From Sphaerochaeta associata (GTDB lineage: Bacteria > Spirochaetota > Spirochaetia > Sphaerochaetales > Sphaerochaetaceae), in the NCBI RefSeq assembly GCF_022869165.1, contig NZ_CP094929.1:3224001-3288000 (forward strand): a stretch of 64,000 nucleotides of DNA, in the 5' to 3' direction. Under the pieces are notes generated by a model, which saw only the letters and a program-made list of their open reading frames with translations, had not been told where the DNA came from and did not search any database. Shown here in pieces: positions 1-64,000 of this stretch. Each line of letters starts with the position of its first letter. Positions within the stretch are counted from its first letter, which is position 1. The translations under genes were made by a program, and so were the position numbers.

Positions 1-2
1 GC

Positions 3-464
3 CTGCAGGGAAACATCGGACCCGACTGGTATCTGGCCTCCTCGATTACCATCGACCAGAGCAATCCCAGTGCCTCCGATATCCAAAAGTCATGGCTGAT
101 CAGCGGCGGCCTCTTTCATATGCAGTATCTCAGCGGAGAGAGAAACCTGTCCCTTCGCCTTGAAATGCTCAGTCGGCCTTTCGGCACATGGAAGTTTGAG
201 AGCCAGAGCGAAGCCTCCTGTGCCCTGCTGCTCTACCCGGAGGTCGTATACAGTCCGACCAGCACGCTATCGTTCAGCCTCAGGGCGATACTCTCACCGC
301 TTGATTTCAGCACCATGCTCTCTGCAGGCGCATCCTGGTCGGTGTTTGAAGGCTTCGCCCTGATCGCAAACATCGCCGCCCCCTTTGGAGAGAGCGGCGA
401 TCTGTTCAACTGGGATGGAGCAAGTGCAGCAGCGTTGACCTTGGGAGCCTCCTGGATCTATTAG
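3..464 (+). CDS. C-terminal part of a beta-barrel-like surface protein (cut by window start)
   Basis: An open frame runs from the left edge of the window to TAG at 462-464, so only the last 153 residues are visible and the true start lies outside. The visible part has alternating polar/hydrophobic stretches with many Ser, Ala, Leu and aromatic residues, and it ends in Trp-Ile-Tyr. An aromatic last residue after amphipathic strands is typical of outer-membrane beta-barrels, so an outer-membrane location is inferred. I do not recognise the family. It converges with the ferredoxin-like gene on the other strand, with the two stop codons overlapping by a few bases. Confidence 0.55.
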   Translation: MQGNIGPDWYLASSITIDQSNPSASDIQKSWLISGGLFHMQYLSGERNLSLRLEMLSRPFGTWKFESQSEASCALLLYPEVVYSPTSTLSFSLRAILSPLDFSTMLSAGASWSVFEGFALIANIAAPFGESGDLFNWDGASAAALTLGASWIY

Positions 465-1156
465 CGCAGGATTTCCCCTTCGGTGGAGATGGTCACCACT
501 GCAAGGGGGATGATCTTGCCGCTTGCGGCGATGGCGCGCTTGACCGCTGAATCCAAGCCTCCGCAGCAAGGGACTTCCATCCGTGCCACCGTAATGCTTC
601 GAATATCGTGACTTGAGAATATCTGGGTGAGCTTCTGTGCATAATCGCCCTCATCGAGCTTGGGGCAACCAATGAGGGTGACTCGGTTACGGATGAATGT
701 ATTGTGAAAGTCCCCATGCGCATACGCTGCACAGTCGGCGGCGATGAGCAGATCGCAATTGTTGAAGAAGGCTGCATTGGGGGCTGCAAGCTTGATCTGT
801 ACCGGCCACTGCCTCAGTTGGCTTACAGATGGTGCAGCGGTGCTGGAAGGCACACTCTGACGCTGACTCTCCTTCATGACCTTGATCTGGCTGCCGGGAC
901 AGCTGAACACAGGCTTGTTGGCTTGCATGAACTCTTCGACCGCCTCGTGGTTGAAGGCAGGGGCTTCCCGCTCTTCAAAGGTGATGGCTCCGGTAGGACA
1001 TACCGGGAGGCAGTTGCCCAGTCCATCACAATAGTCTTCGCGCAAAAGAACCGCCTTACCGTTGACCAGGCCGATGGCTCCTTCCTGACAGGCGCTGACA
1101 CACAGGCCGCAACCGTTGCACTTCTCTTCATCTATAGTAATCATCTGTCTGATCAT
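461..1156 (-). CDS. Ferredoxin-like 4Fe-4S protein with Cys-rich C-terminal domain
   Basis: A 231-residue protein. The N-terminal 60 residues form a ferredoxin fold: first cluster motif with C13, C16, C19, C23; second motif with C43, C49 and C53 followed by Pro, but Leu at position 46 where a classic second cluster has Cys. This CDGLG-type second motif is common in a family of redox proteins in strict anaerobes. The remaining ~170 residues include a CCGG-type motif near the end and may bind another cofactor. The ATG at 1156 was chosen because GGAGGA lies 4 bases upstream; the ATG four codons earlier overlaps that site. It is divergent from a Crp/Fnr regulator with a shared 87-bp promoter region, suggesting control by that regulator. 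The electron-transfer role is inferred; the partner is unknown. Confidence 0.75.
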   Translation of the reverse strand: MIRQMITIDEEKCNGCGLCVSACQEGAIGLVNGKAVLLREDYCDGLGNCLPVCPTGAITFEEREAPAFNHEAVEEFMQANKPVFSCPGSQIKVMKESQRQSVPSSTAAPSVSQLRQWPVQIKLAAPNAAFFNNCDLLIAADCAAYAHGDFHNTFIRNRVTLIGCPKLDEGDYAQKLTQIFSSHDIRSITVARMEVPCCGGLDSAVKRAIAASGKIIPLAVVTISTEGEILR

Positions 1157-1213
1157 AATATCCTCCATTGTCTCGAATCGAAGGGTATGGTACCATGGGG
1201 CTCAGTTTTATTA

Positions 1214-1229
1214 TGTTGTTTTTACAACA
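1214..1229. promoter_or_regulatory. Palindromic operator candidate for the adjacent Crp/Fnr regulator
   Basis: Perfect inverted repeat TGTTGT-N4-ACAACA in the 87-bp gap between the divergent ferredoxin-like and crp/fnr-like genes. The 4-base spacer is that of Fnr-type operators (TTGAT-N4-ATCAA), with different half-sites. It sits beside a TATTAT sequence at 1209-1214 that could be the regulator's -10, so autoregulation is plausible. Confidence 0.5.
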
Positions 1230-1243
1230 GAAGAGGGAATCCT

Positions 1244-1906
1244 ATGGATGTAGTACAAATTCTGTTGCAATCGGTATTGTTTACCCGGATTCAAGATGAG
1301 AACATCGAGGGGCTGCTCTCCTGCCTGAAGGCTAGAACGTCAACCTTCCCCAAGGAATACACCATCATCGATGAGGGGGAGTATACCGATGAGATGGGAA
1401 TCATCCTCTCGGGGTCGGCGAACATCGTCCGCCACGATTTCTGGGGCAATCGGACGGTCGTCGCAAACCTCGGTGTTGCAGACAGCTTTGCCGAAACGAT
1501 CGCCTGCACCCAGCTGCCCAGCGAGGTGGTTGTCATCACCTGTGAGCCGACAACCGTACTCTTTTTGAATATTCACCAAGTCATCACGACCTGCCAAAGA
1601 GGATGCGTGCATCATCAAGGACTCATCGAAAACATGGTACGACTGCTCTCGCAGAAGAATCTGGAACTGATGAAGAAAATGAACCACATCACCAAGCGAA
1701 GTACCAGGGAAAAACTGCTGTCCTACCTATCCGAGGAGGCAAAGAAACGCAGCAGCCGGACCTTCACCATTCCTTTCGACCGCCAGCAGCTGGCCGACTA
1801 TCTCTGTGTCGAGCGCAGCGCAATGTCCAGCGAGCTCTCCAAAATGCGCAGCGAAGGTTTGTTGGAGTATCAGAAGAGTACCTTCACCCTATACGAGGAG
1901 GAGTAA
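1244..1906 (+). CDS. Crp/Fnr family transcriptional regulator
   Basis: A 220-residue protein, normal length for the family. The N-terminal ~130 residues form a cyclic-nucleotide-binding-like beta-roll (GEYTDEMGIILSG region), followed by a long dimerisation helix and a C-terminal winged helix-turn-helix around residues 165-210 (QQLADYLCVERSAMSSELSKM). There is no clear N-terminal Cys cluster as in Fnr, and the canonical cAMP-binding Arg/Ser pocket is not obvious, so the ligand is unknown. The frame stays open far upstream across the opposite gene, but ATG at 1244 follows GAGGG by 6-7 bases and gives the right length. It overlaps the translation signals of a lipoprotein gene directly downstream. 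Likely target: the divergent ferredoxin-like gene through the 1214-1229 palindrome (inference). Confidence 0.85.
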   Translation: MDVVQILLQSVLFTRIQDENIEGLLSCLKARTSTFPKEYTIIDEGEYTDEMGIILSGSANIVRHDFWGNRTVVANLGVADSFAETIACTQLPSEVVVITCEPTTVLFLNIHQVITTCQRGCVHHQGLIENMVRLLSQKNLELMKKMNHITKRSTREKLLSYLSEEAKKRSSRTFTIPFDRQQLADYLCVERSAMSSELSKMRSEGLLEYQKSTFTLYEEE

Positions 1907-2308
1907 ATGAAACGATTCCTACTACTTTCAGCACTATCGGCTTTGATGCTGCTCACTTCCTGTGCGAGCACATCCCGTACACCCGGCCCTCTCGCAGTCA
2001 AGGTGACCGAGGCTGTGAATTCACCGCTGCTGGTGCTCTCGATAAGCGAGAACGACTTGTACCAAGCAGGCTATAAAAACGGCGATCGGGTGCTCATCGA
2101 ACTTGATGGAATGTTGATAAAGGCACTGCTTTCGGACAGTGCCTCACAACAAACTACAACCTTGGTGGCAGGTCCGACCAACTCGGTTCTCTACACTCCC
2201 ACCGCAATCAGGCAGGGAAGCTCGGGCCTGATCATTCCCTACCGACCGCAACAGGAGAGAACACAATCGTCAGTGAGTTTTTCGGGCAACTTTGTCTTCA
2301 CCCTGTAG
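1907..2308 (+). CDS. Small predicted lipoprotein
   Basis: A 133-residue protein with a classic lipoprotein signal: Lys-Arg at the N-terminus, a hydrophobic stretch and a lipobox Leu-Thr-Ser-Cys with the modified Cys at about residue 19. The mature part has no domain I recognise. The ATG directly follows the TAA of the crp/fnr gene, and its Shine-Dalgarno GGAGGAG lies inside the end of that gene, so the two are translationally linked and co-transcribed. The 3' end overlaps the convergent gene below by about 40 bp. Membrane anchoring is well supported; function is unknown. Confidence 0.8.
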   Translation: MKRFLLLSALSALMLLTSCASTSRTPGPLAVKVTEAVNSPLLVLSISENDLYQAGYKNGDRVLIELDGMLIKALLSDSASQQTTTLVAGPTNSVLYTPTAIRQGSSGLIIPYRPQQERTQSSVSFSGNFVFTL

Positions 2309-2761
2309 TTGTACAGGCTCGGAGAGAATGTCAAAGGTATCGCAGACGGTTTCCAGCAGGAAAATCCTGATGCTTTGCATATCCATGCCACCCTCGTACG
2401 GGCCGAGATCCTCACGCACCTCATTGGTGTAGACATAACCGCGCAGCTCGGAGAAGTATCCTTTGGTTTGATAATCCTCCTGCAGCTCACGAAGCGAACA
2501 CCCCAGCTTGTAGGAGAGGGAGCGCAGGTCCTCCTGCTCGAGGGAGACGGCAAGAATCACCTTTTTGCCGCGCTTGACGATCATCGAGTAGGGAATATTC
2601 ACCAAATCCTCCCCGCTCTTGCAGGCAGGGTTCTTGAGCATGGTACATACCAACGTACCGCACTTCCATATTTCATCGGCAAGAATACCATCGTTCTCAT
2701 CGGGAAAAGAGTGCCAGATAAGCGGATCGATCGCAGCTTGGCTTACAGGGTCTAACAACAT
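2270..2761 (-). CDS. Conserved-looking hypothetical protein
   Basis: A 163-residue soluble protein of no family I recognise. It has scattered Cys residues (CGTLVCTM, NPACKSGED), no signal peptide and no membrane segment. The start at 2761 was chosen because GGAGG lies 5 bases upstream; an in-frame ATG seven codons earlier (2782) has only a weak site. It converges on and overlaps the lipoprotein gene. A middle segment (QEDLRSLSYKLGCSLRELQEDY) could be helical, but no function can be given. Confidence 0.6.
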   Translation of the reverse strand: MLLDPVSQAAIDPLIWHSFPDENDGILADEIWKCGTLVCTMLKNPACKSGEDLVNIPYSMIVKRGKKVILAVSLEQEDLRSLSYKLGCSLRELQEDYQTKGYFSELRGYVYTNEVREDLGPYEGGMDMQSIRIFLLETVCDTFDILSEPVQLQGEDKVARKTH

Positions 2762-2821
2762 AAGAGCCTCCGGCTTCCACATTAGCCTTTCATCTTGTAC
2801 CTAGGCAAGGGGTTTCCCATC

Positions 2822-2850
2822 TTGACCGTTCAAGTCCGGCTTCGTATTGT
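2822..2850 (+). promoter_or_regulatory. Promoter for the ZIP transporter gene, possibly leaderless
   Basis: TTGACC at 2822-2827, a 17-bp spacer, then TATTGT at 2845-2850. The expected start of transcription, about 7 bases past the -10, coincides with the ATG at 2857. Confidence 0.45.
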
Positions 2851-2856
2851 AAGGGC

Positions 2857-3660
2857 ATGAGCAGCAATCCAATCTTTCTGGCTTTCCTGGCTACGATGGG
2901 TACCTGGGCTATGACAGCCCTCGGAGCGGCGTTCGTATTCTTTTTCAAGACAATCCAAAAGCATGTGATGAACGCGCTCTTGGGGTTTGCCAGCGGCATT
3001 ATGATTGCAGCGTCGTTCTGGTCGTTGCTCGCCCCTGCCATCGAGTTGGCCGAGGACGGTCCGGTTCCAGCCTACATTGCGGCTACCATAGGATTTCTGC
3101 TTGGAGGCCTCTTTCTCTATGTAAGCGACCATCTGCTGCCCCACACCCACATCGGCTCGAAGGAAGGAGAGGAGGAAGGAATCCCAACCCATCTTCGCAG
3201 GTCCATCCTGTTGGTCCTTTCCATCACCTTGCACAACTTTCCTGAAGGTTTGGCGGTAGGAGTTGCCATCGGATCGGCGGCCATAAGCGGAGGGAACATG
3301 AGCGCAGCCCTGGCCGTAGCCATCGGCATCGGGCTTCAGAACCTTCCTGAAGGGGCGGCCGTCTCCATTCCCCTGCGCAGGGAGGGACTGAGCCGGACCA
3401 AAAGCTTTTTCTATGGACAGGCATCAGGTATCGTTGAACCCATTGCAGGGGTATTGGGAGCCCTTCTGGTCACCCAGGTGACGCCGATTCTTCCCTATGC
3501 ACTTGCCTTTGCGGCAGGGGCGATGATCTATGTGGTGGTTGAGGAGCTGATCCCCGAAGCCCAGGGGGCCTCGGACGATCACAAGGGGACCCATTACGCC
3601 ACCTTGGGGACGATGCTTGGTTTCGCAGTCATGATGATTTTGGATGTTGCCCTGGGCTAG
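2857..3660 (+). CDS. ZIP family divalent metal transporter
   Basis: A 267-residue integral membrane protein, the usual size for bacterial ZIP (ZupT/GufA-like) transporters, with about eight hydrophobic segments. Two signature motifs occur in the central helices: HNFPEG followed by LAVG around residues 128-136 and QNLPEG around residues 161-166; in the family their His/Asn/Glu residues line the metal path. An acidic and His-containing loop (HTHIGSKEGEEEG) joins TM3 and TM4. Likely imports Zn2+, Fe2+ or Mn2+; the exact metal cannot be told. The AAGGG before the ATG is only one base away, too close for a working Shine-Dalgarno, and a promoter-like pair lies immediately upstream. The gene overlaps its convergent neighbour by 4 bp. 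Confidence 0.85.
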   Translation: MSSNPIFLAFLATMGTWAMTALGAAFVFFFKTIQKHVMNALLGFASGIMIAASFWSLLAPAIELAEDGPVPAYIAATIGFLLGGLFLYVSDHLLPHTHIGSKEGEEEGIPTHLRRSILLVLSITLHNFPEGLAVGVAIGSAAISGGNMSAALAVAIGIGLQNLPEGAAVSIPLRREGLSRTKSFFYGQASGIVEPIAGVLGALLVTQVTPILPYALAFAAGAMIYVVVEELIPEAQGASDDHKGTHYATLGTMLGFAVMMILDVALG

Positions 3661-4904
3661 ATGCGCTGCAACAGGTTCTCGATGGTCAGCGACCCAAGAC
3701 TGGCAATACCCCGGTCCTGGACCTGTAGGGCGACAGCCTCTCCGGCCGTATCGTGCTCCACCTCATCCATGGTCTCAAGTCCGTACAGGCCTATCACCAA
3801 GTCCTGAAGACGCAGACTTTCCAGCGGTTGCTTCGGAATAAAGCTCGTATGGCTGTTGTTGGTGGGAGTGATGAAATCCAGTTGGGTCAACAGGGATAGA
3901 AAGCCTTGCAGGCGGTTGTAGGGAATTGCAAGGCGGTCGAGCATCTCCCGAACCGAGGTCGCCCCCTTGCCGTCCCGGAAGTTGCTTCCGATGAGCATCA
4001 TGATATTGGTCCCCTCCGAAAGCTGCAAGGCAGGGCTCTGAGGAAGGCCTATGAAGCTGGAAGCTTCTGGTCGAAACTGGTGGACATACGCCAGCTCGAC
4101 ACTGAAGAAAACCGTAGCCCAGAATACGTAACAGAAAAACAAGAATAAAAAGACTGCGGCGAACGAACCGTAGATGACCGAGAAGTTGGTGGCCATCGAG
4201 GTAAGGATGGTGGTGAACTTGCTGAATATGCTGATGAACAGCAGACCGGCGAGGCTGCCAAGGAAGGCGGCATCGAACCTGACTTTGGTATTGGGAACAA
4301 AATAGATGAGCATAAAGAGAACAAGGGCTACAATGAGCGAGGGGGCGATCGTTCTGAGTACACTCGACCAGCGGCCGATGGAAACCCCCAGCAGGTCCAG
4401 ATACCACGAGGCCAGCACCGACTGTACGCTCACATAGGCAGCCAATAAAAGGCTGGCTACAATGAGGAAGGTGACATACCCTGCAAAGCGCTTGAGGGGG
4501 TTGCGGCTGCGCGACGACCGGTAAATCTGGTTGATCACCGACCAGACCTTGTTGATGAGCAGGACCATGGTGATCAGGAAGGAGACCAATCCAACCACAC
4601 CAAGACTCGTTGCATTGCGGGTGTAACGATTCAGCAGGACCATCAACTCACTTCCCGCCTGAGGCCCTGCAAGTTCGCCAAGCCATTGGGAGATGAAGTC
4701 GGTCAGAGGCTCAAGGACCCCAAGGATGTTGAAGAACGTGAAGATGAAAGTCAGGGCCGGAACAATGGCAAGGAGCGTAGAATACACCAAACCAGAGGCC
4801 GAGTTGAGAATATTATCCTTCATCGCCTGTCTGAAGACGGTGGAGAGAAACTTACCCAATCGTTTGAGGTTCTGCTGCACTACGCTCCAAAGCGTTGTTT
4901 TCAT
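3657..4904 (-). CDS. YihY/BrkB-type inner-membrane protein
   Basis: A 415-residue protein with about six hydrophobic segments in its first 270 residues and the look of the YihY/virulence-factor BrkB family (formerly mislabelled RNase BN): a helical N-terminus, the NSASGLVYSTLLAIVPAL region, and FGSFAAVFLFLFFCYVFW-like later helices. The last ~130 residues are cytoplasmic-looking and resemble a winged-helix domain (MLDRLAIPYNRLQGFLSLL). The molecular function of the family is unsettled. ATG at 4904 overlaps the TGA of the hydrolase gene (ATGA), so translational coupling is expected; a TTG at 4922 is a less likely start. Confidence 0.75.
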   Translation of the reverse strand: MKTTLWSVVQQNLKRLGKFLSTVFRQAMKDNILNSASGLVYSTLLAIVPALTFIFTFFNILGVLEPLTDFISQWLGELAGPQAGSELMVLLNRYTRNATSLGVVGLVSFLITMVLLINKVWSVINQIYRSSRSRNPLKRFAGYVTFLIVASLLLAAYVSVQSVLASWYLDLLGVSIGRWSSVLRTIAPSLIVALVLFMLIYFVPNTKVRFDAAFLGSLAGLLFISIFSKFTTILTSMATNFSVIYGSFAAVFLFLFFCYVFWATVFFSVELAYVHQFRPEASSFIGLPQSPALQLSEGTNIMMLIGSNFRDGKGATSVREMLDRLAIPYNRLQGFLSLLTQLDFITPTNNSHTSFIPKQPLESLRLQDLVIGLYGLETMDEVEHDTAGEAVALQVQDRGIASLGSLTIENLLQRI

Positions 4905-5827
4905 ATCCTTCGTTTCATCCAATTATACAGGTATTCCTTGGTCGAAAGACGGTTCGTCTCCTGCAACAACTCATGCCGTGCCTCGGGAACCAAGGAGAGC
5001 GTGATGTCGGAGATATTGCTGTCACGATAGAGCTCATACACCCTGCGGACTCCCTTGCCGTATCCCCCCACCGGATCTTTTGCACCGCTGATAATCAATA
5101 AAGGCAGGTCAACCGGCAGTTTTCTGGCCTTAAGGGGGTCATTGGCCATCTGAACCCCGTCAAGCAGGTCCTCAAAGAATTTGGAAGTACAGACAAAACC
5201 ACACAACGGATCCTCAATATAGGCGGCAACCTGCTCCTTATCTCTGGAAAGCCAATCAAAGGGGGTCTGGGCATTGGGAATTTTCTTGTTGTAGGAACCA
5301 AAACTCATTTTATCCAAAAGGGCGTCGGGATACTTGGAGCCATGCTTGGAAACATGGGAACGGGCGATCATTTTCCCGACCTTGCCAAGAAGGCCCTGTG
5401 AGGAGCCGGTACCCATGATGATCACCCCGTCAAAGAGGTCGGAGTGGTCGACGATCAGGGAGCGGGCGAGAAAGGATCCCATGCTGTGGCCCAGCAAAAA
5501 GAGGGGTTTCTTTGGAAAATCGGAAAGAATGATATTGCTCAGCTCGTACGCATCCTCCACCACACGCTGCCACCCTTCCCGTTCGGCGAAATAGCCCAAC
5601 GTATCCCCTTCCTGCTGACCGGTCAGACCATGCCCCCGGTGGTCGGGAGCATACACGGCGATGCCTTTGGAGTTGAGAAACAAGGCGAATCGTTGATAGC
5701 GGAGACTGTGCTCGGCCATGCCATGCAAGATAAGGAGAACACCCTCTATCTGCCTCTCATCAGGAATCCAAACGCGATATTGTACCGTTTTCCCATCGCT
5801 GCAATCCAACTCCCTGATTGTAGTCAT
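4901..5827 (-). CDS. Alpha/beta hydrolase, monoacylglycerol-lipase-like
   Basis: A 308-residue serine hydrolase of the Hydrolase_4 / lysophospholipase group. Visible elements: oxyanion region LILHGMAEH near residue 33, the PDHRGHG motif, nucleophile elbow GHSMG with the catalytic Ser at about residue 112, the acid in SGAKDP and the catalytic His in EARHE. No signal peptide, so cytoplasmic. It likely hydrolyses acylglycerols or other carboxyl esters; the substrate is not determinable. The ATG at 5827 follows GGGAGGGG; the upstream in-frame extension has no such site. It is first in a two-gene unit with the YihY-type gene. Confidence 0.85.
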   Translation of the reverse strand: MTTIRELDCSDGKTVQYRVWIPDERQIEGVLLILHGMAEHSLRYQRFALFLNSKGIAVYAPDHRGHGLTGQQEGDTLGYFAEREGWQRVVEDAYELSNIILSDFPKKPLFLLGHSMGSFLARSLIVDHSDLFDGVIIMGTGSSQGLLGKVGKMIARSHVSKHGSKYPDALLDKMSFGSYNKKIPNAQTPFDWLSRDKEQVAAYIEDPLCGFVCTSKFFEDLLDGVQMANDPLKARKLPVDLPLLIISGAKDPVGGYGKGVRRVYELYRDSNISDITLSLVPEARHELLQETNRLSTKEYLYNWMKRRI

Positions 5828-5832
5828 AGGCC

Positions 5833-5861
5833 CCTCCCCGTCTTGTTTATTTTTATATAAT
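5833..5861 (+). promoter_or_regulatory. Promoter candidate for the YfcE-type gene
   Basis: TTGTTT at 5833-5838, 17-bp spacer, perfect TATAAT at 5856-5861. Predicted start near 5868, giving a leader of about 80 bases. Its -10 overlaps the -10 of the divergent promoter for the hydrolase. Confidence 0.45.
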
Positions 5862-5880
5862 TCCCGTATCATGATAGCAA
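5852..5880 (-). promoter_or_regulatory. Promoter candidate for the alpha/beta hydrolase gene
   Basis: On the minus strand TTGCTA (5880-5875), a 17-bp spacer and TATAAA (5857-5852). Predicted start near 5845, about 18 bases before the ATG, with the GGGAGGGG site between. Confidence 0.45.
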
Positions 5881-5948
5881 TATTGTGTGCACATCACAAG
5901 AACCAAATTTCCTCTCTTTGGGAAATTGCTGTAGGAGAATATGAACTC

Positions 5949-6479
5949 ATGCATCCGACTCTGATTCTGGCCAGTGATATTCATGGATCAACTGCAGCTC
6001 TCCGTCTGTTGCTGCAATACGCCAAGCACTATCAGGCGCAACATATTCTCATTGCAGGAGACATCTGTCCTCCTTCATCACCTGCTTTCAAGGAGCTGCT
6101 CAGTCAGCATACCGATACTATCCTGGTCCGGGGCAATTGCGACAGCTCGTATGATTTCAGTGCCGCCGGCATCAATCTCCCTCCCTTGGTGCAACGGCTG
6201 AAGTGGGGCGAACACTCAGTGGTCATGACCCACGGCGACAGGTTTCCCTCTCCCTACGGTTTGGATATGCAAGGTGGTGACATCTTCATCTCCGGGCACA
6301 CACACTCACCCCGTCTGGTGATGCAGGAGGATGGTATTCTCCACATAAACCCTGGCTCGACCACCTTCCCGAGAACGGCCTTGGGTCCTACCTATGCACT
6401 GCTTTTTGAGGATGGAGCAAGCATCAGAAGCCTTGACGACGATCGGCCTTTGCCTTCACTGCAGTACTATTTCTTGTAA
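5949..6479 (+). CDS. YfcE-type metallophosphoesterase
   Basis: A 176-residue calcineurin-like phosphoesterase with the full set of dimetal motifs: DIHG (residues 10-13), GDI, GNCD, HGDR and GHTH, followed by NPGS. This arrangement and the small size match the YfcE/MJ0936 family, manganese-dependent phosphodiesterases of broad in-vitro activity whose physiological substrate is uncertain. The ATG at 5949 lies 11 bases after TAGGAG. The stop overlaps that of the convergent AOR-like gene by 13 bp. Confidence 0.85.
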   Translation: MHPTLILASDIHGSTAALRLLLQYAKHYQAQHILIAGDICPPSSPAFKELLSQHTDTILVRGNCDSSYDFSAAGINLPPLVQRLKWGEHSVVMTHGDRFPSPYGLDMQGGDIFISGHTHSPRLVMQEDGILHINPGSTTFPRTALGPTYALLFEDGASIRSLDDDRPLPSLQYYFL

Positions 6480-8200
6480 CGAGAAAGATGCTGGTAGGCA
6501 TCCAGCAGCCTGGCAAGCGGAACAACCTGCGCCCTTTGGTAATTGCTCTTTCCATTCACCAGAAGCTGATCAGGAAGTCGGCCTTTCCGCTTCTCAAGCA
6601 GCTTGTCGTTGATTTGCTGTTGCAACGCTTGAGCCTTTTTCCCGAATTCCATCATCTGCTGTGCTGATATCTCATACCCTTCGCCCAGCGAGGCGAAAGA
6701 GGCAAGCATTGTAAAATTCTTGTGCTTGTTCTTCCACCGAGGGAAGTGTAGAAGCGGATGGGCGAACGAGGGCAGCAACACCAGTGGACAGAGTCCGACA
6801 CTCTCCAAGGCGGATGAAAGTTGCTGGACATAGAGGGCCCAGGAGGCAAGAGTCCGCTCATTTCCTCTGCGATAACGGTTCCCCCAGAGCAATTCACCAT
6901 ATACCATTCGCTCATCCCCGAGCGAAGCAAGCAGGGCTTGCACAGGAAGCGCCCGATAATCGAAGGGAGGGAGCGGCAGATTGTCGACTTCGAAGGCATG
7001 GTCTGCTCCACCATAGGTGGCAACCAACTCTTCCATCGTCTTCCCCAACTGCTCGCCGGTCCCTCGCTGGTAGGCCATGGCATCGAGAAGCCTGAGATAG
7101 AGCATGGCAGAGGAGCGCTGCATATCGGGCAGAAAGCCTAAAAGACCGTCCATTCGGCTTTTGCGCGCCCAAGAGAGGACCGCACCGGCACTTATCGGAT
7201 CGAGTCCGTTTTCCAGGCATCGGGCGACCAGCTGCTGGACACTGCGGCTGTCGAAGAGTTCCAGGTTGGACCCCAAGGCCATGGCACTCTGAAGGTCCAT
7301 AGCCGACTTCTCCTCACATACAGGACAGGAGACATCCTCTTTCCGTACTTCTTCCTCGCTCGAGCGCGGACAGAGTCCCCAGAGGCGCCCATCGATTCGC
7401 ATCGAATAGTTGTCGATAGCGGCCCAACCATGGTGATTCGCCTTTGCAAGCAGCGCCAGAGTACCTTCCTTGGCTACCGTCCGGCTGATTCGGCTCTTGC
7501 TCATTGCCTGTAACGATGATTGGACAAGCAAGCCGAACCGATGAGGATCGTAGGATTCCCTGCCGGTTGAAGACATATCGAGGGAGAAATATTTGATGTT
7601 TTTCAGGCCGAACACCATGGCGATGCCACCGCAGCGGATGTTTTGGTTGTCGGCGACAAGCGAGGCATGGGCAACCAGATGCTCACCCGCAGGGCCGATG
7701 GAGACCACATGCTTGGAACCTACCCGTCTGGCAACCTCTACGGTAGTCATGTTGTGCAACTCTTCGGCTGCAGTAAAGCTCACCCCGCCGTCATGGATGG
7801 AGAAGCCCAAAAGCCTTCGTGCGCGGCCGGTGATGACCAAGGCGCTATAGCCGGATCCTGCGATGGCCCCTGCCAGGGATGATGCAGCACTCCCAACGGC
7901 AATCCTGCCCGTTATCGGGCTTTTCGTAACCATGGTGTAGGAGGTGGGACAGGGCATGGACAGGTCGGAGGCGGCACCGGGTGCAAAGACAATCGGGTTG
8001 CCGCTCTCATAGTATTTCGCCCCGAGCTCTGTAAACACTGCAAACCGTTTCCATAGCTCGAGGGCAAGAAGTCTCCCCCCAAGGTACGCTTTTGCATCGG
8101 ATTCCGACAAGGGGATGACTTCGAATGATTCAGATGCTATATCTATATGCAATACCGAGCGTTGCCGATAGGGGAACGCTAATGTACGCTTCTTTTTCAT
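6467..8200 (-). CDS. Divergent aldehyde:ferredoxin oxidoreductase family protein
   Basis: A 577-residue protein similar along its length to tungstopterin AOR enzymes. Domain 1 has the GGRLLALELW start and the TKSPITG...SGYSALVITGRA region; GPAGE...RCGGIA follows; then GLDPISAGAVLSWA (family GLDTISTG) and a late SVGLC motif. AOR proteins bind one 4Fe-4S cluster by C-x2-C-x3-C plus a distant Cys. Here C292 and C295 are present, the third position is Ser299, and the distant Cys appears to be C471. The protein is somewhat shorter than the usual ~600 residues. It probably still binds pterin, but cluster binding and activity are uncertain. ATG 8200 is given; TTG 8206 with an AGG six bases upstream is possible. 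No cofactor-synthesis gene is nearby. Confidence 0.75.
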   Translation of the reverse strand: MKKKRTLAFPYRQRSVLHIDIASESFEVIPLSESDAKAYLGGRLLALELWKRFAVFTELGAKYYESGNPIVFAPGAASDLSMPCPTSYTMVTKSPITGRIAVGSAASSLAGAIAGSGYSALVITGRARRLLGFSIHDGGVSFTAAEELHNMTTVEVARRVGSKHVVSIGPAGEHLVAHASLVADNQNIRCGGIAMVFGLKNIKYFSLDMSSTGRESYDPHRFGLLVQSSLQAMSKSRISRTVAKEGTLALLAKANHHGWAAIDNYSMRIDGRLWGLCPRSSEEEVRKEDVSCPVCEEKSAMDLQSAMALGSNLELFDSRSVQQLVARCLENGLDPISAGAVLSWARKSRMDGLLGFLPDMQRSSAMLYLRLLDAMAYQRGTGEQLGKTMEELVATYGGADHAFEVDNLPLPPFDYRALPVQALLASLGDERMVYGELLWGNRYRRGNERTLASWALYVQQLSSALESVGLCPLVLLPSFAHPLLHFPRWKNKHKNFTMLASFASLGEGYEISAQQMMEFGKKAQALQQQINDKLLEKRKGRLPDQLLVNGKSNYQRAQVVPLARLLDAYQHLSRYKK

Positions 8201-8206
8201 ATACAA

Positions 8207-8235
8207 AGGGTACCTACCTCACACGTTGCTGTCAA
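8207..8235 (-). promoter_or_regulatory. Promoter candidate for the AOR-like gene
   Basis: Minus-strand TTGACA (8235-8230, perfect -35), 17-bp spacer, TACCCT (8212-8207, poor -10). Six bases then precede the ATG at 8200, so the transcript could be leaderless. Confidence 0.35.
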
Positions 8236-8300
8236 TCAAAATTCCAGTCTCTATACTGAAGTAACAAGTATAGCATGGATTTACAAAAAATGCTTTCCCC

Positions 8301-8329
8301 TTGCCGCCGGTTTCACCTGCCGGTATTAT
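8301..8329 (+). promoter_or_regulatory. Promoter for the TGS-kinase gene, probably leaderless
   Basis: TTGCCG at 8301-8306, 17-bp spacer, TATTAT at 8324-8329. Six bases separate the -10 from the ATG at 8336, so the predicted transcription start is the start codon. No Shine-Dalgarno sequence is present in the 16 bases before the ATG. Confidence 0.5.
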
Positions 8330-8335
8330 AGATGC

Positions 8336-10021
8336 ATGAAACAGATTAGTGTGAAAATCCATGGCCAAAATCTATCCTTGCCGATAGGCACCACTGTAGA
8401 GGATGTACTGCTCATGGCTGACATCGAAGGATCATGCAACGATCCTGTCTACGAGGACAACCCCTTTGTGGGTGCTTTGGTCAATCATGAGCTGCACTCC
8501 TGTTCGCGCTCCTTGGTTGCCGACTGCACCGTTGAACCTGTTCGCCTGTTCGGCGACATGGGCAAACGCATCTACCGCCACTCCCTCTGTTATCTCTTGT
8601 GTGCCGCTGTTTCCATGCTCTACCCCCAACGCCGTCTGGTTATCGGACACTCACTCGGAGACGGCTACTATTTCAGTTTCGACGACGAATTGATGCTCGC
8701 TGGCAGCGATATCCTTGCCATCGAGGAAGCGATGCGTTCTTTGGTCGAACAGAAACTGGATATCGAGGAGGTCACCCTCACCTACGAGAACGCCCTCGCT
8801 TATTTCGAACAGAACCACTTCGACCAAACGGCGGCACTCCTGTCGACCCGCAATGAACCAAAGGTGAACCTATACCGGCTCAGCGGATACCTGGACATCT
8901 CCTATGAACCGCTGCTGGGCAACACCGGCCTGATGAAGGTATGGGAGCTAAAACCGTACCAAGAGAGGGGCATGTTGCTGCGTTACCCCAGATCACACAA
9001 TATCAAGGCGCTGGACCCGTTTGTGGACAACCCCCTGCTCTTCTCCGTCTTCAAGGAGTACAAGGCGTGGGGGAGCATACTGGGCGTCCAGTCTCTGGGG
9101 CAATTGAACCGGATGGGCAACCAGAATACGGTTGAGTCATTCATCCGACTCGCCGAGGCTCTACAACAGAAGAAGATCGCAAGCATTGCAGACCAGATAA
9201 ATCTGCACAGCAGCGTCAAGGCTGTCCTCATAGCAGGCCCCTCCTCATCAGGCAAGACAACCTTCGCCCACAAACTGGGAATACAGCTTCAGGTATTGGG
9301 GAAGAAAACGATAAAAATTTCGCTGGACAGCTACTATCTTCCCCCCAGCCAAGCCCCCAAGGACGAGTTCAACAAGCCCGATCTGGAAGCGCTTGAAGCA
9401 CTCGATGTGGCCAAGTTCCAAGAGGACCTTGCCAGCCTGTTCAGAGGAGAACCGGTTCGATTGTGCAAATTCGATTTCAAGACGGCGAAGCGCAGTTATG
9501 AATCCGAACCGGTGCAGATGGACAAGCGCACGCTTCTGGTTATTGAAGGCATTCACGGAATGAATCCCGAGCTCACAGCCTCGCTGGAAAGCGACCTGCT
9601 ATTCCGAGTCTACATCTCAGCCCTTACGCAGCTGAATCTCGACGACCACAATCGCATCAGCACCACGGACAATCGCATCATCCGGCGTATGATCAGAGAC
9701 AATCGAACCCGCGGTACGAATGCCGAGACCACCCTCAATATGTGGCCGTCGGTACAGCGCGGTGAAGACCGCTACATTTTCCCCTACCAGAACAACGCGA
9801 ATGTTCTGATAAACAGTGCCCTCGATTATGAACTGGGGGTGCTGACCACCTACGCCCAACCGTTGTTGAAGATGGTAAAGCCATCAGCAGGGGCGGCCTA
9901 TGAGACGGCCCGCAGGCTGCTGAGGTTCCTGGAGCATGTGAATCCCATCCCCGACACGCTTGTACCACCCGATTCCCTGCTCAGGGAGTTCATCGGAGGG
10001 AGTGAATTTGACGTCATTTGA
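8336..10021 (+). CDS. TGS-domain nucleoside-kinase-like P-loop protein
   Basis: A 561-residue protein of three parts. Residues 1-60 resemble a TGS domain (MKQISVKIHGQNLSLPIGTT). Residues ~60-200 resemble the second additional domain of threonyl-tRNA synthetase (GHSLGDGYYFSFDDE). The C-terminal ~270 residues are a uridine-kinase/phosphoribulokinase-type domain with P-loop GPSSSGKTT near residue 302, ISLDSYYLPP and a DLEALEALD segment. This architecture is known from a bacterial group annotated as nucleoside kinases or uridine-kinase-like proteins; the natural substrate is uncertain. The TGS start defines residue 1, and there is no Shine-Dalgarno. It lies 15 bp upstream of the UxaE-like gene and is probably co-transcribed with it. 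Confidence 0.8.
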   Translation: MKQISVKIHGQNLSLPIGTTVEDVLLMADIEGSCNDPVYEDNPFVGALVNHELHSCSRSLVADCTVEPVRLFGDMGKRIYRHSLCYLLCAAVSMLYPQRRLVIGHSLGDGYYFSFDDELMLAGSDILAIEEAMRSLVEQKLDIEEVTLTYENALAYFEQNHFDQTAALLSTRNEPKVNLYRLSGYLDISYEPLLGNTGLMKVWELKPYQERGMLLRYPRSHNIKALDPFVDNPLLFSVFKEYKAWGSILGVQSLGQLNRMGNQNTVESFIRLAEALQQKKIASIADQINLHSSVKAVLIAGPSSSGKTTFAHKLGIQLQVLGKKTIKISLDSYYLPPSQAPKDEFNKPDLEALEALDVAKFQEDLASLFRGEPVRLCKFDFKTAKRSYESEPVQMDKRTLLVIEGIHGMNPELTASLESDLLFRVYISALTQLNLDDHNRISTTDNRIIRRMIRDNRTRGTNAETTLNMWPSVQRGEDRYIFPYQNNANVLINSALDYELGVLTTYAQPLLKMVKPSAGAAYETARRLLRFLEHVNPIPDTLVPPDSLLREFIGGSEFDVI

Positions 10022-10036
10022 CGAAGGAGTCAACAT

Positions 10037-11530
10037 ATGGAACTCTACGATTCCAGACAGATAGATACGCTTGCATTGGAGACAAGACTGGGAAAGCCGG
10101 TCAAGCTCTACGAGAAATCGGTGACGAGCCTTGGAGAGTGCATCATCGCACTGATCCGCTCTGAGAAAGACAAATACCTGGTCGCCCAAGGCAGCGGGCC
10201 TGTGTTTGATGAATTGACAGGTGATGTCGCCCAAACATGCAAAATCTGCCCTGCCGACCATGCAAACCGGCTTGTCCTGAACAAGTATCTGCCCTACACG
10301 ACACCGGTGGCCAATACAAGCAGACGGCCTTCACTCGGCTTGGGGGACAGGCTCGGCGAGGCGACGGCCGGTCATATCCAGGCGTTGAGTGGAACCAAGG
10401 TGTTCCCGTTTTTCGCCCAGCAGTCGATCAGGGAGCTCAACTTCACCGGTCGAAGCTTCGACGATGTCATCGATGCTGCTGCCTATGCAGTCTTTCAGGA
10501 GGGGTATACCACCGGATACGGTGCAGACGGCGATCACCTGAAGAAGTGTGAGGATATTGAGAAGTCTCTCAAGCAAGGCGCTACGATGATCACCCTCGAC
10601 TCCTCGGAGCAGATCGACAACTCCATCCAAGGTCTGGATACGGATGCATTGCTTGCTCGCTATCAACAGCTTGGAGAAGAGACCCGGACAATGTATGAGA
10701 AGCTCTATCAGGAGCAGTTGATCACCATAGGCGATGAGATGTATAAACTCGACCGCACGCATCTGATGCAGGACGTACTGACCTATCACAAGGCATTGGA
10801 CTTCATCCAGATGGTGTATGAAAGCTATATTTGCACCTCGTCAAGGCCGATTGATTTTGAGATCTCCATCGATGAGACCGACACCCCGACCGATCCCAAA
10901 AGCCATGTATTCATCGCCTTGGAGCTGAAACGAAGGCAGGTGTTGGTTTCTACATTGGCCCCCCGCTTCATCGGTGAGTTCCAGAAAGGAATCGACTATA
11001 TCGGAGACCTGGACCTCTTTACTGCAGACCTTGCCCAGCATGCAGCCATAGCCGACCACTATGGGTACCGACTGAGCATTCACTCAGGCAGCGACAAGTT
11101 CAGCATCTTCCCCATCCTTGCAAAAACAATCAAGGGAAGCTTCCATGTCAAGACGGCAGGGACGAACTGGCTTGAAGCCGTCAGGCTTGTCGCACTGAAA
11201 GATCCTTCACTCTACCGCAGGATGCACGAGCATGCCCTGAAGAGGTTCCCCGATGCCAAGAAATTCTACCATGTTACGACCAGACTCGACCGCATCAGCG
11301 CTTTGCAGGAGGTGGAAGACAGTGAGCTGTGGCGCTATCTGGAGGATGACAATGCACGACAGCTTCTGCACATAACCTACGGCTACCTGCTGCGGGATGA
11401 GAACGATACGGGAGCAAAATTGCTCGGCGATGATCTATTCGGCCTGCTTGCACGTGAGGAAGAGCTTTATCAGACCCTGCTTGCCAAGCATATCGGCAAG
11501 CATCTTTCCTTATTGGGATTCTCCAAGTAG
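10037..11530 (+). CDS. uxaE: Tagaturonate epimerase family protein (UxaE-like)
   Basis: A 497-residue protein resembling UxaE, the tagaturonate/fructuronate epimerase first described in Thermotoga hexuronate catabolism. Recognised by overall length, the GLGDRLGEATAGHI start region, the late SIHSGSDKFSIF motif and the GTNWLEAVR segment, in which His and acidic residues could bind the catalytic metal. The presumed reaction interconverts D-tagaturonate and D-fructuronate in the cytoplasm. The ATG follows AAGGAG by 8 bases. Its partner is the TGS-kinase gene rather than other hexuronate genes, so the exact substrate is less sure than the family. A G+C-rich hairpin follows. Confidence 0.65.
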   Translation: MELYDSRQIDTLALETRLGKPVKLYEKSVTSLGECIIALIRSEKDKYLVAQGSGPVFDELTGDVAQTCKICPADHANRLVLNKYLPYTTPVANTSRRPSLGLGDRLGEATAGHIQALSGTKVFPFFAQQSIRELNFTGRSFDDVIDAAAYAVFQEGYTTGYGADGDHLKKCEDIEKSLKQGATMITLDSSEQIDNSIQGLDTDALLARYQQLGEETRTMYEKLYQEQLITIGDEMYKLDRTHLMQDVLTYHKALDFIQMVYESYICTSSRPIDFEISIDETDTPTDPKSHVFIALELKRRQVLVSTLAPRFIGEFQKGIDYIGDLDLFTADLAQHAAIADHYGYRLSIHSGSDKFSIFPILAKTIKGSFHVKTAGTNWLEAVRLVALKDPSLYRRMHEHALKRFPDAKKFYHVTTRLDRISALQEVEDSELWRYLEDDNARQLLHITYGYLLRDENDTGAKLLGDDLFGLLAREEELYQTLLAKHIGKHLSLLGFSK

Positions 11531-11539
11531 GACAAGGAT

Positions 11540-11561
11540 AAGGCGGCCTTTCGGCCGCCTT
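11540..11561. terminator. Hairpin terminator between convergent genes
   Basis: Perfect 9-bp stem AAGGCGGCC / GGCCGCCTT with loop TTTC, placed between the UxaE-like stop and the nifU stop. It is symmetrical, so it could serve both strands; the downstream T-tracts are short. Confidence 0.65.
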
Positions 11562-11567
11562 GCTTCT

Positions 11568-12176
11568 TCATACGTTGTAGATGTGCTTGAACTCGTCAAA
11601 GAGTTCGCTTACCGCTTGCTTGCACTTTCCGCAGACCGTACCGTATTCGGTAATCTCCTGCAGTTGTTCGAGCGTTTTCGCCTGCCCGGACTTCACCAGG
11701 TCCTCAATCTGGACATCGGTGACGCTCTTGCACTCACAAATAACCTTGGCCACGTGCTTCTTGAAGGGATTCTCCCTTCCCTGCTTCTCCAGATAGTCGT
11801 CTATGGCGGCACGAAGAGCCTTGTCCCCAAGAACGGAGCAGTGGAACTTGTGCTCGGGAAGCCCTCCCAAAGCGTCGGTGATCATGGCCGGGGTGAGGTG
11901 GTACGCCTCCTCAAGGGTGAGGCCGATGGCCATTTCACTCATCATGGAAGTGCTTGCAATGGCCGATGCGCAGCCGTAGGTAAGCCATCTCAGGTCGAGG
12001 ATTCTGTCGTCCTTGACTTTAATCAAGATTTGCATCTGATCCCCGCATGCAAGCGATCCAACATCTCCAATACCATCATAATCGAACTGTTCATCCTCTT
12101 TGAGGGTATTCCTGGGATTCATAAAATGGTCCTTCACCACCGGGGTATAGACCCATTGACTCATAAAATTGGTCAT
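11568..12176 (-). CDS. nifU: NifU-type iron-sulphur cluster scaffold
   Basis: A 202-residue protein joining an IscU-like scaffold domain with a Cys-rich BFD-like domain. The scaffold has three conserved Cys (LACGD, YGCAS, FHCSV) that hold the nascent cluster; the C-terminal domain has CECKSVTD and CGKC, which in NifU hold a permanent 2Fe-2S cluster. No C-terminal Nfu domain is present, so it is shorter than Azotobacter NifU. It builds Fe-S clusters with sulphur from the NifS encoded just upstream. The ATG overlaps the nifS stop (ATGA), with GGGAG 11 bases upstream. Confidence 0.9.
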   Translation of the reverse strand: MTNFMSQWVYTPVVKDHFMNPRNTLKEDEQFDYDGIGDVGSLACGDQMQILIKVKDDRILDLRWLTYGCASAIASTSMMSEMAIGLTLEEAYHLTPAMITDALGGLPEHKFHCSVLGDKALRAAIDDYLEKQGRENPFKKHVAKVICECKSVTDVQIEDLVKSGQAKTLEQLQEITEYGTVCGKCKQAVSELFDEFKHIYNV

Positions 12177-13333
12177 CGTGTTGACATCTCCCTTAAACGC
12201 TTGATAATCGGCGGCAGCTTCTCCAGGACATATGCAACGTCCTGCTCGGTATTGTATCGACCGAAACTGAACCGGATGGAGCCGTGGGCAAGCTCGATAT
12301 CCACCCCGGAGGCCAGCAGTACGTAGCTGGGCTCAAGCGACCCGCTGGCACAGGCACTCCCGGTGGAAACCATAATTCCTTCCATATCGAGATAAAGCAG
12401 AATGGACTCCCCTTCTGCATGAGGGAAGGAGACATCAAGGGTGCCGGGCAGGCAGTGCTCCTGATTCCCGTTGACCACAACATTGCTGATACGTTCAAGA
12501 ATCCCGACTCTCAGCATCTCCCTGAGTTTCCAAAGCTTCTTTCGCTCCATATCCAGATCGCGCTGTGCAATGGAGGCAGCCACTCCCATCCCTACGATGG
12601 AAGCCGTATTATAGGTTCCTGCCCGCTTTCCGCCTTCCTGATGGCCTCCATGCACCAACGGGGCATAGGGTGCCTTGGCCTTCACGACCAATGCTCCGAC
12701 ACCCTTGGGCCCATAAAACTTATGGGCGGAGAGACTGAGGTAGTCCACCCCAAGCTCCCTCATAGAAACAGGGATTTTCCCGATTGCCTGCGTAGCATCG
12801 GTATGCATGAAGGCCCCCGTTTGATGGGCGAGTCGAGCAATCTCTGCAACCGGCTGGATGGTCCCGATCTCATTATTCCCCAGCATCACCGACACCAGGG
12901 CGACATCATCGCCAAGCAGCTTATTCATCACGTCCATCTTCACCCGACCGGTACTATCGACCGGACATTCATCGACGTTGTAGCCGAGTTGTCTCAGGTA
13001 TTTGACGGTCTCGATTATCGAAGGGTGTTCGATGGTGGTTGTCACAATTCGATTGCGCTTCGAACCAAGGTCGATGCGCTCCTTGAAGATATTGAATACG
13101 GTATTGTTTGCTTCGCTTGCACCGCTGGTGAAGACGATTGACGAGCTCTCCTCATCGATGAGAGAAGCAAGAGCCTGCCTGCTCTGTTCGATGGCAAGGG
13201 CCGCCTGACGCCCGGCCATGTGCATGCTGGAAGCATTTCCGTATAGCATATTGGATTGATGCACCGCTTCGATGACATCTTCATGCATCGCAGTAGTCGC
13301 ATTGTTATCCAGATAGATAATGTTCTGTTCCAT
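12173..13333 (-). CDS. nifS: Cysteine desulfurase NifS/IscS
   Basis: A 386-residue PLP enzyme that releases sulphur from cysteine for Fe-S cluster assembly. Visible: LDNNATT start, HTDATQAIGK, the PLP-lysine motif SAHKFYGPKG around residue 205, and the catalytic cysteine loop STGSACASGS around residue 325. Length and motifs match class I desulfurases. GAGG lies 8 bases before the ATG. It forms a two-gene unit with nifU, the usual partner in anaerobes lacking the full Isc set; no iscR-type regulator is adjacent. Confidence 0.95.
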   Translation of the reverse strand: MEQNIIYLDNNATTAMHEDVIEAVHQSNMLYGNASSMHMAGRQAALAIEQSRQALASLIDEESSSIVFTSGASEANNTVFNIFKERIDLGSKRNRIVTTTIEHPSIIETVKYLRQLGYNVDECPVDSTGRVKMDVMNKLLGDDVALVSVMLGNNEIGTIQPVAEIARLAHQTGAFMHTDATQAIGKIPVSMRELGVDYLSLSAHKFYGPKGVGALVVKAKAPYAPLVHGGHQEGGKRAGTYNTASIVGMGVAASIAQRDLDMERKKLWKLREMLRVGILERISNVVVNGNQEHCLPGTLDVSFPHAEGESILLYLDMEGIMVSTGSACASGSLEPSYVLLASGVDIELAHGSIRFSFGRYNTEQDVAYVLEKLPPIIKRLREMSTR

Positions 13334-13392
13334 GAAATAACCTCATATACAACATAGTGAAGCACGGCCCGAAGGGTCAAGCCGCACACATT

Positions 13393-13746
13393 TCATGCGC
13401 GAAATGTATCGTATAGAGGTTCGTCCGAGTCCTCGGAAGGACAGGTCTTGCTATGGATGAAGCGGATGAAACGCCGCTCGGCGAATCGAAGGTGATGCTT
13501 TCTGGCCCAAGCCACGTAGCCGCAGGTCTCGGGCAGGTAGGAGGCGAACATTGCCCTGAGCCGTGTCATCTTCTGGCAGCGGGCGCAACGGACAAACCGC
13601 TCGGAATATACCTTGCATTGTTTGGTCGCCGGGTCGAAAAATTCACACCAGGAATCCAGGTCTATGACAAGATTACGGCCGTACACAGCCTTCTCATGGC
13701 AGCAGAGCCCGCATTTGGTGCATTTATCTTCCCAACACTTACCCAC
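13393..13746 (-). CDS. YkgJ/YcgN-type cysteine-cluster protein
   Basis: A 117-residue protein of the zinc- or iron-chelating Cys-cluster type: CTKCGLCC near residue 9, then CEFFD...CKVYSERF...CARC and a late Cys before the end. The spacing matches the UPF0153/YcgN group, whose biochemical role is not established. The GTG start at 13746 is favoured because GGAGG lies 6 bases upstream inside the end of surE; the two genes overlap by 8 bp, so they are coupled. It is last in the galactokinase-like / surE / ykgJ-like unit. Confidence 0.75.
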   Translation of the reverse strand: MGKCWEDKCTKCGLCCHEKAVYGRNLVIDLDSWCEFFDPATKQCKVYSERFVRCARCQKMTRLRAMFASYLPETCGYVAWARKHHLRFAERRFIRFIHSKTCPSEDSDEPLYDTFRA

Positions 13747-14539
13747 AATCGACCTCCTCGCTCATGGCGTCGAGGGCTTGTTGCACCTTCTGGTGCACCG
13801 GGGGAAGAATGGAAAGGGCGGTTACACTGATGTAGCCGCTGCGGACAGCCTGGAAATCGGAGAACTGTGTATCACAGCGTTGTATCGGTTGCACTCCCCC
13901 TTTAAGGGAGAGCACCACCGAGGTTCCAAAGCGTACTGAAGCAGTATCGAAATATCGATTCTCCTGCTCATGCTTGGTCTCTACTGCATCATGGTACTCA
14001 AGATAGCTGAGCACCCCGCTCTTCCACTTGCCGTTTCCATCCCCGGGGACATTGATATTGATGATGCACTCTCTGCTGGTCAGTGGATAAAACTCATCCA
14101 AGTGCTCTACCACAAAGGCTGCCGAACGGGCAAAGGGAAAGGAGCCCTCTTTGTCACGGCTGCAGCTGACAGCCATCGAGGGAAGCCCTGTCAAGGCTGC
14201 TTCACGAGCTGCCCCGACGGTTCCTGAATAGAGAATATCGGTGGATATATTGTAGCCGTGATTGATTCCGCTGATGACCAAATCGGGGGTCATGGGGAAA
14301 ATCTTCCCTTTGGAAGCATAGAGAATGCAATCGGCAGGAGTGCCGCTGCAGTGATACCGATTCTTTGCATACTCGGTAATGACAATCTCTCCACGGAGTG
14401 TCATGGAGTGGCTGCTGGCGCTTCGCTCGGATGAGGGAGCGCAGATCCAGACATCGTGGCCGGCCTTCACCAAAGCATCGGACAGCGCAGCCAGTCCTTC
14501 ACTTCGATACCCATCGTCATTCGTCAGCAGTATTCTCAT
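13739..14539 (-). CDS. surE: 5'/3'-nucleotidase SurE
   Basis: A 266-residue metal-dependent phosphatase acting on nucleoside monophosphates. The family signature is intact: NDDG with both Asp at residues 8-9, CAPSSERSASSHS around residue 35, and SGINHGYN...YSGTVGAA around residue 90, carrying the metal-binding Asn. Length is normal. Its ATG overlaps the stop of the galactokinase-like gene (ATGA) and it has no strong Shine-Dalgarno of its own, so it depends on translational coupling. Probably a stationary-phase/nucleotide-housekeeping phosphatase in the cytoplasm. Confidence 0.93.
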   Translation of the reverse strand: MRILLTNDDGYRSEGLAALSDALVKAGHDVWICAPSSERSASSHSMTLRGEIVITEYAKNRYHCSGTPADCILYASKGKIFPMTPDLVISGINHGYNISTDILYSGTVGAAREAALTGLPSMAVSCSRDKEGSFPFARSAAFVVEHLDEFYPLTSRECIININVPGDGNGKWKSGVLSYLEYHDAVETKHEQENRYFDTASVRFGTSVVLSLKGGVQPIQRCDTQFSDFQAVRSGYISVTALSILPPVHQKVQQALDAMSEEVDCG

Positions 14540-15705
14540 CTATGCTCAGGGAGCACAACTTTTGCAGCTTCATGCCCACCATAGATATACCAGCGTGGGT
14601 GGAAACCAAAGATATGCTCGTAGTCCTCCAGACGGCTAATATAACTTGGAAGCGCCTGTTTACTCAAGAGGACCATGATATTACCGGAAAATCCATTGGA
14701 GATCTGCACCGACCCAAGACATCCATTAAGCTCTGAAGCACGTTTGGTGAGCCAGTCGACTTCCGGGCAGGTTACCTCAAGCAGGTCTCTCAGACCTGCC
14801 TGGACACGGTTCATCAGCTTGCCGTACAGAGAGGCGTCCTTGGATGTCAGCAACGATGCAGCATCATTGGCAAGATGTGACTCCATCAGGACATATTCAC
14901 AGATATGACGAGCTTCCTCATCAAGGGGAACAATTCTAGCTGAGAGCTCGCTTTCAGGAAAGTCACGCAGAAAGCCTCCACTTTTCAGCTCCTTGAGCTT
15001 GCAGAAAGCACGCTCGATGGCCCGCCTCTTGCTGCTGATCTCTTCGCGCATCGCGTTCGGGGAGATTTTGCTATCCACCACGATAGCGACATACTCCTCA
15101 TTCTCTTCGGTGAAGGGGAAGGAGATCTCCTTATAGGTCACATGCTGCAAGTCGAAGAAAAGTATCTTGGAAGGCTTTCCGTTGAGCATCGTCAATAGGT
15201 CGCTGACCCTGCAGCTTTCATTATTGAAGGTGGTGCTTGCTTGGTAGGCGATCCTGATCATGGAAGTCATGCTGAGGTTAAGGCCCATCAATGCATCGAG
15301 GGCGATGACCGTCCCCAGCGAACAGGCAGTGCTGACCATCTGGTTGTCACCATATAAAAGATTTCCTTCCACTGTAATATTCAACCCGGTGAAAGAGACC
15401 CCTTCATTGGCGAGAACAGCGATGACACCCTTGAGATAATTACCCCATCGGTCTTCCTTGCGGTACTTGATATTCCCCAGGGAGAAGCGTTTGCGGTCGT
15501 TGAGCGTGGCATTCGTCAGCCTTACCAGCTGGTCGTCACGCAACGAGACTGCTACGAAAAGCGTCGAGGCATCAGTACCGACTAAAGACCATCCCTTGCA
15601 TGCATCCGCATAGCTACCCAGCAGGGTACACGTACCCGGCACTTGCGCTATTACGAGAGGAGTCTCTCCGTACTCTTTACTATGTTGTTTGATGACGTTA
15701 TCCAT
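14536..15705 (-). CDS. Galactokinase-like GHMP protein with altered active-site motifs
   Basis: A 389-residue protein with galactokinase length and order of elements but changed motifs. The family N-terminal sugar motif (GRVNLIGEHTDY) is here VPGTCTLLGSYADAC. The ATP loop (GLSSSA) is replaced by DNQMVSTACSLG. The third motif (MTGAGFGG) is replaced by VQISNGFSGN. The Glu, His and Asp that hold galactose in the first motif are absent, so galactose phosphorylation is unlikely. It may be a regulator or a kinase for something else. It heads a coupled unit with surE and a Cys-cluster gene, with AGG about 8 bases before ATG. Confidence 0.65.
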   Translation of the reverse strand: MDNVIKQHSKEYGETPLVIAQVPGTCTLLGSYADACKGWSLVGTDASTLFVAVSLRDDQLVRLTNATLNDRKRFSLGNIKYRKEDRWGNYLKGVIAVLANEGVSFTGLNITVEGNLLYGDNQMVSTACSLGTVIALDALMGLNLSMTSMIRIAYQASTTFNNESCRVSDLLTMLNGKPSKILFFDLQHVTYKEISFPFTEENEEYVAIVVDSKISPNAMREEISSKRRAIERAFCKLKELKSGGFLRDFPESELSARIVPLDEEARHICEYVLMESHLANDAASLLTSKDASLYGKLMNRVQAGLRDLLEVTCPEVDWLTKRASELNGCLGSVQISNGFSGNIMVLLSKQALPSYISRLEDYEHIFGFHPRWYIYGGHEAAKVVLPEHR

Positions 15706-15730
15706 GCCCCAACCTAATTTTTATGGGTCA

Positions 15731-15759
15731 ATTTTAGGATACTTGTCGGCATAATGCAA
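15731..15759 (-). promoter_or_regulatory. Promoter candidate for the galactokinase-like operon
   Basis: Minus-strand TTGCAT (15759-15754), 17-bp spacer, TAAAAT (15736-15731), about 25 bases before the ATG at 15705. Confidence 0.35.
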
Positions 15760-15842
15760 CAAAAAACCTACTTTTGTATAGTTTGCTGACCGAGCATTTC
15801 TCAACCCAATCGATAGATGCACGAACTGTGTTGCAAATACCT

Positions 15843-15871
15843 TAAAAAAGCCACCATTGCTGGCGGCTTCT
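15843..15871 (-). terminator. Intrinsic terminator of rho-rpmE
   Basis: Minus-strand stem AAGCCGCCA / TGGTGGCTT with loop GCAA and one G-T pair, followed directly by a run of T. It lies about 10 bp past the rpmE stop. Confidence 0.8.
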
Positions 15872-15881
15872 TTGTGCTTGA

Positions 15882-16085
15882 TTATTTTTCCAGGCCGTAG
15901 CGCTTCTTAAAGCGTTCGATACGTCCAGCGGTGTCAACCATTTTCTGGGTACCGGTGAAGAAGGGGTGGCAAGCAGAGCAAATTTCCAGCTCCAAGCTCT
16001 TGGCAGTTGTCTTGGTCTTGATTACGCTACCGCAAGAGCAGCGAACTTCAGCCAATTCATAGCGGGGGTGAATTCCGTCTTTCAT
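15882..16085 (-). CDS. rpmE: Ribosomal protein bL31, zinc-binding type
   Basis: A 67-residue large-subunit protein. The zinc ligands are visible as CSCG and CSACHPF, the C+ form that is usually replaced by a Cys-free paralogue under zinc shortage. ATG 16085 has GGAGG 9 bases upstream; the TTG two codons earlier is too close to that site. It follows rho by 70 bp; the gap holds a 7-bp hairpin (16112-16133) that may form part of an L31 leader. The rho-rpmE order is common in bacteria. Confidence 0.95.
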
Positions 16086-16155
16086 GTTCAAATTCCTCCA
16101 GGAATATGTAATCTGCTGGCTGTACGCAGCAGACTGGTTTCAAATTCTCTTGGTC

Positions 16156-18036
16156 CTAATAGCCTGCAGAGTTCGTAGGAATCCCGGTATTAATAGAGCG
16201 TAAGAACGCCTCATTATCCTTTGTCTTCCGGATTTTGTCAATGAGGAACGGAGTCATCTCTTGGTCGTCCATATCATTGACAGCATTACGGGTGAGCCAG
16301 ATCCTGGCAGCTTCATCAGGAGGCAACAGCAGATCTTCACGCCTGGTTCCACTTTTCTTGATGTTGATGGCCGGCCATAGACGTTTGTCTGCAAGCCTGC
16401 GGTCGAGAATGATCTCATTGTTTCCGGTACCCTTGAACTCTTCAAAAATAACCTCGTCCATCCTCGAACCGGTTTCAATCAAGCCAGTTGCAATAATGGT
16501 GAGGCTTCCGCCGAACTCAATGTTACGGGCAGCTCCAAAGAACCGTTTGGGTTTATGCAGGGCATTGGAGTCGACACCACCGCTGAGGATTTTCCCGCTC
16601 GCAGGAACCGTCTGGTTGTAGGCGCGGGCGAGACGGGTGATCGAGTCAAGCAGAATGACGACATCCTTCTTGTGCTCAACAAGACGCTTGGCCTTCTCAA
16701 TGACCATCTCCGCGACCTGGACGTGACGACTTGCCTGCTCGTCGAAGGTGGAGGCGATTACCTCTCCCTTGACGTGACGGCGCATGTCGGTCACTTCCTC
16801 GGGTCGTTCATCCACCAAAAGAACCATGAGAACCACCTCGGGATGATTGGTACTGATGGAGTTGGCGATTTTCTGAAGCAGGACGGTTTTACCGGTTCTC
16901 GGGGGTGCAACGATCAAGGAGCGCTGACCCTTTCCGATCGGGCAGAACATATCAATGATACGCACCGACATATCCTCTTCAGCAGTCTCCAATTTCAATC
17001 GCTGATCGGGAAAAAGCGGGGTCAGACTGTCAAAAGGAACACGCATCTTTGCTACGATGGGCTCATCGCCGTTGACCTTGAGGATTTTGAGAATCGCAAA
17101 GAAGCGTTCGCTCTCACGCGGGGTTCGAACCTGTCCGTAGACAACATCCCCGGTTTTCAAATACAGGCTCTTGATCTGGGCGGGAGAAACATAGACGTCC
17201 TCGAGTCCGGAGAGATAGCTGTTTGACGGTGAACGAAGGAATCCAAAACCGTCGGGAAGAATCTCAAGGGTGCCGGTCCCTACAATAACGCCGCCGCTTG
17301 CAGTGTGGATCCTCAGAATTTCAGCTACGATTTCCTGCTTGCGCAAGTCGAGAATGGTATCTGCACTCAGGCCCTTCTCTATTCCCACCTTGCGCAGTTC
17401 ATCGATGGACATATTGGTATACAGTTCAAGCTGGAGAACGGGTGCTTCAGGATGCTCTTCAATATTCAAGTCAAAAGAGGGTTCTTCATTCTGGTTCTGG
17501 CGCATTGAGCGATTCGGACCAAAGCTTTGGCTCTTCTGGAAGGAGCCCTTTGGATGGCGGTTTTGCTGATTGCGGTTGTTGCCTTTATTGAATTGGGGGT
17601 TCTTTCTATATGCATTCTGGTTCGGATTCTGATTCTGGGTTTGACTCCTCTGTTCGCTCTGCTTCTGCGATGGCTGAGTCTCGTCTGGTGAAGCAGCATG
17701 GGGCTGCGGTACAACAGCGGGAGCTTCTTCCTTGACCGGCTGGTCCTGCTGCTCAACGTGCAAGTCGAGCTGCGGTTGCTGCTCGTCAAGCATCTGAGAT
17801 TTTTCATCTCGCTGCCTCACGCTGGTTTTCTTTGGCCTACCTCTTCGTTTTTTCTGCTGTGAGGACTCGTCTGTCGCCTCTTGTTGCTCGGCACTCTGAT
17901 CAGCAGCATTCTCTGACGCTTTTACAGCCACAGGGCTTTTTTTTCGGGTGATACGCCGTACCGGTTTCTTCGCCTTTTCAGACTCGGAAGGTACTGACAA
18001 CGCAGCTTCAGTTTGCACTAATTCTTCGGAAGACAT
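16156..18036 (-). CDS. rho: Transcription termination factor Rho with long N-terminal extension
   Basis: A 626-residue Rho, against ~420 in E. coli. The last ~420 residues hold the helical/OSB RNA-binding domain and the hexameric ATPase: Walker A PPRTGKT around residues 376-382, Walker B VLLVDER, and the SGGVDSNAL and [11 protein letters not shown] loops. The first ~200 residues are low-complexity, rich in Gln, Asn, Glu, Lys and Pro, and include KKRRGRPKK (residues 62-70) with an RGRP core resembling an AT-hook. Such extensions occur in several phyla and can add RNA binding or phase behaviour (inference here). GGAG lies 8 bases before ATG. Co-transcribed with rpmE. Confidence 0.95.
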
Positions 18037-18061
18037 AGGATAAACTCCAACGGAACAGGGA

Positions 18062-18091
18062 ATTATACGTACCGATAAGGTACAATGACAA
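18062..18091 (-). promoter_or_regulatory. Promoter of rho
   Basis: Minus-strand TTGTCA (18091-18086), 18-bp spacer, perfect TATAAT (18067-18062), about 25 bases before ATG. The spacer contains the inverted repeat GTACC-N5-GGTAC (18069-18083). Confidence 0.6.
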
Positions 18092-18176
18092 CCCGACTCC
18101 TAAACTGTGATACAGGATGTAAGAATATGCGGGAATACAATTAACGAAATTCTGATAACGTCCCGCGATTGATACT

Positions 18177-19442
18177 CTAAATATATTGCCACTTCTTCAC
18201 AGTGTCAAGCAAGCAAGCTCCTTTGATATACTGACTTGCAAGAATCAAGGCGACAACCGAAGCCTTTCTTCTTACCGAATCACGACCATAGGAAGTAAGT
18301 TGCACCTTCACTGCCATGCTTGAACGATGTTTGGAGGCGAATCCAAACCATACGGTTCCCACCGGTTTCTCGTTGCTGCCGCCGTCGGGCCCGGCGATAC
18401 CACTGACTGACAACGCCCAATCGGTGTTTGAACGATTGAGCATACCCTCGGCCATTTCAAGCACACAAGCCTCGCTGACTGCTCCGTGGATTTGCAAGGT
18501 CTCTTCGTTCACCCCAAGCATAGCCATTTTTGCTTCATTTGCATAGGTGACAGCCCCTCCATAGAACCAAGCTGAACTTCCGCTTTGGTCGGTAAGCAGC
18601 TTTGCAATAAAGCCCGAGGTGCAGCTCTCTGCACAGCTGATCGTCTCACCCCTGGCCACAAGCAGATCCGTCAACAGCTGAGCGGGCATGACATCACCCT
18701 CTACCAGCAAGGAAGGGCCGACAAGGGATTCAAGGCGCTTTGCCATCTCTACACGCTCTTGATCATCACCTCCCACCAGATACAGGCTGATCTTCAAATC
18801 CTGGAACCGTGTACCCCACTGCAGACCATTGAAGGTTGCCTGCCTGCAGAGCTCATCGAGTTTTGCTTCGGGGATCAGGAAGGTGGAGTATTCACTGCGC
18901 GCAAAATCATCATGACCGATCAGCTGAGCCAGATAGGGCAGCACCTGGTCGAAGAACATCGGATCCATCTCCCTGGGCGGACCGGGCATGGCGATGCAGA
19001 CAATCTCGCGGTCCCCTTCGGGTATGATGCCCCGGAAGCCGGCTGCCGTTCCATACGGATTGGGGATTGCGGCAAAGCCCTGAGGTATCATGGTCTGTTG
19101 CTCATTGGCTCCCCAGATACGCTCGCCGATGCGCGCATACAACGCATCAAAGGTTGCTTGGTCACGTACCAGAGGGACGTTTGCCATTCGGGCGACAATG
19201 CTGCGGGTCAAATCGTCGCTGGTGGGTCCAAGACCTCCGGTAAGAATGACAATGTCACACGTATCGATGCACTCCTGCAGCACTTCGCCGATGGTCCCGT
19301 CATCGGGAACCAGGACCATGCGATCAACCCGATACCCCAGCTGCGTCAGCTGGCTGGCAAGGACCTGCCAGTGTTTATCCGCAATGACGCCGCGGGTCAA
19401 TTCAGTCCCGATAATGAAGAGTGCCGCACTGATGTAGGTCAT
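18177..19442 (-). CDS. cinA: CinA family protein (NMN deamidase / ADP-ribose pyrophosphatase-like)
   Basis: A 421-residue protein with both CinA halves. The N-terminal MoaB/MogA-like domain has IGTELTRG and TGGLGPTSDDLTR; the C-terminal PncC domain has ESCTSGFIAK around residue 280 and SGIAGPDGG, which in NMN amidohydrolases recycle pyridine nucleotides. Full-length CinA acts in NAD salvage and in some bacteria in DNA-damage or competence regulons; no recA is adjacent here. The ATG overlaps the lnt stop (ATGA). The C-terminal tail beyond the PncC core is slightly longer than usual. Confidence 0.9.
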   Translation of the reverse strand: MTYISAALFIIGTELTRGVIADKHWQVLASQLTQLGYRVDRMVLVPDDGTIGEVLQECIDTCDIVILTGGLGPTSDDLTRSIVARMANVPLVRDQATFDALYARIGERIWGANEQQTMIPQGFAAIPNPYGTAAGFRGIIPEGDREIVCIAMPGPPREMDPMFFDQVLPYLAQLIGHDDFARSEYSTFLIPEAKLDELCRQATFNGLQWGTRFQDLKISLYLVGGDDQERVEMAKRLESLVGPSLLVEGDVMPAQLLTDLLVARGETISCAESCTSGFIAKLLTDQSGSSAWFYGGAVTYANEAKMAMLGVNEETLQIHGAVSEACVLEMAEGMLNRSNTDWALSVSGIAGPDGGSNEKPVGTVWFGFASKHRSSMAVKVQLTSYGRDSVRRKASVVALILASQYIKGACLLDTVKKWQYI

Positions 19443-21103
19443 GTTCTGTTCTGCCTTCTCTTTCGAATGAAGTGTAGTAGGTGATTGAGAGCTCCAAAAC
19501 CAAGCAATAGGTACGAAAGGTAAATGGTCAAAAAGGCGAACCAGTCGATGTGCCTGGTATAGAAGGTTGTTCCATGACTTTCTCCGGTGAATACGGGAAC
19601 GTCATAGATATGCCAGCCTACCTTGAAGGGCTCCATGGGGTCGATGATCTTTCCGGTTACATCGATGACGCAGGTCATGCCGCTGTTCGTACCACGAACG
19701 GTGGTACGTCGATTCTCGATGGAGCGGAACACAGCCAGACCCAGGTGCTGCATCTCGGCCGAGACGGCCTTCGACCAGCCGTCGTTGGTCATATTGACGA
19801 TGACATCGGCGCCGTTGGCTACAAAGCCGGCATTCAAATAGCCGAACACATCCTCAAAGCAGATCGGAGTGGAGAACTTCACGCCTTCCTCGGTTTCGAA
19901 GACCACACTCTCGTACCCCTTCTCCCACCAGTTGTAGTCATTGGCCAACAACAGGTTGTAGAGCAGAGGCAGTTGTTTCTCATAAGGGAAGTGTTCGGTG
20001 AACGGGACAAGATGTTGTTTGCGATATGTATTCTTGATCTTGCCGTCCTCAAAGAAAATGACCGTGTTGTAATCCTTGCGGTTCCAACTTCCATCTGAGA
20101 GCAAAGCCGGCTGGGATGGATCGTCGATCACTCCTTCGGGGTTTCCTGTCACCAACGGAATGGGCAGGGACTTGCCGAATGCAACGAACTCTTCGACCAA
20201 AGCCGAAGTGGCCGGATCGGAGGGATAATTCTCATGCCATGCAACCGAGGGAACAAATGCGGTCTCAGACCAAAGTATGATGTCGGGATCAGCTTGCAGG
20301 GCCTCCAGGCTCATGCGGCGCAGGTTGTTGAAGTTATTCTTGTATGTGGTATACCCGCCCTTCCAGGTATCGGCGCTGTGTTGGATGGTGGCGACTTTCC
20401 AAACTTTCTCGGGCTCTTGGGACCTCCAGTAGGAGATGCTGGCAAAGCCGTACACCAATGTCGCCAGCAATATAACTGCATAGGCAGCCAAGAAGAGCAG
20501 ATGCTGCTTCAGGTAGGTCGTATAACGCTCCGGACGGTTTCGGTATTTCTCGAACAGAATGAAAGCCAGGAATGTTTGGGGCAGTACCATCAAGAAAGTA
20601 ACCCCCCAGATGCCGGTGAATTCGGCAATCTGGATGAACGCAAGATATTCGTAGGCAGCCGACCCCAGGGTTCCATAGGGGTATCCGGCAAACCAATCCT
20701 GGCTGACATAGGAGTACGCTACCCAGATGATGCCCTCGACGATATACCCATACTTCTTGAACAACTTCTGTGCTGCCTTCAATAGAGGAAACAGGACAAC
20801 CATCTCGCCGCCCTTGATGATGGGAACGATCAGGATGGCAAGCGGATGGAAGGTCTTCAGCCAGTAGTTGAAGAACAGGTAGAACATGAAACCATAGAAG
20901 AAGCCGTATACAGGCGTAAGCTTCCAGCTGGTATTACGAATAACAGCAAAAACCGGAATCAGGGCAATGAACCCGATGAAACCCAACCCATTGGCCGATA
21001 CGAGCCCCGGGAAGGCAAATGAGTACACAAACGCTGATGCCAATAACACAAAAACCTCAGAACAAACCGTTCCGAGGTTCCGTCTGGGATACAAATCAAC
21101 CAA
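19439..21103 (-). CDS. lnt: Apolipoprotein N-acyltransferase
   Basis: A 554-residue membrane enzyme that adds the third acyl chain to lipoproteins in diderm bacteria. About six N-terminal hydrophobic segments are followed by a nitrilase-like periplasmic domain. The catalytic triad is visible: Glu in WSETAF, Lys in YRKQHLVPF and Cys in PICFED; a final membrane helix lies near the C-terminus. It starts with TTG at 21103, with GGAGA seven bases upstream and no good ATG nearby. It is 32 bp downstream of the HU gene and overlaps cinA, so HU-lnt-cinA may form one unit. Confidence 0.92.
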   Translation of the reverse strand: MVDLYPRRNLGTVCSEVFVLLASAFVYSFAFPGLVSANGLGFIGFIALIPVFAVIRNTSWKLTPVYGFFYGFMFYLFFNYWLKTFHPLAILIVPIIKGGEMVVLFPLLKAAQKLFKKYGYIVEGIIWVAYSYVSQDWFAGYPYGTLGSAAYEYLAFIQIAEFTGIWGVTFLMVLPQTFLAFILFEKYRNRPERYTTYLKQHLLFLAAYAVILLATLVYGFASISYWRSQEPEKVWKVATIQHSADTWKGGYTTYKNNFNNLRRMSLEALQADPDIILWSETAFVPSVAWHENYPSDPATSALVEEFVAFGKSLPIPLVTGNPEGVIDDPSQPALLSDGSWNRKDYNTVIFFEDGKIKNTYRKQHLVPFTEHFPYEKQLPLLYNLLLANDYNWWEKGYESVVFETEEGVKFSTPICFEDVFGYLNAGFVANGADVIVNMTNDGWSKAVSAEMQHLGLAVFRSIENRRTTVRGTNSGMTCVIDVTGKIIDPMEPFKVGWHIYDVPVFTGESHGTTFYTRHIDWFAFLTIYLSYLLLGFGALNHLLHFIRKRRQNRT

Positions 21104-21135
21104 GAGATGTTCTCCTACTGTAAACGCGTGAAACT

Positions 21136-21456
21136 TCAGTCGTTCTCCGGCTTGTTGTCACGCAAGTCCCATACATAATCCTTGAGCTCTTTGCCAGGAC
21201 GGAAAATTGCGACCCCGTGTGTCTCGACGGCAACAATAGCACCAGTCTTGGGGTTGCGAGCTTTCTCCCTGCCCTTACGGGTACGAACCTCAAAGGTTCC
21301 AAATCCACGGAGCTCGATGACCTGATCGTTCTTCAGCCCTTCTTTCACTTCTTCGAAGAATTCATCGATGATCTTATGGATATCGGCTCTATTCAGTCCA
21401 TGCTTCTCATGGAGACTCTCAATAATGGCTGCTTTTGTCAATTTTGGTCCTGCCAT
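21136..21456 (-). CDS. HU/IHF family DNA-binding protein
   Basis: A 106-residue histone-like protein. The N-terminal helices (LTKAAIIESLHEKHGL) and the beta-arm start FGTFEVRTRKGREKARNPKTG match the family, including the conserved RNPKTG turn. It has an acidic/Asn-rich tail of about 12 residues beyond the usual ~92, and a longer N-terminus. It compacts or bends DNA. Good Shine-Dalgarno AAGGAG five bases before ATG. Confidence 0.92.
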   Translation of the reverse strand: MAGPKLTKAAIIESLHEKHGLNRADIHKIIDEFFEEVKEGLKNDQVIELRGFGTFEVRTRKGREKARNPKTGAIVAVETHGVAIFRPGKELKDYVWDLRDNKPEND

Positions 21457-21495
21457 GGTAACTCCTTAACACACAATATTTGCAAAAGAACATAA

Positions 21496-21513
21496 GCCGA
21501 TACCACAATCGGC
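21496..21513 (-). terminator. Terminator candidate after rpsT
   Basis: Minus-strand stem GCCGAT / ATCGGC, loop TGTGGT, followed by a T-rich stretch (TTATGTTCTTTT), about 18 bp past the rpsT stop. Confidence 0.5.
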
Positions 21514-21530
21514 CTGATTTCAAGTGGCCG

Positions 21531-21812
21531 TTATGCCTGGACGGCAGCCTGGTTGTTCAGCTTGTTGAACCTGGCCTGCAATCTGGATTTCTTGCGGCTG
21601 GCGGTGTTCTGATGGATAATTCCCTTGCTTGCAGTTGAGTCAAGCAGTTGGAGACTTAGCGCCAGGGCAGAAGCAGCAGTATCCTTGTCATTGGAGACCA
21701 CAGCGGCTTCAAACTTCTTAATTGCGGTGCGCATAGTACTCTTGGCTGCACGGTTCCTCATTCTCCTGACGCTGTTCTGTCGCTCTCTTTTCTCAGCAGA
21801 CCTGTTAATCAC
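21531..21812 (-). CDS. rpsT: Ribosomal protein bS20
   Basis: A 93-residue small-subunit protein, very basic and helical, with the family SAEKRERQNSVRRMRNRAAKS start and the middle SKGIIHQNTASRKKSRL. The start is GTG at 21812, with GGAGG six bases upstream, so it begins Met-Ile-Asn-Arg. It is a stand-alone gene with its own promoter and hairpin leader. Confidence 0.95.
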   Translation of the reverse strand: MINRSAEKRERQNSVRRMRNRAAKSTMRTAIKKFEAAVVSNDKDTAASALALSLQLLDSTASKGIIHQNTASRKKSRLQARFNKLNNQAAVQA

Positions 21813-21895
21813 GTAATACCTCCAAACATATTACCTTGAATACGTAGTTATTTGTATGAAATATGAAGTCGGCAACACAGGGCCGACGGTGTAAA

Positions 21896-21924
21896 AACAT
21901 ATCACAGTCTATAAAATCGGTCAA
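21896..21924 (-). promoter_or_regulatory. Promoter of rpsT with hairpin at the mRNA start
   Basis: Minus-strand TTGACC (21924-21919), 17-bp spacer, TATGTT (21901-21896). The predicted start near 21889 is next to a hairpin GTCGGC-N8-GCCGAC at 21868-21887 in the ~75-base leader, which could also end ricT transcription. Confidence 0.45.
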
Positions 21925-21938
21925 TACAATGCTTTACT

Positions 21939-23039
21939 TCAGTTTGACAAAAATTCATCCGTATACTCCTTCGTTATCTCCCAACGACTGGATTCCTCGT
22001 TGAAAAATACCGCTGAATGAGGGATTGCCAGCATCCGACCCTCACTTCCCGTGAGCAGAATTCGTTTTGACAGTATGTTGACTTCTGATACTTTCATCAA
22101 CTCAAATCCCACTTTTAATTTGCTTCCTTCCGGAGGATAGTTGCGTTTTTCCTCCACATAGAAGTCGAATTCATAGGAAAGACAGCAGAGGAGCCTACCG
22201 CATGGACCGGAAATTTTCATCGAATTGAGTGATAAATTCTGCTCCTTCGCCATTTTGATTGAAACGGGATTGAGTTTGTCAGTTACACTGTGGCAGCAGA
22301 AATCTCTTCCGCAGACAGCCAAACCGCCAAGCACCCGACTTTCATCACGCACCCCGATTTGACGCAATTCGATACGGATGCGGAACACCGAAACCAAGTC
22401 CTTGACCAACTCCCGGAAGTCGACACGAACATCCGCGGTAAAAAAGAAAATTATTTTCGGCTCCCCGAGCAAAAAGTGAGCGGTAACCAACTTCATGTCC
22501 AGTTTATGACAGGCAATCTTCTCTCGACAGATCCGCATCGCCTCATCCTCTTTCTCCACAAGCTCCTGGTATCGGTTCAAATCGGAGGGGGTCGCCAAGC
22601 GGTCGATCCATACAATCTCTCCGGTCAAATCGACTTCCCTGGGCTCGGGGTGCGGATTACACCCGCCGCAGGAGTCGCAAGGATCTTCGTCGGGCTCGGA
22701 ACGGTACAGGATCTCGATTCCTTGCTCTGGCTCGATACCGACCGCTTCATCCTCACGCTCGTCCTTGGGAAGACATTCGCCATGCAGACAAGCACCCTGA
22801 CACTGGTCGCAACCGGGAGTATACTCCTTGCCCAACCTGTCTGCACTTGCCACGATGATACCCAAATCCAATCCATACCGGGTAGGCGCCACCACCGAGG
22901 TGCCGGGATACAATACAGAATCCCACGCACAAATGCTGGTCTCGTTGGATGAAGGGTTCTTTACCAAATATATATAGCCGCGAGAGGGTCTGTTTCGTTG
23001 ACTTTGACCTTCGGGGGCACGCATTCGTTCTTTTTTCAT
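21939..23039 (-). CDS. ricT: RicT/YaaT family PSP1-domain protein with extra Cys-rich insert
   Basis: A 366-residue member of the RicT (YaaT/PSP1) family, longer than the ~275-residue Bacillus protein. The family core is clear: TADVRVDFRELVKDL, CGRDFCCHS, CGRLLCCL and the KLNPVSIKMAKEQ segment; those Cys residues help bind 4Fe-4S clusters in the RicAFT complex that promotes RNase Y-dependent mRNA maturation. The extra length includes a Cys-rich insert with Cys at 77, 80, 84, 89, 121, 124 and 127. The ATG at 23039 has AAAGGA five bases upstream; the longer upstream frame has none. RNase Y (rny) is also in this window. Confidence 0.85.
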   Translation of the reverse strand: MKKERMRAPEGQSQRNRPSRGYIYLVKNPSSNETSICAWDSVLYPGTSVVAPTRYGLDLGIIVASADRLGKEYTPGCDQCQGACLHGECLPKDEREDEAVGIEPEQGIEILYRSEPDEDPCDSCGGCNPHPEPREVDLTGEIVWIDRLATPSDLNRYQELVEKEDEAMRICREKIACHKLDMKLVTAHFLLGEPKIIFFFTADVRVDFRELVKDLVSVFRIRIELRQIGVRDESRVLGGLAVCGRDFCCHSVTDKLNPVSIKMAKEQNLSLNSMKISGPCGRLLCCLSYEFDFYVEEKRNYPPEGSKLKVGFELMKVSEVNILSKRILLTGSEGRMLAIPHSAVFFNEESSRWEITKEYTDEFLSN

Positions 23040-23150
23040 GCAAATCCTTTGCCAAAAGGGCACTAACGTTGTAAAGCTACCACGTGGACAAGAAATTGTC
23101 AAACTGTATATCAAGGGGCTTAAGTGATTGACAGTATTCGAGTTACAACG

Positions 23151-23179
23151 TTGACGGCTACATTCTGGCATGGTATAGT
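23151..23179 (+). promoter_or_regulatory. Promoter of tatD-dus
   Basis: TTGACG (23151-23156), 17-bp spacer, TATAGT (23174-23179); predicted start near 23186. The leader contains a perfect 7-bp hairpin (23201-23217) that covers the first two bases of the Shine-Dalgarno AAGGAG. Confidence 0.6.
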
Positions 23180-23226
23180 CTAGGCACATCTCCCATTATG
23201 TTGAGAATGTTTCTCAAGGAGTCGGT

Positions 23227-24012
23227 ATGCAACTGTTTGATACGCACGCCCACATAGGGTTGTTGCAGGATGACAAGATGGAGCAATTGCTGGCAGTCCA
23301 ACTTGCGAAAGTCAAGTCGGTCAAACACGTAGTAAGCATTTGCAACAGTTTGTCGGACTTCGAGCGTACCTATGCCAACCTGGAGAGTGCCGATTCCGTC
23401 TATCATGCCGTAGGGGTATCCCCGACCGAGGTTGCCAATCCCGGCAAGGACTGGGAGGAACGGGTTATCACCCACGCCCAGCAGAAGAAACGCATTGTCG
23501 CCATCGGAGAGACAGGTCTGGACTACTACCATATGTTCGGCGGCGATAAGACACTGCAGATCGAGTTGCTGCTCAAGCATCTGGAAATCGCACGGCATCT
23601 CGACCTTCCTGTCATCATACACAACCGTAATGCAGCGGAGGACCTGTTGCCCATCCTCGCAGAAAAACTGCCGCCAAAGGGTGGCATCCTTCATTGTTTC
23701 GGGGAGGACTGGACGTTTGCAAAACAGGCTCTCTCACTTAACCTGATGTTCTCGTTTGCAGGAAACCTGACGTTCAAGAACAGCAGAAGCCTGCAGGAGG
23801 TTGCAATGAGACTGCCTTCCGATAGAATTGTCATTGAAAGCGAAGCGCCCTTCATGACACCCTACCCTTACAAAGGAGAGCGCAATAAAATTCACTATCT
23901 GGTTGAAACAGCCAAGGTCCTTGCCACACTGCGGCAGACCTCCCTTGAAGAGCTTTCTGAAAGCCTTTATGCTAACAGCCTGAAGGCGTTTGCCCTTCCA
24001 AAGGACGTATGA
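23227..24012 (+). CDS. tatD: TatD family metal-dependent hydrolase/DNase
   Basis: A 261-residue TIM-barrel hydrolase. Metal-site motifs: DTHAH at residue 5, GETGLDYY around residue 97, IIHNR around residue 135 and LHCFGE around residue 156. The last ligand motif, normally ETD with an Asp ligand, is ESE here with Glu206. TatD proteins are 3'-5' nucleases or related hydrolases. Slightly unusual is the short AHIGLLQDD start lacking the common CHLD. The ATG lies five bases after AAGGAG, and the stop overlaps the dus start. Confidence 0.88.
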   Translation: MQLFDTHAHIGLLQDDKMEQLLAVQLAKVKSVKHVVSICNSLSDFERTYANLESADSVYHAVGVSPTEVANPGKDWEERVITHAQQKKRIVAIGETGLDYYHMFGGDKTLQIELLLKHLEIARHLDLPVIIHNRNAAEDLLPILAEKLPPKGGILHCFGEDWTFAKQALSLNLMFSFAGNLTFKNSRSLQEVAMRLPSDRIVIESEAPFMTPYPYKGERNKIHYLVETAKVLATLRQTSLEELSESLYANSLKAFALPKDV

Positions 24013-25007
24013 ACGAACAGCAACTGTATCACCCGGTCCAGATAGGAAATGTCAAGATTGCAGGAAATCTCTTTCTTGCACCGCTTGCCGGCTACACGGA
24101 CATCCCATTCAGATCACTGTGCATCGAAGCAGGGGCCGATTTCACCTTCACGGAGATGGTCAGTGCAGAAGGGCTATCCCGTGAGGGGGAAAAGACCCTG
24201 GAATTGATGTATCGCGCCCCAAATGAGAAGCAGTATGCCATCCAGCTTTTTATGAGCAATACCGATTCGCTGAAACAGGCGCTCCAGCAATTGATGCCCT
24301 TCCAGCCGGAAATCATCGATATAAACTGCGGCTGTCCGGTTCCCAAGGTCACCAAAACCGGCGCGGGATCGGCAATGATGAAAACACCATCCCTGATCAC
24401 CGACGTGGTGCGAACCATAACCGATGAGATGGACATCCCGGTTTCAGTCAAGTTCCGTACAGGCTGGGATGCGCAAAGCGAGAACTTCCTCACCTTCGCC
24501 CAGGCCGCCCTTGATGGAGGGGCGTCGGCGCTCACCCTGCATGCCCGAACCCGTAGCCAAGGATATGCCCCCTTTGCCGACTGGACCAAGCTCGCTTCCC
24601 TTAAACAGTATTGCATCGAGCATGACTACCAGGTCCCGGTTTTTGGTTCAGGAGACCTCTTTGCCGCCGAGGATGCAAAGAAAATGATCCAGGAAACCGG
24701 TGTTGATGGTGTCATGTTCGCCCGCGGAGCCATCGGAAACCCCTTCATTTTCGCCCAGGCAAAAGCGCTTCTGCAAGGCAAGGAAATGGTTGAGATCACC
24801 AAGAAGATGCGCTATGAGGCAATTCTCAGGCACTTGGATCTGATGATCGATACCTTCGGGGAGAAAACTGCCTGCACCCTGATGCGCAAGCACACCTGTT
24901 CCTACCTCAAAGGCGTCCCCAATACTTCTCCCATAAAACAGGCGGTCGTCCAGGCGGTTAAGCGTGAGCACTACACACAGGCTCTCAGCCCACTTGTTGA
25001 CCTATGA
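24009..25007 (+). CDS. dus: tRNA-dihydrouridine synthase
   Basis: A 332-residue flavoenzyme that reduces uridines in tRNA D-loops. Visible: APLAGYTDIPFR FMN-binding start, EMVSAEG, the catalytic-Cys motif NCGCPVPKV around residue 100, KFRTGWD, HARTRSQGY and the phosphate-binding FARGAIGNPFIF. Closest to the DusB-type group. Start ATG overlaps the tatD TGA (ATGA), so the two are coupled; the functional link is not obvious. Confidence 0.93.
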   Translation: MNEQQLYHPVQIGNVKIAGNLFLAPLAGYTDIPFRSLCIEAGADFTFTEMVSAEGLSREGEKTLELMYRAPNEKQYAIQLFMSNTDSLKQALQQLMPFQPEIIDINCGCPVPKVTKTGAGSAMMKTPSLITDVVRTITDEMDIPVSVKFRTGWDAQSENFLTFAQAALDGGASALTLHARTRSQGYAPFADWTKLASLKQYCIEHDYQVPVFGSGDLFAAEDAKKMIQETGVDGVMFARGAIGNPFIFAQAKALLQGKEMVEITKKMRYEAILRHLDLMIDTFGEKTACTLMRKHTCSYLKGVPNTSPIKQAVVQAVKREHYTQALSPLVDL

Positions 25008-25057
25008 AGCCGTAAAATGGTACGTTTATTAGAGTAATCTGAGATTGAGGAAATGCA

Positions 25058-26314
25058 ATGAGAGTATTAGTGTTAGGTTCCGGAGCCAAGGACCATGCCA
25101 TTGCATGGTGGTTCTCCCAAAGCCGTCTGGTCAACGGATTATTCGTTGCTCCGGGTAATGTGGGAACACAGTCCATCGCCACCAATCTTGCCATTGATCC
25201 GTCAGACCCCAAGCAGGTCTACGAAGCCTGCACCGCCCATGGAATCGACTTTGTCTTCGTCGGTACCGAGACTCCCTTGTTCACCGGCGTCATCGACTAC
25301 CTCAACGAAAGGGGCATCGATACGTTCGGCTCACCAAGCAGGGCACTTAAACTTGAAGGGGATAGGAATTTCAGCCGCATGTTCACCGACCGGCATAACA
25401 TCCCCACCCCAACCCACGTCCTGTTCGACGACGAGCATAAGCTTTCCGAATACCTCAAGCGTCACGAAGGCGAACGTTTTGTCGTGAAGAGCAATGCCAT
25501 CGCCCCCAGCCGGGTAATGATCGACTCCTCCGATTACCACTCCTTGATGGAGTTCTCGAAAAGCATCATGGCCACCAGCCCGATTATTTTGGAGGAACAC
25601 CTCAACGGGCTTCCCATCACCGTCACCCTCTTCTTGGACAACAAAGGGTACCTTGCCCTGCCTACCTGCAGCGACTACATGAAATCTGAAGAAGGCGGCC
25701 TTCCTACCGGTGGTATGGGTTCCATCTGCCCTGTTCCACTTCAGGAAGAAGTCAGCCAGGCCTTGGTCGATACCATCATAGAGCCCACCCTGTTTGGCTT
25801 GAAGGCCGAGCGCATGTCCTACAAGGGAGTCCTGACGATCAGCGTCATCATCACCAAGCGAGGTCCGATTCTTGTCGATTACCACGTTCGCTTCAATGAT
25901 CCGGCAGCCCAGGCCTTTGTGCCTTTGATCAAGACCGATATCGTCGATATCCTGAATGCAATGAAGCATGACACCCTCTCTTCCATCACCCTTGAAGCGT
26001 CCACCAAGTCAACCGTTGCCTTGGTTGTCGCCTCCGAGGGGTATCCTGAGAAGCCTATCATCGGCAAGGTCCTCGACCCCATGCCTGCGGCTTTGTTGCT
26101 CAATACCTTCGAGGGAGCCCCCCGCTATTACTTTGGCGGCGTACAAGAGAAGGAAGGTGCGTTGGTGACCACCGGCGGGCGGTGTGTAACCGTCGTCGGT
26201 GTCGGGTACAACATCATGAATGCAAACAAGAACGCCTATAAAGGCGTCAAACATGTACATTTTGAGGGTGCGTGGTACCGCAAGGACATCGGAGACAGGT
26301 TCTTCGAGAACTGA
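25058..26314 (+). CDS. PurD-like ATP-grasp protein with altered conserved motifs
   Basis: A 418-residue protein aligned along its length with phosphoribosylamine-glycine ligase (GAR synthetase). The order of motifs is kept, but several are changed: GSGAKDHA for GxGGREHA, VGTETPL for VGPEPL, VVKSNAIAPSRV for VVKADGLAAGKGV, CSDYMKSEEGGLPTGGMG for QDHKRxxDGDxGPNTGGMG, and VDYHVRFNDP for LEFNxRFGDPE. The last holds ATP-grasp Mg ligands, here Glu to Asp and Asn to His. It may be a divergent PurD or an ATP-grasp ligase with a new substrate. No other pur gene is nearby. GAGG lies about 8 bases before ATG; an intrinsic terminator follows. Confidence 0.75.
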   Translation: MRVLVLGSGAKDHAIAWWFSQSRLVNGLFVAPGNVGTQSIATNLAIDPSDPKQVYEACTAHGIDFVFVGTETPLFTGVIDYLNERGIDTFGSPSRALKLEGDRNFSRMFTDRHNIPTPTHVLFDDEHKLSEYLKRHEGERFVVKSNAIAPSRVMIDSSDYHSLMEFSKSIMATSPIILEEHLNGLPITVTLFLDNKGYLALPTCSDYMKSEEGGLPTGGMGSICPVPLQEEVSQALVDTIIEPTLFGLKAERMSYKGVLTISVIITKRGPILVDYHVRFNDPAAQAFVPLIKTDIVDILNAMKHDTLSSITLEASTKSTVALVVASEGYPEKPIIGKVLDPMPAALLLNTFEGAPRYYFGGVQEKEGALVTTGGRCVTVVGVGYNIMNANKNAYKGVKHVHFEGAWYRKDIGDRFFEN

Positions 26315-26346
26315 TTCAGGTCAAGCACAGTTGTAAGGAACTCCCA

Positions 26347-26385
26347 CAGCCTGACGCAATTATTGTTGTCGGGCTGATTTTATTT
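26347..26385 (+). terminator. Intrinsic terminator of the purD-like gene
   Basis: Stem CAGCCTGAC / GTCGGGCTG (9 pairs, one G-T) with a 12-base loop, then ATTTTATTT. Confidence 0.75.
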
Positions 26386-26413
26386 GCAAACCAGTCTCAT
26401 TTATTGGTACTAT
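26384..26413 (+). promoter_or_regulatory. Promoter of the GGDEF-EAL gene
   Basis: TTGCAA (26384-26389), 18-bp spacer, TACTAT (26408-26413), 25 bases before ATG at 26439; it directly abuts the upstream terminator. Confidence 0.45.
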
Positions 26414-26438
26414 TGAAGTACAAAACATTGAGGTCCCC

Positions 26439-28367
26439 ATGGAGTTAATTGTAGCTGAGTTTGTATCCTTTTTCATAGTAGCAGGCATCCTCGTAGAACA
26501 TCTACGATCAAAGAAGGCTAGCTATCACCTTAAGAAAGACGCCATCACTTCGGTCGCTCTTTCCTACGTCTTCTACCTCCTTACGTCAATCATCACACAC
26601 CTTTTCATAAGAGGCTACCTCTCACTTGAGCCTTGGATTGCACAGTTCCTCACGATGCTGCATATACTTGCCATTCCCACCTACATCCTGTTCTGGATGC
26701 ATGCCATCGAACGGCGTCTACTCCCACCAAAACCGGCTCGAACCCTTGGGCAGGTACAATTCATCGCGCTTGGATTGGTGCTGCTGATCTCATTCTCCGA
26801 CCTTGCCTTGCGCAAGCTCTTCGTCTTCTCCCCTATCGGACTAATCGTCAATGGCCGCGGAGTCTTATACATCCTCTTTCTGTGTGCCTTGTTCATCTTT
26901 GTCCAGATGTACGTCCTGGTCTTACGTTGGCGTCGAATCCCCGGTTATGTCCGCAACCTCTTTCTCTTCTCCTCCTTCTTCCTGCTTCTCTCTCTTGTCT
27001 TTTTCCAATGGTTCAAGCAGCCCTATTTGTTGGGCCTGAGCAGCACCTTCATGCTGCTGCTCAGCTATCTGGTTTGGCAAAAAAGGGAACTCACTTTGGA
27101 TTTACTGACAAGGATTCCCAATTACACTGCATACCTGGAGCACCTGAAGCATGTAGTACGTACAGCACAGGAAACAACCATCCTCATGCTCGACATCGAG
27201 AACTTCCGCTTGATCAACGATCGGTACGGCAATGCCCATGGGGATGTATTCCTGCAGCGTTTTGCAACTAAACTTGAAACATCCATTCCATCGGGTCCTG
27301 TATTCAGACTGTTCGGCAACCGATTTGCCATCATCCTTCCCCACCAAAGCCATAACGGAATCGTCCGTATCGTCAAAAACATCAGATCCATTGCCAACGA
27401 GGGTTTCCTCATTGAGGAAATGCACATAAGCTGCCATGTCAACATTGCCATTGTTGAATCACCGCTGAAAACAAACACAGTCGAAGAGATTGTTGAATCC
27501 CTCGATTACACGATGGCTGAAATCAAGGAGCGGCGCAGGCTTTCAGTAATCATATTCAACCAAAAACTGGTCCCCCTGCGTCAGAGAAAGCTCGATGTCC
27601 TTTCGGTTCTCAGGCGGGCTGTGGTGCAGGAGTCGATGGTCAAGGTTCTTTACCAGCCCATCATAGCAACAAAGGACAACCGCATTATTGCCGCTGAAGC
27701 GTTGATGCGAATCGAAGATGATCGGCTTGGGATGATTTCTCCGGGAGAGTTCATCCCTGCCGCCGAGATGGCGGGGCTCATCTCCCCTCTGACAGAAATC
27801 ATTATACGCAAGGTCTCCACGTTTTTGAAAAACCATGAGCAACAGGCCTCTCATCTCTCTCATATCTCGATCAACATCTCTGCTGACGATTTGCATTCGG
27901 CTGAATTCGCCAGACGAATTTTGGATATCATTGAGCAGACCAAGGTGGATGCTGGAAAATTGAGTTTTGAGGTGACTGAATCCATGTTGCTCAGCCCTTC
28001 AGACTCGGTGCATAAGAACTGGAATGCATTCACTGAGCGGGGTATTCATTTCCTGCTCGACGATTTCGGTACCGGATACTCCAATCTAACGACATTGGTC
28101 AGCAAACCATTCGACTTCGTCAAGCTCGACCGTAGCCTGGTTTCAAATGCTACCAACAATTATGAACTACTGTCCCTAATCACAGGCATGCTCAAACACC
28201 TTGGCTTGAGCATGGTTGCAGAGGGTGTGGAGACTAAGGAACAACTAGAAGTCGTAATGCGGGAAGGAATTCAGTTTGTGCAGGGCTACTACTTCTCCAA
28301 GCCGGTTTCTGAAGAACAATTCTTGAGGTGGTTGTCGGGGAGCATGTGCATCATCCCTAAAGCGTAA
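26439..28367 (+). CDS. Membrane GGDEF-EAL protein, probable c-di-GMP phosphodiesterase
   Basis: A 642-residue protein. Residues 1-215 contain about seven hydrophobic helices, a likely membrane sensor. Residues ~220-370 form a GGDEF fold whose signature is FGNRF, so cyclase activity should be lost. Residues ~390-640 form an EAL domain with the catalytic set present: EALMR, NISADD, EVTES, DDFGTGYSN, VKLDRS, AEGVE and QGYYFSKP. The likely role is hydrolysis of c-di-GMP, with the degenerate GGDEF possibly binding GTP as a regulator. GAGG lies 5 bases upstream of ATG. Monocistronic. Confidence 0.9.
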   Translation: MELIVAEFVSFFIVAGILVEHLRSKKASYHLKKDAITSVALSYVFYLLTSIITHLFIRGYLSLEPWIAQFLTMLHILAIPTYILFWMHAIERRLLPPKPARTLGQVQFIALGLVLLISFSDLALRKLFVFSPIGLIVNGRGVLYILFLCALFIFVQMYVLVLRWRRIPGYVRNLFLFSSFFLLLSLVFFQWFKQPYLLGLSSTFMLLLSYLVWQKRELTLDLLTRIPNYTAYLEHLKHVVRTAQETTILMLDIENFRLINDRYGNAHGDVFLQRFATKLETSIPSGPVFRLFGNRFAIILPHQSHNGIVRIVKNIRSIANEGFLIEEMHISCHVNIAIVESPLKTNTVEEIVESLDYTMAEIKERRRLSVIIFNQKLVPLRQRKLDVLSVLRRAVVQESMVKVLYQPIIATKDNRIIAAEALMRIEDDRLGMISPGEFIPAAEMAGLISPLTEIIIRKVSTFLKNHEQQASHLSHISINISADDLHSAEFARRILDIIEQTKVDAGKLSFEVTESMLLSPSDSVHKNWNAFTERGIHFLLDDFGTGYSNLTTLVSKPFDFVKLDRSLVSNATNNYELLSLITGMLKHLGLSMVAEGVETKEQLEVVMREGIQFVQGYYFSKPVSEEQFLRWLSGSMCIIPKA

Positions 28368-28645
28368 AGAAATGAGGCCTCGTACCCCAACGAAGCCTCA
28401 TCACCGACCATCCCTTCCCTCTCAAGACTGGCGGCCACCTCCCCAGGTAGCCGCCATCTGTTCATCCCCCCACGCAAAGGGAACGGTCTGAAGAAATCGT
28501 CTTAGAACTCTCTCAGAGTGACTGCTGTCTAGAAGGAAACACAAAACACAGCCTCTCTGTGTCTTCATCCTACTCTCAGTTTCCCTGCGCCGTCAATGAA
28601 TACCGTATCTGAGGCCCTCTTAATTCTAGCAGTGTACTATGATCA
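28368..28645. other. Non-coding gap with several hairpins
   Basis: A 278-bp gap between convergent genes with no plausible coding frame. It contains three inverted repeats: 28372-28401 (ATGAGGC...GCCTCAT), 28429-28456 (TGGCGGC...GCCGCCA with inner ACCT/AGGT) and 28546-28562 (ACACAG-N5-CTGTGT). The first two share a layout of a 7-bp stem, a C-A mismatch and a short inner stem. None has a T-run. They may be terminators used with Rho, or part of a small RNA. Confidence 0.5.
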
Positions 28646-30355
28646 TTAGAATGAAAAGGAAGTCCCCATGACAAGTTGCACATCCCATGCATGAGAGTTG
28701 AAAGCTTGTAAACTCTGAAGATATGAACCTCTCGCCAGCAAGGATACCTGCGAATACACCTGCCAGTCCGTACTGAAAGATATCAAATTCCCCACATCCA
28801 ATGCTCCAGCAAGGGTGGCGATGAACGATGTGTGTATCACATCTTCGCTGAACATCGTGGTTCCATACCCACTGGATCTATCGTCAAGTTCTGTAAACAT
28901 GTCAATATCACCCTTCAGCACTCCGGTCACAGCCAGCGACAAGCTACCCCTATCCGCAACCTTGTAGAGTGTTTGGGCATGGAGGACAAAGGCATCGCCG
29001 CCGTAGGGAGAACCGATGTAGTCCAGCTTGATGGCATTCCAAGCATTATTGTTTAATCCGGCATATCTGCGAGCCATCAAGAAATCCACGGTGTCGCGGC
29101 GGTACATGTGAGGCAGCGCCAACGAAGCTTCAATTGACGACTGCCACACCCCTTGGGCGAGGACTGTTGCATAGTCAGCCCCCAAAGACAACCCCCATGC
29201 CGGTAGTTCAGGATTATCACCTTCGTTGGGAGCAACCGCTTGATCGAGAGCAAACTGTCCATAGAACCGGAAGCCTGCAAATGGTACATAGGCAAGCTCA
29301 ATATGGGCGATTGCATTAAATTTTTCCCGCTGGTTCAGATTATGATACACAAATGCTGGATTGAGAAACCGTAAATCCAATGTATCATCCTGATACATGA
29401 CATTCTCACTGACAGCCACGCTGACCTTGCCCCAAGGACGGAACTCCAAGCGATGAGCCAACAACATCCTTAATTTGGAAGAGCCAACACAATTCATATC
29501 GAAAAAGACGGCCAACGCCTCATACTTGAAATACTCGGAGTAGGTTGTGAACCGAAGATACTCATAAAAATCAACATGGTCGTCGAGTACGAAGTTCCCG
29601 ATCTTTGAATTGCCCCAGGAGATTCGGTCCCTGCTGAAGGTGGCATTCCACTGCCGGCCTCCCAAGGAGATGACCGATCGCTTGGGGGTCTGGAAGTCGA
29701 TATGCGTGGAGGATGAGATCAGGTTGTTGGCATACCGCTTTTGGTATTGCACCAACGTGGTGTTTTCGTCTACGTAGTACAGCTTGGAATCCTTAGGGAT
29801 AAGGGCTCCGACACTCTCATCGGCACCGAGATAATCGAGAGTATCATCCTTCGTATGCAGACCGTACCCATATTGCAGATCGGAATAGGTGTAGAAGAAA
29901 TCCGAGACCGCCATGTCCAAGCGCAAACGCAGCAGCGGTTTTCTATCGACGTAGGAGTAATCCCACGCGCCATAGGAGGAGAAATCCGAGTTTAAATGAA
30001 CGTAGGATTCCACAGAAATGTCGGCGTATGCGGAAAGTGAGAAGCCATCGGAAAAGTTCCAACGAAGCGGAGCACCCACTCTCTCTTCGATGGATTCATA
30101 CAGTGAGAGAGCGGCTGCTTGCAGCCCCTCTTTCTGTACTCTGCCCAAGATTGCCTGTGCTTCCGCCTTTGTCCAGGGCCGGGAACCGGAGGGAGTACCC
30201 TCTCCTGCAAGCAGATAAAGCAAATCCATGTCTTCATATACCGAGCTTGCAAGAGGGATTACCTCCTGCGCCCCTACAGACGCAGGAAGAGGAATTACAA
30301 AGGCAATAAACACTGCAAGACAGAGAACAATTCGTTTCAAAAAGGCTGTTCTCAT
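28646..30355 (-). CDS. Outer-membrane beta-barrel-like protein (paralogue B)
   Basis: A 569-residue protein with an N-terminal signal peptide (KRIVLCLAVFIAFVIPLP, cleavage probably after an Ala near residue 27) and a long run of amphipathic strands ending in Phe-Ser-Phe, typical of outer-membrane barrels. It is a clear paralogue of the gene upstream: both have a YEDMDLLY/YEAIQILY segment, an RKPLL/QKPLL segment and a GG-x2-W...RDR-x2-WG motif, where this copy keeps Trp at the position of the neighbour's TGA. The ATG overlaps the upstream stop (ATGA). It probably belongs to the transcript of the ABC transporter above. Substrate unknown. Confidence 0.8.
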   Translation of the reverse strand: MRTAFLKRIVLCLAVFIAFVIPLPASVGAQEVIPLASSVYEDMDLLYLLAGEGTPSGSRPWTKAEAQAILGRVQKEGLQAAALSLYESIEERVGAPLRWNFSDGFSLSAYADISVESYVHLNSDFSSYGAWDYSYVDRKPLLRLRLDMAVSDFFYTYSDLQYGYGLHTKDDTLDYLGADESVGALIPKDSKLYYVDENTTLVQYQKRYANNLISSSTHIDFQTPKRSVISLGGRQWNATFSRDRISWGNSKIGNFVLDDHVDFYEYLRFTTYSEYFKYEALAVFFDMNCVGSSKLRMLLAHRLEFRPWGKVSVAVSENVMYQDDTLDLRFLNPAFVYHNLNQREKFNAIAHIELAYVPFAGFRFYGQFALDQAVAPNEGDNPELPAWGLSLGADYATVLAQGVWQSSIEASLALPHMYRRDTVDFLMARRYAGLNNNAWNAIKLDYIGSPYGGDAFVLHAQTLYKVADRGSLSLAVTGVLKGDIDMFTELDDRSSGYGTTMFSEDVIHTSFIATLAGALDVGNLISFSTDWQVYSQVSLLARGSYLQSLQAFNSHAWDVQLVMGTSFSF

Positions 30356-32154
30356 AGTGAATACGTTGCACCGAAGGTCAGCTGGATGTCTCCGGCACTG
30401 TCTCCACTCTTGTTCTTGTAGTTCTTGATGGTAATGTAGTCCACCTGCCCGAAGACCGAGAGACAATCGGACAGCTGATAGGAGCCGTTTATACCCGCAA
30501 CGAGGGTGTGTGAGACGGCGTTGCGTGATGCATACGTGCTGTCTTTATAGTTACCCGCACTATCTCCTCCATTATCGGTAGGGGTCGTTGCTATAGGAGA
30601 AGCATTTCCTCCAACACGATCCCAAATGGTGAACATATCAAACGTACCATGGGCCATATAGAACACGTTCGCTGATACATTCCATGCTCCAAATGCCTTC
30701 ATTCCTCCGTTGAAATTGAGCACTCTCGCATCATTGCCGTACGTATATCCCAAGAATTGGGGATTGTACAGTGTTCCCGATTTATTGGTGAACTCTCTGA
30801 TTACTCCCACATAATTCAGGCCATAATCATCATAATTTGGAGGATTAGAATCAGGTGCACTCTTTGTAGTGTATCGTAGATAGAGATACGGATCGGTTTG
30901 GGCGAATTCAAGCGATGCGTACCCTACTGCACTCTTAAGAGGAAGTACCCCCTTAAATCCTGCAAGGAAACCAAACGTTTGCGGATAATTGGTCTCAGTT
31001 GCGCTTGGAACAGCCTCTCCTGGCAGTGAGAACTCATCCACTGCAGCCTGGGCATAGATGTTCAATCCCTGAACAGGAGTATAATCGATTTCCAAGCCAA
31101 GAATGGAGTTTGCATTGCTTCTGATGTAGTAATCATGGAAGATCATGGCAGGATTGAGAATCCTCAGATCCAGCAGGTTTTCCTCACTTTGGTACATGAT
31201 GCTCTCGGTGAGGGTGAGGCCAACCTTGTCTGCAAACATCCGCCACTCCAAGCGATGGGACATGAACATGTAGATGCCACCAAGAAGAACTTCTTGCCCA
31301 TTTCCTTTAATAGGACCATCTCCAGGATTAAGCGTAATTGATCCATCGGGATTCGTAGTAACACCATCATAATAGCTAGCCGGATGCGGGAAGAACGAAG
31401 TCACAAAGGTATATTTGAACTTGTCCGAGAACGTCGTGATACGGGCCATGTTGTGGTACTTGAGCGTATCACTGAGCATGAGGTTGCCGGTTGTCCCTGC
31501 ACCCCAGTTGAGCCTGTCCCTACCAAGCTGGAAGGTTCAATGATCTCCTCCACCAGCTACAAACGTACGATACGGGAAATTCAAATCAATATCAGAAGTT
31601 GCTGCTGGAGGAACAACGATGACGTTTGAAGAAATCATGGTACTTCCAAACGGTGTGGCAAGTGTAGGAACGTTTCCAACACTAAATTCTGAATACCCAT
31701 AAAAGCTCTCAGCCGGCCAAGTTTCCAATCCGATGTTCAATAGAGGCTTCTGTTGGAGAGAGCCTCTCGTCCAGGTTTCCCTTCCCACGAAGTTGGTGGT
31801 ATCGGTGTGGTAATAAGTTTCCAGATTGGCATCGAAATTCCACGAAAGCCCGATTCCTTTTCCTTGAATCTTAGGCTCGATGTTCAATTGTTGAACAACA
31901 TAGTCATATGTTGAGGAAAGACTTCCTTTCAGTGTTTCAGGCTTGAGCTTCTCCAACATCAAGGTCAGCTCAGCCTGGCTGTACGGCCCGGTCGTTGAGG
32001 GAAGAGACAGCCCTTGAGAAACGTACAGTATTTGTATTGCTTCATAGATATCGCTATCCAGACTATAGATTTTCTGTTGATTCGAAACAGCAAAAATTGG
32101 AGACACCAGCAATGCAATGCATAGACCAACCAGCAGCGGACGGAGCTTTCGCAT
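30352..32154 (-). pseudogene. Outer-membrane protein (paralogue A) interrupted by an in-frame TGA
   Basis: Reading from ATG 32154 (AAAGG seven bases upstream) gives a signal peptide (RKLRPLLVGLCIALLVSPIFA) and 205 codons, then TGA at 31539-31537, after which the same frame continues for 394 codons to TGA at 30352. There is no frameshift. Flanking residues GGDH-[TGA]-TFQLGRDRLNWG align without gaps with GGRQWNATFSRDRISWG of the paralogue, so TGA stands exactly where Trp is conserved; TGG to TGA is one base. The rest is an intact barrel ending in Tyr-Ser-Leu. This could be a recent nonsense mutation, a sequencing error, or read-through. TGA is a normal stop in neighbouring genes. Confidence 0.85.
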
Positions 32155-32191
32155 GAGAGACCTTTTTTGATAATTTTCATCAGTATAAACC

Positions 32192-32215
32192 AAGGGATGC
32201 CGTTTGGCACCCCTT
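32192..32215 (-). terminator. Hairpin between the small anchored protein gene and the outer-membrane genes
   Basis: Minus-strand stem AAGGGGTGCC / GGCATCCCTT (10 pairs, one G-T), loop AAAC, only a short T-run after it. It may reduce rather than stop transcription into the outer-membrane genes. Confidence 0.5.
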
Positions 32216-32239
32216 AAAAAGAAACATGTACATGGATTG

Positions 32240-32725
32240 TTACATCGCAGTGACCAACCCGGCAAGGTCGTCGGTTACCACCGTCTCCTCGGCAGGAGCA
32301 GCCGTCATTGCGTAGGTAGGCGGCTCATAATTCTCAAGCCAGATGCTTTGATCAGCATCTGCATCGGCAACCAAGGCCGGCACAAGAATCATGACCATGT
32401 CCTGCATCAAGGGGATCTTGAACTTTCGGGTGATCACATGCTCTTCCCAATTGGAGTCGGTATAGACTACCGTCACCTTGTGGGTTTGTCCGGTCACCTC
32501 GAACTTGTCACGGTCGCGGGCAGCGAGTTCCAATCCATCAAGCTTGTTGACCTGGACCTCAACCAACTGCAAGGCCCTGACCTCGGCTCCATTGACCGTG
32601 ATGGTCTTGTTATCCACCAGAACCGTGTGCTGCCTTCCGATGAAAAAGAGAAATACGGAGAAGGCCAGCAGTACAATGATGGCGGAAAGGCGAATCCATG
32701 TTTTACGATTGAAGGTAATGCTCAT
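32240..32725 (-). CDS. Small membrane-anchored protein of the ABC operon
   Basis: A 161-residue protein with one N-terminal membrane helix (residues ~12-30, IRLSAIIVLLAFSVFLFFIG), then a beta-rich domain of about 100 residues predicted to be periplasmic, and an acidic Ala/Glu/Thr tail. I do not recognise a named family with confidence. Its ATG overlaps the stop of the second permease (ATGA), so it is translated with the transporter and is likely an accessory part of it. It could bridge the inner-membrane permease and outer-membrane proteins encoded next (inference). Confidence 0.7.
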   Translation of the reverse strand: MSITFNRKTWIRLSAIIVLLAFSVFLFFIGRQHTVLVDNKTITVNGAEVRALQLVEVQVNKLDGLELAARDRDKFEVTGQTHKVTVVYTDSNWEEHVITRKFKIPLMQDMVMILVPALVADADADQSIWLENYEPPTYAMTAAPAEETVVTDDLAGLVTAM

Positions 32726-33837
32726 GCCTGCACCCCCTGATCGGCTGCAAGCTCAAGGCCTGCAATATTCTCGTCCCGCTTCTTTCTCACCTCATACAGG
32801 ACAAGCGAGATGGTGATAACCCCATAGGAGACAAATACCCGGAAGTACTCTCCAAGCTGTGCCTGACCGATAAGGTTCTTACCTGCCATCGGGGATACGA
32901 TGAACATCAAATGGAACAAAATGACACCAAGGAAAACGTTTCTGATGTTTGCTTTTGCAACTGTGGCACCACCAACCAGGAGGGCGGCAACGCTGAACAT
33001 GCCGATCTGCATATGGCTGTTGTAGGTGTTCAGGGTGCCGATGTTCTGCATGTACACGATCATGCCAAATCCGGCAAACACCGTGGAGATGATGATCGAG
33101 ATGATGCGGGTATGCTCAACCCTGATGCCTGCTGCCCGTGCAACTTCCATATCCTGTCCTACCGCACGCATATCCTGTCCGAGCTTGGTCTTCTTGAACC
33201 AGAGCACAAACAGACACAGAAGAGCAATCAAGGCCAGGGTGGCGAGGGGTATCGGTATACCAAAGAGACGGACAGTCAACAGATTATCCAAGGATTTACG
33301 GATACCGATCAAGTTGACGGTATTGCGGATCCCATAGCCTCTGGGAAGCACCAGTGCGTTTGATCGAATCGGAATAACCGCCCCCATGCCATAGAGAACG
33401 ATCAGCTGATAGATACCGTTCATGAAAAAGCCGATGATGTAGCTGGTAACCATCTCACGGCCCTTGGCCATGTTCAGGATCTTGCCGCACCACCACCCCA
33501 GAAGTATTGAGATGGGGGTGGAGATGATCATCGCCAGCAACATGCCCGGGATGCCTACGATGCCCCAGTCACTGATGAAGATCAGCCCGATCTGCCCAGC
33601 CATGGCACCGAGAGTCATGCCAAAGTTCAATCCCATACCGGCAAGGATGGGGATCAAAAGGCTGACAATCAGGAAGGAGTTTCTGACGATTCGAATAATG
33701 ATTTCACTAAGCAGGTAGTTTGCCGAATATCCACTGAGAGGAATACCGAATGCACAAATCACCAAGAAAAGAATCGGCACGGTATTGTTGGCCATGAAGC
33801 GAAGTACTTTTTGTGTATTGGTCATCTGAAGTTTCAT
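32722..33837 (-). CDS. ABC transporter permease (RbsC/BmpA-system type), second subunit
   Basis: A 371-residue membrane protein with about nine to ten hydrophobic segments, of the branched-chain/ribose-type permease family (BPD_transp_2). The EAA-like coupling segment is recognisable around GQDMRAVGQDMEVARAAGI. It pairs with the permease just upstream, whose stop its ATG overlaps. The heterodimer would form the inner-membrane channel for the ATPase and binding lipoprotein of this operon. Permeases of this size with one double ATPase are typical of nucleoside or simple-sugar importers. Confidence 0.88.
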   Translation of the reverse strand: MKLQMTNTQKVLRFMANNTVPILFLVICAFGIPLSGYSANYLLSEIIIRIVRNSFLIVSLLIPILAGMGLNFGMTLGAMAGQIGLIFISDWGIVGIPGMLLAMIISTPISILLGWWCGKILNMAKGREMVTSYIIGFFMNGIYQLIVLYGMGAVIPIRSNALVLPRGYGIRNTVNLIGIRKSLDNLLTVRLFGIPIPLATLALIALLCLFVLWFKKTKLGQDMRAVGQDMEVARAAGIRVEHTRIISIIISTVFAGFGMIVYMQNIGTLNTYNSHMQIGMFSVAALLVGGATVAKANIRNVFLGVILFHLMFIVSPMAGKNLIGQAQLGEYFRVFVSYGVITISLVLYEVRKKRDENIAGLELAADQGVQA

Positions 33838-34895
33838 CGTACTGCCTCCGTTTTTCTGGTCAGGGCGTAGAGGATCATACCATTGGAAACCACAATTCTG
33901 ATAACCTCACTCATGTCAGTATGAATCATCGAGTTCATAACCGAAGGCGTCATGGTGACAATACCCTGGAACAGGAAAGTCCCTATCACAACGTTCAGGA
34001 TGGAGGCCTTGTTCACCGACGCCCCGCCGATGAGAATCGCCGAGACGGCAGGCAATGCCATGTAGAAGGGTCCCATGTAGAGCTGGATGAATCCAAAGCT
34101 CTGCTGATACACGAGGATGCCTATGGCACCCAACCATGTCGACATGACTACACTCAACGTCCTGATACGATCGACGTTGATGCCGCTCGCCCTGGCGAAC
34201 ACAGGGTTCGATCCGACAGCGGTCATAGCAGTTCCTGTCTTGGTATGCAGAAAGGCCCAGATGATGAATGCCAGCAAGGCGAAGAACAGAATCATACCGG
34301 TTGGAATGACCAAGTGATCACTGAGCCGAATCGACAGCAGGTCGTTCAGCACATGCAGGTAGTAACCTTCCACGGAAATGGTGGTACGAAGCCCCGAACC
34401 ACTGTACCCCCAGACCATGGTGGGATTGTTATACGGCAGCAGCAGCCACATGATGCACATAAAGGCTACACTGGAAAACCCGACATAGGTGGCGATCATC
34501 ATCTCACCACCCTTGACCTTGTTGAGCAACTGCCCATATCCCCAGCCGAGAATGACGGCGAACGGAGTGGCCAGAAGGACCGCCAGGACGAATGAGAACG
34601 GACCACCGATATTGATCTGCAGGCTGAGAGTCGCTCCAAGAAGCCCTGCGATGATTCCCAAAGGAAGGCCGAAGTTCAAGCCGCAACCGCTGTGAATCAT
34701 CGGCACCATGGCCAATACCATGACTGCGTTCATTCCGAATCGGTTGAGGGTATCAGAAAGGCTGGTTCCGACATTAACCCCCACAAACGGTGCGAGAATG
34801 AAGAGAACCAACAAAAACAAGGCGATAATGACTCGTGGAAGCCCGAAGGAGTGCACCATGCCCTTTATCGAAGCTGTCAGCTTTTCGAAGTTCAT
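33834..34895 (-). CDS. ABC transporter permease (RbsC/BmpA-system type), first subunit
   Basis: A 353-residue membrane protein with about nine hydrophobic segments and the coupling segment GTAMTAVGSNPVFARASGI, typical of the sugar/nucleoside permease family. Similar in plan to the following permease, so the pair probably arose by duplication. Strong Shine-Dalgarno AAGGAGGG before ATG; the ATG also overlaps the ATPase stop (ATGA). Confidence 0.88.
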   Translation of the reverse strand: MNFEKLTASIKGMVHSFGLPRVIIALFLLVLFILAPFVGVNVGTSLSDTLNRFGMNAVMVLAMVPMIHSGCGLNFGLPLGIIAGLLGATLSLQINIGGPFSFVLAVLLATPFAVILGWGYGQLLNKVKGGEMMIATYVGFSSVAFMCIMWLLLPYNNPTMVWGYSGSGLRTTISVEGYYLHVLNDLLSIRLSDHLVIPTGMILFFALLAFIIWAFLHTKTGTAMTAVGSNPVFARASGINVDRIRTLSVVMSTWLGAIGILVYQQSFGFIQLYMGPFYMALPAVSAILIGGASVNKASILNVVIGTFLFQGIVTMTPSVMNSMIHTDMSEVIRIVVSNGMILYALTRKTEAVR

Positions 34896-36526
34896 ACACT
34901 CCCTCCTTGTTGGAGCTGGCTGGTCTGGCCGACCATCAACAAACCGAATTCAGCACTATCGGTGGTTGCCGGCAAGATACCGAACACCTTACCGTCGCTG
35001 ATAATGGCTATCCGGTCGCAAATCGCCCGAAGTTCTTCAAGTTCACTGGATATCATAACAATGGTTGTCCCACTCTCCTCGTTGTATTTCCTGAGGGCCT
35101 TAAGTACAAGGCTCTTTGCCCCAATGTCGATTCCCCGGGTAGGTTCGGATACAAACAAGAGCTTCGGAGCGACCGCAAAAGCCTTGGCCAGACAAACCTT
35201 CTGCTGGTTGCCTCCGCTGAGCTCCTTCGCTTTCTGCTTGGTGCTGGTACAGCGGATCTCCAGCTGCTTCACATAATTCTCTGTCTCTTCTTCGATTGCA
35301 TCTTGGTCCCGCCATTTAATGGCACCACCAAGGTACTTCTTGAGGTACTTCTCCTGGACCTGCATGGCAGTGAAAGAGATGTTCCACTCAAGTGTCTCAT
35401 CGAGCAACAACCCCACTCCACGGCGGTCTTCACTTACAAACGCCATACCGGCATCAAGGAAATTACGGGGATTATTCAGATCAATCTGCTTACCCTCGAA
35501 GGTGATTTTTCCTCCGGCGGGAAACAACCCCATGGCTCCATTCGGAATACCGAGCTTTCCTTGTCCCGCCATTCCTCCGATACCCAAAATCTCTCCCTTG
35601 TGCACCGCAAGGTTCACATTTCGTACCGTCTCACCGGGCATGTTCACCCACAGGTTTTCCATGGAAAGAATCACCGGTGATTTCTGATAGTCGAACTCAC
35701 GGGCCTGACGCTGGGCGGTGTTCACATCACGACCGACCATCCAGCGGGCGATATCGGTTATCACCACGCCTTTTGCGGGAACCGTCTTGATGATTTTTCC
35801 ATCACGCATGACCATGATGGTGTCGCAGACATCAATAATTTCCTGCAGGCGGTGTGTTATGAAGATTATGGCAATCCCGGCTTCGCTGAGCTTGCGCATT
35901 GCAGAGAGCAGGCTGTCGGCTTCCTGCTCCGAGAGGACAGCGGTCGGCTCATCAAGGACCAACAGCTTGATTCCTTCGGTAGCCTCGGAGGCCTCCTTGC
36001 TGAGCTCTCGGGCAATCTCAGTGAACTGCTTGTGACCTACAGGCATTTGGGAAACCAACATGTCGGCATCGAGGGGGACATTCAACCGGCCGATGGCTCG
36101 CTTGGAAATATCGTCCATCTGTGCACGATCGAGTTTGTTCATCCTCTCTCCGAACACTTCGCTCAGCCACGTGTACTTAAGCGGTTCACGGTTGAGTAAA
36201 ATATTCTCTGTGGCGGTAAAATCAGGCAACAGGGAAAACTCCTGGTGCACCATGCCGATTCCTTTCGCCAAAGCATCAATGGGGGAAGCGAATTCAACCT
36301 TTTGTCCATGCATCAGGACATCCCCGCCAAATCCACCGGTTTGATGGATCTCATCCATGCCAAAGAGAATTTTCATCAAGGTGGACTTTCCTGCACCATT
36401 CTCACCGACAAGGCCCAATATCTCCCCTTTTTTCAGGGAGAAATTGATGTCACTGAGTACTTGGTTGCCGAAGAAGTCCTTGCTGATGTGTCTCATCTCC
36501 AGCAAGGGAGCATCGTTCTCATTCAT
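34892..36526 (-). CDS. ABC transporter ATPase with two nucleotide-binding domains (RbsA/MglA type)
   Basis: A 544-residue protein of two fused ABC domains. The first has Walker A GENGAGKST around residue 38 and Walker B LLVLDEPTAVL; its signature segment is drifted (VGHKQFTEIARE). The second has a degenerate Walker A (GGMAGQGKLG) but the standard LSGGNQQKV signature and LFVSEPTRGID. This asymmetry is normal for sugar/nucleoside ATPases. ATG 36526 follows AAGGA by 9 bases; the frame is open upstream but lacks a site. It powers the two permeases encoded downstream. Confidence 0.92.
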   Translation of the reverse strand: MNENDAPLLEMRHISKDFFGNQVLSDINFSLKKGEILGLVGENGAGKSTLMKILFGMDEIHQTGGFGGDVLMHGQKVEFASPIDALAKGIGMVHQEFSLLPDFTATENILLNREPLKYTWLSEVFGERMNKLDRAQMDDISKRAIGRLNVPLDADMLVSQMPVGHKQFTEIARELSKEASEATEGIKLLVLDEPTAVLSEQEADSLLSAMRKLSEAGIAIIFITHRLQEIIDVCDTIMVMRDGKIIKTVPAKGVVITDIARWMVGRDVNTAQRQAREFDYQKSPVILSMENLWVNMPGETVRNVNLAVHKGEILGIGGMAGQGKLGIPNGAMGLFPAGGKITFEGKQIDLNNPRNFLDAGMAFVSEDRRGVGLLLDETLEWNISFTAMQVQEKYLKKYLGGAIKWRDQDAIEEETENYVKQLEIRCTSTKQKAKELSGGNQQKVCLAKAFAVAPKLLFVSEPTRGIDIGAKSLVLKALRKYNEESGTTIVMISSELEELRAICDRIAIISDGKVFGILPATTDSAEFGLLMVGQTSQLQQGGSV

Positions 36527-36620
36527 CTGTTCTATCCTTTCAAACTTGGTTGTGGCTCTTGTCTGCTTACAAACAACAGTCACGACCACGTCTAAATACA
36601 GCTCTCAATAAGCGGTACAA

Positions 36621-36645
36621 AGGGGGAGAGTACCACTCTCCCCCT
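36621..36645 (-). terminator. Strong intercistronic hairpin after the binding-protein gene
   Basis: Minus-strand perfect 10-bp stem AGGGGGAGAG / CTCTCCCCCT with loop TGGTA, followed by only TTTG. It lies between the binding lipoprotein and the ATPase gene, the usual place for a hairpin that protects or partly terminates the abundant binding-protein mRNA. Confidence 0.65.
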
Positions 36646-36666
36646 CAAAATTACAACTGGGAAACC

Positions 36667-37950
36667 TTATTTGATGGAGAAATACTTCTCGGGAACAACG
36701 AGGTCAGCATTGCCCATGTAGCCCTTGCCCATCATGTAGGTGTCCTGGTAAATGAGGACGTGGTTGCGAGCTCTGACACCAGTGTTGACATCAGTGTAGA
36801 AAGAACCATTCCACTTTGCATCAGCGGTGTACTTGCCATAAGCCTTCATCAGGTCCGAAAGCTTGAGCAGTTCGCTCTCGCCTTTGAGCACGTTGATGGC
36901 ATGCTGGCCCAAACCGGCAGTGGAGGTGTAACCATAGGAATAAGCCCAGGTACCAAAGCGGCCTGCGCCGCCCTTGGCGACAACAGAGGCTTCAACCTTC
37001 TTGAGAATGGCACTAAAGTTGCCAGCCTCAGCAGAGAGGTCGATGCCCAGAGCTCCAGGATATCCCATCAGCGGGCTGGGGAGGTCGGCTTCGATGAAGT
37101 AACCACCATAGGCCAGAAGCTGCTTGAGCAGGGGCTCGGTGTGAGCATCGTTGGTGCAGAAGAAGGCAGCATTCTTGCCGTAGGATTCGATCCATGCGGG
37201 AACCTTCTCCAGGATGTACTGCTGGGCACCGGCGACACCGACGTCGGAGGTCGGATCGGGAGCGGTCTCAAGCACGAACTTCATACCAAGTTCCTCACAA
37301 GTTGCACGCATGATGGCAACGCGGCGGCTCATGGTTTCATAGCTCATGTGCCTGGGGAACGAGATGTGCACGAATGTATCGCAACCAAGCTCATGAGCGG
37401 TGCGGATGATCAGATAGCCGCGGGCCACAAAGTCATTGTTGACAGCGAGGTCTGCAGAGGTCTGGATTACATTCGGGTCCTCATGGGCTTCACCGGCGAT
37501 GGTGATGATGTCGGGTCTTCTCTCCTTGACGCGACGGAAAGCCTCGGTGGTTCCAGGAATGGCCTGGTTGACAATGATGGCCTTCATCTTCGGGTCATCG
37601 GCGAGACCGCTGATGACACTGATGGTGGTCTCAGCTTCGTCCATGAAGTTGTCAGGATAGGTGACATGCTGGATGATGCCACCGGTAGAAACCGAACCAT
37701 ACTCCTCGATCAGGCGTTCTGCACCACGCAGATCATCTTCAGACTGGGAGACGGTACCGGTAACAATACCAACATGGAAGTCACTGGCAGCGGGCTTGGC
37801 TGCAGGAGCGGGAGCTGCAGGAGCTGCGGTTGCTACGGGGGCAGCTTCTGTCTTGGTCTCAACAGTGGCAGGAGCTTCTTTCTTTCCACAGGAAACAAAG
37901 ACAGCACTGACAAGTAAAATACAGAGAACAAGAGCTAAGGTCTTTTTCAT
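36667..37950 (-). CDS. DUF3798-type substrate-binding lipoprotein of the ABC system
   Basis: A 427-residue predicted lipoprotein: KKTLALVLCILLVSAVFVSC gives the signal and lipobox Cys at residue 21, followed by a Pro/Ala/Thr linker to about residue 55. The rest has the two-lobed periplasmic-binding-protein look (FHVGIVTGTVSQSEDD start, DNFMDEAETTISVI, CDTFVHISFPRH) and resembles the DUF3798 family seen beside sugar/nucleoside-type ABC genes in spirochaetes and other anaerobes. It would be the high-affinity receptor for the operon; the ligand is unknown. Shine-Dalgarno GGAGAG before ATG; it heads the operon. Confidence 0.75.
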   Translation of the reverse strand: MKKTLALVLCILLVSAVFVSCGKKEAPATVETKTEAAPVATAAPAAPAPAAKPAASDFHVGIVTGTVSQSEDDLRGAERLIEEYGSVSTGGIIQHVTYPDNFMDEAETTISVISGLADDPKMKAIIVNQAIPGTTEAFRRVKERRPDIITIAGEAHEDPNVIQTSADLAVNNDFVARGYLIIRTAHELGCDTFVHISFPRHMSYETMSRRVAIMRATCEELGMKFVLETAPDPTSDVGVAGAQQYILEKVPAWIESYGKNAAFFCTNDAHTEPLLKQLLAYGGYFIEADLPSPLMGYPGALGIDLSAEAGNFSAILKKVEASVVAKGGAGRFGTWAYSYGYTSTAGLGQHAINVLKGESELLKLSDLMKAYGKYTADAKWNGSFYTDVNTGVRARNHVLIYQDTYMMGKGYMGNADLVVPEKYFSIK

Positions 37951-38025
37951 TTCTACTTCTCTCCTTGAATTGGGTTATATCCCACCAACCATGATACGAA
38001 AAAGATAGTCAGAACACAAGAAAAG

Positions 38026-38054
38026 ATTATTTTATTTATACAAAATGCTGTAAA
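38026..38054 (-). promoter_or_regulatory. Promoter of the ABC-transporter operon
   Basis: Minus-strand TTTACA (38054-38049), 17-bp spacer, AATAAT (38031-38026); predicted start near 38019 and a leader of about 70 bases. The region is A+T-rich compared with its surroundings. Confidence 0.5.
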
Positions 38055-38077
38055 TTATCTGTATTTTTATTGAAAAC

Positions 38078-38100
38078 AGGCATGGGAAAGCTCCTTGCCT
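38078..38100 (-). terminator. Terminator candidate after rlmB
   Basis: Minus-strand stem AGGCA / TGCCT with an inner GGA/TCC pairing, followed by GTTTTC, about 28 bp past the rlmB stop. Confidence 0.4.
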
Positions 38101-38127
38101 TTATACATTTACAATCATTTGTGGCAA

Positions 38128-38883
38128 TTACTTGGTCGCTTGCTGCCTTCTCACCTCATAGAGCAGAATACCGGTTGCCACCGAAACGTTCAATGAATCG
38201 ATGTGTCCGGTCATCGGAATTGTGACCATATGATCACAAAGCTTCTGCGTCAGCTGCCCGATTCCCTTGCCCTCATTGCCCATTACCAGAACGGTCCGCT
38301 TGGGGAACACCGTCTTGTACACAGCCTGCCCGTTCATCGAAGCACCGTAGACCCAGAATCCTTCTTTCTTCAAGAATTCAATCTCACGATTCATATTGGT
38401 GACTGTTGCCAGCGGTACGTAATGAGCAGCCCCCGAGGAGACCTTCACCACGGTGGTATTGGCCTGGGCGCTTCTCCTCTCGGGAATGATGACCAAAGAT
38501 ACGGAGAATTGGTCGGCGGAACGCAGGATTGCACCAAGGTTCTGGGGGTCGGTGATCTCATCAAGCACCAGAACCAGTGCAGAATCGTCTTCCTTCAGCC
38601 CGGCACAAAACTCTTTGACGGACATGGCGGGAATTCTGGCACCAGCGCCTTTGACAGGAACCATAAGATCCAGAACCGCTCCTCTATGGTCGGCCTGGTC
38701 GACCATGCGATCCATCTCGACCTTTGCAATCTTCTTGACGATTACCTTGCCGCTCAGCTGAGCCTGTCGCTCCAGCGTCTGGGTGTTGCTTCCCATTCCA
38801 CGCACAAGATAGAGAACAGACCCGGAGGCTGCTCGTTTAAGTCCTTCTTCAATGGCATGGAAGCCAATAATTTTCTCACCCAT
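38128..38883 (-). CDS. rlmB: 23S rRNA 2'-O-methyltransferase RlmB (TrmH/SpoU family)
   Basis: A 251-residue SPOUT methyltransferase. The N-terminal substrate-binding domain (GFHAIEEGLKR) is followed by the three SpoU motifs: DEITDPQNLGAILRSAD around residue 108, VMGNEGKGIG around residue 198 and IPMTGHIDSLNVSVATGI around residue 220, forming the knotted AdoMet site. In E. coli the enzyme methylates G2251 of 23S rRNA; a tRNA target is possible for this family. GAGGAG precedes ATG. Follows dnaJ by 57 bp with a strong hairpin in the gap. Confidence 0.88.
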   Translation of the reverse strand: MGEKIIGFHAIEEGLKRAASGSVLYLVRGMGSNTQTLERQAQLSGKVIVKKIAKVEMDRMVDQADHRGAVLDLMVPVKGAGARIPAMSVKEFCAGLKEDDSALVLVLDEITDPQNLGAILRSADQFSVSLVIIPERRSAQANTTVVKVSSGAAHYVPLATVTNMNREIEFLKKEGFWVYGASMNGQAVYKTVFPKRTVLVMGNEGKGIGQLTQKLCDHMVTIPMTGHIDSLNVSVATGILLYEVRRQQATK

Positions 38884-38908
38884 GTGGTGCTCCTCGTAAT
38901 ACGGCCAA

Positions 38909-38934
38909 CAGGGCTACCGATTCCGGTAGCCCTG
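38909..38934 (-). terminator. Strong hairpin between dnaJ and rlmB
   Basis: Perfect 11-bp stem CAGGGCTACCG / CGGTAGCCCTG with loop GAAT, six bp past the dnaJ stop. No T-run follows, so partial termination or mRNA 3'-end protection is likelier than full termination. Confidence 0.6.
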
Positions 38935-38940
38935 GCCTTG

Positions 38941-40080
38941 TTAATCTTCATCAAATGGAACTGGATTCGGCGAAGTCTCTTCACCCATTGCATCCGAAAG
39001 TTCCTGCATCAGCTTCTTTGCCTTCATCCCCAAGCGCTTAGGAACTTGGATCATAAGCTTGATATACATATCGCCTCTGTCGGTTGAGTTGAGTTTGGTA
39101 ACTCCCCTCTCCCTCACCCTGAGCATTTTCCCATGTTGGATGCCGGCAGGAATGTTCACCTTGATCGACTGCCCATCGATGGTTGGTACCTGTATCTCGG
39201 CTCCTAGTGAAGCCTGGGTAATTGAGATGGGAATCTGGCAGTACAAATCATAATCCTGCCGTACAAAATACTTGTGAGGCTTCACATTGATGTATACATA
39301 CAAATCACCGGCGGGTCCGCCGTTGGGACCGGCATCACCCATACCGCGCAGGACAACCCTGCTTCCGGTATCGACTCCTGCAGGAATGGTCACCTTGACT
39401 TTCTGCTGCTTTCGCTTCAACCCACTGCCATGACAGGAAGAACAGGGATTATCGATCACCTGGCCGCTTCCATTACAGGTCGGACACGTGCTGGCGATGG
39501 CGAAGAAGCCGCTGTTGCGTCTTACCTGGCCGCTGCCGTTACAGGTCGGACAAACCTTGGTACCGCTGCTGCCCTGCGAACCCGATCCATGGCACTCTTC
39601 ACAAGCCACCTGATGCGAGTAGGCAACCTCGATTTTCGTCCCGAAAACGGCATCCTTGAATTCGATATCCACATCATAGCGCAGGGAAGACCCGGCTTCC
39701 GGACCACGTTGGGCACCCCGGCCCTGGGTTCGGCCTCCGCCTCCAAAGAAAGAGCTGAAGATATCCTCAAATCCACCGCCTCCAAAGCCACCACCAAAGA
39801 TATCGCTGAAGTCACGGTACACATTGGAGTAGTCATGAGCGCCGCCATTAGCACCATCGACACCCGCAAAGCCGTACTGGTCATACATTTTGCGCTTCTT
39901 TTCGTCGCCAAGGACATCATATGCTTCGGTAGCTTCCTTAAAGCGTTCCTCAGCCGCCTTATCCCCGGGATTCTTGTCCGGATGGTTGGCAATAGCCAGT
40001 TTGCGGTATGCCTTCTTAATTTCTTCGAGTGTCGAGGTCTTTCCGACCCCCAGCACTTCATAATAATCACGTTTCGCCAC
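38941..40080 (-). CDS. dnaJ: Chaperone DnaJ
   Basis: A 379-residue type I DnaJ: J domain with HPDKNPGD, Gly/Phe-rich linker (GGGFGGGGFED), four CxxCxGxG zinc repeats between residues ~145 and 215, and the C-terminal substrate-binding and dimerisation domains. It stimulates DnaK ATPase. It starts with GTG at 40080 with AAGGAAG about ten bases upstream. Third in grpE-dnaK-dnaJ; separated from dnaK by 100 bp containing an unusually stable hairpin. Confidence 0.97.
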   Translation of the reverse strand: MAKRDYYEVLGVGKTSTLEEIKKAYRKLAIANHPDKNPGDKAAEERFKEATEAYDVLGDEKKRKMYDQYGFAGVDGANGGAHDYSNVYRDFSDIFGGGFGGGGFEDIFSSFFGGGGRTQGRGAQRGPEAGSSLRYDVDIEFKDAVFGTKIEVAYSHQVACEECHGSGSQGSSGTKVCPTCNGSGQVRRNSGFFAIASTCPTCNGSGQVIDNPCSSCHGSGLKRKQQKVKVTIPAGVDTGSRVVLRGMGDAGPNGGPAGDLYVYINVKPHKYFVRQDYDLYCQIPISITQASLGAEIQVPTIDGQSIKVNIPAGIQHGKMLRVRERGVTKLNSTDRGDMYIKLMIQVPKRLGMKAKKLMQELSDAMGEETSPNPVPFDED

Positions 40081-40115
40081 GATGCGACTTCCTTAGAACA
40101 GATTGGCCTCAGAAA

Positions 40116-40143
40116 CATCATGTCGGCCGAAGCCGACATGATG
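40116..40143 (-). terminator. Very stable UUCG hairpin between dnaK and dnaJ
   Basis: Minus-strand perfect 12-bp stem CATCATGTCGGC / GCCGACATGATG closed by a C(UUCG)G tetraloop, one of the most stable RNA loops. Only TTTCTG follows. It probably sets the dnaK:dnaJ ratio by partial termination or by protecting the dnaK 3' end. Confidence 0.7.
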
Positions 40144-40180
40144 GTAAGCCGTTATGCTATAGTACCCTGTTACCGACTCC

Positions 40181-42100
40181 TTAGTCTACGACTTCGAAGT
40201 CAGCATCCTCAACGCCGTCCTTCTTATGCTTCGGCTGGGAAGCTTCGGAAGGTTCTTCCTGAGCTTGAGAAGCATCAGCGCCTTGAGCGGCACTGTGCTT
40301 GTACACCTCTTCGGCAAGCTTGTAGGCTGCCTGCTGCAAGGCCTCATTCTTCGCCTTGATCTCCTCGGCACCAGCACCTTGATTCTCCATTACACGCTTG
40401 AGGTCTGCAATGGCACTTTCAATCTTTGCCTTGTCCTCGCTGCTGATCTTATTCCCATACTCCTTCAGAGACTTCTCGGTGGAGTAGATCAAGCTGTCAG
40501 CTTCGTTACGGGCATCGATACGGGCACGCTCTCTCTTGTCCTCTTCGGCGTGGGCTTCCGCTTCCTTGACCATCTTGTCGATTTCAGCATCGCTGAGGCC
40601 GCTGGAAGACTCAATGCGAATCTTCTGCTCCTTGCCGGTGCCCAGATCCTTTGCAGAAACGTGGACGATACCGTTGGCGTCGATGTCGAAGGTGACTTCA
40701 ATCTGGGGAACGCCACGGGGTGCGGCAGGAATGCCGATCAAGTCGAACTTGCCAAGGGTCCTGTTCTGGGAAGCCATCTCACGCTCACCCTGCAGAACAT
40801 GGATGCTCACCGCAGTCTGCCCGTCGGCAGCAGTGGAGAAAATCTGGCTCTTGCGGGTGGGAATGGTCGTGTTGCGCTCGATTAAACGGGTGCAGACACC
40901 ACCGAGGGTCTCAATGCCCAAAGAGAGTGGAGTGACGTCCAGAAGCAATACATCCTTGACATTTCCACCGAGGATTCCACCCTGGATTGCAGCACCCATG
41001 GCTACAACCTCATCAGGATTGACTCCCTTGTGGGGCTCCTTGCCGAACAGCTCACGGACCATGGCCTGGACAGCGGGGATTCTGGTGGAACCACCAACGA
41101 GGATCACCTCGTCGATATCGGCTGCAGTCAGACCGGCATCACGAAGAGCATTCTTGACCGGGAGCTTGGAGCGCTCGATCAGGTCGGCGACGAGTTGTTC
41201 GAACTTTGCTCGAGAAAGAGTCATCTGCAAGTGTTTCGGACCGGTGCTGTCAGCAGTGATGAAGGGCAGGTTGATGTCGGTACTGGTCGAGTTGGAGAGC
41301 TCGATCTTCGCCTTCTCGGCTGCTTCACGCAGTCTCTGCAAAGCCATCTTGTCGCTTGAAAGGTCGATTGCATTGGACTTCTTGAACTCACTGATCATCC
41401 ACTCGATGATTCTCTGGTCGAAGTCGTCACCACCGAGGTGGGTGTCACCATTGGTGGACTTTACTTCGAAAACACCGTCGCCCAACTCAAGGATGGAGAT
41501 ATCAAAGGTACCACCACCGAGGTCATACACTGCAATCTTCTCCTCCTTGGAGGCGTCCTTGCCAAGACCATAGGCAAGAGCTGCAGCAGTAGGCTCGTTG
41601 ACAACACGCTTTACATCAAAACCGGCAATCCTGCCTGCATCCTTGGTTGCCTGTCTCTGTGCATCGTTGAAGTACGCAGGGACGGTGATGACTGCTTCGG
41701 TGACAGGCTCACCAAGATAGTCCTCTGCCGTCTTCTTCATCTTCTGGAGAATTGCGGCAGAGATTTCCTGTGGAGAATATGACTCACCGCGAATATCAAC
41801 CTTTATTTCATCGCCATTCTTGGCGACAACCTTATACGGAATTTTTCCAAGTTCAGAGGGAACCTCATTATATTTGCGACCCATAAAGCGCTTGATGGAA
41901 TATACAGTGTTTTCGGCATTCGTAACCATCTGGTTCTTAGCCGGCTGACCTACCAAGCGATCGCCCTTGGAGGTAAATGCAACGATACTGGGAGTCGTCC
42001 TCTGGCCTTCGCTGTTAGCGATGACCACGGGATCGTTACCTTCCATAACTGCAACGCAGCTATTGGTGGTACCCAAGTCAATTCCGATAATTCTTCCCAT
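40181..42100 (-). CDS. dnaK: Chaperone DnaK (Hsp70)
   Basis: A 639-residue Hsp70, normal length. Nucleotide-binding domain motifs: [13 protein letters not shown] at the start, [10 protein letters not shown] and [11 protein letters not shown]; then the linker [15 protein letters not shown] and substrate domain, helical lid and an EVVD end. Acts in the cytoplasm with GrpE and DnaJ. A GGAGAGGAG site precedes ATG. The 88-bp gap to grpE contains a 6-bp hairpin (42142-42158) but no CIRCE element. Confidence 0.98.
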
Positions 42101-42188
42101 TTTATATTTCTCCTCTCCAAATTAACTATCAAATGTATAATCAGGGAACTAATCCCTGCATGTAAGGTACTCAAACGACCGCCAATCG

Positions 42189-42821
42189 TCAAACGTTTGG
42201 CTTGCCTACTTTTACCTTCGAAGGCCTGAGCACCCGTCCATGAAGCTTGTAACCTACGATGAACTCCTGTAGTACCGTTTCGGTTTCCAGTGAATCATCG
42301 GTGACTACCATATAGGCCTCGTGCTCCTCAGGATTGAACTCTTTTCCGACCGACTCGATCTTCTGAAGACCCCAATTCTTCTCCAACGTGGAATAGAGCT
42401 GGGAATTCACCATGACAACCCCGTCATGCACCTTGGCATAATCCTTGGTGGATTCTGCCGCTTCCAAAGCGCGACTGAAGTCATCAAGCGGCTGCAAAAG
42501 GTCCTTAATCAGATTCTCATTGGCAAACCTGATGGAATCTTCCTTGTCACGAATGAGACGTTTTCTATAGTTTTCAAGATCGGCACGGTCACGAAGCATC
42601 TGCTCCTTAAGGGAGGCAAGCTCACTCTGAGCCGTTTCAAGTTGTTCTTTCAATCGCACGATTTCCAACTCCTTCTGTTCAAGTTCAGACGGGACCTTTG
42701 CATCCTGTCCTGCTGTTTCTGAAGAAGTAGGTTCTTCTTGCTGAGTATCAACAGCCTGAGCGGTCGCAGCCTTTACTTCATCCTGTGCATCAGACTTGCT
42801 TTTCTTATCTTTCTTATCCAT
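42189..42821 (-). CDS. grpE: Nucleotide exchange factor GrpE
   Basis: A 210-residue protein: Lys/Ser/Asp/Glu-rich disordered N-terminus, long coiled coil (residues ~55-110), RLIRDKEDSIRFANE, and the C-terminal beta domain (FNPEEHEAYMVV, GYKLHGRVLRPSKV). Removes ADP from DnaK. ATG 42821 follows GAGGAACGG. It is the first gene of the chaperone unit; hrcA, often first in such operons, is not in the window. Confidence 0.96.
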   Translation of the reverse strand: MDKKDKKSKSDAQDEVKAATAQAVDTQQEEPTSSETAGQDAKVPSELEQKELEIVRLKEQLETAQSELASLKEQMLRDRADLENYRKRLIRDKEDSIRFANENLIKDLLQPLDDFSRALEAAESTKDYAKVHDGVVMVNSQLYSTLEKNWGLQKIESVGKEFNPEEHEAYMVVTDDSLETETVLQEFIVGYKLHGRVLRPSKVKVGKPNV

Positions 42822-42879
42822 TCCGTTCCTCGATTTCCCATACACCAAACCTTTGTATTGGCACATGTCTATTTGTAAA

Positions 42880-42910
42880 CCCGGCATACAGTAACTTCCC
42901 ATTTGCCGGG
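42880..42910. promoter_or_regulatory. Inverted repeat upstream of grpE
   Basis: CCCGGCA-N17-TGCCGGG, 7-bp perfect arms. On the minus strand a TTTACA -35-like sequence directly follows the downstream arm and heads toward grpE. It is either an operator for the heat-shock unit or a long-loop terminator for the gene at 42993-44981. It does not match CIRCE (TTAGCACTC-N9-GAGTGCTAA). Confidence 0.3.
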
Positions 42911-42992
42911 CTCAGAATCATAACCATTCATAACATAAAGAGTAGCCCGACTTCGGGCATGCAGATAACATACTCACACACAAGAGGAAGCG

Positions 42993-44981
42993 TCAAGTAT
43001 TTTTATCCTCTTCCTCATCCAATGTAATCTCTTCTTCCTCACCCTCAGGAATATATTCAACCCAGATCTTTTCTTTCTTAGTAGTGCGATTATCATCGGA
43101 AGGCTCATCCTCATCGGAAGGCTCATCTTCATCGGAAGGCTCATCTTCATCGGAAGGCTCATCTTCATCGGAAGGCTCATCTTCATCGGAAGGCTCATCT
43201 TCATCGGAAGGCTCATCTTCATCGGAAGGCTCATCTTCATCGGAAGGCTCATCTTCATCGGAAGGCTCATCTTCATCGGAAGGCTCATCCTCATCGGAAG
43301 GCTCATCCTCATCGGAAGGCTCATCCTCATCGGAAGGCTCATCTACATCGGAAGGCTCATCTACATCGGAAGGCTCATCCTCATCGGAAGGCTCATCTAC
43401 ATCGGAAGGCTCATCCTCATCGGAAGGCTCATCCTCATCGGAAGGCTCATCCTCATCGGAAGGCTCATCCTCATCGGAAGGCTCATCCTCATCGGAAGGC
43501 TCATCCTCATCGGAAGGCTCATCCTCATCGGAAGGCTCATCTTCATCGGAAGGTGCTGCTTCTTCGGATGATTCTGTTTCCTCGAGTTCGGATTGCCGGG
43601 CTTGGGCTTGCAACTCTTGTTGCTGGATGGTTTCAGTGAGTACCTGCAGTTCATTCTGCTTCTGGTTCAATTGCAGAGCAAGAGCAGCAATTGAAGCAGC
43701 CAGGGTTGCTGCAGTATTGCTTTCCTGCGAATTGGCAACAACGAGATGCTCTTTTTCGGCATTGAGACGATCTAGCTCCGTATGCAGGGAGGAAGCCTCA
43801 TCTCGAAGATGAGCAATCACCTGGGCAAGCTCTTCCTGCTTTCGGTCACCCCTTCTCAGACTCTCCTGCACGTCATCATTGCGTTTTACCAACAACTGGA
43901 TCTGACTGGCATATGTTTCCAGATTTACGTGTTCCTGCTCCTTGAGCTTCTCACTCATTTGTTGGGCCTGCACCACCCGTTCCTGCAGTTCCTGGATAAA
44001 ACTCGTGATGGTATGAATCATGGTCTGGAATGCTTGGTCAGTTTTGGCGATGGTATGGGTGAACAGATTCTCCATCTCGATATTGCATTGCTGGGAGAAG
44101 GCTTTCAATGATTGCAAGGATTGCATGTTTACCTCTTCCGAGAGATCCTGCAACGTCTGTTTCTGTTGGACCAGAGCCTTCTCGATCTCGGTCTTGACTG
44201 CTTCATAGTTTTTCTTTTGTTCGTTCAGGTCCTGGAAAGCCTGTTCTCGGGCAAGCTCAAGAGCATGTTCGTTGGAAGCGATAATCTGCTCGCTCTCATC
44301 CCCAAGCTGGCGGATCTTTGCTAGTTGGCCGGAAAGGACAGCCAACGAAGCAGCCTCATGACCCTTGAGCATCTCGGCATGTGAGGCAACTCGCCCCTGG
44401 TTGGCCCGTTCTACTTCCTGCACCTCACTCTCATACTCCTGAAGTTTTGCATACGAAGTGTCCAGAAGCTGTTTGACCCGTAGCTGCTGATTTGAAATAG
44501 CCTCGGTACCTTCTTCAACCATTGCCTGCAGAGCAGCCCTGAACGATTCAATTCTTGTATCGAATCCATCAATAATGGCTTGCACCGCTTCAATACGGTG
44601 CACTTCCTGCTTAACCTGCTCGATGCGTGCCTCAACCTGGGCTGTGGTGGCACCAAGCTTCGTCAATGAGTCACGATAGGTATTGAGTACACTCTGGAGC
44701 TTGGCGAGGTCCTCACTGCGAACCTCAAGCTCGGTCAGCTGGCTGTCAAGTCTCATCAACATCTGGTTGGAAGCTTCAATCTTATGATTGACCCGCTCCT
44801 CCACCTGTTGGGCTGTATCCTTGAACTGCGATCGGGCCGATTCCACTTCCCGGGAAAAGAGGTTTACCTTCTGCTTCATCAAATCCAGACGGCGATCACG
44901 TTTATCCTCCACCCGCAATAAGTAGATTATGACCAACGTAATCAGAAACAGAATTACAGGAAGTAATAGTTCAAGTCCCAT
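42993..44981 (-). CDS. Membrane-anchored coiled-coil protein (SpiroCoCo-like) with tandem-repeat tail
   Basis: A 662-residue protein. Residues ~4-22 form one membrane helix; residues ~30-460 are almost continuous coiled coil rich in Gln, Glu, Lys, Leu and Ser; residues ~477-630 are a strictly repetitive acidic array of PSDEDE hexamers (with PSDVDE variants); the last ~30 residues mix basic and acidic runs. The anchored coiled coil resembles the SpiroCoCo group of spirochaete proteins, with a presumed structural role. ATG 44981 follows GGAGG by six bases. It is last in ptsI-der-HAD-coiled-coil, 17 bp after the HAD gene. Confidence 0.8.
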   Translation of the reverse strand: MGLELLLPVILFLITLVIIYLLRVEDKRDRRLDLMKQKVNLFSREVESARSQFKDTAQQVEERVNHKIEASNQMLMRLDSQLTELEVRSEDLAKLQSVLNTYRDSLTKLGATTAQVEARIEQVKQEVHRIEAVQAIIDGFDTRIESFRAALQAMVEEGTEAISNQQLRVKQLLDTSYAKLQEYESEVQEVERANQGRVASHAEMLKGHEAASLAVLSGQLAKIRQLGDESEQIIASNEHALELAREQAFQDLNEQKKNYEAVKTEIEKALVQQKQTLQDLSEEVNMQSLQSLKAFSQQCNIEMENLFTHTIAKTDQAFQTMIHTITSFIQELQERVVQAQQMSEKLKEQEHVNLETYASQIQLLVKRNDDVQESLRRGDRKQEELAQVIAHLRDEASSLHTELDRLNAEKEHLVVANSQESNTAATLAASIAALALQLNQKQNELQVLTETIQQQELQAQARQSELEETESSEEAAPSDEDEPSDEDEPSDEDEPSDEDEPSDEDEPSDEDEPSDEDEPSDEDEPSDVDEPSDEDEPSDVDEPSDVDEPSDEDEPSDEDEPSDEDEPSDEDEPSDEDEPSDEDEPSDEDEPSDEDEPSDEDEPSDEDEPSDEDEPSDEDEPSDEDEPSDDNRTTKKEKIWVEYIPEGEEEEITLDEEEDKNT
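43097..43553 (-). repeat. Tandem repeat, 18-bp unit, 25 periods, inside a gene
   Basis: The 7-base anchor CGGAAGG (plus strand) recurs every 18 bp from 43097 to 43547 without a gap: 26 anchors, 25 periods. Each unit encodes Pro-Ser-Asp-Glu/Val-Asp-Glu. Three variants of one codon (GAG, GAA, GTA) occur in blocks, as expected from slippage-driven expansion. All periods are multiples of three, so copy-number change keeps the frame. Confidence 0.95.
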
Positions 44982-44998
44982 ACCGCACCTCCATGCAT

Positions 44999-45706
44999 TC
45001 AGAGTACCAGAGAAGCAAACTCCTTCCAAGAGCCGACTACAAGGTCGGCATCCGGGTAGACAGGTTTTCGCTTTGCCGTAATCAGGCAGGAGTACATACC
45101 GGCTCTTTTCGCTCCCTGGCAATCCTTGGAATAACTGTCTCCCATAAAGAGAACCTGTGCCGGTGGCACTGCCAAACGTTCAAGCAAGAAAGAGAATGCA
45201 CGGCTGCTCGGTTTCAGGTATCCGCTCTCCTCCGAACTGTGTGCTATATCCACCAAATCGGAGATACCCAGCGTTTCCAATTTTCGGGCAAGCGGAAAAT
45301 CGCTGAACACCGCGATGACCAGCCCATGTCGTTTTGCCTCTGTAAGAGCTTCTTTCATCCCTTCGTAGGCTTTTATCGAACGAAAGGAACGCTCCCAAGC
45401 GCGATAGAACTGTCGTTCGATGGAGTCGCGGGTCTTCTGCAGGTTTAACTCATCCAGAGGACGGCCGAGTCGGCCGGCAACCAATCGGGATTGGAGGTCA
45501 AGCAGGCCTTCCCTGCTCGGCTTCAGATTCGGATGCACATCCTGGACCCGGCGGTACTGGGCTCGAGCCCAATTGAAGGCCATCGCCAAACGAAGCGAGG
45601 GAAAGGAGGAACGTACCATTCTGCTGTTGAGCATCCGCTTGGGGTAGAGGGTCCCATCAATATCGAGGCACAGCACCCTGATGCCTTGGTCAACCAAAAA
45701 CCCCAT
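44999..45706 (-). CDS. HAD-superfamily hydrolase
   Basis: A 235-residue Rossmann-like phosphatase. Motif I DIDGTLYP with the nucleophile Asp at residue 15, motif II Ser-Asp in VFSDFP around residue 132, motif III Lys in YLKPSSRAF and motif IV GDSYSKD around residue 190. A helical cap lies between motifs I and II. Broadly a phosphomonoesterase (Gph/YjjG-like); substrate unknown. The ATG lies two bases past the der stop, with GAGG in the end of der, so the two are coupled. Confidence 0.85.
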   Translation of the reverse strand: MGFLVDQGIRVLCLDIDGTLYPKRMLNSRMVRSSFPSLRLAMAFNWARAQYRRVQDVHPNLKPSREGLLDLQSRLVAGRLGRPLDELNLQKTRDSIERQFYRAWERSFRSIKAYEGMKEALTEAKRHGLVIAVFSDFPLARKLETLGISDLVDIAHSSEESGYLKPSSRAFSFLLERLAVPPAQVLFMGDSYSKDCQGAKRAGMYSCLITAKRKPVYPDADLVVGSWKEFASLVL

Positions 45707-45708
45707 CC

Positions 45709-47253
45709 TTATCCTCGCTTCCGACTGCTCTGCTTCTCGTTACGCTTGCGAGCCTTGTCCACCGATGCCTTGTTGCCCGGCTTTGTTGACTTCGGCTTGG
45801 CAATCGCCTTTCCTCCAGTATTTCTCTTCACCTCTTTCTGCGGCGTTGGATTGACTGGTGCTTTCGGCCCGCGGTCATGCAACGAAGGATTACGCTTACG
45901 CTCACGTAAATCAATTTCAATCGGAATGAGGGTGAACCCCAAATCCTTACGGATGCAATTCTTCAGGTATTGGATATAAATCTGCGGGAATTCCTTGATT
46001 CGGTTCACAAAGAACAGGAATTTGACCGGATTGGCGCTGATCTGGGTTCCGTAATACACCTTGTAATGACCGCCGCTTCCACGCGGGGGTTGATAAGCCT
46101 CACCCCAGACCTTGATGGACTCGTTGAGACGAGCGGTATCGACACGCTTGTTCAGTTGTTTCCAAACCGTCCAGACCATGTCGAGCAACTTTCCAATATC
46201 CTGGCCCTGCAAGGCGCTGATGGAGGTAATCGGTGCAAAGTTGAGAATCGGGAACAGGAATCTGACACGATCCTTGATCGCCTCAAGTTCATTGCCGATT
46301 CCGGCAAGCAGGTCGATTTTGTTCAAAACCAGAATAATGCCCTTCCCACGGCGTACAATGAGATTGGCGATTTTCTTGTCCTGGTCTGCAAGACCCTCGA
46401 CGCTGTCAATCATCAACAGGACGACATCGGCTTCATCGATGGTTTTGATGGCCCGGTTCACAGAGTAATACTCGACATCCTCCTCAACCTTGCTCTTGCG
46501 TCTGATACCTGCAGTATCGAGTACCGTGAAGTCTGTTCCCTTGTAGTTGAAGGAACCCATTACGACGTCGCGCGTAGTGCCTGCAATTTCGCTCACAATT
46601 GAGATGTCCTTGCCGACAAGCAGGTTGGTCAAGGTGGATTTGCCGGTATTCGGTTTGCCCAAGATTGCAATCTTCACCCTCTCTGCTTCCTCGGGAGCCT
46701 CTTCGAGACTTACCAGGTCAAGCATTCCCAGCAGGGTATCCTCCAATTCCTCGATACCCAGACCATGGGCTGCAGAGATACCAAGAATACGCTGATACCC
46801 GTACTCGTAGTACTCCCACAAGAGGTCCTCGCGCTTGGGGTCATCGATCTTGTTGACCACAAGGACGATCTTATCGGTGTATGGGCGCAGGTACTCCAAG
46901 AGCTCCCGATCCTCGGCGGTTACTTCGGTACAATCCATCATGAACACAATGGCGTCGCTGATGGCCAGTAAGCCAAGGCTTTTCTTGGCCACCAGGTCAT
47001 CCATGCTGTCACGGTCGACCTTGACTCCACCCGAATCGATGAGGGTGACCGGGTGGTTGCCCAACAGCCAGCGCTCGGGAATCAAATCGCGGGTAACCCC
47101 GGGAGTGGGATCGGTGATGGCTCGTCGTTTTCCAATAAGGCGATTGAAGAGGGTGGACTTGCCCACGTTGGGCCGTCCTATGATGGATACCACAGGAATC
47201 TTTACCTGGGTATCAACGTTGTCAGATGGTGGTGAAATGATCGAATCGGTCAT
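45709..47253 (-). CDS. der: Ribosome-assembly GTPase Der (EngA)
   Basis: A 514-residue protein with two GTPase domains in tandem: first P-loop GRPNVGKST with DSGG and NKID, second P-loop GKPNTGKST with DTAG and NKID, then a KH-like domain and a basic Lys/Arg tail of about 60 residues, longer than the usual end. It is needed for 50S subunit maturation. The ATG lies inside the 3' end of ptsI (32-bp overlap) with GGGAG nine bases upstream. Confidence 0.96.
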   Translation of the reverse strand: MTDSIISPPSDNVDTQVKIPVVSIIGRPNVGKSTLFNRLIGKRRAITDPTPGVTRDLIPERWLLGNHPVTLIDSGGVKVDRDSMDDLVAKKSLGLLAISDAIVFMMDCTEVTAEDRELLEYLRPYTDKIVLVVNKIDDPKREDLLWEYYEYGYQRILGISAAHGLGIEELEDTLLGMLDLVSLEEAPEEAERVKIAILGKPNTGKSTLTNLLVGKDISIVSEIAGTTRDVVMGSFNYKGTDFTVLDTAGIRRKSKVEEDVEYYSVNRAIKTIDEADVVLLMIDSVEGLADQDKKIANLIVRRGKGIILVLNKIDLLAGIGNELEAIKDRVRFLFPILNFAPITSISALQGQDIGKLLDMVWTVWKQLNKRVDTARLNESIKVWGEAYQPPRGSGGHYKVYYGTQISANPVKFLFFVNRIKEFPQIYIQYLKNCIRKDLGFTLIPIEIDLRERKRNPSLHDRGPKAPVNPTPQKEVKRNTGGKAIAKPKSTKPGNKASVDKARKRNEKQSSRKRG

Positions 47254-48955
47254 GCATCCACTCCCTTATATAGGTGGTAATCGTCAGATAGGAGTCCATG
47301 TCCAGCACATGTTCGGCAAGCGCCTTTGCCTCCTTGTAGGAGACGGAGCGAAGAATCTTGCGGACCTGCAGCAGGCTTTGGGACCCCATACTCAATTCAT
47401 CCAATCCCATTCCTGCCAACAGCACGGAACAGAAAGGATCGGAAGCCATCTCCCCGCAGAGGCTCACCGGTATGTTGTTTTCGTGGGCCATTTGGACGAT
47501 CATTTTAATTGATCGCAATACCCCGGGGTGAAATGGCTGATACAGGTAGGCAATCTTCTCATTTCCCCGATCAACGGCGATGGTGTATTGGATCAGGTCA
47601 TTGGTTCCAATAGAGAAAAAGTCCACTTTCTTGGCCAGAATATCTGCACACAAGGCTGCAGAAGGCACCTCGATCATAGTCCCCACCTTGATGTCGGGGT
47701 CAAAGGGTATGTGTTCATTTCGACATTCACCTTTGACATGTTCAAGGAGGTGCAATACAGCATTCAACTCCTCAACCCCGCTGATCATGGGGAACATGAT
47801 TTGTAATTTTCCGTAGACACTGGCGCGGAGCAACGCCCTGAGTTGAACGGTAAAGATATCCTTGCGAGAGAGACAGAACCTGACCGCCCTCCAACCGAGG
47901 ATGGGGTTCTTCTCATCGATACCCAAACCGCTGACCACCTTGTCTCCACCGATATCGATGGTACGGATGGTTACCGGCTTGGGGGCCATGGCCTCGATGA
48001 CTTGTTTATAGACTTCAAACTGTCGTTCTTCCGATGGATTCTCCAAGGATTCCATAAAAAGAAACTCGGAACGGAACAAACCGATACCCGAAGCACCACA
48101 AGCCTTGGCCGCTTCCACCTCACTGGAAGTCTGAATGTTGGTCTTCAGCAATACCTCGTGTCCATCGGTAGTGGTGCTGGACAGAACAGCCATTTGATGC
48201 AGCTCGACCTCGTGTTGCTGCCAACGGGCATACCGCTCATCAAGCATCTGTGAAACGGTATGGTCGGGCCTGATGAACGCCTCGCCATAAGTTCCGTCAA
48301 CAATGATCTCATCACCATCATTGACAGTCTTTGATGCCCCGCCTGCAGCGAGCACGGTGGGAATGTTGAATGCACGCACCAGGATTGCTACATGGCTGGC
48401 TCTACCTCCGCCGTCAAGACAGATACCCAGGATGTGGGTCTTGTCCATGGCGAAGAGTTCACTGGGCATCAGAATATCGGCAACGAGAATTACATCCTCG
48501 CCCAGATGCTCCATCCGTCGCTGGCCCTTGCCCTTGATCGCATCGATCAAGTACAACGATACATCCTTGAAATCCACAGCCCGTTCACGAAGCAGTTCAT
48601 CATCCGTCTGCTCGAGCAGTGTTACCATGCTGGTGGTAACCGAATCGATGGCCCATTGGGCGCAGACCAGATTGGTGGTGATATACGCTTCGATTTGCTG
48701 AGTATACTCAGGATCCTCAAGCATAAGCAGATGCGTCTCCAGAATGTCCCTCGACTCCTTGGAGATATCGCTTGCATTGTGCTCTTGCAATGTGTGTTTC
48801 GCAGTCTGTAGGGCTTTCCGAAATTTTTCCAGCTCCCCTGACACCCCGTCGGCCAGGATATGCTGCTTCTCTGCAGTCATCGATGCATGATGATGCACCA
48901 ACGCTTTTCCCTTCGCCAACCCCTCGGAGGCTGCTATACCCTTGAATATCCTCAT
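47222..48955 (-). CDS. ptsI: PTS enzyme I (phosphoenolpyruvate-protein phosphotransferase)
   Basis: A 577-residue enzyme I. The N-terminal HPr-binding and phosphohistidine domain has GGRASHVAI with the active His around residue 190; the C-terminal PEP-binding barrel has LFRSEFLFM, GTMIEVPSA, FFSIGTNDLIQY and SLCGEMASD with the catalytic Cys. It takes phosphate from PEP and passes it to HPr. No HPr or sugar-specific PTS gene is in the window, so it may serve a regulatory PTS (inference). The ATG lacks a Shine-Dalgarno and sits 9 bases past a good -10. Confidence 0.95.
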   Translation of the reverse strand: MRIFKGIAASEGLAKGKALVHHHASMTAEKQHILADGVSGELEKFRKALQTAKHTLQEHNASDISKESRDILETHLLMLEDPEYTQQIEAYITTNLVCAQWAIDSVTTSMVTLLEQTDDELLRERAVDFKDVSLYLIDAIKGKGQRRMEHLGEDVILVADILMPSELFAMDKTHILGICLDGGGRASHVAILVRAFNIPTVLAAGGASKTVNDGDEIIVDGTYGEAFIRPDHTVSQMLDERYARWQQHEVELHQMAVLSSTTTDGHEVLLKTNIQTSSEVEAAKACGASGIGLFRSEFLFMESLENPSEERQFEVYKQVIEAMAPKPVTIRTIDIGGDKVVSGLGIDEKNPILGWRAVRFCLSRKDIFTVQLRALLRASVYGKLQIMFPMISGVEELNAVLHLLEHVKGECRNEHIPFDPDIKVGTMIEVPSAALCADILAKKVDFFSIGTNDLIQYTIAVDRGNEKIAYLYQPFHPGVLRSIKMIVQMAHENNIPVSLCGEMASDPFCSVLLAGMGLDELSMGSQSLLQVRKILRSVSYKEAKALAEHVLDMDSYLTITTYIREWMHDRFDHFTTI

Positions 48956-48964
48956 ATGTAATGT

Positions 48965-48993
48965 ACTATACGGACTTTATCTGCTGATGTAAA
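48965..48993 (-). promoter_or_regulatory. Promoter of ptsI, near-leaderless
   Basis: Minus-strand TTTACA (48993-48988), 17-bp spacer, TATAGT (48970-48965); both are one base from consensus. The predicted start is about three bases before the ATG at 48955. Confidence 0.6.
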
Positions 48994-48995
48994 GC

Positions 48996-49024
48996 TGGAA
49001 ACACAACCGTCGATTTGTTAGAAT
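48996..49024 (+). promoter_or_regulatory. Promoter of the GerMN-domain gene, leaderless
   Basis: TGGAAA (48996-49001), 17-bp spacer, TAGAAT (49019-49024), seven bases before ATG at 49032. It lies back-to-back with the ptsI promoter, the two -35 elements two bp apart. Confidence 0.45.
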
Positions 49025-49031
49025 ACATCCG

Positions 49032-49562
49032 ATGGAAGACCAAATCCTCGGCGAAAAACCAAGAAAACGACACCCTTTGATACTCTTTCTCATATGGGTT
49101 CTCTTCTCCCTTGTGGTTGTGGCGCTCGGATACCCGCGCGTACGTTCATCCATCGAGGACAGCGGGGTGCTCGAGATTCTGAAAACCAGTGGTTTATCTT
49201 CGCAATCCCAGGCCAACACAAGAAATGTAGAGGTAGTCTTCATCCAATACCCCCAAACATTCAAAACGTTTACCGTTCAGCAGAGCCGTTTGGGAGGGAG
49301 TGCCTACCATGACACCTTCGAAGCCCTGCTTTCCGGTCCGTCACTGGAGATTCTCAAGACAGGAGCAGTCAGCTACATCCATGCCGATACCACGCTCATA
49401 GGAGTCACCCTCTCCTCAAGCATCCTCTATGTGGACCTCTCCAAGGAGTACCTGCTTTCACCGGACCTGGAGACGGCGCGGCAGCAGATACGCCGTACAG
49501 CCCTGGCTTTCCAACGTGTCAAGGATGTTGTAATTCTTGTCGAAGGGAAACAGCTCAGCTGA
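49032..49562 (+). CDS. Membrane-anchored GerMN-domain protein
   Basis: A 176-residue protein with a basic cytoplasmic start (KPRKRH), one membrane helix (residues ~14-32, LILFLIWVLFSLVVVALG) and an extracytoplasmic domain resembling GerMN (VFIQYPQTFKTFTV...LLSGP...GVTLSSSILYVDLSKEYL). GerMN domains occur in spore germination proteins and in many non-sporulating bacteria as envelope lipoproteins; this is not evidence for sporulation. No Shine-Dalgarno precedes ATG. It overlaps the convergent tlyA stop by 8 bp. Confidence 0.75.
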   Translation: MEDQILGEKPRKRHPLILFLIWVLFSLVVVALGYPRVRSSIEDSGVLEILKTSGLSSQSQANTRNVEVVFIQYPQTFKTFTVQQSRLGGSAYHDTFEALLSGPSLEILKTGAVSYIHADTTLIGVTLSSSILYVDLSKEYLLSPDLETARQQIRRTALAFQRVKDVVILVEGKQLS

Positions 49563-50331
49563 GCAGCTCTTCCAGCTGCGCAGTCATCTCATCCTTGCTC
49601 AAGCCCGGCTGCATCTTCAAGAGGGAGAGAAACTCGGTATTTCCCTTGTGGCCGGTGATCGGGCTTTTTGCCAAACGATGCATCCCCACCCCGTCCCGGG
49701 CAAGCAGGTCATACACATTTCGCATGACCTTGACCAAGACGGAACGGTCCTGCACCACGCCGTTGAAGTTCACCAAACCCTTGGGCACCTCGAACTGGGG
49801 TTTAATCAAGCTGACCAACCATCCGTCCTTGCACAGGGAAAGTATGTGACGAGCAGCTCCTGCAATCGAGCGAAAGGAGAGGTCGCAGACCGCTGCATCG
49901 CACTCAGGCTCGAGGGAATCGAGGGTCATGATGTTCTGCTTCTCATGCACAACCACCCGCTCATCGATTCTCAACCGCCAATCGAGCTGGTTGTACCCGA
50001 CATCGACGCTGTGGACCAGAGTGGCTCCACGTTTGAGCAGGCAATCGGTAAACCCTCCGGTGGAGGCTCCTGCATCAAGCATCACCAGATTTTGTACATC
50101 GAGTCCAAATGTGTCCAGAGCATGCTCCAGCTTGTAGCCGCCGCGGGAGACGTAGGCATCGAAGGTGAAGGAGAAGCAAGCATTTGGATCGACCAATAGT
50201 CGCGGGTCTGTTGCAAGCACACCATCCACCAATACATTGCGGCATACAATGAAGGCTGTGAGTTGGTCCTTGGTATACTCGTCAAACTGCCGGCCGAGGG
50301 CCTGAAGCAGTGCAACCTTACGGACTTTCAT
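49555..50331 (-). CDS. tlyA: TlyA family rRNA 2'-O-methyltransferase
   Basis: A 258-residue protein with an N-terminal S4 RNA-binding domain (residues 1-55) and a FtsJ-type methyltransferase domain: AdoMet motif LDAGASTGGFTD around residue 83, DLSFRS around residue 150 and LIKPQFE around residue 173. TlyA proteins methylate rRNA; the old 'hemolysin' label, prominent in Brachyspira, is doubtful. Start ATG shares a base with the ymdB TGA (TGATG). It belongs to rny-ymdB-tlyA. Confidence 0.9.
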   Translation of the reverse strand: MKVRKVALLQALGRQFDEYTKDQLTAFIVCRNVLVDGVLATDPRLLVDPNACFSFTFDAYVSRGGYKLEHALDTFGLDVQNLVMLDAGASTGGFTDCLLKRGATLVHSVDVGYNQLDWRLRIDERVVVHEKQNIMTLDSLEPECDAAVCDLSFRSIAGAARHILSLCKDGWLVSLIKPQFEVPKGLVNFNGVVQDRSVLVKVMRNVYDLLARDGVGMHRLAKSPITGHKGNTEFLSLLKMQPGLSKDEMTAQLEELLS

Positions 50332-51131
50332 CAGATATCGTACAACCTCGAGAACCGTTCGATGGAGAGAGCCTGCCCGCTTACAGCATCGATCGTGATG
50401 CAAACCCCCTGCAGCAAGGGGGCGGTGTCGGCAATCTCGGTACGCAGAGGCATTTGCGTAAGTTGCTTTGCGATCGATACGGAAGGATTGGAACCGATGA
50501 CACTTGCCGACGGACCACACAGGCCCAAGTCGGTGATGTATGCGGTTTTACCGGGGAGTATTTTCTCATCGGCAGTCTGTACGTGGGTGTGTGTTCCCAC
50601 AACAGCAGATACCTTGCCATCCAGATGGAAGGCAAGAGCCTCTTTTTCCTCAGAATTTTCTGCATGAAAATCTACAAGGATGATGGGCGTCTGTTTTTTC
50701 AGGCGCTGCACCTGGTCCAACCCAACCCGGAACGGACAGTCGATGCTCGGCATCGATTGACGACCCTGGAGGTTCAACACTGCAACCTTGTAATTCTTGA
50801 TATCCACCACTACAGAACCATGACCAGGAGCCTGCGGAGGATAATTGGCCGGCCTGAGCAGGCGCTTCTCACTATCCAGCAACAGCCTGAGATCGTCCTG
50901 CTGCCAGATATGATTCCCACTGGTTATCACACTGATTCCAAGAGCGAAAAACTGATCCATCAGAGAGGCTGAAAGGCCGAAGCCATTAGCGGCATTTTCG
51001 CCGTTGACCACGACCACATCAGCACGGTACTCCTTGACCAGCGTGTGTAATCCGATAAAAAGAGCCCTGCTTCCGGGCTGTCCGCAGACATCCCCAAGCA
51101 GCAGGGCGACACATGTTTTTGCATCAGCCAC
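50331..51131 (-). CDS. ymdB: YmdB-type metallophosphoesterase
   Basis: A 266-residue phosphoesterase of the YmdB group, which in Bacillus hydrolyses 2',3'-cyclic nucleotides and affects biofilm and motility decisions. Metal-site motifs: LLGDVCG at the start, NGENAANGFG, SGNHIW, DFHAENSEEK and GTHTHVQTADE. Placement directly after rny is conserved in many bacteria. GTG 51131 is given as start because AGGTAGG lies six bases upstream; TTG 51137 is too close to it. Confidence 0.88.
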   Translation of the reverse strand: MADAKTCVALLLGDVCGQPGSRALFIGLHTLVKEYRADVVVVNGENAANGFGLSASLMDQFFALGISVITSGNHIWQQDDLRLLLDSEKRLLRPANYPPQAPGHGSVVVDIKNYKVAVLNLQGRQSMPSIDCPFRVGLDQVQRLKKQTPIILVDFHAENSEEKEALAFHLDGKVSAVVGTHTHVQTADEKILPGKTAYITDLGLCGPSASVIGSNPSVSIAKQLTQMPLRTEIADTAPLLQGVCITIDAVSGQALSIERFSRLYDI

Positions 51132-51138
51132 GAACAAC

Positions 51139-52671
51139 CTACCTAGCGTACTCGACGACTCTCATCTCACGGATGATCGTCACCTTGATGCGACCCGGAT
51201 ACCTCAGCTCAGCTTCGATGCGCCCGGCGATGCCCTTGGCTATCTGCTTGGCTCCATCATCATTGACCTGATCGTTGTTCACCAGGATCCTCAGCTCACG
51301 GCCGGCCTGGATGGCATACGCCTTGTCTACGCCGGTAAAGCTCTCAGCAATCTGCTCAAGAGACTCAAGGCGCTTGATGTAGTTGTCCAACGTTTCACGG
51401 CGTGCACCAGGGCGGGCGGCACTGATTGCATCGGCAATCTGTACGATGACGGCTTCGATGGTTTGCGGCTCAGTATCATTGTGATGGGCGAGGATGGCAT
51501 TTACCACCCGTGGATCCTCACCAAGACGCTTTGCCATATCGGCTCCAAGCTCTGCATGGTTTGCATCGCTCTCGGTCTCAATTCCCTTGCCGATGTCATG
51601 CAGCAAGCCCGAGCGCATCGCAAGTTCGCTATTCGCTCCGATCTCACTGGCGATCATACCTGAAAGAATGGCGACTTCCTTGGAATGACTAAGTACATTC
51701 TGACCATAGCTGGTTCTGAAATGAAGCCTGCCCAAGGCTCGGATTGTTTCCGGCCCGACATTGTGGATGCCAAGATCGAAAATAACCTTCTCTCCCTCGT
51801 CGGCGATGATTCTGCCGATTTCCTTGGTAACCTTGTTGACCACCTCTTCGATGCGGGCCGGATGGATTCGTCCATCCTGGACCAAGCGCTCCAAGGCGAC
51901 TCTGGCGATCTCCTTGCGAACCGGGTCGAAACAGGAGATGACCACGGCCTCGGGAGTGTCATCGATAATGACATCCACACCGGTGAGGGTCTCAAGGGTA
52001 CGGATGTTTCTTCCTTCCCGACCAATAATCCTGCCTTTCATCTCGTCACTAGGCAGACTCACCGAACTGATCGTCACATCACCGACGACCTCTGTGGCAA
52101 GCCTCTGGATTGAGGTCACAACGATATCACGAGCCTTTTTGTCAGCGGAAAGCTGCGCTTCCTGTTCGATCTTATTGATCATCAGTTGCGCATCTCTCCT
52201 CGCATCGTTGTACATTGTCTCCATGATGATGTTCTTTGCCTCATCAGCTGACAATCCAGCAATGCGTTCAAGTTCAGTAATCAGGCCGCCTTCTTTCTCG
52301 GCAACCTCTTGTTCTTTCCGGGCAAGTCCAGACTCCCGGTCTCCTAATTGCTTCCTGATAGCATCCAATTCAGCCTGCTTGTGTTCAAGATTCTCTTCCT
52401 TCTGAAGGATTCTTCTCTCGACACGCTGCAGTTCACTCCGTCTTTCCCTAGCCTCTCGTTCCTGCTGTTGTTGTTCTTTCAACAACTGATCCCGAGTCTC
52501 AAGCAAGAGCTCTTTGCTCTTTGCTTCCGCTTCCTTTATCGCTTCCTCGTTCAGTCTGATCGCTCTTTGTTCGACCGAGGTAAGCTTAAATTTCGCATAC
52601 AGCCAACGGCTTAACCAACCTAAGATGATACCAATAAGACAACTAAGGAGGATGATAAGTATACGTTCCAT
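51139..52671 (-). CDS. rny: Ribonuclease Y
   Basis: A 510-residue endoribonuclease: N-terminal membrane helix (residues 4-22), coiled coil to about residue 190 (very rich in Glu, Gln, Lys), a KH RNA-binding domain (LPSDEMKGRIIGREGRNIRTLE) and an HD domain with HDIGKG and HxxxGAD around residues 355-375. Initiates mRNA decay at the membrane. AGGGGG lies seven bases before ATG. The RicT homologue in this window is its likely modulator. Confidence 0.96.
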   Translation of the reverse strand: MERILIILLSCLIGIILGWLSRWLYAKFKLTSVEQRAIRLNEEAIKEAEAKSKELLLETRDQLLKEQQQQEREARERRSELQRVERRILQKEENLEHKQAELDAIRKQLGDRESGLARKEQEVAEKEGGLITELERIAGLSADEAKNIIMETMYNDARRDAQLMINKIEQEAQLSADKKARDIVVTSIQRLATEVVGDVTISSVSLPSDEMKGRIIGREGRNIRTLETLTGVDVIIDDTPEAVVISCFDPVRKEIARVALERLVQDGRIHPARIEEVVNKVTKEIGRIIADEGEKVIFDLGIHNVGPETIRALGRLHFRTSYGQNVLSHSKEVAILSGMIASEIGANSELAMRSGLLHDIGKGIETESDANHAELGADMAKRLGEDPRVVNAILAHHNDTEPQTIEAVIVQIADAISAARPGARRETLDNYIKRLESLEQIAESFTGVDKAYAIQAGRELRILVNNDQVNDDGAKQIAKGIAGRIEAELRYPGRIKVTIIREMRVVEYAR

Positions 52672-52697
52672 ATACTACCCCCTATTGTAATGGTACA

Positions 52698-52726
52698 ATG
52701 ATACGTACGCTTGTCGGAATTGTCAA
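52698..52726 (-). promoter_or_regulatory. Promoter of rny-ymdB-tlyA
   Basis: Minus-strand perfect TTGACA (52726-52721), 17-bp spacer, TATCAT (52703-52698), about 20 bases of leader before the rny ATG. Confidence 0.7.
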
Positions 52727-52807
52727 GGCTCGAAAGCAACGCTATCTTGTCTGTAAGTACAGATTGTTCGGTTAATTACTGAGAATCGTACACTCTATGG
52801 GAACAAT

Positions 52808-52835
52808 AAAAAAACCGCTGTCATGACAACAGCGG
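52808..52835 (-). terminator. Terminator of the ribosomal protein cluster
   Basis: Minus-strand stem CCGCTGT / ACAGCGG with a 7-base loop followed by seven T; a second small stem (ACCCA/TGGGT) lies between it and rplQ. Clear intrinsic terminator. Confidence 0.9.
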
Positions 52836-52882
52836 CTTCACCCAAATGGGTTTTTGTTTAATTGAAGAGGCACTTCAGAGGC

Positions 52883-53344
52883 TTATTTTTCCTCGTCGTC
52901 ACTCTTCTCAGCCTTCTTGGCTGGTTTGTCGGCCTTCTTCTCAGCCTTCTCAGACTTCTTTTCGGCCTTCTTCTTCTCGGGCTTTGCGGTCTTCTCAACC
53001 AGCTCGAGGATCACCATCTCGGCAGCATCTCCGAGGCGGTTGCCGGTCTTCAGGATGCGGGTATACCCACCCTTCCGCTCGACAAACAAGGGGGCGATCT
53101 CTGTAAAAAGCTTTGCTGCAATAGCTTCATCGGTGATGTCCCGAGCGATCAAACGGCGGTTTGCAACGCTGTCGACTTTCGCACGGGTAATCATCTTCTC
53201 TGCCATTCTGCGAACTTCCAGAGCCTTTGCCTTGGTGGTCTCGATCCGTTCATATCTGAACAGTGAGGTCACCATGTTGCGCTTGAGGGCCTTACGGTGA
53301 GATGAGGTCCTACTAAGCGCATTGAATCCAATCCTATGCTTCAT
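52883..53344 (-). CDS. rplQ: Ribosomal protein bL17 with Lys/Glu/Ala-rich tail
   Basis: A 153-residue large-subunit protein. Residues 1-115 are the normal L17 fold ([51 protein letters not shown]). The last ~40 residues are an extra low-complexity tail of Lys, Glu, Ala and Pro, ending acidic. The start overlaps the rpoA stop by 11 bp. Last gene of the ribosomal cluster. Confidence 0.97.
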
Positions 53345-54386
53345 TCTCTTCTTCCTTGTTCCCAGGTACTTTGATTGCAGTTTTCAGAACACTATAGTCG
53401 GTCATCCCAAGGCTGAGATTCCACTCCTTCAGTTTTTCCTTAATCTCTTGGAGGCTCTTCTTACCGAAGTTCCTCGTCTTTGCAATCTCTTCCTCAGTCT
53501 TCTTGGTGAGATCGCCGATAGTACGGATGTTGGCATTCTTCAGACAGTTGCTGGATCGAACGGTCAGCTCGAGTTCCTCAACCGAGGTATTGAGAATCTT
53601 GCGGACCCTCTCTTCCTCTTCGTCCACCTCATCGTTATTGCTGATCAGAGTCTCGTCGAAGTTGATGAAGATCTGGAAGTATTCCTTCGCAATCTTTGCA
53701 GCTTCAGCAAGAGCATTCTGCGGTGCAATCGTACCATCAGTGTAGATTTCCAGTGTAAGCTTGTCGTAATCGCTGCGATAGCCGACACGGGTGGGTTCAA
53801 TCGAATACTTAACGCGGGTAACCGGTGAGAATGTGGCGTCGATGGGGATGGTCCCGATCTCTTCCACATACTTCTCGTTGATTTCAGACGGGACATAGCC
53901 CCTACCAAGGTCAATCTGGACTTCCATCTCGATGTTGGCATCATCCATCATCGTGAAGAGAACCAAATCCTTGTTGGTGATCTCAACCTGGTCACGCTCG
54001 AAGTTTGCGCCACTTACAATACCGGGGCCCTTGCATTCGATGAGGAGGTTGGTCCCCTCCGAATCTTCGGGCATCCTGATCTGAAGCTTTTTCAACGCAG
54101 CAATGATGTCTGCGATATCCTCGCGGACTCCGGGAAGCTGCTCATACTCGCTGGAAATCAGGTGGGGAACACCATCCTCATTGAAGCTGGTGAACTTTAC
54201 GGCAGTGACGGCATACCCCTGGATCGATGAGAGGAGCACCCTCCTGAGCGTGTTTCCGATCGTGGTTCCAAAACCTCTCTCAAACGGATAGGCAATGAAT
54301 TTCCCATAGTTCGGTTCAACTGCGCTGTGTTCGAAGGTTATCCCCTTGGGCTTCTTGAAGCCCTTCAGAAGGTTTTTGCGTGCCAT
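53334..54386 (-). CDS. rpoA: RNA polymerase alpha subunit
   Basis: A 350-residue subunit. The N-terminal dimerisation domain ([23 protein letters not shown]) assembles the core enzyme; the C-terminal domain ([35 protein letters not shown]) binds UP elements and activators. Slightly longer than usual, with an extra acidic segment in the linker ([11 protein letters not shown]) and a Lys/Glu end. AAGGAG precedes ATG. Confidence 0.98.
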
Positions 54387-54395
54387 GGTTACTCC

Positions 54396-55037
54396 TTATC
54401 TGGAATACAACTCGACAACCAGCTGCTCGTTGATCTTCTCGAGCTCGGTGACTTCACTTCTCCTCGGAACAGCGACGAAGGTACCCTTCATTGCATCCAC
54501 GTCCAGGCTCAGCCACTGGCAGACACCGGACTTGGTGTATTCCTTGAGGTTTTCTTTGACCAAAAGCATCTTCTGACCCTTTGCACCAACGCTGACTACG
54601 TCACCGGGGCGAAGGCGGTAGGAAGGAATGCTCACACGCTTTCCGTTCACAAAAATGTGGCCGTGGTTGACGAACTGAGCTGCCTGGTTGCGGCTGGCTG
54701 CAAAGTGGAGTCGGAATACCACGTTGTCGAGCCTCTGCTCCAAAAGCATGATCAAATTCTCACCAGTCTTACCGGGAATTCTTGCGGCTTCGTCGAAGGT
54801 CAACTTGAACTGCTTCTCGAGCATGCAATAGGTTCTCTTCAGCTTCTGCTTTTCGCGCAACTGCAAGCCGTAGTCGGTCGGCTTCTTGGAACGTGCGCGG
54901 GGATCCTTGCCCGGAAGGCCGGTGGACTTGGTATCGTTCATCGGGCACTTGCCGCTGTGGCAACGCTCTCCCTTGAGGAACAACTTGGTCCTCTCGGCTC
55001 TGCAATATCTGCACTTAGGTCCAGTATATCTTGCCAT
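54396..55037 (-). CDS. rpsD: Ribosomal protein uS4, zinc-binding type
   Basis: A 213-residue small-subunit protein that starts 30S assembly. The C+ zinc form is evident from C9, C12, C26 and C31. The S4 RNA-binding domain lies around residues 100-160 (LEQRLDNVVFRLHFAASRNQAAQ). Nine bp upstream of rpoA. Confidence 0.98.
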   Translation of the reverse strand: MARYTGPKCRYCRAERTKLFLKGERCHSGKCPMNDTKSTGLPGKDPRARSKKPTDYGLQLREKQKLKRTYCMLEKQFKLTFDEAARIPGKTGENLIMLLEQRLDNVVFRLHFAASRNQAAQFVNHGHIFVNGKRVSIPSYRLRPGDVVSVGAKGQKMLLVKENLKEYTKSGVCQWLSLDVDAMKGTFVAVPRRSEVTELEKINEQLVVELYSR

Positions 55038-55055
55038 GTATCTGCTATCTCCTCA

Positions 55056-55433
55056 TCAGACTCTTCTACTCTTGCGAGGTCTGCATCCATTGTGGGGGAT
55101 GGGGGTGACGTCACGGATGGAGCGGACCTTCAGTCCAAGCACACCCAACGTTCTGATGGCGCTTTCGCGGCCAACACCAGGTCCCTTCACAAATACGTTC
55201 ACTTCCTGCAGTCCACTGTCCATAGCAGCCTTGGCTGCCTTTTCGGCAGTTGTCTGTGCTGCATAGGGGGTGGACTTCTTGGCACCGCGGAACCCAAGTC
55301 CGCCGGCGCTTGCCCAAGATACCGCATTCCCGTTGAGGTCGGTTACGGTAACAATGGTATTGTTGAAGGTCGCCTGAATGTAGACGTTTCCTTCGTATAC
55401 CGTCTTTTTGACTTTACGCTTTGCTGTAGCCAT
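55056..55433 (-). CDS. rpsK: Ribosomal protein uS11
   Basis: A 125-residue protein of the 30S platform. Family motifs [34 protein letters not shown] and the basic end [12 protein letters not shown] are intact. Lies between rpsM and rpsD as in most bacteria. Confidence 0.98.
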
Positions 55434-55447
55434 GTGGTACCTGCTCC

Positions 55448-55813
55448 TTATTTCTTCTTAGCCGCAACGGTCTTCTTCTTACCCTTGCGAGTACGGGCAT
55501 TGGTCTTTGTCCGCTGTCCGTTTACCGGAAGACCCTTACGATGACGAAGGCCACGATAGCAGCCAATGTCCATAAGGCGCTTGATATTCAGAGCGACTTC
55601 TGTTCTAAGACGTCCCTCAACCTTGTACTCTTCCTCGATTACCTTACGAAGTACTGCAAGATCCTCGCTGGAAAGGGTGTTGATGTTGGTATCTGGATTA
55701 ATATTTGTTTTTTCACAAATTTCAACCGCCGAAAACCTACCGATCCCGTAGATATAGGTCAAGGCGATTTTCACTGCCTTGTTCGGCAAATCTACACCTG
55801 CAATTCTCGCCAT
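55448..55813 (-). CDS. rpsM: Ribosomal protein uS13
   Basis: A 121-residue 30S head protein with the [20 protein letters not shown] start, [19 protein letters not shown] and a Lys/Arg tail. GGAGG precedes ATG. Follows rpmJ in the standard alpha-operon order. Confidence 0.98.
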
Positions 55814-55866
55814 TCATGGCCTCCTGAATTTCTCTTATAGAGTAGGAAGGCTTGCGCCGAACCCTG

Positions 55867-55980
55867 TTATCTCTGTCTCTGCTTGTGCTTGGGATTGTCA
55901 CAAATAATGCGGACCACCCCATTCCGTCTGACTACTTTGCACTTGTCACAAATCGGTTTGACACTTGCTCTTACTTTCAT
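55867..55980 (-). CDS. rpmJ: Ribosomal protein bL36
   Basis: A 37-residue protein, [17 protein letters not shown] at the start and [11 protein letters not shown] at the end. It is the zinc-binding type (two CxxC-like sites: C11, C14, C27 with His32). AGGAG lies eight bases before ATG. It sits between secY and rpsM, as expected. Confidence 0.97.
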
Positions 55981-55995
55981 GTTCTAGCTCCTAGC

Positions 55996-57312
55996 CTAAA
56001 TATGTTTTGACTTTTTTCCACTCACATTGAACCCATCGTAGTGGTGCATTTTCATGACACCCTCAATCTGACGCATGGTATCCAAGTCAACGCCGACAAG
56101 AATCAGCAGTGACGTTCCACCAAAGAGCATGGCCACGGTCGAGGGGAAGTTGAAGAACTTCTGTACCAGCGTGGGAATCAAGGCGATGAAAGCCAAGAAA
56201 AGAGAGCCGGGAAGAACGATGCGGTTGAGAACCCTGGTAAGGTACTCTTCCAATTTCTCGGACCGTACACCGGGAACCGAGCCACCATTCTCGCGAATCT
56301 GCTTGGCCATCTCAACCGGGTTCATAGACACCTGCGTATAGAAGAAAGCAAACGCTATGATCAACAGGGCGTAGATAATCAGATAGGGGGCACCCTGCGG
56401 ATTCAGCCAATTAGCAAAGGCGGCAAGCCACCTTACTTCCGGGCCCAAGGTAGTAGCAATCTGCAGCGGGAAGGAGAGCAATGCGCTTGCAAAGATTACA
56501 GGGATAACGCCGGAGGGGTTGACCTTGATGGGGATATAGGTGCTCTGTGCACCATACATCTTCCGGCCTACCACACGCTTTGCGTAGTTCACGGGAATCT
56601 TGCGGACGCCCTGCTCTTCGTACACTACGAGAGCGACAACCACCAAGAACATCACAAACACCACCAAGACTACAATCGGATTCAGAACACCCGCGGAGAT
56701 GCTTCTGAACAAGACCGACATGGCCTCGGGGAATCTTGCGACGATACCGGCAAAGATCAACAGGCTGATACCGTTACCGATACCCCACTGGGTGATCTTA
56801 TTGCCGATCCAAATCAAGAGCATCGAACCGGTGGTCACAGTCAGCATTGCTACCAACGTGAACGGAAGGATACCCATAGTCATCACGCCGGGAATGGAAT
56901 TGGCGTAAATAGTAACTACATACGACTGAATCAAACATACAACAATCGTACCATATCTGGTGTATTGCTGAATTTTCTTATGGCCTGACGGGTCCTGAGC
57001 CAGCTTCTTCAATGAGGGGATCACCAACATCAACAGCTGCACGATGATCTGCGTGCTGATATAAGGCATGACACCAAGCATAAAGAGTGAGAAGTTGGAA
57101 AATGCTCCGCCAGAGAAGAAGTTCAAATACTCAGTCAGACCGATATTGGAACTAGAACTCTGTGAAAGAAAAAACAGTTTCAGAACTTCCGGATCAATCC
57201 CGGGAATTGGAATCACAGCCCCGATCCTGCTGACAATCAGCAGGCCCAGGGTAATGAGTATCTTCTTCCGAAGATCCTTGATTCTATACATCTCAACTAA
57301 GGAGTTTGCCAT
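55996..57312 (-). CDS. secY: Protein translocase subunit SecY
   Basis: A 438-residue inner-membrane channel with ten hydrophobic helices. Family landmarks: IPIPGID near residue 37, GIMPYISTQIIVQLL-like segment (here LGVMPYISTQII), IGNKITQWGIGNGISLLIFAGI and the cytoplasmic loop near residue 250 (YIPIKVNPSGVIPVIFA). In adk/map-containing operons those genes follow; here rpmJ follows directly after 15 bp. Confidence 0.98.
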   Translation of the reverse strand: MANSLVEMYRIKDLRKKILITLGLLIVSRIGAVIPIPGIDPEVLKLFFLSQSSSSNIGLTEYLNFFSGGAFSNFSLFMLGVMPYISTQIIVQLLMLVIPSLKKLAQDPSGHKKIQQYTRYGTIVVCLIQSYVVTIYANSIPGVMTMGILPFTLVAMLTVTTGSMLLIWIGNKITQWGIGNGISLLIFAGIVARFPEAMSVLFRSISAGVLNPIVVLVVFVMFLVVVALVVYEEQGVRKIPVNYAKRVVGRKMYGAQSTYIPIKVNPSGVIPVIFASALLSFPLQIATTLGPEVRWLAAFANWLNPQGAPYLIIYALLIIAFAFFYTQVSMNPVEMAKQIRENGGSVPGVRSEKLEEYLTRVLNRIVLPGSLFLAFIALIPTLVQKFFNFPSTVAMLFGGTSLLILVGVDLDTMRQIEGVMKMHHYDGFNVSGKKSKHI

Positions 57313-57326
57313 AAAGCCCTTCTTTG

Positions 57327-57758
57327 TTATCTGATTTCGCCGCCCGCAGCCTTAATCTTTTCGATTGCGCTTGCGGAAACCTTCAGTCCGTCAATGACTA
57401 CCTTCTTGGTCAGATCCCCATTGCTCAGGATTTTAGCCTGTGCATTGTAACCCTTAACCAACCCAGCGTCCTTAAGGGCGTCGAGGGTAACTACATCGCC
57501 ATCTTCAAAGTTGGCGGAAATCACATCGAGGGACACGACAACATACTCCTGCTTGAATACACTGTTCGAGAAACCCCTGCGAGCGACACGACGGTACAGA
57601 GGCATCTGACCGCCCTCAAAGCCAAGACGGACACCGCCGCCGGAGCGGGAATTCTGTCCATCGTGACCCCTACCACTGGAGCGGCCCTTCGAGGAAGCAC
57701 CGCGACCAACGATAGTCTTTTTTGTATTGGCACCCTTGGGTGCATTGATCTGTCCCAT
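57327..57758 (-). CDS. rplO: Ribosomal protein uL15
   Basis: A 143-residue 50S protein: Gly/Arg/Ser-rich N-terminus (VGRGASSKGRSSGRGHDGQNSR), QMPLYRRVARRGF and the globular C-terminal domain (AIEKIKAAGG). Starts one base after the rpmD stop with GGAG upstream. Confidence 0.97.
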   Translation of the reverse strand: MGQINAPKGANTKKTIVGRGASSKGRSSGRGHDGQNSRSGGGVRLGFEGGQMPLYRRVARRGFSNSVFKQEYVVVSLDVISANFEDGDVVTLDALKDAGLVKGYNAQAKILSNGDLTKKVVIDGLKVSASAIEKIKAAGGEIR

Positions 57759-57759
57759 C

Positions 57760-57948
57760 TTACATCTCCTCGACTTTCACAAGGTGAGCTACTACACGGA
57801 CCATCCCAAGGTTTGCAGGGGTGGCGTCATGTACAACCGAGCTGGAAATCTTGCCGAGTCCCAGAGCCTTGACAGTCCTGCGCTGATTAGGCAGGCAGCC
57901 GGAAAGGCCTTTGACCAGGGTGACCTTGATTTTCTTTGCTTCAGCCAT
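57760..57948 (-). CDS. rpmD: Ribosomal protein uL30
   Basis: A 62-residue 50S protein with LVKGLSGCLPNQRRTVKALGLGKI and the beta-strand end. The start was placed at 57948, seven bases after GGGGG; the adjacent ATG at 57951 is equally in frame, and further upstream sequence belongs to rpsE. Confidence 0.95.
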   Translation of the reverse strand: MAEAKKIKVTLVKGLSGCLPNQRRTVKALGLGKISSSVVHDATPANLGMVRVVAHLVKVEEM

Positions 57949-57952
57949 CATC

Positions 57953-58465
57953 TTACCCCCACATCTCACTCAGGGACTTGCCCCGATTCTTCGCAACAAC
58001 CTTTGCATCAAACAGGTGCTCGAGTGCATCGAATGCAGCCTTTACCGTATTGATGGAGTTCTTGGAGCCAAGGCTCTTGCTCAGGATATCATTGATTCCG
58101 CATGCATCGCAAATGGCACGCACAGCACCGCCGGCGATAACACCGGTACCGGGTACTGCGGGCTTGAGAAGCACGCTGGCACTCTTGTAATTGCCGATGA
58201 TTTCGTGAGGAATTGAAGACTTCTTCACCGGGACGACAATCATACTGGCCTTTGCACGATCGACGGCTTTGCGGATGGCTTCGGTTACGTCGTTGGCCTT
58301 GCCAAATCCATATCCAACCTTACCGTTCTGGTCGCCTACGACTACCAGAGCAGAGAAGGAGAACCTTCTACCACCCTTGACAACCTTGGCAACACGGTTG
58401 AGCTTGATCAGCTTTTCAACGTACCCGTCGTTCTTATTGTTATCTCTTTCTCTAGATCTTTCCAC
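57953..58465 (-). CDS. rpsE: Ribosomal protein uS5
   Basis: A 170-residue 30S protein. Double-stranded-RNA-binding start ([20 protein letters not shown]), [13 protein letters not shown], and [16 protein letters not shown]-type segment ([20 protein letters not shown]). It starts with GTG at 58465, five bases after GGGGGA. Confidence 0.98.
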
Positions 58466-58474
58466 AGTTTCCCC

Positions 58475-58834
58475 CTAGAACTTTACGCCGGCTTTGCGTG
58501 CGCCGTCAGCGATGCTCTTGACAATGCCGTGGAACAGATAGCCGTTACGATCGAACACACAAGTATCGATGTTCTTCTCGAGCATTCTCTTCCCGACGGC
58601 CTCTCCAAGCTTTGCAGCATCTGCAACAGTGTTCTTCAAGCCCTTCAGTTCACCTTCCAAGGAGCTGGCGGACACAAGGGTGCAACCTGCTACATCGTCA
58701 ATGACCTGAACATACATGTGGGAATTGCTGCGGAATACACTCATCCTTGGCTTGCTGGCAGTACCGGAGATGTTCTTGCGAATATGATGCTTGCGGCGAG
58801 CAAGCTTCTTTCTCTTGTCGATTACTCTATTCAT
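58475..58834 (-). CDS. rplR: Ribosomal protein uL18
   Basis: A 119-residue 5S-rRNA-binding protein: very basic N-terminus ([17 protein letters not shown]), [18 protein letters not shown] and the [20 protein letters not shown] end. Standard spc-operon position between rplF and rpsE. Confidence 0.98.
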
Positions 58835-58850
58835 CTTTCTTACCTACCCA

Positions 58851-59396
58851 CTATTTCTTTGCCGAAGCGGTCTTACCAGCCTTGCGACGGATGACCTCGT
58901 TATCATACCGGATACCCTTGCCCTTATACGGCTCAGGTCCACGGAGAGAGCGGATCTCGGCACAAGTCTGTCCGACAAGCTGCTTGTCAATGCCGCTGAG
59001 AGTAACCTTGTTGGGGTTCTCCACAACAACAGTGATTCCCTGGGGAATTACAACTTCAACCAACTCGGAGTACCCGAGGTTCAGAGTCAGAAGATTTCCC
59101 TTCAGATCGGCGCGATAGCCGACGCCGTTGATCAGCAGGGTGCGGGAGAAGCCTTTGGAGACACCTTCCACCATGTTGTTGATCAACTGGCGATAGAGGC
59201 CCTGGAAGGCATTCGCTTCCTTGGACTCATCCCTCGGAGCAACCTTGACCACAGAACCTTCAATGGTGAGAACCACTTCAGGACGGGCAGGACAATTAAG
59301 CTTTCCCTTCGGACCTTCGACATGAATTACACCATCGGTGACGGCAATCTTGACCCCTTGAGGTACAGTGATTGGCAATTTTCCAATTCTGGACAT
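58851..59396 (-). CDS. rplF: Ribosomal protein uL6
   Basis: A 181-residue 50S protein of two similar domains; MSRIGKLPITVPQGV start and the conserved GPEPYKGKGIRY near the end. ATG 59396 follows AAGGTGG by seven bases; the six codons upstream are not part of the gene. Confidence 0.97.
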   Translation of the reverse strand: MSRIGKLPITVPQGVKIAVTDGVIHVEGPKGKLNCPARPEVVLTIEGSVVKVAPRDESKEANAFQGLYRQLINNMVEGVSKGFSRTLLINGVGYRADLKGNLLTLNLGYSELVEVVIPQGITVVVENPNKVTLSGIDKQLVGQTCAEIRSLRGPEPYKGKGIRYDNEVIRRKAGKTASAKK

Positions 59397-59407
59397 TTTA
59401 TACCACC

Positions 59408-59806
59408 TTACCAAATAGAGCAGATCAGCTCACCACCGACCTTGTTCTCAGTCGCCTTCTTACCGGTAATGATACCAGCAGAAGTGGATACTACAACAAC
59501 ACCATGTCCGTTGTACACACGGGGCATATCCCGGTATCCGGTATAAATCCGGCGGCCAGGAGTGGAAATACGTTCAATCCCGTGCAGCACAGGACCCTGC
59601 GTCTCATCATATTTCAAGAATACGCGGATGTAGGAAATACCATCCTTCGTCACCTTCTTGAAGTTCTTGATAAATCCTTCATTCTTGAGAATCTTCACAA
59701 TCTGAAGCTTCATCTTCGAAGTGGAAATATCTACTTTTTCATGCTTAGCCAAACTAGCATTTCTGATTTTGGTCAGCATATCAGCAACTGGATCACTTAC
59801 AGCCAT
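59408..59806 (-). CDS. rpsH: Ribosomal protein uS8
   Basis: A 132-residue 30S assembly protein: [21 protein letters not shown] start and the [12 protein letters not shown] rRNA-binding segment. In E. coli S8 represses the spc operon; a similar site was not searched for here. TAGGAG precedes ATG. Confidence 0.98.
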
Positions 59807-59815
59807 TTTTCTCTC

Positions 59816-60001
59816 CTACCAACTAGATTTGGTAACACCAGGAATCTGGCCTTCACTTGCCAATTTGCGGAAGCAGATCCTGCACATATCGAACTGGCGC
59901 ATATAGCCACGGGGTCTGCCGCAAACTCTGCAGCGATTGACGTGTCTGGAACTGAACTTGGGCTCCCTATTGGCCTTTACGATCATTGATTTCTTTGCCA
60001 T
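59816..60001 (-). CDS. rpsZ: Ribosomal protein uS14, zinc-binding short type
   Basis: A 61-residue protein, the short form with zinc ligands C24, C27, C40 and C43 and the end [16 protein letters not shown]. The 101-residue Cys-free paralogue is not in this window. Confidence 0.97.
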
Positions 60002-60013
60002 ATGTCTCCACCC

Positions 60014-60565
60014 TTATTTGCTGAAGGGCATGCCAAGCTTTGCAAGCAGGGCGTAGCCTTCTTCATCGGTCTTCGCGGTCGTTACAATGGCGATGTTAAA
60101 GCCGCTGACACGCTCGATTTTATCGAAGTCGATTTCCGGGAAAATAATCTGCTCGGTGATACCCAGCGAATAGTTTCCATGACCATCAAAGGCATTGGGC
60201 TTTACACCCTTGAAGTCCTTGACGCGGGGAAGAGCAACACTAATCAACCGTTCCAGGAAGAACCACATGTTGTCACCACGAAGGGTGACCATAGCGCCGA
60301 TTTCCTGGCCTTCGCGGACCTTGAAGTTGGCAATGGACTTTCTGGCCTTGGTCTTAAGGACATGCTGACCGGTGATCTGCTCGAGCTCTTTAACAGCAGC
60401 ATCGAGAAGCTTCTTATTGGTAATAGCCTCGCCGACACCAACACTGACAACAATCTTTTCCAGGGCTGGAATCTGCATCTTGGAGGTGTAGCCAAGCTCC
60501 TTGAACAAGGCGGGAGCCGCAGTTTCAAGGTATTTCGTTTTAAGGTTTGGTACGAACTTTTCCAT
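60014..60565 (-). CDS. rplE: Ribosomal protein uL5
   Basis: A 183-residue 5S-rRNA-binding protein. [42 protein letters not shown] and the [10 protein letters not shown]-like segment ([16 protein letters not shown]) are present. Its ATG shares a base with the rplX TAA (TAATG), so the two are translationally coupled. Confidence 0.98.
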
Positions 60566-60870
60566 TAGATTACTTCCCCGGTTTTCTTGGCGTAGCGGAC
60601 TTTGTTTCCACTTTCATCAAACTTGTACCCGATCCTGGTAGGCTCACCCTTTCCGGTGACATACGCAACGTTGGAAACGTGGATCGGAGCCTCGATTTCC
60701 ATGATGCCGCCCTTATCCTGCGGATTCTTCTTTTTCATGGTCTTCTTGACCATGTTGGCACCCTGGACGACGACCCTCTCATTCTCACGGTCTACCTTTA
60801 CGATCTTGCCGGACTTACCTTTGTCCTTGCCAGCAATAATCAGTACGGTGTCGTTCTTCTTAAGCTTCAT
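60565..60870 (-). CDS. rplX: Ribosomal protein uL24
   Basis: A 101-residue 50S assembly protein: KOW motif ([21 protein letters not shown]), [12 protein letters not shown] and a C-terminal beta extension. ATG 60870 lies seven bases after AGGAG; the GTG two codons earlier is too close to that site. Confidence 0.97.
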
Positions 60871-60880
60871 GTGCACACTC

Positions 60881-61246
60881 CTACAACACTTCCGGCGCGA
60901 GTGAAACGATCTTCATGTACTTGTCACGCAGCTCTCTAGCTACGGGCCCGAAGATACGCTTGCCGCGCGGGTTATTGTTGGCATCAATGATAACGCACGC
61001 GTTGTCATCGAACCTGATATAGGTACCGTCAGGTCGGCGGTATTCCTTCTTCGTTCGAACAATGACCGCCTTCATGACGTCACCTTTCTTGATGGCGCCG
61101 TGGGGCAGGGCATTTTTAACAGCAACTACAATAATATCGCCAATTCCTGCAACATACCGGTGGCTGCCGCCAAGCACCTTGATGCACTGCACCTGCTTGG
61201 CACCACTGTTGTCCGCAACATTCAAATACGTCTGCATCTGTACCAT
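60881..61246 (-). CDS. rplN: Ribosomal protein uL14
   Basis: A 121-residue 50S protein: [21 protein letters not shown] start, [23 protein letters not shown] and GPVARELR end. Contacts the small subunit at a bridge. AGGAGAG precedes ATG. Confidence 0.98.
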
Positions 61247-61261
61247 ATCGTCTCTCTCCTA

Positions 61262-61513
61262 TTAGCGAGCGCGCTCGACGATCTGCACGAGACGCCAGCA
61301 CTTATCTTTGCTGATGTGGCGGCTTTCAACAACACGTACGGTGTCGCCGATATTGGCCTCGTTCCGTTCATCATGTGCCTTCACTTTCTTGGTGGTGGTC
61401 ACATACTTCTTATACAGGGGATGCAGTCTTCTGGAGGAGATGGCCACGACGATAGTCTTGTCCATCTTGTCACTGACCACCTGGCCGGTAAAACTTTTCT
61501 TGTTAGCTTCCAT
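61262..61513 (-). CDS. rpsQ: Ribosomal protein uS17
   Basis: An 83-residue OB-fold 30S protein: [37 protein letters not shown] and [20 protein letters not shown]. Typical length and position. Confidence 0.98.
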
Positions 61514-61528
61514 CTGAATCGCTCTCCC

Positions 61529-61735
61529 TTACTTTGCCGCTTTCCGGATTCCGAGTTCATATTCGCGAATGCGGGTATTCACACGAGCGATATTCCGCCT
61601 GATGGTGCGAACAGCAAGCGGATTTTCCACATGCCCGAGCACTCTTCCCATGCGAAGGTCAAAATACTCTTTGTGCAGCTTTTCCTTCTTGGCAGCCAGC
61701 TCGTCAAGGGTTAAATCATTATATGAATTTTTCAT
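61529..61735 (-). CDS. rpmC: Ribosomal protein uL29
   Basis: A 68-residue two-helix 50S protein near the exit tunnel (LTLDELAAKKEKLHKEYFDLR, VRTIRRNIARVNTRIRE). ATG 61735 has GGAG seven bases upstream, inside the end of rplP; the longer upstream frame is not coding. Confidence 0.97.
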   Translation of the reverse strand: MKNSYNDLTLDELAAKKEKLHKEYFDLRMGRVLGHVENPLAVRTIRRNIARVNTRIREYELGIRKAAK

Positions 61736-61739
61736 AATC

Positions 61740-62156
61740 TTACTCCACTTCCCTTCTGGCGACAAACTTCGTCTTAATCGGAAGCTTGGACGCTGCAAGC
61801 GTCAATGCTTCACGAGCCAACTCTTCGGTAACGCCACCCATTTCAAACATGACAGCACCGGTCTTTACCACAGCCACCCACCCTTCGGGGGCACCCTTAC
61901 CATTACCCTGACGGGTTTCAGCGGGCTTCTTGGTGTAGGGCATATCAGGGAAAATCCTGATCCATACCTTACCACCGCGCTTGATATGACGGGTCATCGC
62001 AATACGAGCTGCCTCGATCTGGCGGTTTGTAATCCACTTCGGCTCGAGAGCCAACAGGGCAAACTCACCAAAAGCAATCGTAATACCGCGATGTGCAACA
62101 CCATCGGTGGTGCCACGCTGCTTCTTTCTATATTTTACTCTCTTTGGACTAAGCAT
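61740..62156 (-). CDS. rplP: Ribosomal protein uL16
   Basis: A 138-residue 50S protein: [15 protein letters not shown] start, the [30 protein letters not shown] segment and [13 protein letters not shown]. Contacts A-site tRNA. Lies seven bp downstream of rpsC. Confidence 0.98.
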
Positions 62157-62162
62157 GGCCTA

Positions 62163-62870
62163 CTAACTCCTTGCCTCAAGGCTTTCGCTCTTGCTGGGCT
62201 TTCTTACCAACCCGCCGGCGTCCTCTTTGATTGCACGATCGTAGATCTCACCATTGAATACCCAAACCTTGACACCAATGACACCAAAGGTTGTATTTGC
62301 AGTAGTAAAACCATAGTCGATGTCGCTGCGAAGCGTATGAAGAGGAACACGGCCTTCCTTCATCCACTCGGAGCGTGCAATTTCTGCACCACCGATACGA
62401 CCGCTGAGCCTGATCTTCACACCCTGAGCTCCACTCTGGATTGCCTTGGAAACAGCAGTCTTCATAGCTCTGCGGAATGAACCGCGGGAGACGAGCTGCT
62501 TGGCAACGTTCATGGCGATCAACTGGGCGTCCGCCTCGGGCTTCTTGATCTCCTTGATCTTAATCTGCACCTTCTTGTTGGAAAGCTTCTGCAGACGTGC
62601 ACCAAGCTTCTCAACGTTGGCGCCCTTGCTTCCGATAATGATGCCGGGGCGACTGGTGGTGATTACGATCGTGATGCGCTGAGGCTTGCGGATGATTTCC
62701 ACATCCGAAATTTCAGCACCCTGAACTTCCGGGCATTCAACCAAAGCCTTTCTCAGCTTCAGATCTTCATGCAGGGTTTCTGCATACTCCCTGGGGTCCA
62801 CATACCATTTGGACTTCCAGGTCTTGTTGACTCCAAGACGGAGTCCAATAGGATTAACTTTCTGGCCCAT
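62163..62870 (-). CDS. rpsC: Ribosomal protein uS3
   Basis: A 235-residue 30S protein of the mRNA entry site. GQKVNPIGLRLG start, KH domain (ITTSRPGIIIGSKGANVEKL) and the C-terminal GVKIRLSGRIGGAEIARSEW segment. Abuts the rplV stop without a gap. Confidence 0.98.
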   Translation of the reverse strand: MGQKVNPIGLRLGVNKTWKSKWYVDPREYAETLHEDLKLRKALVECPEVQGAEISDVEIIRKPQRITIVITTSRPGIIIGSKGANVEKLGARLQKLSNKKVQIKIKEIKKPEADAQLIAMNVAKQLVSRGSFRRAMKTAVSKAIQSGAQGVKIRLSGRIGGAEIARSEWMKEGRVPLHTLRSDIDYGFTTANTTFGVIGVKVWVFNGEIYDRAIKEDAGGLVRKPSKSESLEARS

Positions 62871-63245
62871 TTATTTCCTCACGCTTGCTTTTTCGTCAAC
62901 GACGACGGTAATGTGTGACATCCTCTTAAGCAGAATATCCCGTCTTCCATGGGATCTCGGCCAGACTCTCTTGAGCCTCGGACCCTCGTTAACCTGCAAC
63001 TCCATGATCACAAGATTCTCTTCATCGATCTTCTTGTTCTGATCAAGAGCATTTGCACAAGCGGATTGCAAAACCTTCAGGATCAGGTTTGATCCCTTCT
63101 GGGGCATAGCCTCGAGAATTGCAACAGCCTCCACATAGGACTTATTCCTCACAAGATTGGCGACGGGGCGAACCTTGGAAGGAGATACCATCAGATACTT
63201 TGCAGTTGCTGAGTAACCTTTCTTTTCTTCCATATTAGTACCCAT
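62871..63245 (-). CDS. rplV: Ribosomal protein uL22
   Basis: A 124-residue 50S protein that lines the exit tunnel: AKYLMVSPSKVRPVANLVR, LQSACANALDQN and the loop RLKRVWPRSHGRRDILLKRMSHI. Two in-frame ATGs (63245, 63233) are possible; neither has a strong Shine-Dalgarno. Confidence 0.96.
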   Translation of the reverse strand: MGTNMEEKKGYSATAKYLMVSPSKVRPVANLVRNKSYVEAVAILEAMPQKGSNLILKVLQSACANALDQNKKIDEENLVIMELQVNEGPRLKRVWPRSHGRRDILLKRMSHITVVVDEKASVRK

Positions 63246-63250
63246 TGCGA

Positions 63251-63523
63251 TTAACCAACCTTCTTGTCGGATGCGTGCCCGCGGAAGATTCTGGTGGGTG
63301 AAAATTCACCGAGCTTGTGCCCTACCAGGTTCTCCGTCACAAATACAGGAATCCAAGTCTTTCCGTTGTACACGGAAATCGTGAATCCCACCATTTCAGG
63401 GATGATCGTTGAACAGCGGGAATAAGTCTTGATCATCTGCTTCTGATTAGTCTTGAGAGACTCCTGAATCCTCTTATACAACTTCTTCTCAATAAAAGGA
63501 CCTTTTTTGATTGATCTAGCCAC
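63251..63523 (-). CDS. rpsS: Ribosomal protein uS19
   Basis: A 90-residue 30S head protein: [36 protein letters not shown] and [16 protein letters not shown]. Complete and of normal length. Confidence 0.98.
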
Positions 63524-63532
63524 TTTCTACTC

Positions 63533-64000
63533 CTACTTCCGCTTCTTCACAATAAAGGCACCGGAAGGCTTCTTCTTGGAACGAGTCTTGCCACCCTTGG
63601 TCGGCTTACCCCACGGGGTAACAGGGTTGCGTCCAGCTGCAGTCTTACCTTCACCACCACCATGCGGGTGATCAATCGGGTTCATTGCAACACCGCGAAC
63701 CTTTGGCCTTCTTCCGAGATGACGGCTTGCACCGGCCTTTCCGAGGCTGACGTTCATATGGTCTTCATTGCCGAGCTGCCCGAGGGTAGCGTAGCATTCA
63801 CCAAACACCATGCGCATTTCACCGGAGGGGAGGCGGAGGGTGACATAGTCCCCTTCCTTGGCAACAACGGTTGCACCAAGACCGGCAGAACGGACAAGCT
63901 GTCCACCGCGGCCGAGAGTGAGCTCAACGTTGTGAACCATCAACCCGAGGGGCACTTTCTTCAACGGAAGGGCATTGCCGCTCTGGATCGAAGCATCAGG
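63533..64000 (-). CDS. rplB: Ribosomal protein uL2 (5' part cut by window end)
   Basis: The last 155 residues of L2 are visible; the frame runs off the right edge, so about 120 N-terminal residues are missing. Seen are [24 protein letters not shown]-type segment ([14 protein letters not shown]), the peptidyl-transferase-site motif [16 protein letters not shown] with the conserved His, and the basic Lys/Arg end. First visible gene of the S10-spc-alpha cluster. Confidence 0.98.

Follow-up and report, generated by a model that had tools for sequence, protein, structure and literature searches.

A probable recent nonsense mutation in an accessory, predicted Wzi-like gene of Sphaerochaeta associata

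A single in-frame TGA interrupts an otherwise intact gene of Sphaerochaeta associata at a tryptophan codon that is nearly invariant among its relatives. Judged from the sequence, the best explanation is that an accessory, predicted Wzi-like gene has recently acquired a single-base nonsense mutation, and to this we assign a probability of about 0.65. The window, the whole 64,000-nt stretch that we analyzed, spans positions 3,224,001–3,288,000 of a closed, 3.55 Mb genome; coordinates below are counted from its first base. The features discussed are:

30352..32154, minus strand: interrupted gene for a predicted Wzi-like outer-membrane beta-barrel protein, 600 codons plus terminal stop
31537..31539, minus strand: in-frame TGA, codon 206, opposite Trp (TGG) in all orthologues
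31540..32154, minus strand: 5' part, which encodes the signal peptide, the N-terminal helices and the first strands; termination at the TGA would leave a 205-aa product
30352..31536, minus strand: 3' part, an open and conserved frame past the TGA encoding most of the barrel, 394 aa
28646..30355, minus strand: intact adjacent paralogue, ATG at 30355-30353
32190..32217, minus strand: terminator-like hairpin (consensus match only) that separates the interrupted gene from the transporter-linked gene upstream of it

The interrupted frame and its orthologues

Translation of 30352-32154 on the minus strand gives 601 codons with one internal and one terminal stop. The internal stop is the TGA at 31539-31537, and the remainder of the 600-codon frame is intact, in agreement with the initial annotation. 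The residues flanking the stop, GGDH-stop-TFQLGRDRLNWG, align without gaps with GGRQ-W-NATFSRDRISWG of the adjacent paralogue, so that the TGA falls exactly on the paralogue's Trp, as had been proposed. We found orthologues in nine genomes of the genus (G001, G006, G011, G013, G016, G017, G018, G019, and G041), all full or nearly full length (that of G041 ends at a contig end), 62–74% identical to the window gene, and unbroken; G018 carries the nearest. A full-length match at this identity over a frame of 600 codons argues that the gene is real and not a chance reading frame.

The nine orthologues likewise align without gaps at the stop, and all have Trp encoded by TGG, which bears out the view that one base (TGG to TGA) explains the lesion. 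In an alignment of 25 family members from which the window gene was left out, the corresponding column (W206 in G018 numbering) is at least 90% Trp; one distant paralogue from the window genome, L022, has Tyr. Relative to the intact orthologues, the window gene therefore carries a disabling lesion. The named genome collection that we searched contained relatives only and no second isolate of the species, so a mutation, a consensus error, and a culture variant look alike at this position.

Interruption is not a general property of the region. Among 62 ORFs in the window matched to G018 over 57 kb, a few of which are probably antisense shadows, only one other contains a stop; it matches at 61%, overlaps other genes, and is probably no gene. 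The gene at 30352-32154 is thus the only convincingly interrupted gene of the window and should be annotated as a single interrupted gene rather than as two. An independent second start at the ATG at 31479 would open a 375-aa frame that lacks a signal peptide, and we rejected it as a source of functional protein.

A predicted Wzi-like barrel

The two fragments of the window gene have no Pfam match at E ≤ 1, and a search of NCBIfam with the gene's own pieces was equally without a match; the family is therefore named through relatives and fold. Twenty of the 25 family members match the capsule-related Pfam family PF14052 (Caps_assemb_Wzi) at E ≤ 0.1, the best at E 2.1e-15. A profile search of PDB sequences returned chance matches only. 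For the intact orthologue of G018, AlphaFold2 gives a model (mean pLDDT 82.5, pTM 0.85) that combines a large barrel with three short helices and a hydrophobic helix at the N terminus, and the top Foldseek match of this model in the PDB is Escherichia coli Wzi (2ynk; E 2.4e-16, TM 0.70 by target length). The protein is thus predicted to be a signal-peptide-bearing, Wzi-like outer-membrane beta barrel, which supports the original description of the gene product as an outer-membrane protein. It would share with Wzi (PF14052, 2ynk) the signal peptide, the N-terminal helices, and the single barrel; however, the G018 orthologue is only 15% identical to 2ynk and scores 18.9 bits against PF14052, under the cut-off of 30.1.

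In the G018 model, Trp206 opens the barrel strand 206–213, and a product stopping at codon 205 is without most of the barrel. Translation of the window gene would end at the UGA (RF2 is present) and yield a 205-residue fragment with the signal peptide, the helical N-terminal part, and the first barrel strands only. Such a fragment should fail to fold in the outer membrane and then be degraded.

Age of the lesion and reading of the UGA

The rest of the gene is undecayed. Where the other orthologues are all invariant, the window gene differs at 11 of 272 columns, stop included, and its sister G018 at 15 of 277. Counting codons with a single change, assigned to branches by parsimony, we obtained nonsynonymous:synonymous ratios of 9:37 on the branch of the window gene and 11:42 on the G018 branch over the whole gene, and of 4:22 and 6:29, respectively, past the stop alone; the ratio expected without selection is 2.4–3.2 to 1. 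We estimate that selection was absent from ~3–5% of the branch, with a 95% upper bound of 10–16%, figures that are approximate since synonymous sites are near saturation. Relaxation of selection on the branch of the window gene is not measurable, and the sequence thus indicates either a young stop or continued production of the protein, the same two options that had been drawn from the lack of decay. An undecayed 3' part is equally expected of a gene that is still translated.

We searched the genome for means of decoding the UGA as an amino acid. Matches to tRNA-Sec were below the cut-off and fell on ordinary tRNAs, and nothing scored over the cut-off for SelB; the candidate selenoprotein was rejected on these grounds. 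RF2 (prfB) is present, which disposes of RF2 loss. Typing of all tRNA genes found revealed one tRNA-Trp gene, with anticodon CCA; six other species, the nearest (G018) among them, share its sequence at 100% identity. It carries A9, G24, and a C27:G43 pair and none of the changes A9C, G24A, C27A, and G43U named for suppressor tRNA-Trp (PMC13092985), so a suppressor tRNA was rejected as well. Folding of the RNA at and after the stop is no better than that of shuffled sequence (z -0.05), leaving no candidate for a structured readthrough element; the base following the UGA is A. TGA is the commonest terminal stop, ending 28 of the 62 matched ORFs, and the same ORFs contain 157 TGG codons for Trp. 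With no tRNA-Trp(UCA) or suppressor, RF2 kept, and UGA in use as a stop, the genome does not look like one that has reassigned UGA to Trp, and TGG in all orthologues together with the lack of 3' structure speaks against programmed readthrough. Recoding of the UGA is not supported by these searches. Selenocysteine or a reassigned UGA would account for the frame being otherwise open, but in view of the missing machinery, the use of UGA as a stop, and the presence of Trp, not Cys, in relatives, we regard its probability as negligible.

A further reading is ordinary leakage. UGA is known to leak: E. coli and Salmonella decode it as Trp very rarely, one Bacillus subtilis reporter gave ~6% readthrough, and bacterial in-frame stops have been described that are conserved and have dN/dS below 1 in the sequence after them (PMC7918605). 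Misreading of the UGA by ordinary tRNA-Trp could thus supply a little full-length protein, perhaps enough to keep the gene under selection, and the frame past the UGA does stay conserved. Like young bacterial pseudogenes and the published cases of possible readthrough, the window gene is conserved apart from one in-frame stop; in PMC7918605, however, the stop had to occur at the same place in at least two genomes, whereas here it occurs in one. A site maintained for readthrough should recur in other species, tRNA-Trp lacks suppressor changes, no structure follows the codon, and the youth of a mutation fully explains the conservation. We consider a real but leaky stop distinctly unlikely. Of the low-level readthrough suggested in the initial annotation, leakage as such is plausible from general knowledge, but adaptation of the genome to it is not seen in tRNA-Trp, RNA structure, tRNA-Sec/SelB, or RF2. 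The bolder idea that low-level reading of UGA as Trp rations a surface barrel, and perhaps a coupled paralogue too, as a species-specific gain of translational control, is a long shot.

An error in the consensus or a base call, with the gene intact in the strain, would leave just what is seen: a single substitution, no other lesion, and no measurable relaxation. The genome is closed, however, and one doubtful further stop among 62 ORFs over 57 kb indicates no general excess of errors; we rate this explanation as unlikely, though to be taken seriously. An OFF state of a phase-variable or cassette-switched surface antigen, also raised at the outset, would suit a surface protein with paralogues whose locus one species has lost. 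Yet a base substitution is an unusual switching lesion, and the codon is free of repeats and slippage tracts. The window genome contains several further paralogues, but they are at most 42% identical, so that a donor cassette for gene conversion was not seen; this reading is very improbable indeed. The genome sequence bears no sign of recoding or switching. Recent inactivation is the best fit among the four readings originally offered.

The downstream paralogue and loss of the locus

The start of the downstream paralogue and the end of the interrupted gene share four bases, in which ATG and terminal stop overlap (ATGA, 30352-30355), and the paralogue itself lacks an obvious ribosome-binding site. 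In G001, G011, G013, G017, and G019, an AAGGGAG- or AAGGAAG-like site lies after the stop and before a GTG. The overlap and the lack of a clear site suggest that translation of the paralogue may be coupled to that of the interrupted gene. The TGA may then be polar, lowering translation of the paralogue through lost coupling. Elsewhere in the window, an 18-base array of 25.6 copies (43093-43553, minus strand) encodes an acidic hexapeptide tail, (DEDEPS)n, of a coiled-coil-like protein; in the orthologue from G018, another hexapeptide array, (ETEELP)n, occupies this place.

The locus varies across the genus. In G003, the upstream transporter genes stand in the same order, and the gene is a frameshifted remnant that ends after ~280 codons. 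The remnant (L032:4143-5291) consists of the 5' part of the orthologue, which runs directly into the 3' end of the downstream paralogue, suggesting a deletion across the tandem pair. It keeps the Trp codon intact, so the loss in G003 is independent of the TGA and argues that the gene is dispensable. No close copy exists in G002, a closed genome whose best matches are 43% and 34% identical, and in G018 the gene is present and a close downstream paralogue was not found. The accessory status of the gene in the genus and the presence of several paralogues in the genome would explain why its inactivation is tolerated in S. associata.

Sphaerochaeta are free-living or commensal anaerobic spirochaetes. 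By itself, the TGA carries little weight, as one more young nonsense mutation. Across the genomes compared, the family is accessory and has undergone repeated loss: the predicted Wzi-like surface locus has been lost more than once in Sphaerochaeta.
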